From the NCBI GenBank assembly GCA_012513735.1, contig JAAZBR010000222.1, positions 1 to 11,912 of the forward strand: a stretch of DNA of 11,912 nt, written 5' to 3'. The position numbers were made by a program, and so were the translations under genes. This stretch comes from Clostridiales bacterium. GTDB taxonomy: Bacteria; Bacillota; Clostridia; Christensenellales; Aristaeellaceae. Below are positions 1 through 11,912 of the stretch, in pieces (position 1 is the stretch's first letter; each line of letters starts with the position of its first letter). The notes under the pieces were generated by a model. That model was not told the origin of the DNA, made no database searches, and saw nothing but the letters and a program-made list of their open reading frames with translations.

Positions 1-359
1 CTGCGCAGGATCTGGACACCTTGTCCGCCTGTGCCGAGAATCTTCATCGGGATGCCCTGAAAGGCCGATACTTCATGGCCACTGACCGTGCCTTTCATAC
101 CCAACTGCTGCACTGCGCAGGCAGCCACACCATGTCCCAACTGGTGCTGGGCATCATAGACGCGCTGAACGAGTATATCCCCTGGCTGGAGGGCACCGAG
201 GCCATCTGGCTCAAAACGGTGCCCTATCACGTGGATATCTGTACTGCACTTCGCCAGGGGCGTGTAAGTGCCGCCCTGGCGGCCCATGAGTACATCCATC
301 TGTTGGATCTGGATGTGCTGGCAAAGCTTGATCAACTAACGACAGAGGAAGAATCATGA
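1..359 (+). CDS. GntR-family transcriptional regulator, FCD effector-binding domain (5' partial)
   Basis: The reading frame is open from the left edge, so the N-terminal winged-helix DNA-binding domain lies outside the window and only the C-terminal all-helical FCD (FadR-type) domain is visible. It shows the family pattern DRAFH (Asp codon at 84, His codon at 96), then a His in PYHVDI (codon at 228) and a late His in EYIHLL (codon at 297). These are the candidate Asp/His ligands of the metal site that many FCD domains use to bind carboxylic acid or sugar acid effectors. The stop codon overlaps the start of the fucosidase gene (ATGA, 356-359), so the two are translationally coupled. By inference it controls the fucosidase in response to fucose or a catabolite. 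Family assignment is good; the effector is unknown. Confidence 0.8.
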   Translation, partial: AQDLDTLSACAENLHRDALKGRYFMATDRAFHTQLLHCAGSHTMSQLVLGIIDALNEYIPWLEGTEAIWLKTVPYHVDICTALRQGRVSAALAAHEYIHLLDLDVLAKLDQLTTEEES

Positions 360-1603
360 CATCGCTTGCAACCGATAGCTGGTGGGAGGAGGCCAGGTTC
401 GGCCTGTTTATCCATTGGGGACTCTATTCTCTGCTAGCGGGGGAATACAAGGGAAATCGCACCCACAACATTGCGGAGTGGATCATGCACGACCTGCGCA
501 TCTCCCGGGAGGAGTATGAGGGGCTGGCTGCTCAGTTCAACCCCCAGGCTTTTGACGCGGGATCCATCGCCCGCCTCGCCCGTGAGGCGGGGATGCGCTA
601 TGTGGTGTTCACCAGCAAGCACCATGATGGCTTTGCCATGTATCATTCCAAGGCGAGTGCCTACAATGTGGTGCAGGCCACTCCCTTTGGACGGGACGTA
701 GCCAAGGAATTGCAGCTTGCCTGTCAGCAGGAAGGGCTGAAGTTGTGCTTTTACTATTCTCAGGCCCAGGACTGGCACCATCCCGATGGCATTGAGGAAT
801 ATTTCAACGACCCCAGCCCCCACTTCCGCCGCTACCTGGAGGAAAAGTGCAAGCCCCAGCTTCAGGAGCTGCTGACCCAGTACGGCGACATCGGCCTGAT
901 CTGGTTTGATACGCCCATGAGCATGACCCGGGAGCAGTCGGAGGAACTGAAGGCGCTGGTGCGCTCCCTGCAACCCCAGTGCCTGGTCAGCGGGCGCATT
1001 GGCCACGGCTTGGGGGACTATATGACCACCGGCGACAACTTCATCCCGCTGCTGCCCTATGGCAAGCCCTTTGAGGTGCCGGCCACCATCAACAACACCT
1101 GGGGTTACAGCCGCCACGATCAGCGCTGGAAAAACAGCCAACAATTGGTGCGCAACCTGGTGCGGGTGGTGAGCCGGGGGGGTAACTACCTGCTGAATAT
1201 CGGCCCGGATGCGGACGGGCGTGTGCCCCGGCAGAGTGTTGACGCCCTGCGGGAGGTGGGGGAATTCATGCGCCACAGCGGCGAGAGCATCTACGGCGCG
1301 CTGTCCCTTCCCGCCTACCCCTACGACCTGGGCTGGGGCTACATCACCGGCAAGGCCGGCAAGCTCTACATCCACTGCTTTGACGATCGGGAGGAGCTGT
1401 ACCTGATCAACATGGGCAACAAGCCCCTGCAGGCGCGCCTTCTCTATGACGGGCGCATACTGCCTCTGACGGAGCGGGTGACCTGCGAGGGCGTGCATAG
1501 CTGGAGCATCCGTGTACCCCGGGACCTGCCGCCCCTGCCCGACATCGTGGTGGCTGTGGACCTGGCGGAGGAGCAGATCATCTTTGAGCCCATCACTGAT
1601 TAA
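356..1603 (+). CDS. Alpha-L-fucosidase, glycoside hydrolase family 29
   Basis: A 415-residue retaining exo-fucosidase expected to release L-fucose from fucosylated glycans or oligosaccharides. GH29 signatures run in order: WWEEARFGLFIHWG (9-22) in the first strand of the TIM barrel, VVFTSKHHDGFAMY (83-96) with the substrate-contacting His pair, FYYSQAQDWHHP (132-143), and LIWFD (181-185), in which D185 matches the catalytic nucleophile. E240 in FEVPATINNTWGY is a reasonable acid/base candidate, but this residue varies across the family. RGGNYLLNIGPDADG follows, then a short beta-rich C-terminal part. There is no signal peptide, so it should act in the cytoplasm on imported oligosaccharides. 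The start is preceded by a GAGGAAG-type ribosome binding site and overlaps the upstream regulator stop. Length suits the catalytic domain without an added carbohydrate-binding module. Confidence 0.93.
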   Translation: MTSLATDSWWEEARFGLFIHWGLYSLLAGEYKGNRTHNIAEWIMHDLRISREEYEGLAAQFNPQAFDAGSIARLAREAGMRYVVFTSKHHDGFAMYHSKASAYNVVQATPFGRDVAKELQLACQQEGLKLCFYYSQAQDWHHPDGIEEYFNDPSPHFRRYLEEKCKPQLQELLTQYGDIGLIWFDTPMSMTREQSEELKALVRSLQPQCLVSGRIGHGLGDYMTTGDNFIPLLPYGKPFEVPATINNTWGYSRHDQRWKNSQQLVRNLVRVVSRGGNYLLNIGPDADGRVPRQSVDALREVGEFMRHSGESIYGALSLPAYPYDLGWGYITGKAGKLYIHCFDDREELYLINMGNKPLQARLLYDGRILPLTERVTCEGVHSWSIRVPRDLPPLPDIVVAVDLAEEQIIFEPITD

Positions 1604-1630
1604 CTCAATTGTAAATTCTTCCATGCTTTG

Positions 1631-1662
1631 TTGCCGCTGCCTGACAGGCCGCGGCAATTTAT
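1631..1662 (+). terminator. Hairpin terminator after the fucosidase gene
   Basis: TTGCCGC (1631-1637) pairs with GCGGCAA (1651-1657). After one mismatch, GCCT (1639-1642) pairs with AGGC (1646-1649) around a three-base loop. The stem is followed by TTTATTGT, a modest U-tract, 28 bases after the fucosidase stop. It separates the regulator/fucosidase unit from the sigma-factor gene. The interrupted U-tract limits certainty about strength. Confidence 0.55.
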
Positions 1663-1700
1663 TGTAAACTGAGGACAGTCAGCGGGAGAGGAGGGAAGGC

Positions 1701-2243
1701 ATGCAGCACCCGTCGCAGCGGGAGGAATTTCTGGCCCAACTGTATACCAACTGCTATGAGCTGCTGGAGAAAATGTGCTATCGCCGCGTGCACTACGATG
1801 CCTCCTACGCTGATGTGGTGGACGATTGTGTGCAAGAGGCCTTTCTGGCCGCCGATGCCCACTACGAGAAGCTAAGCCGCCACCCCAACCCCCAGGGCTG
1901 GCTGGTGCTCACCTGCCAGAACCGCCTGAAGGATGCTCTCAGGCGGGAGAACAGGCGCAGGGCCCGCAGCGGGTTCTCCATTGATGCAGAGGATGCGCCG
2001 CCCCTGGCCGCGGTGGAGGATGCCCTGGATAAATGGGCCGACCAACAGCAGAGCGCCGAGTTGGTGCAGCAGGTGTGCGACCTGCTGTCCCCCAAGGAAC
2101 AGCAGGTCATGCGCAGTTATTTTGTGGAAAGCCTGTCCATGGAGGAGACTGCGCGGCAGCAGGGCAGCACGCTGAGTGCCGTCAAATCCATCATCTACCG
2201 CATCCGGCAGAAAGCCCGGGACGCCCGGGGCAGGGATCCTTAG
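1701..2243 (+). CDS. ECF-type sigma-70 family RNA polymerase sigma factor
   Basis: A 180-residue protein with only regions 2 and 4 of sigma-70, the two-domain plan of extracytoplasmic-function sigma factors. Region 2 covers about residues 20-90 and contains DVVDDCVQEAFLAA followed by the PQGWLVLTCQNRLKDALRRE stretch, equivalent to the core-binding and -10-reading helices. Region 4 covers about 128-175 (LLSPKEQQVMRSYFVE, then the helix-turn-helix SMEETARQQGSTLSAVKSIIYRIRQKAR) and should read the -35 element. The start is set by a strong AGAGGAGGG site 5 bases upstream. The next gene encodes a membrane protein with a short cytoplasmic N-terminal domain, the usual arrangement for a cognate anti-sigma factor. 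Two copies of an AAC-containing motif in the downstream gaps are candidate targets. No clear ECF-like promoter was found upstream of this gene. Confidence 0.9.
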   Translation: MQHPSQREEFLAQLYTNCYELLEKMCYRRVHYDASYADVVDDCVQEAFLAADAHYEKLSRHPNPQGWLVLTCQNRLKDALRRENRRRARSGFSIDAEDAPPLAAVEDALDKWADQQQSAELVQQVCDLLSPKEQQVMRSYFVESLSMEETARQQGSTLSAVKSIIYRIRQKARDARGRDP

Positions 2244-2278
2244 CCGGCGCAACCATTCTGCCCGGTCGCGCACTATAC
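2241..2278 (+). promoter_or_regulatory. Candidate ECF-sigma promoter upstream of the membrane regulator gene
   Basis: TAGCCGGCGCAACCATT begins on the sigma-factor stop codon. Its CAACC core (2250-2254) is followed 16 bases later by CACTATAC (2271-2278). The same arrangement recurs at 4037-4074. ECF promoters typically have an AAC-containing -35 and a short -10 about 16-17 bases further on. Initiation near 2283 would leave a very short leader that begins at the AAAGGAGG ribosome binding site. The evidence is the repeat itself and the equal spacing; there is no direct proof of promoter activity. Confidence 0.4.
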
Positions 2279-2299
2279 AGGTAAAGGAGGAGGAGCGCG

Positions 2300-4036
2300 G
2301 TGAACGCCCAGGAAGCGATGAAGAAGCTGGCGCTGGACAATCTGAAGCGCCAGCTGCGGGACGGCAGCCTGACGCCGGATGAGATGAGCCGGCGGCTTTC
2401 GCGCGCCATTGATGACGAAATCGCCCGGGGTCCCGCCCGGATGGACACCGACCTCATCGCCGCCTGTGAACAACTTTTGTGGCAGCTCCACGCTCCTCAG
2501 ACCAGTGTACTGCCCGCCGGTCGGCGCAAGGCCTATCCTCCCATGCTCGGCAGAACGCCCAGAGCAAAACCCCGGTGGCTGCGTCCCCGCGTGGCCGGCC
2601 TGGCCCTGGCTTTCCTGTGTATGGTGGGCATCGGGGGTCTGGCGCTGCGCTACAGCGCGGAGCTGCGCGGCAGACGTCCTGTGACCCTGAGCCAGGGTAC
2701 CCGGATCCCCGTGGCGGAGACCGCGCGCCTGAGCGTCACCTTGGCCGCCACCGTAGCGCCTACCGTGGCCTTCACCGATTGGCCCACGTCTCCTCCGGTC
2801 ACGCCCAGCCCCACCCCGGAGCCCACGCCCCTTGTGGTGACGGCTGAGCCGCTGGTAGTGCTGCCCCCTGCCCCCACCCAGCAGCCCCGTGCCCGGTACG
2901 TTACCGTGCAGCAGCTTCGGCAGGAGGCCCCCCAGCGCTGGCAGGCAACCTATTCCACCCTGGGCCGCCGGGTGGAGGTGGATGCCCCCATCGTTATTCC
3001 CCAGGTGGACGCCGTGCCCCTGGTAGAGCTGCAGTGGCTGCTGCATGATGGCCCCTCCCTGGAGCGTGCTCTCCGGCCTCTGTTCCCCCAGGCCGCAGTG
3101 GTGGATGTGTACACGCATAATGAGGGCCGCAGCCTGAGCGTCAGCGTGCAGCGGAGTGAAAACAGCCTGCTTATGGGCCCCAGACAGCCAAGCGCCCGTG
3201 TGCGGGTGATGCCCGGTCAGCCTGCCCAGGCCAGCGACTATCCGGCCGATGCCCCCCTGAAGCTGCTCAAGCGTCTGGTGACAACAGCCCAGGGGGATAC
3301 AGAGGGTATCCGCCTGTTGGATCAGGCGGGTACCACCGGTTGGTATCCCTACCGGACGTGGCGCGGCAACGAACAGCCTCCCCGGGCGCCCTATGGCTTC
3401 CTGCAGGATCGGGGCCCGGTTGAAGGGTATGAGCGCGGGCACTATCTGCTGCGTGCCGCCCAGGTGCTTGAGGGCATCCCCCTACTACCCTTCGAGGGTC
3501 AGTACAGCCCGGAGGATCAGGTTTCCTCTGTGGAAGGGTATATCTACCTGGAGGCCTATGACGACAGCGAGTTCCGCCTGTCGATGCAGCTGCTAAGGCA
3601 GACGGGCATCCGCGCCGCCGACTTACCCCTGGTCAGCTTTGACACCCTGCGCCTGCACCTGGAGCAATTGATTGAAAAGGGCTGGCTGCGGGCGGTGGAC
3701 CGCATTGAGCTGGGGTACACCTTGTATTATGCCCAGCCCGTCAGCCCCGGCAAAGAGGAGCAACACGCCACCTTGCTGGCCGTGCCTGTGTGGCGTGTGC
3801 TGGGGCTGCTGATGGACAACCTGGAGCAGGAGCCGGAGGCCTATGCGCTGACCTCCCGGCTGGAGGCTCCCTACGTGGAGTATCGGGCCATGGAGGCGGA
3901 TATGCGCTTCAACGCCCAGACGGGTGAATACATGGAGCATTTTGTTAACCGGATGGCCAACGTAAACCCTGCGGTGCTGACCTGGGAACAGATGGAGGGC
4001 GAGGGAGAGGTGAGCCTGCTGGATCAGGACCGGTAA
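2300..4036 (+). CDS. Single-pass membrane protein with large ectodomain, probable anti-sigma factor
   Basis: A 578-residue protein beginning at GTG behind a purine-rich AAAGGAGG site (2283-2290). Residues 1-95 form a charged, helical cytoplasmic part (MNAQEAMKKLALDNLKRQLR, later DLIAACEQLLWQL near 51-63), the right size and place for a sigma-binding domain. It lacks an evident HxxxCxxC zinc motif. One hydrophobic segment (about 98-117) is preceded by arginines, giving an N-in topology. Residues 150-197 are a Pro/Thr/Ser-rich extracellular linker (PSPTPEPTP). The remaining roughly 380 residues form an ectodomain that I do not recognise. The gene follows the sigma factor by 56 bases and ends in tandem stops (TAATAG). 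Anti-sigma function is inferred from order and topology, not from a recognised family motif. A membrane sensor acting through another partner is the alternative. Confidence 0.65.
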   Translation: MNAQEAMKKLALDNLKRQLRDGSLTPDEMSRRLSRAIDDEIARGPARMDTDLIAACEQLLWQLHAPQTSVLPAGRRKAYPPMLGRTPRAKPRWLRPRVAGLALAFLCMVGIGGLALRYSAELRGRRPVTLSQGTRIPVAETARLSVTLAATVAPTVAFTDWPTSPPVTPSPTPEPTPLVVTAEPLVVLPPAPTQQPRARYVTVQQLRQEAPQRWQATYSTLGRRVEVDAPIVIPQVDAVPLVELQWLLHDGPSLERALRPLFPQAAVVDVYTHNEGRSLSVSVQRSENSLLMGPRQPSARVRVMPGQPAQASDYPADAPLKLLKRLVTTAQGDTEGIRLLDQAGTTGWYPYRTWRGNEQPPRAPYGFLQDRGPVEGYERGHYLLRAAQVLEGIPLLPFEGQYSPEDQVSSVEGYIYLEAYDDSEFRLSMQLLRQTGIRAADLPLVSFDTLRLHLEQLIEKGWLRAVDRIELGYTLYYAQPVSPGKEEQHATLLAVPVWRVLGLLMDNLEQEPEAYALTSRLEAPYVEYRAMEADMRFNAQTGEYMEHFVNRMANVNPAVLTWEQMEGEGEVSLLDQDR

Positions 4037-4074
4037 TAGCGGGCGCAACCTTTGGCGATTATCCTTCGTGATAT
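4037..4074 (+). promoter_or_regulatory. Candidate ECF-sigma promoter upstream of the secreted sensor gene
   Basis: TAGCGGGCGCAACCTTT matches the motif at 2241 in 15 of 17 positions. Its CAACC (4046-4050) is followed after 16 bases by CGTGATAT (4067-4074), sharing C-N3-ATA with the upstream copy. The CGT resembles the -10 core used by several Bacillus ECF sigma factors. Initiation would fall near 4079-4081, at the end of the left arm of the terminator hairpin at 4073-4103. Transcripts from this promoter would therefore lack the outer stem, whereas read-through transcripts would form it. Confidence 0.42.
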
Positions 4075-4109
4075 GGGGTGGAGGGCTGAGGCCCGCACCC
4101 CATTTTTTC
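4073..4109 (+). terminator. Intrinsic terminator between membrane regulator and secreted sensor genes
   Basis: ATGGGGTG (4073-4080) pairs perfectly with CACCCCAT (4096-4103). GGGC (4083-4086) pairs with GCCC (4091-4094) around a TGAG loop, and a run of six T follows at 4103-4108. This is a strong rho-independent terminator for transcription coming from the sigma/membrane-protein genes. It ends only a few bases before the ribosome binding site of the next gene (GGGAGG, 4111-4116). It therefore also works as a potential attenuator for that gene. Confidence 0.82.
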
Positions 4110-4123
4110 AGGGAGGAATTGAT

Positions 4124-6466
4124 ATGCGTAGACAAACAACCCGGGCGCTGCTGATATGCCTGTTGCTGCTGCTGTTGATTGTGCCCGGCGTGGTGGCGGA
4201 GGGGTCGCTGGACGGCCGGCCGGGAACGGTGGATCAGCAGGCGCCGGATATCTTTTTGCCCGAGCAGACGCCGGAGGGGCTGGCAGACCCGGATGCCTGG
4301 CAACAGGGCAGTCCTGCTTCGGTGATCTGCGCCGGGGACGCCTGGTATGCGTTGTACGGGCACAGCCAGGCGGTGGCGGTGTGGCGGCCCGGCATGGACA
4401 ATATCCGCCTGTTTGCCCAACTGCCCCGGCAGGCGGAGGGCATCATCTATGCTGATATGGACGCCGCCCAGAAGGAAATAGCCGCACAGGGGGCGCAGCT
4501 TCTATTTGCCTGGCACAACAAGCCGTATGCCCTCAATGTGTACACCGGCCTCTACGGCATGCTGACCGAAGGAGGCGTTCAATGGGGCCAGGTGAAGCTG
4601 GACCTGAGCGCGCTGATCCCCAGCCTGGAGGGATGGTTCGAGCTGCCGGAGCGCGGCTTTGTACAGGGGGATACGCTGGTGCTCACCCGCTCCGGTTTCA
4701 GTGAGCGCACACTGGAGGAGCAGCAGGACGTGCTGCTGGTAAACCTGCAGGAGGGCAGCGCTCGCAGGCTGAACATGGAGGGCGTGCGGGACGCGGCCGC
4801 CTACAGGGAAGGGCAGATCTTGCTGTTGGTGTGGGCGCAAAAGGAAACCAACAGCCTGTACGCGCTGGATATGCGCACGCTGACCTCCCGGGAGATGCCA
4901 ATCCCCCTGCCCGGGGGCGATGTGGGCGGCATGGCCTGGGATGCAGCCGACGACGCCCTGTATCTGGTGGACACCAACGTGCTGTACATCTGCCGGGCGG
5001 GCGCCGCGCCCGCCCGGGCCAACGCGCTGATCAGCCCCATGCTGTACCTTGCGGCGGGCTTTGTACCGGCACAGGGACAGTACGCGCTGTTCAACCAGGG
5101 GCTGCGCCTCCGCCCGGTGAACCCTGGAGAGGCGAACAGCTATCTGACCGTTCAGCTGACCATGGGGCAGGGCAGCCCGCTGTACCGGGCTTATCAGCGG
5201 GCCAATCCCCAGGCCAGGATCCTGGTGCACCAGGGCACGATACAGCCCCAGCAGATCGTGCAGGCCATGACGGCGGATCCCACAGGGGTGGACTTGTGGG
5301 AGGTGTCCGTGGACGCGGACTACGCGGCCCTGCTGGATAAGGGCTACGCCCTGGACCTGTCCGGGGATGATGTTCTGATGCAGCAGCTTGAGGGGCTGTA
5401 TCCCTGGGCTTTGCAGGCGGTCAAGAACGGGGCGGGCGCGGTGCGCGCAGTGCCCTCCCGGCTGGACGCCGACAAATGGACGGTCAACAAAGCGATGTTT
5501 GAGCAGCACTTCCCGGGCGAGCAGCTTCCCCGCACCTGGACAGAGCTGATGAACATGCTGCTGCGTTTTGAAACCCGCGCGGACGAGTACCCGGATCACA
5601 GCTTCATCAGCCAGGGCAGCTATGCCCGCATGCTGCAGATGATGATGGAAAGCTACCTGCAGCAATATGACGGGGAGCAGGCCATGGACTTTCGCCGCCC
5701 GGAGCTGGTGGAGGCGCTGACGCTATGGCAGCGGGCGCGGGACATGCGCCTGTCCAAAGGGCTGAGCCTGGAGGCCATTGACTATGATGCCTATGGCTTT
5801 GATTCCGGCAGCCAGGAGCCCACCATTTTCTTCGCCGAAGCGGGGGTCAGCGCCATGCCGGCGGACCCGGAGAAGGCCGGCACGGGTACGGGCTTTGATT
5901 GGGTGATGCTGCCGCCGGTTTTTGAAAAGGACGCATCGCCCATGATGCGCGGCTGCCTGTCCGCGCTGGTGGTGGTGAACCCCCAAAGCCCGCGGGCGCG
6001 GGAGGCGCTGGCGCTGCTGCGCTTTGCCGCCAACCGGGAGGCCGACCCGCTGCAGCATATCCTGCTGTATCCGGGGGACAACGCGCCCGTTGAGGATCCT
6101 GATTTTGCCCGACAATTGCAGGAAGCCAAGGACAGCCTGGACGCCCTGCAAAAGAGTTATGACGCCGCCCAAGGCGCCGAAAAGAATGAGCTGGGCTGGA
6201 TGCTCAGCTATAACAAGGAATTGATCGCCAACCCCGAAGCCAACCGCTGGCAGGTATCGCCCAACGCCATTTCACTGTATCGCCGGCAGGCGGAAAACAT
6301 GCGGGTGTTTGCCCGCAGCCGCTATGTGCTGGCCCCCTGGGACAACCCGGTCTTCCGCCAGATGAACAGCCTGTGCGAGCGCTATGTCAGCGAGCAGCTT
6401 CCGCAGGAGGAGTTTATCCGCACCCTGAACGATACCTTCCGGCTGATCTGGCTGGAGAGGGAATGA
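4124..6466 (+). CDS. Secreted protein: propeller-like N-terminal region fused to extracellular solute-binding domain
   Basis: A 780-residue exported protein. The ATG at 4124 is chosen because GGGAGG (4111-4116) lies 7 bases upstream and the signal peptide begins there; an in-frame TTG at 4052 would put 24 extra residues, encoded through the terminator, before it. Residues 1-25 form a signal peptide (RRQ, then a Leu-rich core, probable cleavage after VVA). No lipobox cysteine is visible. Residues about 65-335 contain recurring beta-strand segments (ALYGHSQAVAVW, LLVNLQEGSARRL, SLYALDMRTL, ALYLVDTNVLYIC) suggesting a WD/NHL-like propeller. Residues about 340-650 resemble a family 1 solute-binding protein (PLYRAYQRANPQARI, later LPRTWTELMNMLLRFE), with a helical C-terminal region to 780. 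No transporter permease is adjacent. By inference it is a secreted ligand sensor serving the upstream sigma system. Fold of the N-terminal part is the least certain. Confidence 0.75.
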   Translation: MRRQTTRALLICLLLLLLIVPGVVAEGSLDGRPGTVDQQAPDIFLPEQTPEGLADPDAWQQGSPASVICAGDAWYALYGHSQAVAVWRPGMDNIRLFAQLPRQAEGIIYADMDAAQKEIAAQGAQLLFAWHNKPYALNVYTGLYGMLTEGGVQWGQVKLDLSALIPSLEGWFELPERGFVQGDTLVLTRSGFSERTLEEQQDVLLVNLQEGSARRLNMEGVRDAAAYREGQILLLVWAQKETNSLYALDMRTLTSREMPIPLPGGDVGGMAWDAADDALYLVDTNVLYICRAGAAPARANALISPMLYLAAGFVPAQGQYALFNQGLRLRPVNPGEANSYLTVQLTMGQGSPLYRAYQRANPQARILVHQGTIQPQQIVQAMTADPTGVDLWEVSVDADYAALLDKGYALDLSGDDVLMQQLEGLYPWALQAVKNGAGAVRAVPSRLDADKWTVNKAMFEQHFPGEQLPRTWTELMNMLLRFETRADEYPDHSFISQGSYARMLQMMMESYLQQYDGEQAMDFRRPELVEALTLWQRARDMRLSKGLSLEAIDYDAYGFDSGSQEPTIFFAEAGVSAMPADPEKAGTGTGFDWVMLPPVFEKDASPMMRGCLSALVVVNPQSPRAREALALLRFAANREADPLQHILLYPGDNAPVEDPDFARQLQEAKDSLDALQKSYDAAQGAEKNELGWMLSYNKELIANPEANRWQVSPNAISLYRRQAENMRVFARSRYVLAPWDNPVFRQMNSLCERYVSEQLPQEEFIRTLNDTFRLIWLERE

Positions 6467-6476
6467 GCCCGATCCC

Positions 6477-6515
6477 ATCCGCCCTGCCTGCGGCCCTTCA
6501 ACAGGCGGGGCGGAT
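6477..6515. repeat. Long inverted repeat upstream of the DUF368 gene
   Basis: ATCCGCCCTGCCTG (6477-6490) pairs with CAGGCGGGGCGGAT (6502-6515) over 14 positions, with one T-G wobble and an 11-base loop. It begins 10 bases after the solute-binding gene stop. No T-run follows on either side, so it is not a standard intrinsic terminator. The right arm lies within the spacer of the predicted DUF368 promoter, so it may be an operator, an mRNA 3' protector or a weak terminator. Confidence 0.55.
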
Positions 6516-6525
6516 GTGGTACAAT
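6497..6525 (+). promoter_or_regulatory. Extended -10 promoter for the DUF368 gene
   Basis: TACAAT (6520-6525) matches the sigma-A -10 box in five of six positions. It is directly preceded by TGG, giving the TGn extended -10 element. A poor -35 (TTCAAC, 6497-6502) sits 17 bases upstream, within the loop and right arm of the inverted repeat. Initiation near 6532 would give a leader of about 27 bases carrying AAGGAGG. Confidence 0.5.
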
Positions 6526-6558
6526 CCGTGGGCGCCCCAGTGGCCGCAAGGAGGCAAC

Positions 6559-7425
6559 ATGAACGAAAAAACCCATCCCGGCACCCCGAGCAACGACCGC
6601 GCCCCTGCCCTGATGCTGATGCGGGTGCTACAGGGCACCTTGATCGGCGGCGGCGCCATTTTGCCCGGCGTATCGGGCGGCGTGCTGGCGGTGGTGTTCG
6701 GCATCTATCGCCCCATGATGGAGCTGTTAAGCCACCCCGTGCGGGCGCTGAAGAAGAACCTGTGGCTGTTCATCCCCATGCTGCTCGGCGTGGCCCTGGG
6801 CTTTGTGGGCTTTGCCAAGTTGATGGCGCTGCTGTTTGCCGAGGACTCACCATACCCGGTCAGCCTGTTTGTGGGGTTGATCTTCGGCACCGTGCCCATG
6901 CTGATGAAGACTGCCCGCAGCCAGGGCCGCCACCCCAAAGACCGGACGGCGCTGCTGGTTACCTTTGTGGGTCTGCTGGCGTTTCTGATCTTCATCTCCT
7001 CGGTCAGCAGCCTGACCATCGGACTCAACGTATTCTGGAGCCTGATCTCCGGCGTCATCTGGGGCTTCAGCCTGGTGGTGCCCGGGCTCAGCAGCAGCAG
7101 CATTCTGATCTTCATGGGCCTGTACCGGCAGATCATGGATGCGGTGGGCAGGCTGGATTTTTCGGTCATCGTGCCCCTGTTGGCGGGCATCGGCCTGGTG
7201 GCCGTGCTGTTTGCCAAGCTGGTGGACCGCCTGTACGAAAAGCACTTCAGCCTGGCTAGCCACGCTATCGTAGGTCTGGTGCTGGCCTCCACGCTGATGA
7301 TCATCCCCCGCAGCTACGCCTCCCTGGTCCAGGCGCTGCTGTGCCTGCTGCTGGCAGCCGCCGGGTTTGTGGCCGCCTGGTATCTGAGTGTATGGGGGGA
7401 GAAGGTCAAGCCGTCCGGACAATGA
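6559..7425 (+). CDS. DUF368 family membrane protein, probable undecaprenyl-phosphate translocase (PopT type)
   Basis: A 288-residue polytopic membrane protein with about 7-8 hydrophobic segments. The family's paired motifs are clear: GTLIGGGAILPGVSGGVLAV (26-45) and SLVVPGLSSSSILIFMGLY (171-189), the internally repeated PG[VL]S segments of DUF368. DUF368 proteins have been shown to recycle undecaprenyl phosphate across the membrane for peptidoglycan and other envelope glycan synthesis, with conditional importance at alkaline pH in Vibrio cholerae. The start at 6559 is fixed by AAGGAGG (6548-6554); in-frame codons further upstream overlap the preceding gene and give a hydrophilic extension unlike the family. 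It has its own predicted promoter. No terminator is seen after it, so read-through into the ATPase operon is possible. Family call is firm; substrate is by homology. Confidence 0.9.
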   Translation: MNEKTHPGTPSNDRAPALMLMRVLQGTLIGGGAILPGVSGGVLAVVFGIYRPMMELLSHPVRALKKNLWLFIPMLLGVALGFVGFAKLMALLFAEDSPYPVSLFVGLIFGTVPMLMKTARSQGRHPKDRTALLVTFVGLLAFLIFISSVSSLTIGLNVFWSLISGVIWGFSLVVPGLSSSSILIFMGLYRQIMDAVGRLDFSVIVPLLAGIGLVAVLFAKLVDRLYEKHFSLASHAIVGLVLASTLMIIPRSYASLVQALLCLLLAAAGFVAAWYLSVWGEKVKPSGQ

Positions 7426-7449
7426 TCCTGATGCCTTCCTCTGGGAATT

Positions 7450-7480
7450 GTGTGCATTATCTTGACAAAGAGATGCACAC
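7450..7480. promoter_or_regulatory. Operator-like inverted repeat over the ATPase promoter
   Basis: GTGTGCAT (7450-7457) and ATGCACAC (7473-7480) are perfect 8-base inverted half-sites separated by 15 bases. The -35 box lies between them and the right half-site fills the -35/-10 spacer. Half-site centres about 23 bases apart roughly match two turns of DNA, suiting a dimeric repressor. No regulator for it is encoded in the window. Confidence 0.5.
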
Positions 7481-7491
7481 TTTGCTATCTT
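7462..7491 (+). promoter_or_regulatory. Sigma-A-type promoter of the V-type ATPase operon
   Basis: A perfect -35 TTGACA (7462-7467) and a -10 TATCTT (7486-7491) are separated by 18 bases, in the locally AT-richer gap before the first ATPase gene. Initiation is expected near 7498, leaving a leader of about 60 bases. That leader holds a small palindrome (TGCGC-TT-GCGCA, 7517-7528) and a weak ribosome binding site (AAAGGCGG). Confidence 0.75.
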
Positions 7492-7557
7492 TTGGTTACA
7501 AGGGATACAAAGTATGTGCGCTTGCGCAGACAACCCAATGACCAAAGGCGGTGCAAT

Positions 7558-7881
7558 ATGGCGCTTTCCATTTTAGAGGCTATCCGTGTGGCGGAACAGC
7601 AGGCCGAGCAGGTCACGGCTGAGGCTCAGCAGAATGCGCGCGAGATGATCGACCGGGCGGAAAAGAGCAGCCGCAACCGTGAGCGGGAGAATGAGCTGAA
7701 AAGCCGTGAAAACTACCGCGCGCTGCTGCAGCAGCGCCGCCAGCAGGTAGAGCAGGTGTTGGCGCAGCAGGCGGAGCAGCTCAGGGTACAGCGCGAAGCG
7801 CAGCTTCAGCAAGCCCGCCAGGTGCTGCCCAAGGCAGTGGAATTGATTACAGAGAGGGTCATGCAGCATGGCCATCGTTGA
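7558..7881 (+). CDS. ntpF: V-type ATP synthase peripheral stalk subunit (subunit H/G, NtpF-like)
   Basis: A 107-residue, almost wholly helical, Gln/Glu/Arg-rich protein, as expected for the small coiled-coil subunit that pairs with subunit E in the peripheral stalk of V/A-type ATPases. ALSILEAIRVAEQQAEQV at the N terminus is typical of this family, including the AEQxA pattern. The ATG at 7558 is preferred: an in-frame ATG at 7450 would lie upstream of the predicted transcription start and add a Cys-rich stretch unlike the family. Its 3' end overlaps the subunit I gene by 14 bases, implying coupled translation. Position ahead of I-K-E-C matches ntpF in Enterococcus hirae, which supports the identification more than the low-complexity sequence does. 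Confidence 0.82.
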   Translation: MALSILEAIRVAEQQAEQVTAEAQQNAREMIDRAEKSSRNRERENELKSRENYRALLQQRRQQVEQVLAQQAEQLRVQREAQLQQARQVLPKAVELITERVMQHGHR

Positions 7882-9781
7882 TATGAAGCGCATTCTGCTG
7901 GCCGGTGAGAAGGCCTCGCGGGATGCGTTGCTGCTGCGTCTGCAGCGCATGGGCTGTGTGGAGATCACCCCCTTCGAACTGGAGGAGGAGACTGCCCTTT
8001 CCACCCAGCCGGCCCAGGCGCTGCTGGACCATGTGGAGCAGCGTCTGACCCGCGCCCGCTGGGCAGTGGATCGCCTGACAAGGTACGATAAGACAAAGAG
8101 CAGCATGTTCAGCCCCAAGCCGGTCGCCACGGAGCAACAGATGATGCCAGGCGCCGATGAGCAGCAGCGTCTGGAGGCCCTGATTGACGCCTTGGAGGAT
8201 CTGGAGCGCCGCAGCGGGGAGGCCCGCGGCCTGGAAACCCGCGTTGCCACCCAGCTGGAGCAGTTGGAGCCCTGGCTGGCGCTGGACATTTCGCTGCATG
8301 AAATCAGGGATACGATTACGTCGCGCCAGTATGTGGGCGCCTTGCCGCCTGCCGCGCTGCAAAGCCTGCAGGCGGCGTGGGAGGGGCGCCCCGTCAGCAT
8401 TGAGTTGGTGGGCCAGTCCCGGGATAGCGCGCTGCTGTGGGCAGCAGCTCACGGTTCGGTAGCTGGCGATTTTGCTGATAGTTTGAAGGAAAGCGGCTTT
8501 ACCCCTGCCCAACTGGGCGATTTCACCGGTACCGTAAAGCAAGAATACCAGCGCCTTCAGGGCGAGCGCCGGCAGGCGCAGCAGCAGATGCAGGAGATCG
8601 AAGCTTCCTGGGGGGAGATGGTCACCCATCTGCCTGAGCTGAAGGTGTACCATGATGCCCTCAAAGTGGCTCAGGAGCGCAGGATGGCGGCGGACCGGCT
8701 GATCCACACGCGGGATACCTTCCTGCTGCGCGGCTGGGTGCCCGCCCCGGTGGAACAGAAGGTGCTGGCCATGATCCGGCAGGAGTTTCCCGGCGTTGTG
8801 GCAGAAACCAGCGTGCCCGGGGAAGACGACGAGCCCCCCGTGCTGCTGCACAACAACCGCGTGGTGGCCCCCTTTGAGGCGGTGGTGACCGGCTTTGCCA
8901 TCCCCTCGCCCACCGGCATCGACCCCACGGCGGTGATGATGCCCTTCTTTGCCTGTTTCCTGGGTATGATGATTTCAGACGCCGGCTACGGCCTGATGAT
9001 GGCCATTCTGGTGCCCCTGCTGATCAAGGTGATGAAGCCCGCAAAGGGCGGCCGCAAGCTGTTCTGGATCATGGGCATCGGCGGCCTGTTCACCGTGTTC
9101 TGGGGCTTCATGTACAACACCTGGTTTGGCTTCAACCCCTTGCAGAATCCGCCCCTGGACCCCATCTACCGTCCCATGGAAGTGATGATCCTGTGCCTGG
9201 GCATCGGGGCGCTGCACCTGCTGACTGGCGTGGCCGTGGGCGCCTGGATGAACATCCGCCGCGGTCAGTGGCTGGACGCGGTGTACGACCAGCTCAGCTG
9301 GGTGCTGCTGCTGGCGGGCCTGGGGATGCTGGCGGTGCCCAGTCTGGCCGGTATCGGCCAGTGGGTGGCGCTGGCGGGCGCGCTGCTGATTTTGCTGTTT
9401 GCCGGGCGCAACAAAACCAAAAACCCCTTCAAACGGGTGCTGTCTGGGCTGGGCAGCCTCTATGGGGTGACCAGTTGGCTCAGCGACCTGCTCAGCTACA
9501 TGCGTCTGTTCGGCATGGGGCTGGCTACCGGCGTCATCGGCATGGTCATCAACATTCTGGTGGGCATGGTGATGGACATCGGGCCCATCGGCTGGCCTTT
9601 TGGCATCGTGATCTTCGTAGGCGGCCACCTGTTCAACGCGGGCATCAACATCTTGGGTGCCTATGTACACTCCTGCAGGCTACAGTACATTGAATTCTTT
9701 GGCAAGTTTTACGAGGAGGGTGGCCGGCCTTTCCGCCCGTTGGAGCAAACGCCCCGCTACGTTCGCATTTCCGACGCCTGA
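7868..9781 (+). CDS. ntpI: V-type ATP synthase subunit I (a-subunit, membrane stator)
   Basis: A 637-residue subunit with an N-terminal cytoplasmic half (about 1-340, long helices that anchor the peripheral stalks) and a C-terminal membrane half with about seven hydrophobic segments (from about 353). It forms the ion half-channels against the rotating proteolipid ring. LSYMRLFGMGLATG (542-555) carries R546, matching the essential arginine that displaces the ion from the proteolipid glutamate. HSCRLQYIEFFGKFYEEGGR (601-620) is the conserved C-terminal signature. DAGYGLMMA (371-379) is also characteristic. The start follows GAGAGGG (7852-7858) and overlaps the previous gene. Length is within the usual 620-680 residues. 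A 57-base gap separates it from subunit K, the widest inside the operon. Confidence 0.95.
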   Translation: MAIVDMKRILLAGEKASRDALLLRLQRMGCVEITPFELEEETALSTQPAQALLDHVEQRLTRARWAVDRLTRYDKTKSSMFSPKPVATEQQMMPGADEQQRLEALIDALEDLERRSGEARGLETRVATQLEQLEPWLALDISLHEIRDTITSRQYVGALPPAALQSLQAAWEGRPVSIELVGQSRDSALLWAAAHGSVAGDFADSLKESGFTPAQLGDFTGTVKQEYQRLQGERRQAQQQMQEIEASWGEMVTHLPELKVYHDALKVAQERRMAADRLIHTRDTFLLRGWVPAPVEQKVLAMIRQEFPGVVAETSVPGEDDEPPVLLHNNRVVAPFEAVVTGFAIPSPTGIDPTAVMMPFFACFLGMMISDAGYGLMMAILVPLLIKVMKPAKGGRKLFWIMGIGGLFTVFWGFMYNTWFGFNPLQNPPLDPIYRPMEVMILCLGIGALHLLTGVAVGAWMNIRRGQWLDAVYDQLSWVLLLAGLGMLAVPSLAGIGQWVALAGALLILLFAGRNKTKNPFKRVLSGLGSLYGVTSWLSDLLSYMRLFGMGLATGVIGMVINILVGMVMDIGPIGWPFGIVIFVGGHLFNAGINILGAYVHSCRLQYIEFFGKFYEEGGRPFRPLEQTPRYVRISDA

Positions 9782-9838
9782 GCGCGCGGATTGACGATAG
9801 GATACATTCACCACAGGATAGTGTAGGAGGATTCGACT

Positions 9839-10312
9839 ATGGAATTGGGTCAGGTACTGGCATTGTTTGCAGCGGCGCTTTCCGCATTCCTGGCAGGCAT
9901 GGGCTCGGCGAAGGGCGTGGGCCTGGCGGGACAGACCAACGCCGGCGTATCCACGGAAAACCCGGAGGTCAACTCCAAGCTGCTGGTGCTGCAGCTGCTG
10001 CCGGGCACCCAGGGTATCTATGGCTTTCTGGTGGCCGTTATCATTCTGATCAACACCGGCGTGCTGGGCGGCACCATGAAGGCTGTATCCGTCATGCAGG
10101 GCCTTGCTCTCATTGCCGCCGTGTTGCCTGTGGCCGTTGTGGGCTACTTCTCCGCCATCGACCAGGCCAAGGTTGCCTCCTCCGGCATGCTGATGACAGG
10201 TGAGCATCCGGACATGAGCGGCAAGGCCATCACCATGACCGTCATGGTGGAAACCTATGCCGTGCTGGCGCTGCTGGCCTCGTTCCTGATGGTCATGGCC
10301 ATCCAGGTTTAA
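9839..10312 (+). CDS. ntpK: V-type ATP synthase subunit K (16-kDa proteolipid, rotor ring), Na+-type
   Basis: A 157-residue membrane protein with four transmembrane helices arranged as two c-subunit-like hairpins; multiple copies form the rotor ring. The E. hirae NtpK sodium ligands (L61, T64, Q65, Q110, E139, from memory) correspond here to L54, T57 and Q58 in LLPGTQG, Q109 in SAIDQAKV, and E138 in MVETYAVLA. The L-x2-TQ pattern and the 29-residue Q-to-E spacing are kept. Only the second hairpin carries the carboxylate, as in V-type pumps. Sodium coupling is therefore predicted. The start has a strong GTAGGAGG ribosome binding site, the best in the operon, which suits the need for many copies per complex. 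Confidence 0.95.
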   Translation: MELGQVLALFAAALSAFLAGMGSAKGVGLAGQTNAGVSTENPEVNSKLLVLQLLPGTQGIYGFLVAVIILINTGVLGGTMKAVSVMQGLALIAAVLPVAVVGYFSAIDQAKVASSGMLMTGEHPDMSGKAITMTVMVETYAVLALLASFLMVMAIQV

Positions 10313-10322
10313 GGCAACTGCC

Positions 10323-10925
10323 ATGGATGTGACGCCGATCACCCAAAAAATTCAAGAGAACGCCCGGCTGACGGCAGAGGGATACCTGAACGAAGCCAGG
10401 GCCCGCATTGCCGACCTGCAGGAGAGCACCGACACCCTGATCCGCAAGGCACAGCAGCAGGCTCAGGAGGATGCGCGGCGGGACGGCGATGCCATGGAAA
10501 AGAACATGCGCCGGCTGCACGAGTTGGAGATGCGTAAGCAACTGCTGCAGATGAAGCGCGGCCTGCTGGATGAGGGATTTACCCAGGCCTTGGAGGCGCT
10601 GCGTGCCCAGGACAGCCAGAAGCTGCGGGCGCTGTTTCTGTATCAGACTGTGCAAAGCGCCCAGGGCAATGAGAAGCTGGCCGTAGGCGCCATCAGCCCC
10701 GCGTTTTTTGACGAGTCCTTTGTAAAGGAGGCCAATACGCTGCTGGAGAAAAGCGGCCGGCCGGCCGGGCTGACAGACGGCGGCGAGCGCCGCGAGGGCG
10801 TGTGTGGCGTTATTTTGCAGGGCCAGGGCGTGGAGACCTACTGCACGCTAGAATCGCTGCTGGATGCCCGGCGCGCCGACCTGGAGCCGGCGGTGGCTGG
10901 CATCCTGGGCACTGAGCTGCGCTGA
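10323..10925 (+). CDS. ntpE: V-type ATP synthase subunit E (peripheral stalk)
   Basis: A 200-residue subunit, normal length for the family. Residues 1 to about 95 are a long charged helix (ITQKIQENARLTAEGYLNEA, RKAQQQAQEDARRDGDAMEK) that forms the coiled coil with the small stalk subunit. Residues about 100-200 form the globular head that binds the catalytic subunits. GVCGVILQGQGVETYCTLES (about 159-178), with the following DARRADLEPAVAGIL, is the conserved C-terminal signature. The start lies 10 bases after the subunit K stop, with only a weak AAGG upstream, suggesting translation partly coupled to subunit K. Confidence 0.92.
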   Translation: MDVTPITQKIQENARLTAEGYLNEARARIADLQESTDTLIRKAQQQAQEDARRDGDAMEKNMRRLHELEMRKQLLQMKRGLLDEGFTQALEALRAQDSQKLRALFLYQTVQSAQGNEKLAVGAISPAFFDESFVKEANTLLEKSGRPAGLTDGGERREGVCGVILQGQGVETYCTLESLLDARRADLEPAVAGILGTELR

Positions 10926-10939
10926 GAAAGGAGGCCGCC

Positions 10940-11912
10940 ATGCCACAGGAAAGCGTGCTGTACGCTGTCGGACGGCTGAGGATGCTCAGGCGTCATCTGC
11001 TGACGCCCGCGCAAAAACAGCGGCTGATTGCAGCGCAGGATGCCACAGAGGCGCAGAAGCTTCTGTTGGAATACGGCTACATCACCTCGGAACAGCCCGA
11101 TGTGGAGCAGGCCTCCGTGGACAGGCTGCTGGCTGCCAGCCGCATGGTGCAGCGCCTGACGCCCGATCCCGCTACCACGGACAGTTTTCTGCTGCGCAAC
11201 GACGTGCATAACCTGAAAACCTTGCTGAAGGCGCGCATCCTGCGTGAGGAGCCCGAGGGGCTGAGCGCAGGCGGTACGCTGGATGTAGAAGCTTTGCGCC
11301 ATGCGGTGGCCGAGCACAGCTATGGCCGCCTGCCGGTGCCCCTGAAGGAAACCATGGAGTTGCTGGAGAAGCGCATCGCCATCACCGTGGATCCCATGGA
11401 GATCGACGTGCGGCTGGACCAGGCCATGTACCGCATGATGGCGGAAGGGCTGAAGCACAGCCGGTCGCCCGCCGCCCGGAAGTGGCTGGCAGCCAAGGCG
11501 GATTTTGTCAACCTGCGCAGCTACCTGCGCCTGAAGAATATGCAAGCCCCCCTGGAGTTGAAGGATGTGTTGGTGGAGGGCGGAGACTTTTACAAGGCGT
11601 TCCAGCGCGGGCACGAGACCGGCGATCAGATCGTCAGGCGGGTCAGCGCCGTCTACAGCCAGCAGATTACGCAAACCGCTGTCCGTGCCCTGGAGGACAG
11701 GGCGCAGATCGGCACCCTGGAGCGGCAGATGGAGGGCTATCTCCGTCAGCTTTTTGAAAAGGAGCGCATGAAGCCGGACTCCATGGACGCGGTGATCGAC
11801 TATCTGCTCAGCGTAGAGGAGGAATCCGCCGACGTCCGGCTGATCATGGCGGGCAAGCGCAACGGGCTGTCGCCGGAGGACATCCAGGCGAGGCTGCGGA
11901 GGGGCTATGGAC
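10940..11912 (+). CDS. ntpC: V-type ATP synthase subunit C (central rotor cap), 3' partial
   Basis: An open frame of 324 codons runs off the right edge. It starts at an ATG behind AAAGGAGG (10927-10934), 14 bases after the subunit E stop. The product is all-helical. SFLLRNDVHNLKTLLKARIL, about a quarter of the way in, is the family's DxxNLK signature. Near the end, DAVIDYLLSVEEESADVRLI and the following GKRNGLSPEDIQARLRRGY match the conserved C terminus, so probably only a few codons are missing. Subunit C joins the proteolipid ring to the central rotor shaft (D-F). Genes for subunits F/G, A, B and D are expected immediately downstream, as in the E. hirae order. Confidence 0.93.
   Translation, partial: MPQESVLYAVGRLRMLRRHLLTPAQKQRLIAAQDATEAQKLLLEYGYITSEQPDVEQASVDRLLAASRMVQRLTPDPATTDSFLLRNDVHNLKTLLKARILREEPEGLSAGGTLDVEALRHAVAEHSYGRLPVPLKETMELLEKRIAITVDPMEIDVRLDQAMYRMMAEGLKHSRSPAARKWLAAKADFVNLRSYLRLKNMQAPLELKDVLVEGGDFYKAFQRGHETGDQIVRRVSAVYSQQITQTAVRALEDRAQIGTLERQMEGYLRQLFEKERMKPDSMDAVIDYLLSVEEESADVRLIMAGKRNGLSPEDIQARLRRGYG

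Follow-up and report, generated by a model that had tools for sequence, protein, structure and literature searches.

The window (the whole stretch of DNA analysed, 11,912 nucleotides from an uncultured Clostridia bacterium) holds a three-gene cassette on the forward strand: an ECF sigma factor gene (1701-2243), a gene for a membrane protein (2300-4036) and a gene for a secreted protein (4124-6466). The first encodes a sigma-70 family factor of 180 aa that matches TIGR02937 (E 2e-23), Sigma70_r2 (2.9e-8) and Sigma70_r4 (3e-7). The length of about 180 aa and the presence of sigma-70 regions 2 and 4 only place it in the ECF group, to which the first-pass annotation had assigned it. The same annotation had reported no permease here, and neither reading of the open reading frames nor a profile search revealed one in the window; the permease genes that adjoin the binding protein of an ABC import system are thus missing from this locus.

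The second gene starts with GTG and encodes a putative anti-sigma factor of 578 aa. Its hydropathy profile has a single hydrophobic peak (19-residue windows with starts at residues 96-102, the highest at 98), which marks a transmembrane helix at about residues 96-120 (2585-2659), seen as a helix at 97-122 in a low-confidence structure model. A short cytoplasmic domain (residues 2-63; 2303-2488), recognised by profile and with three predicted helices in the low-confidence model, precedes it, in agreement with the original description of a single-pass protein with a small cytoplasmic domain. The position directly behind an ECF sigma gene, the short cytoplasmic domain and the single membrane helix fit the broad anatomy of anti-sigma factors. 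ZAS anti-sigma factors have the zinc motif HxxxCxxC in their cytoplasmic domain; residues 1-95 of the membrane protein contain one His and one Cys, which places it outside that class. The cytoplasmic domain was found in nine proteins of the fetched loci (six of them seeds), all nine directly behind a sigma-like frame, which in the ninth case (L147) was identified by six-frame search. Residues 141-200 are 42% Pro/Thr.

The ectodomain had been called unrecognised. This is correct for Pfam, where it matches DUF6034 (PF19499) at E 0.0018 and 17.7 bits, under the curated cut-off of 27, but a profile of 45 stand-alone DUF6034-like (D6) proteins does recognise residues 187-562 (2858-3985), with 157 bits. 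That profile contained no protein of the window's genus, its 45 members having been collected via an iterated profile that contained genus proteins. The ectodomain is connected to DUF6034 via intermediate D6 proteins. The D6 profile also resembles that of YycI in hhalign, which aligned 131 columns at probability 94; with the YycI family itself (PF09648), one of 14 D6 rows matched, at E 0.013, and the curated cut-off was not reached. D6 proteins also occur as stand-alone secreted proteins adjoining sigma/anti-sigma or two-component systems: a sigma gene is present at 16 of the 35 D6 loci and a response-regulator/kinase-like pair at five.

The product of the third gene (780 aa) begins with a signal peptide that, from sequence and hydropathy, has no lipobox (4124-4198); a lipobox-like string is present in 10 of 111 rows of its family. 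Residues 66-301 (4319-5026) make up a beta-propeller-like region, modelled as 20 strands (10-residue pLDDT means 37-84; whole model 46) that can be read as five four-stranded sheets, and the top Foldseek matches of the model are propellers, the folds being an interpretation of the match titles. A type-1 solute-binding-protein domain follows at about residues 345-780 (5156-6463). The protein alone has no Pfam match, and the fold was recognised via its family: an 11-row profile (A1) matches sugar-binding proteins (MsmE 4r6h, E 1.3e-10), and SBP_bac_1 appears in four of the 11 rows at E<=0.1. Together with the signal peptide and the propeller matches, this bears out the earlier reading of a secreted protein with propeller-like and solute-binding parts. 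The structure predictions were based on alignments of three rows, namely the proteins of the window, L143 and L144, with mean pLDDT of 46 for the secreted and 35 for the membrane protein, and were used solely for the propeller strand pattern and the cytoplasmic-domain helices.

Conservation of the locus

The order of sigma factor, membrane protein and secreted protein is conserved in G000, G068 and G093, at protein identities of 41-42% and despite differing upstream genes. The expected co-occurrence of the three genes is therefore found in three of the four genomes of the genus with the membrane protein. The fourth, G029, deviates: it has the sigma factor, the membrane protein and the promoter-like motif described below, but no secreted protein beside them, nor anywhere in the genome at E<=1e-10. 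The first-pass annotation had held that homologues standing apart, or a permease pair just outside the conserved block, would speak against a link. The former is seen in part, in the G029 pair and in the permease-linked rows of the secreted protein's family. G093 has a permease pair beyond the next gene, accompanied by its own 412-aa binding protein, whereas the stretches examined in G000 and G068 contain no such pair.

An upstream fucosidase gene was rejected as part of the unit because G068 and G093 carry a different, divergent gene at that place. Downstream, a PopT/DUF368 gene adjoins the cassette in all three genomes that have the secreted protein (77% protein identity between the window and L143); it was left out of the unit because of strong hairpins in the intervening gap, present in both of the gaps folded (n=2).

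Promoter-like motif

The gap between the sigma and membrane-protein genes contains the promoter-like motif GGCGCAACC-N16-CACTATA (2246-2277), and the full motif recurs in the corresponding gap of G068, G093 and G029. The claim that the gaps share regulatory sequence is correct for the string GGCGCAACC[AT]TT, which has exactly two matches in the window, one per gap; two matches (<=1 mismatch) arose in one of 200 shuffles, for a pattern picked after seeing the gaps. The motif is longer than this string and conserved in relatives, and the gap upstream of the window's secreted-protein gene holds its first half only (GGCGCAACCTTT; 4042-4053). There the second half is at background level and the full motif fits with four mismatches, no better than in the gap upstream of the sigma gene, in scoring against shuffles that kept base composition only and with a motif derived from the same gaps. 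G068 and G093 do have the motif before the secreted-protein gene.

Across five genus genomes, CAACN15-16GCACTATA has six exact matches, all six at the cassette (reversed control, one); the motif is confined to the cassette in these genomes, and G114, which has no membrane-protein match, also lacks it. With 15-base spacing and up to three mismatches, all five matches are in the cassette, against four control matches. A wider regulon was considered and rejected: the relaxed pattern CAACN15-17CACTAT has 17 matches in the five genomes, six of them the cassette sites, and the other 11 are treated as chance because the reversed control gives 48. Sites were found neither upstream of the sigma gene nor at any output gene. 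Between the half motif and the secreted-protein gene stands a terminator-like hairpin with a T run (4073-4103; -21.6 kcal/mol, z -2.7), which is absent from the listing of a consensus terminator scan.

Sigma-linked relatives of the secreted protein

The secreted protein is a member of a large family of paralogues, where 50 of 97 examined rows adjoin permeases, a proportion that is rough outside the window's clade, the loci having been fetched mostly from best matches of the window's proteins. In a tree of the quick kind, the window copy falls in a 14-row clade (SH-aLRT 97) with nine members that adjoin an ECF sigma gene, eight of them co-directional and downstream of it and one (L083) in a divergent pair, labelled by hand. 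L067 ('permease and sigma' in the tree) was counted as sigma-linked, its permeases being part of a different binding-protein operon one gene further away. None of the 14 rows was found by profile search to have its own permease pair. The remaining five have no sigma gene in the fetched stretch, even by six-frame search; two of them begin less than 250 bases from the contig start and the other three do not. Across 13 genomes, matches to sigma region 4 have a mean density of 7 per Mb, by which about 1.2% of genes should have a same-strand sigma gene no more than 3.5 kb upstream; eight of the 14 clade rows do (binomial 1.5e-12, relatedness ignored). One clade member, L073, has a downstream gene that looks, by eye, ABC-ATPase-like.

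Sigma genes left out by gene calling were sought in six frames, which added two, in L147 and in L095 (222-767). The latter precedes a family member that does not belong to the window's clade, and the sigma count thereby rises from 11/116 to 12/116. The sigma profile also took two genes with response-regulator-like N-termini in L064 and L070, which are on the opposite strand and were excluded from the counts.

In at least ten loci (seven genomes, three genera), a single protein runs from a short cytoplasmic segment through a membrane helix to a propeller/binding-protein ectodomain, and all ten fused genes lie directly behind a sigma gene. Among 308 genomes of the bacterial family, the search for this form gave 12 matches at E<=1e-25, ten of them spanning the query from residue 7 or earlier to 733 or later; because genome searches by protein and by profile scored 2-9 candidates in each genome, the counts are lower bounds. 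The family profile contained the L178 protein itself, for which independent evidence comes from Pfam and from the A5 profile (model positions 162-756 matched at E 2.3e-47). Given that the fused forms are one separate clade (support 99, again in a quick tree), the link between sigma factor and binding protein would most simply have arisen more than once. The fused relatives are the strongest support for a link between the putative sensor and the membrane regulator.

Discussion

We suspect that the cassette is a self-contained ligand-sensing sigma/anti-sigma module with a recruited importer-type binding protein, and consider this the probable reading. A functional link is supported by the gene order in three of four genomes, by the nine sigma-linked clade members and by the ten fused genes. 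The earlier interpretation, in which the secreted protein detects a ligand and acts on the membrane protein to free the sigma factor, gains a comparative basis where it ties the secreted protein to the sigma/anti-sigma pair, but G029 and the permease-linked family rows do not follow it.

In this scenario, the membrane protein would be the anti-sigma factor, its short N-terminal domain binding the ECF sigma factor and keeping it at the membrane, while the secreted protein would take up an extracellular ligand as the sensor. Based on the nearest solved relatives of the secreted protein, our best guess is that the ligand may be a carbohydrate. The secreted protein would dock onto the YycI-like D6 ectodomain, and ligand binding would alter this contact, so that opening or cleavage of the anti-sigma factor would free the sigma factor. 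The latter could then recognise the motif and transcribe the anti-sigma gene, plus the sensor gene in two relatives, creating feedback; any output genes are likewise hypothetical.

An alternative, which we consider unlikely, is that the secreted protein is an output: the sigma/anti-sigma pair would sense the envelope via D6 alone and switch the binding protein on. G029, with sigma factor, anti-sigma factor and motif yet no secreted protein, is consistent with this, as are the motif that G068 and G093 carry in front of this gene for the secreted protein and the stand-alone D6 proteins that accompany sigma or two-component genes with no binding protein in view. However, the fused genes place a similar binding protein in the ectodomain position itself, directly behind a sigma gene, and in the window the secreted-protein gene has no full motif upstream. 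We give still less weight to the idea that the secreted protein is an orphan importer part that feeds ABC permeases encoded elsewhere, its proximity to the sigma gene being regulatory only. The frequency of permease neighbours in the family, the G093 pair with its own binding protein and the L073 gene fit this improbable reading, yet by profile the clade rows have no permease pairs of their own, G000 and G068 have no permease at the locus, and the fused forms, encoded behind sigma genes, have an N-terminal helix as tether. That the three genes are chance neighbours is already disfavoured and very improbable: the genomes are drafts and the exact order is known from three of them, with G029 differing, but it persists at about 41% protein identity and is joined by the fused forms and the shared motif.

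Returning to the sensing module, we tentatively propose a broader scenario, at somewhat less than even confidence, in which importer-type propeller/solute-binding proteins were freed from permeases at least twice in this bacterial family as receptors for ECF sigma factors, as a fused anti-sigma ectodomain and as a separate secreted sensor acting via anti-sigma ectodomains, the YycI-like D6 among them. The only detectable sigma targets in the window's genus would be its own anti-sigma and sensor genes. If true, solute-binding proteins become inputs of ECF sigma switches, the fused and split versions make the sensor contact testable by exchange, and a specific predicted sigma/promoter pair can be named.

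By anatomy, the cassette resembles CnrYXH and NccYXH of Cupriavidus, which comprise an anti-sigma factor, a periplasmic sensor and a sigma factor, in having three parts: an ECF sigma factor and, here putatively, a membrane anti-sigma factor and a separate extracytoplasmic sensor. Their sensor is small, membrane-anchored and metal-sensing, whereas the window combines a D6 ectodomain with a secreted propeller/solute-binding protein. In the surface signalling of FecI-FecR-FecA, FecA is a TonB-dependent transporter; the proposed path from an uptake-type binding protein via an anti-sigma ectodomain to an ECF sigma factor is similar, but the window locus has no transporter gene. RsgI-type anti-sigma factors of Clostridia have carbohydrate-binding ectodomains and thus share a (here putative) extracellular sugar-sensing part, although a solute-binding fold, either as its own protein or fused, would take the sensor role here; general Pfam/NCBIfam scans gave no SigI or RsgI domains among their matches. 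In ChvE-VirA and LuxP-LuxQ, solute-binding proteins work with sensor kinases, and a binding protein likewise would serve as signal receptor here, with a sigma/anti-sigma pair in place of the kinase. The WalK kinase is regulated by YycI and YycH. Resemblance to YycI is seen in the D6 profile, and two-component genes can likewise precede a D6 gene, but here the D6 domain is fused to an anti-sigma-like N-terminus; if the proposed module is real, DUF6034, a family of unknown function, would probably be a regulatory domain that acts outside the cytoplasm in signalling systems.

Architecture of the cassette

At positions 1701-6466 we found the three-gene cassette described in the first-pass annotation: an ECF sigma factor gene (1701-2243; TIGR02937, E 2e-23), a membrane protein gene (2300-4036) and the gene for a secreted propeller/solute-binding protein (4124-6466), whose start at 4124 is preferred over 4052 because a ribosome-binding site and a signal peptide fit it. 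The contig, from a genome (G000) that is 70% complete in 381 contigs, carries in order the end of a GntR-type regulator gene, a GH29 fucosidase gene, the cassette, a DUF368/PopT transporter gene (6559-7425) and a V-type ATPase operon (7558-11912), the GntR and V-type ATPase being named by eye from the sequence. The PopT gene is also 3' of the cassette, with the ATPase operon after it, in two genomes of the same genus, G068 and G093; in G093 a binding-protein/permease operon lies between PopT and the ATPase operon. The gap between the secreted-protein and PopT genes holds a very stable hairpin without a T run (6474-6519; -34.7 kcal/mol, z -4.8).

The membrane protein has one membrane helix (approximately residues 96-120, from hydropathy), preceded by a short cytoplasmic domain (residues 2-63) for which a structure model of modest confidence predicts three helices. 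With one His and one Cys, this domain lacks the zinc anti-sigma motif. Its profile matches nine proteins among the fetched loci, six of them its own seeds, and a sigma-like frame is directly 5' of the gene in all nine (eight by gene calling and the ninth, L147, by six-frame search, E 4e-38).

The cassette gaps had been thought to share regulatory sequence. The sigma/membrane-protein gap contains CAACN15-16GCACTATA in all four genomes of the genus with that gene pair. The gap before the secreted-protein gene of the window has the first half of the motif, followed by a terminator-like hairpin; the full motif has four mismatches there, as many as in the gap upstream of sigma. G068 and G093 have a second copy 5' of the secreted-protein gene, and no match was found upstream of the sigma gene. 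Across five genomes of the genus, all six exact matches are inside the cassette (reversed control, one match), as are all five matches with up to three mismatches to the 15-base spacing form, which excludes the 16-base site of the window (control, four). Shuffling each of the six gaps 5000 times, with base composition kept, produced no exact copy of the motif. If the motif is the promoter used by this sigma factor, the factor's visible targets would be its cognate anti-sigma gene plus, in two relatives, that of the sensor.

The ectodomain and its relatives

The ectodomain that the first-pass annotation called unrecognised can now be placed in a DUF6034-like family (D6). Residues 187-562 are matched at 157 bits by a profile built from 45 stand-alone proteins, each about 400 residues long and none from the genus; a second profile, of 20 proteins taken from loci that pass the DUF6034 cut-off, gives only a weak match (21 bits). 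Sigma is present in 16 of the 35 fetched loci with D6, comprising four loci of the genus with the fused form of D6, ten ordered as sigma, one gene of 353-425 aa and D6 (L160, L161, L163, L164, L165, L168, L169, L171, L172 and L173), and two variant arrangements (L069 and L075). Three of four scanned middle genes in the sigma-to-D6 loci match DUF4179 weakly, under the cut-off, and the Pfam scan found no match in the middle genes of L069 and L075. Five further loci have a response-regulator/kinase-like pair, for which Pfam confirms both genes in L153 and the kinase in L150; L154, L155 and L156 were assigned from identical gene sizes. The remaining 14, several at contig ends, have neither in view.

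Behind the regulator and kinase in these five loci are one to several copies of DUF6034-like secreted proteins (e.g., L153 3252-9102 and L150 3256-14386), and sequence reading places an ABC-ATPase-like gene nearby in L153 and L150.

A search of solved structures with D6 gave YycI (E 0.12) and no other match at E<=0.5. Profile-profile comparison with eight YycI proteins gave a probability of 94.4 (E 8.5e-8, 131 columns), and two controls using the binding-protein profile gave 2.3 and 38.5, the latter over 42 columns that fall at the signal peptide. We consider the apparent likeness to YycI a good lead, short of proven homology.

The secreted-protein family

Alone, the secreted protein has no Pfam matches. 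An 11-member family profile matches sugar-binding proteins over positions 337-628 (top match MsmE 4r6h, E 1.3e-10), and the N-terminal region is modelled as propeller-type sheets; propellers are also the top Foldseek matches of this model, which has low overall confidence (46). Members are common: of 150 genomes sampled from the same bacterial family, 65 have a match at E<=1e-10. All 24 genomes matching at E<=1e-40 in an order-wide search also belong to that bacterial family (396 genomes, two candidates scored per genome). G000 itself has further copies with no adjoining sigma (C160 2384-4699 and C264 9804-12336).

In the 97-member family tree, the window belongs to a 14-member clade (SH-aLRT 97), none of whose members has its own permease pair by permease profile. 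An ECF sigma adjoins nine (the window, L066, L067, L079, L080, L083, which is divergent, L084, L092 and L105) and is absent from the fetched stretch of five (L073, L085, L086, L087 and L090), six-frame search included. The 83 members outside the clade comprise 50 that are permease-linked, two with sigma, one with both, one with D6 and 29 with neither. Same-strand sigma genes lie within 3.5 kb upstream of 11 of the 116 family genes in fetched loci, or 12 counting L095, one of the 29, where six-frame search alone found a sigma-like frame (222-767) directly 5' of a signal-peptide form. The gene between sigma and the secreted protein varies by locus: it is of D6 type in the genus, matches DUF4367 in L084 and PepSY in L080, has only sub-cut-off Pfam matches in L092 and has none in L079, L083, L105 and L116.

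A permease gene lies on the other strand in L080, at a distance of several genes, and L073 has an ABC-ATPase-like gene 3' (named by eye). Other loci (L124, L102, L119, L141 and others) contain operons in which one, two or three propeller/binding proteins are encoded together with two permeases and an HlyD-like gene, named by eye; in L141, sigma and a small anti-sigma-like gene (742-1966) close such an operon.

Fused proteins and a proposed signalling model

In L178 (genome G084; 5460-8169), a sigma gene is overlapped by that of a fused protein of 737 aa, in which some 40 cytoplasmic residues are followed by a membrane helix starting at residue 44 and by a propeller/binding-protein ectodomain (profile A5, E 2.3e-47; SBP_bac_1, E 3.9e-5, its 24.2 bits falling short of the cut-off of 26). 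Because the family profile used on this locus had the L178 protein among its own members, the A5 and Pfam matches are what supports the assignment independently. Searching 308 genomes of the family, with three candidates scored per genome, gave 12 matches at E<=1e-25 in nine genomes. Ten, from seven genomes and three genera, begin at query residue 7 or earlier and run to 733 or later, and all ten have a sigma gene directly 5' (L178, L213-L219, L222-L224), which in L219 appears in two pieces. Several are closely related to each other (e.g., G552 and G143). The other two are a partial match (G658) and a signal-peptide form adjoining permeases (G034). A second tree, with seven fused members and L138 added, retains the window clade (support 94 for 14 members, 98 for the inner 11) and sets the fused proteins apart from it in their own clade (support 99). 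Most simply, therefore, this ectodomain type would have joined sigma systems more than once; permeases may alternatively have been lost and regained.

The three genes stand together in G000, G068 and G093 but not throughout the genus, and hence do not form an obligate unit: G029 (90% complete) lacks the secreted protein at E<=1e-10, and in G114 (79% complete) the membrane protein finds no match. Given that G029 retains the motif together with the sigma and membrane-protein genes, the secreted protein may be an output of the sigma system rather than its sensor. Mainly because of the fused genes, we favour as the best explanation the mechanism originally proposed, each physical step of which we infer: the secreted protein would detect a ligand and contact the membrane-protein ectodomain, and sigma would be released. 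We class the cassette as putative ECF sigma/anti-sigma signalling in which the sensor would derive from an importer.

In L219, sigma and an anti-sigma-like gene are duplicated in tandem (966-5093), with both sigma copies reading as two pieces.
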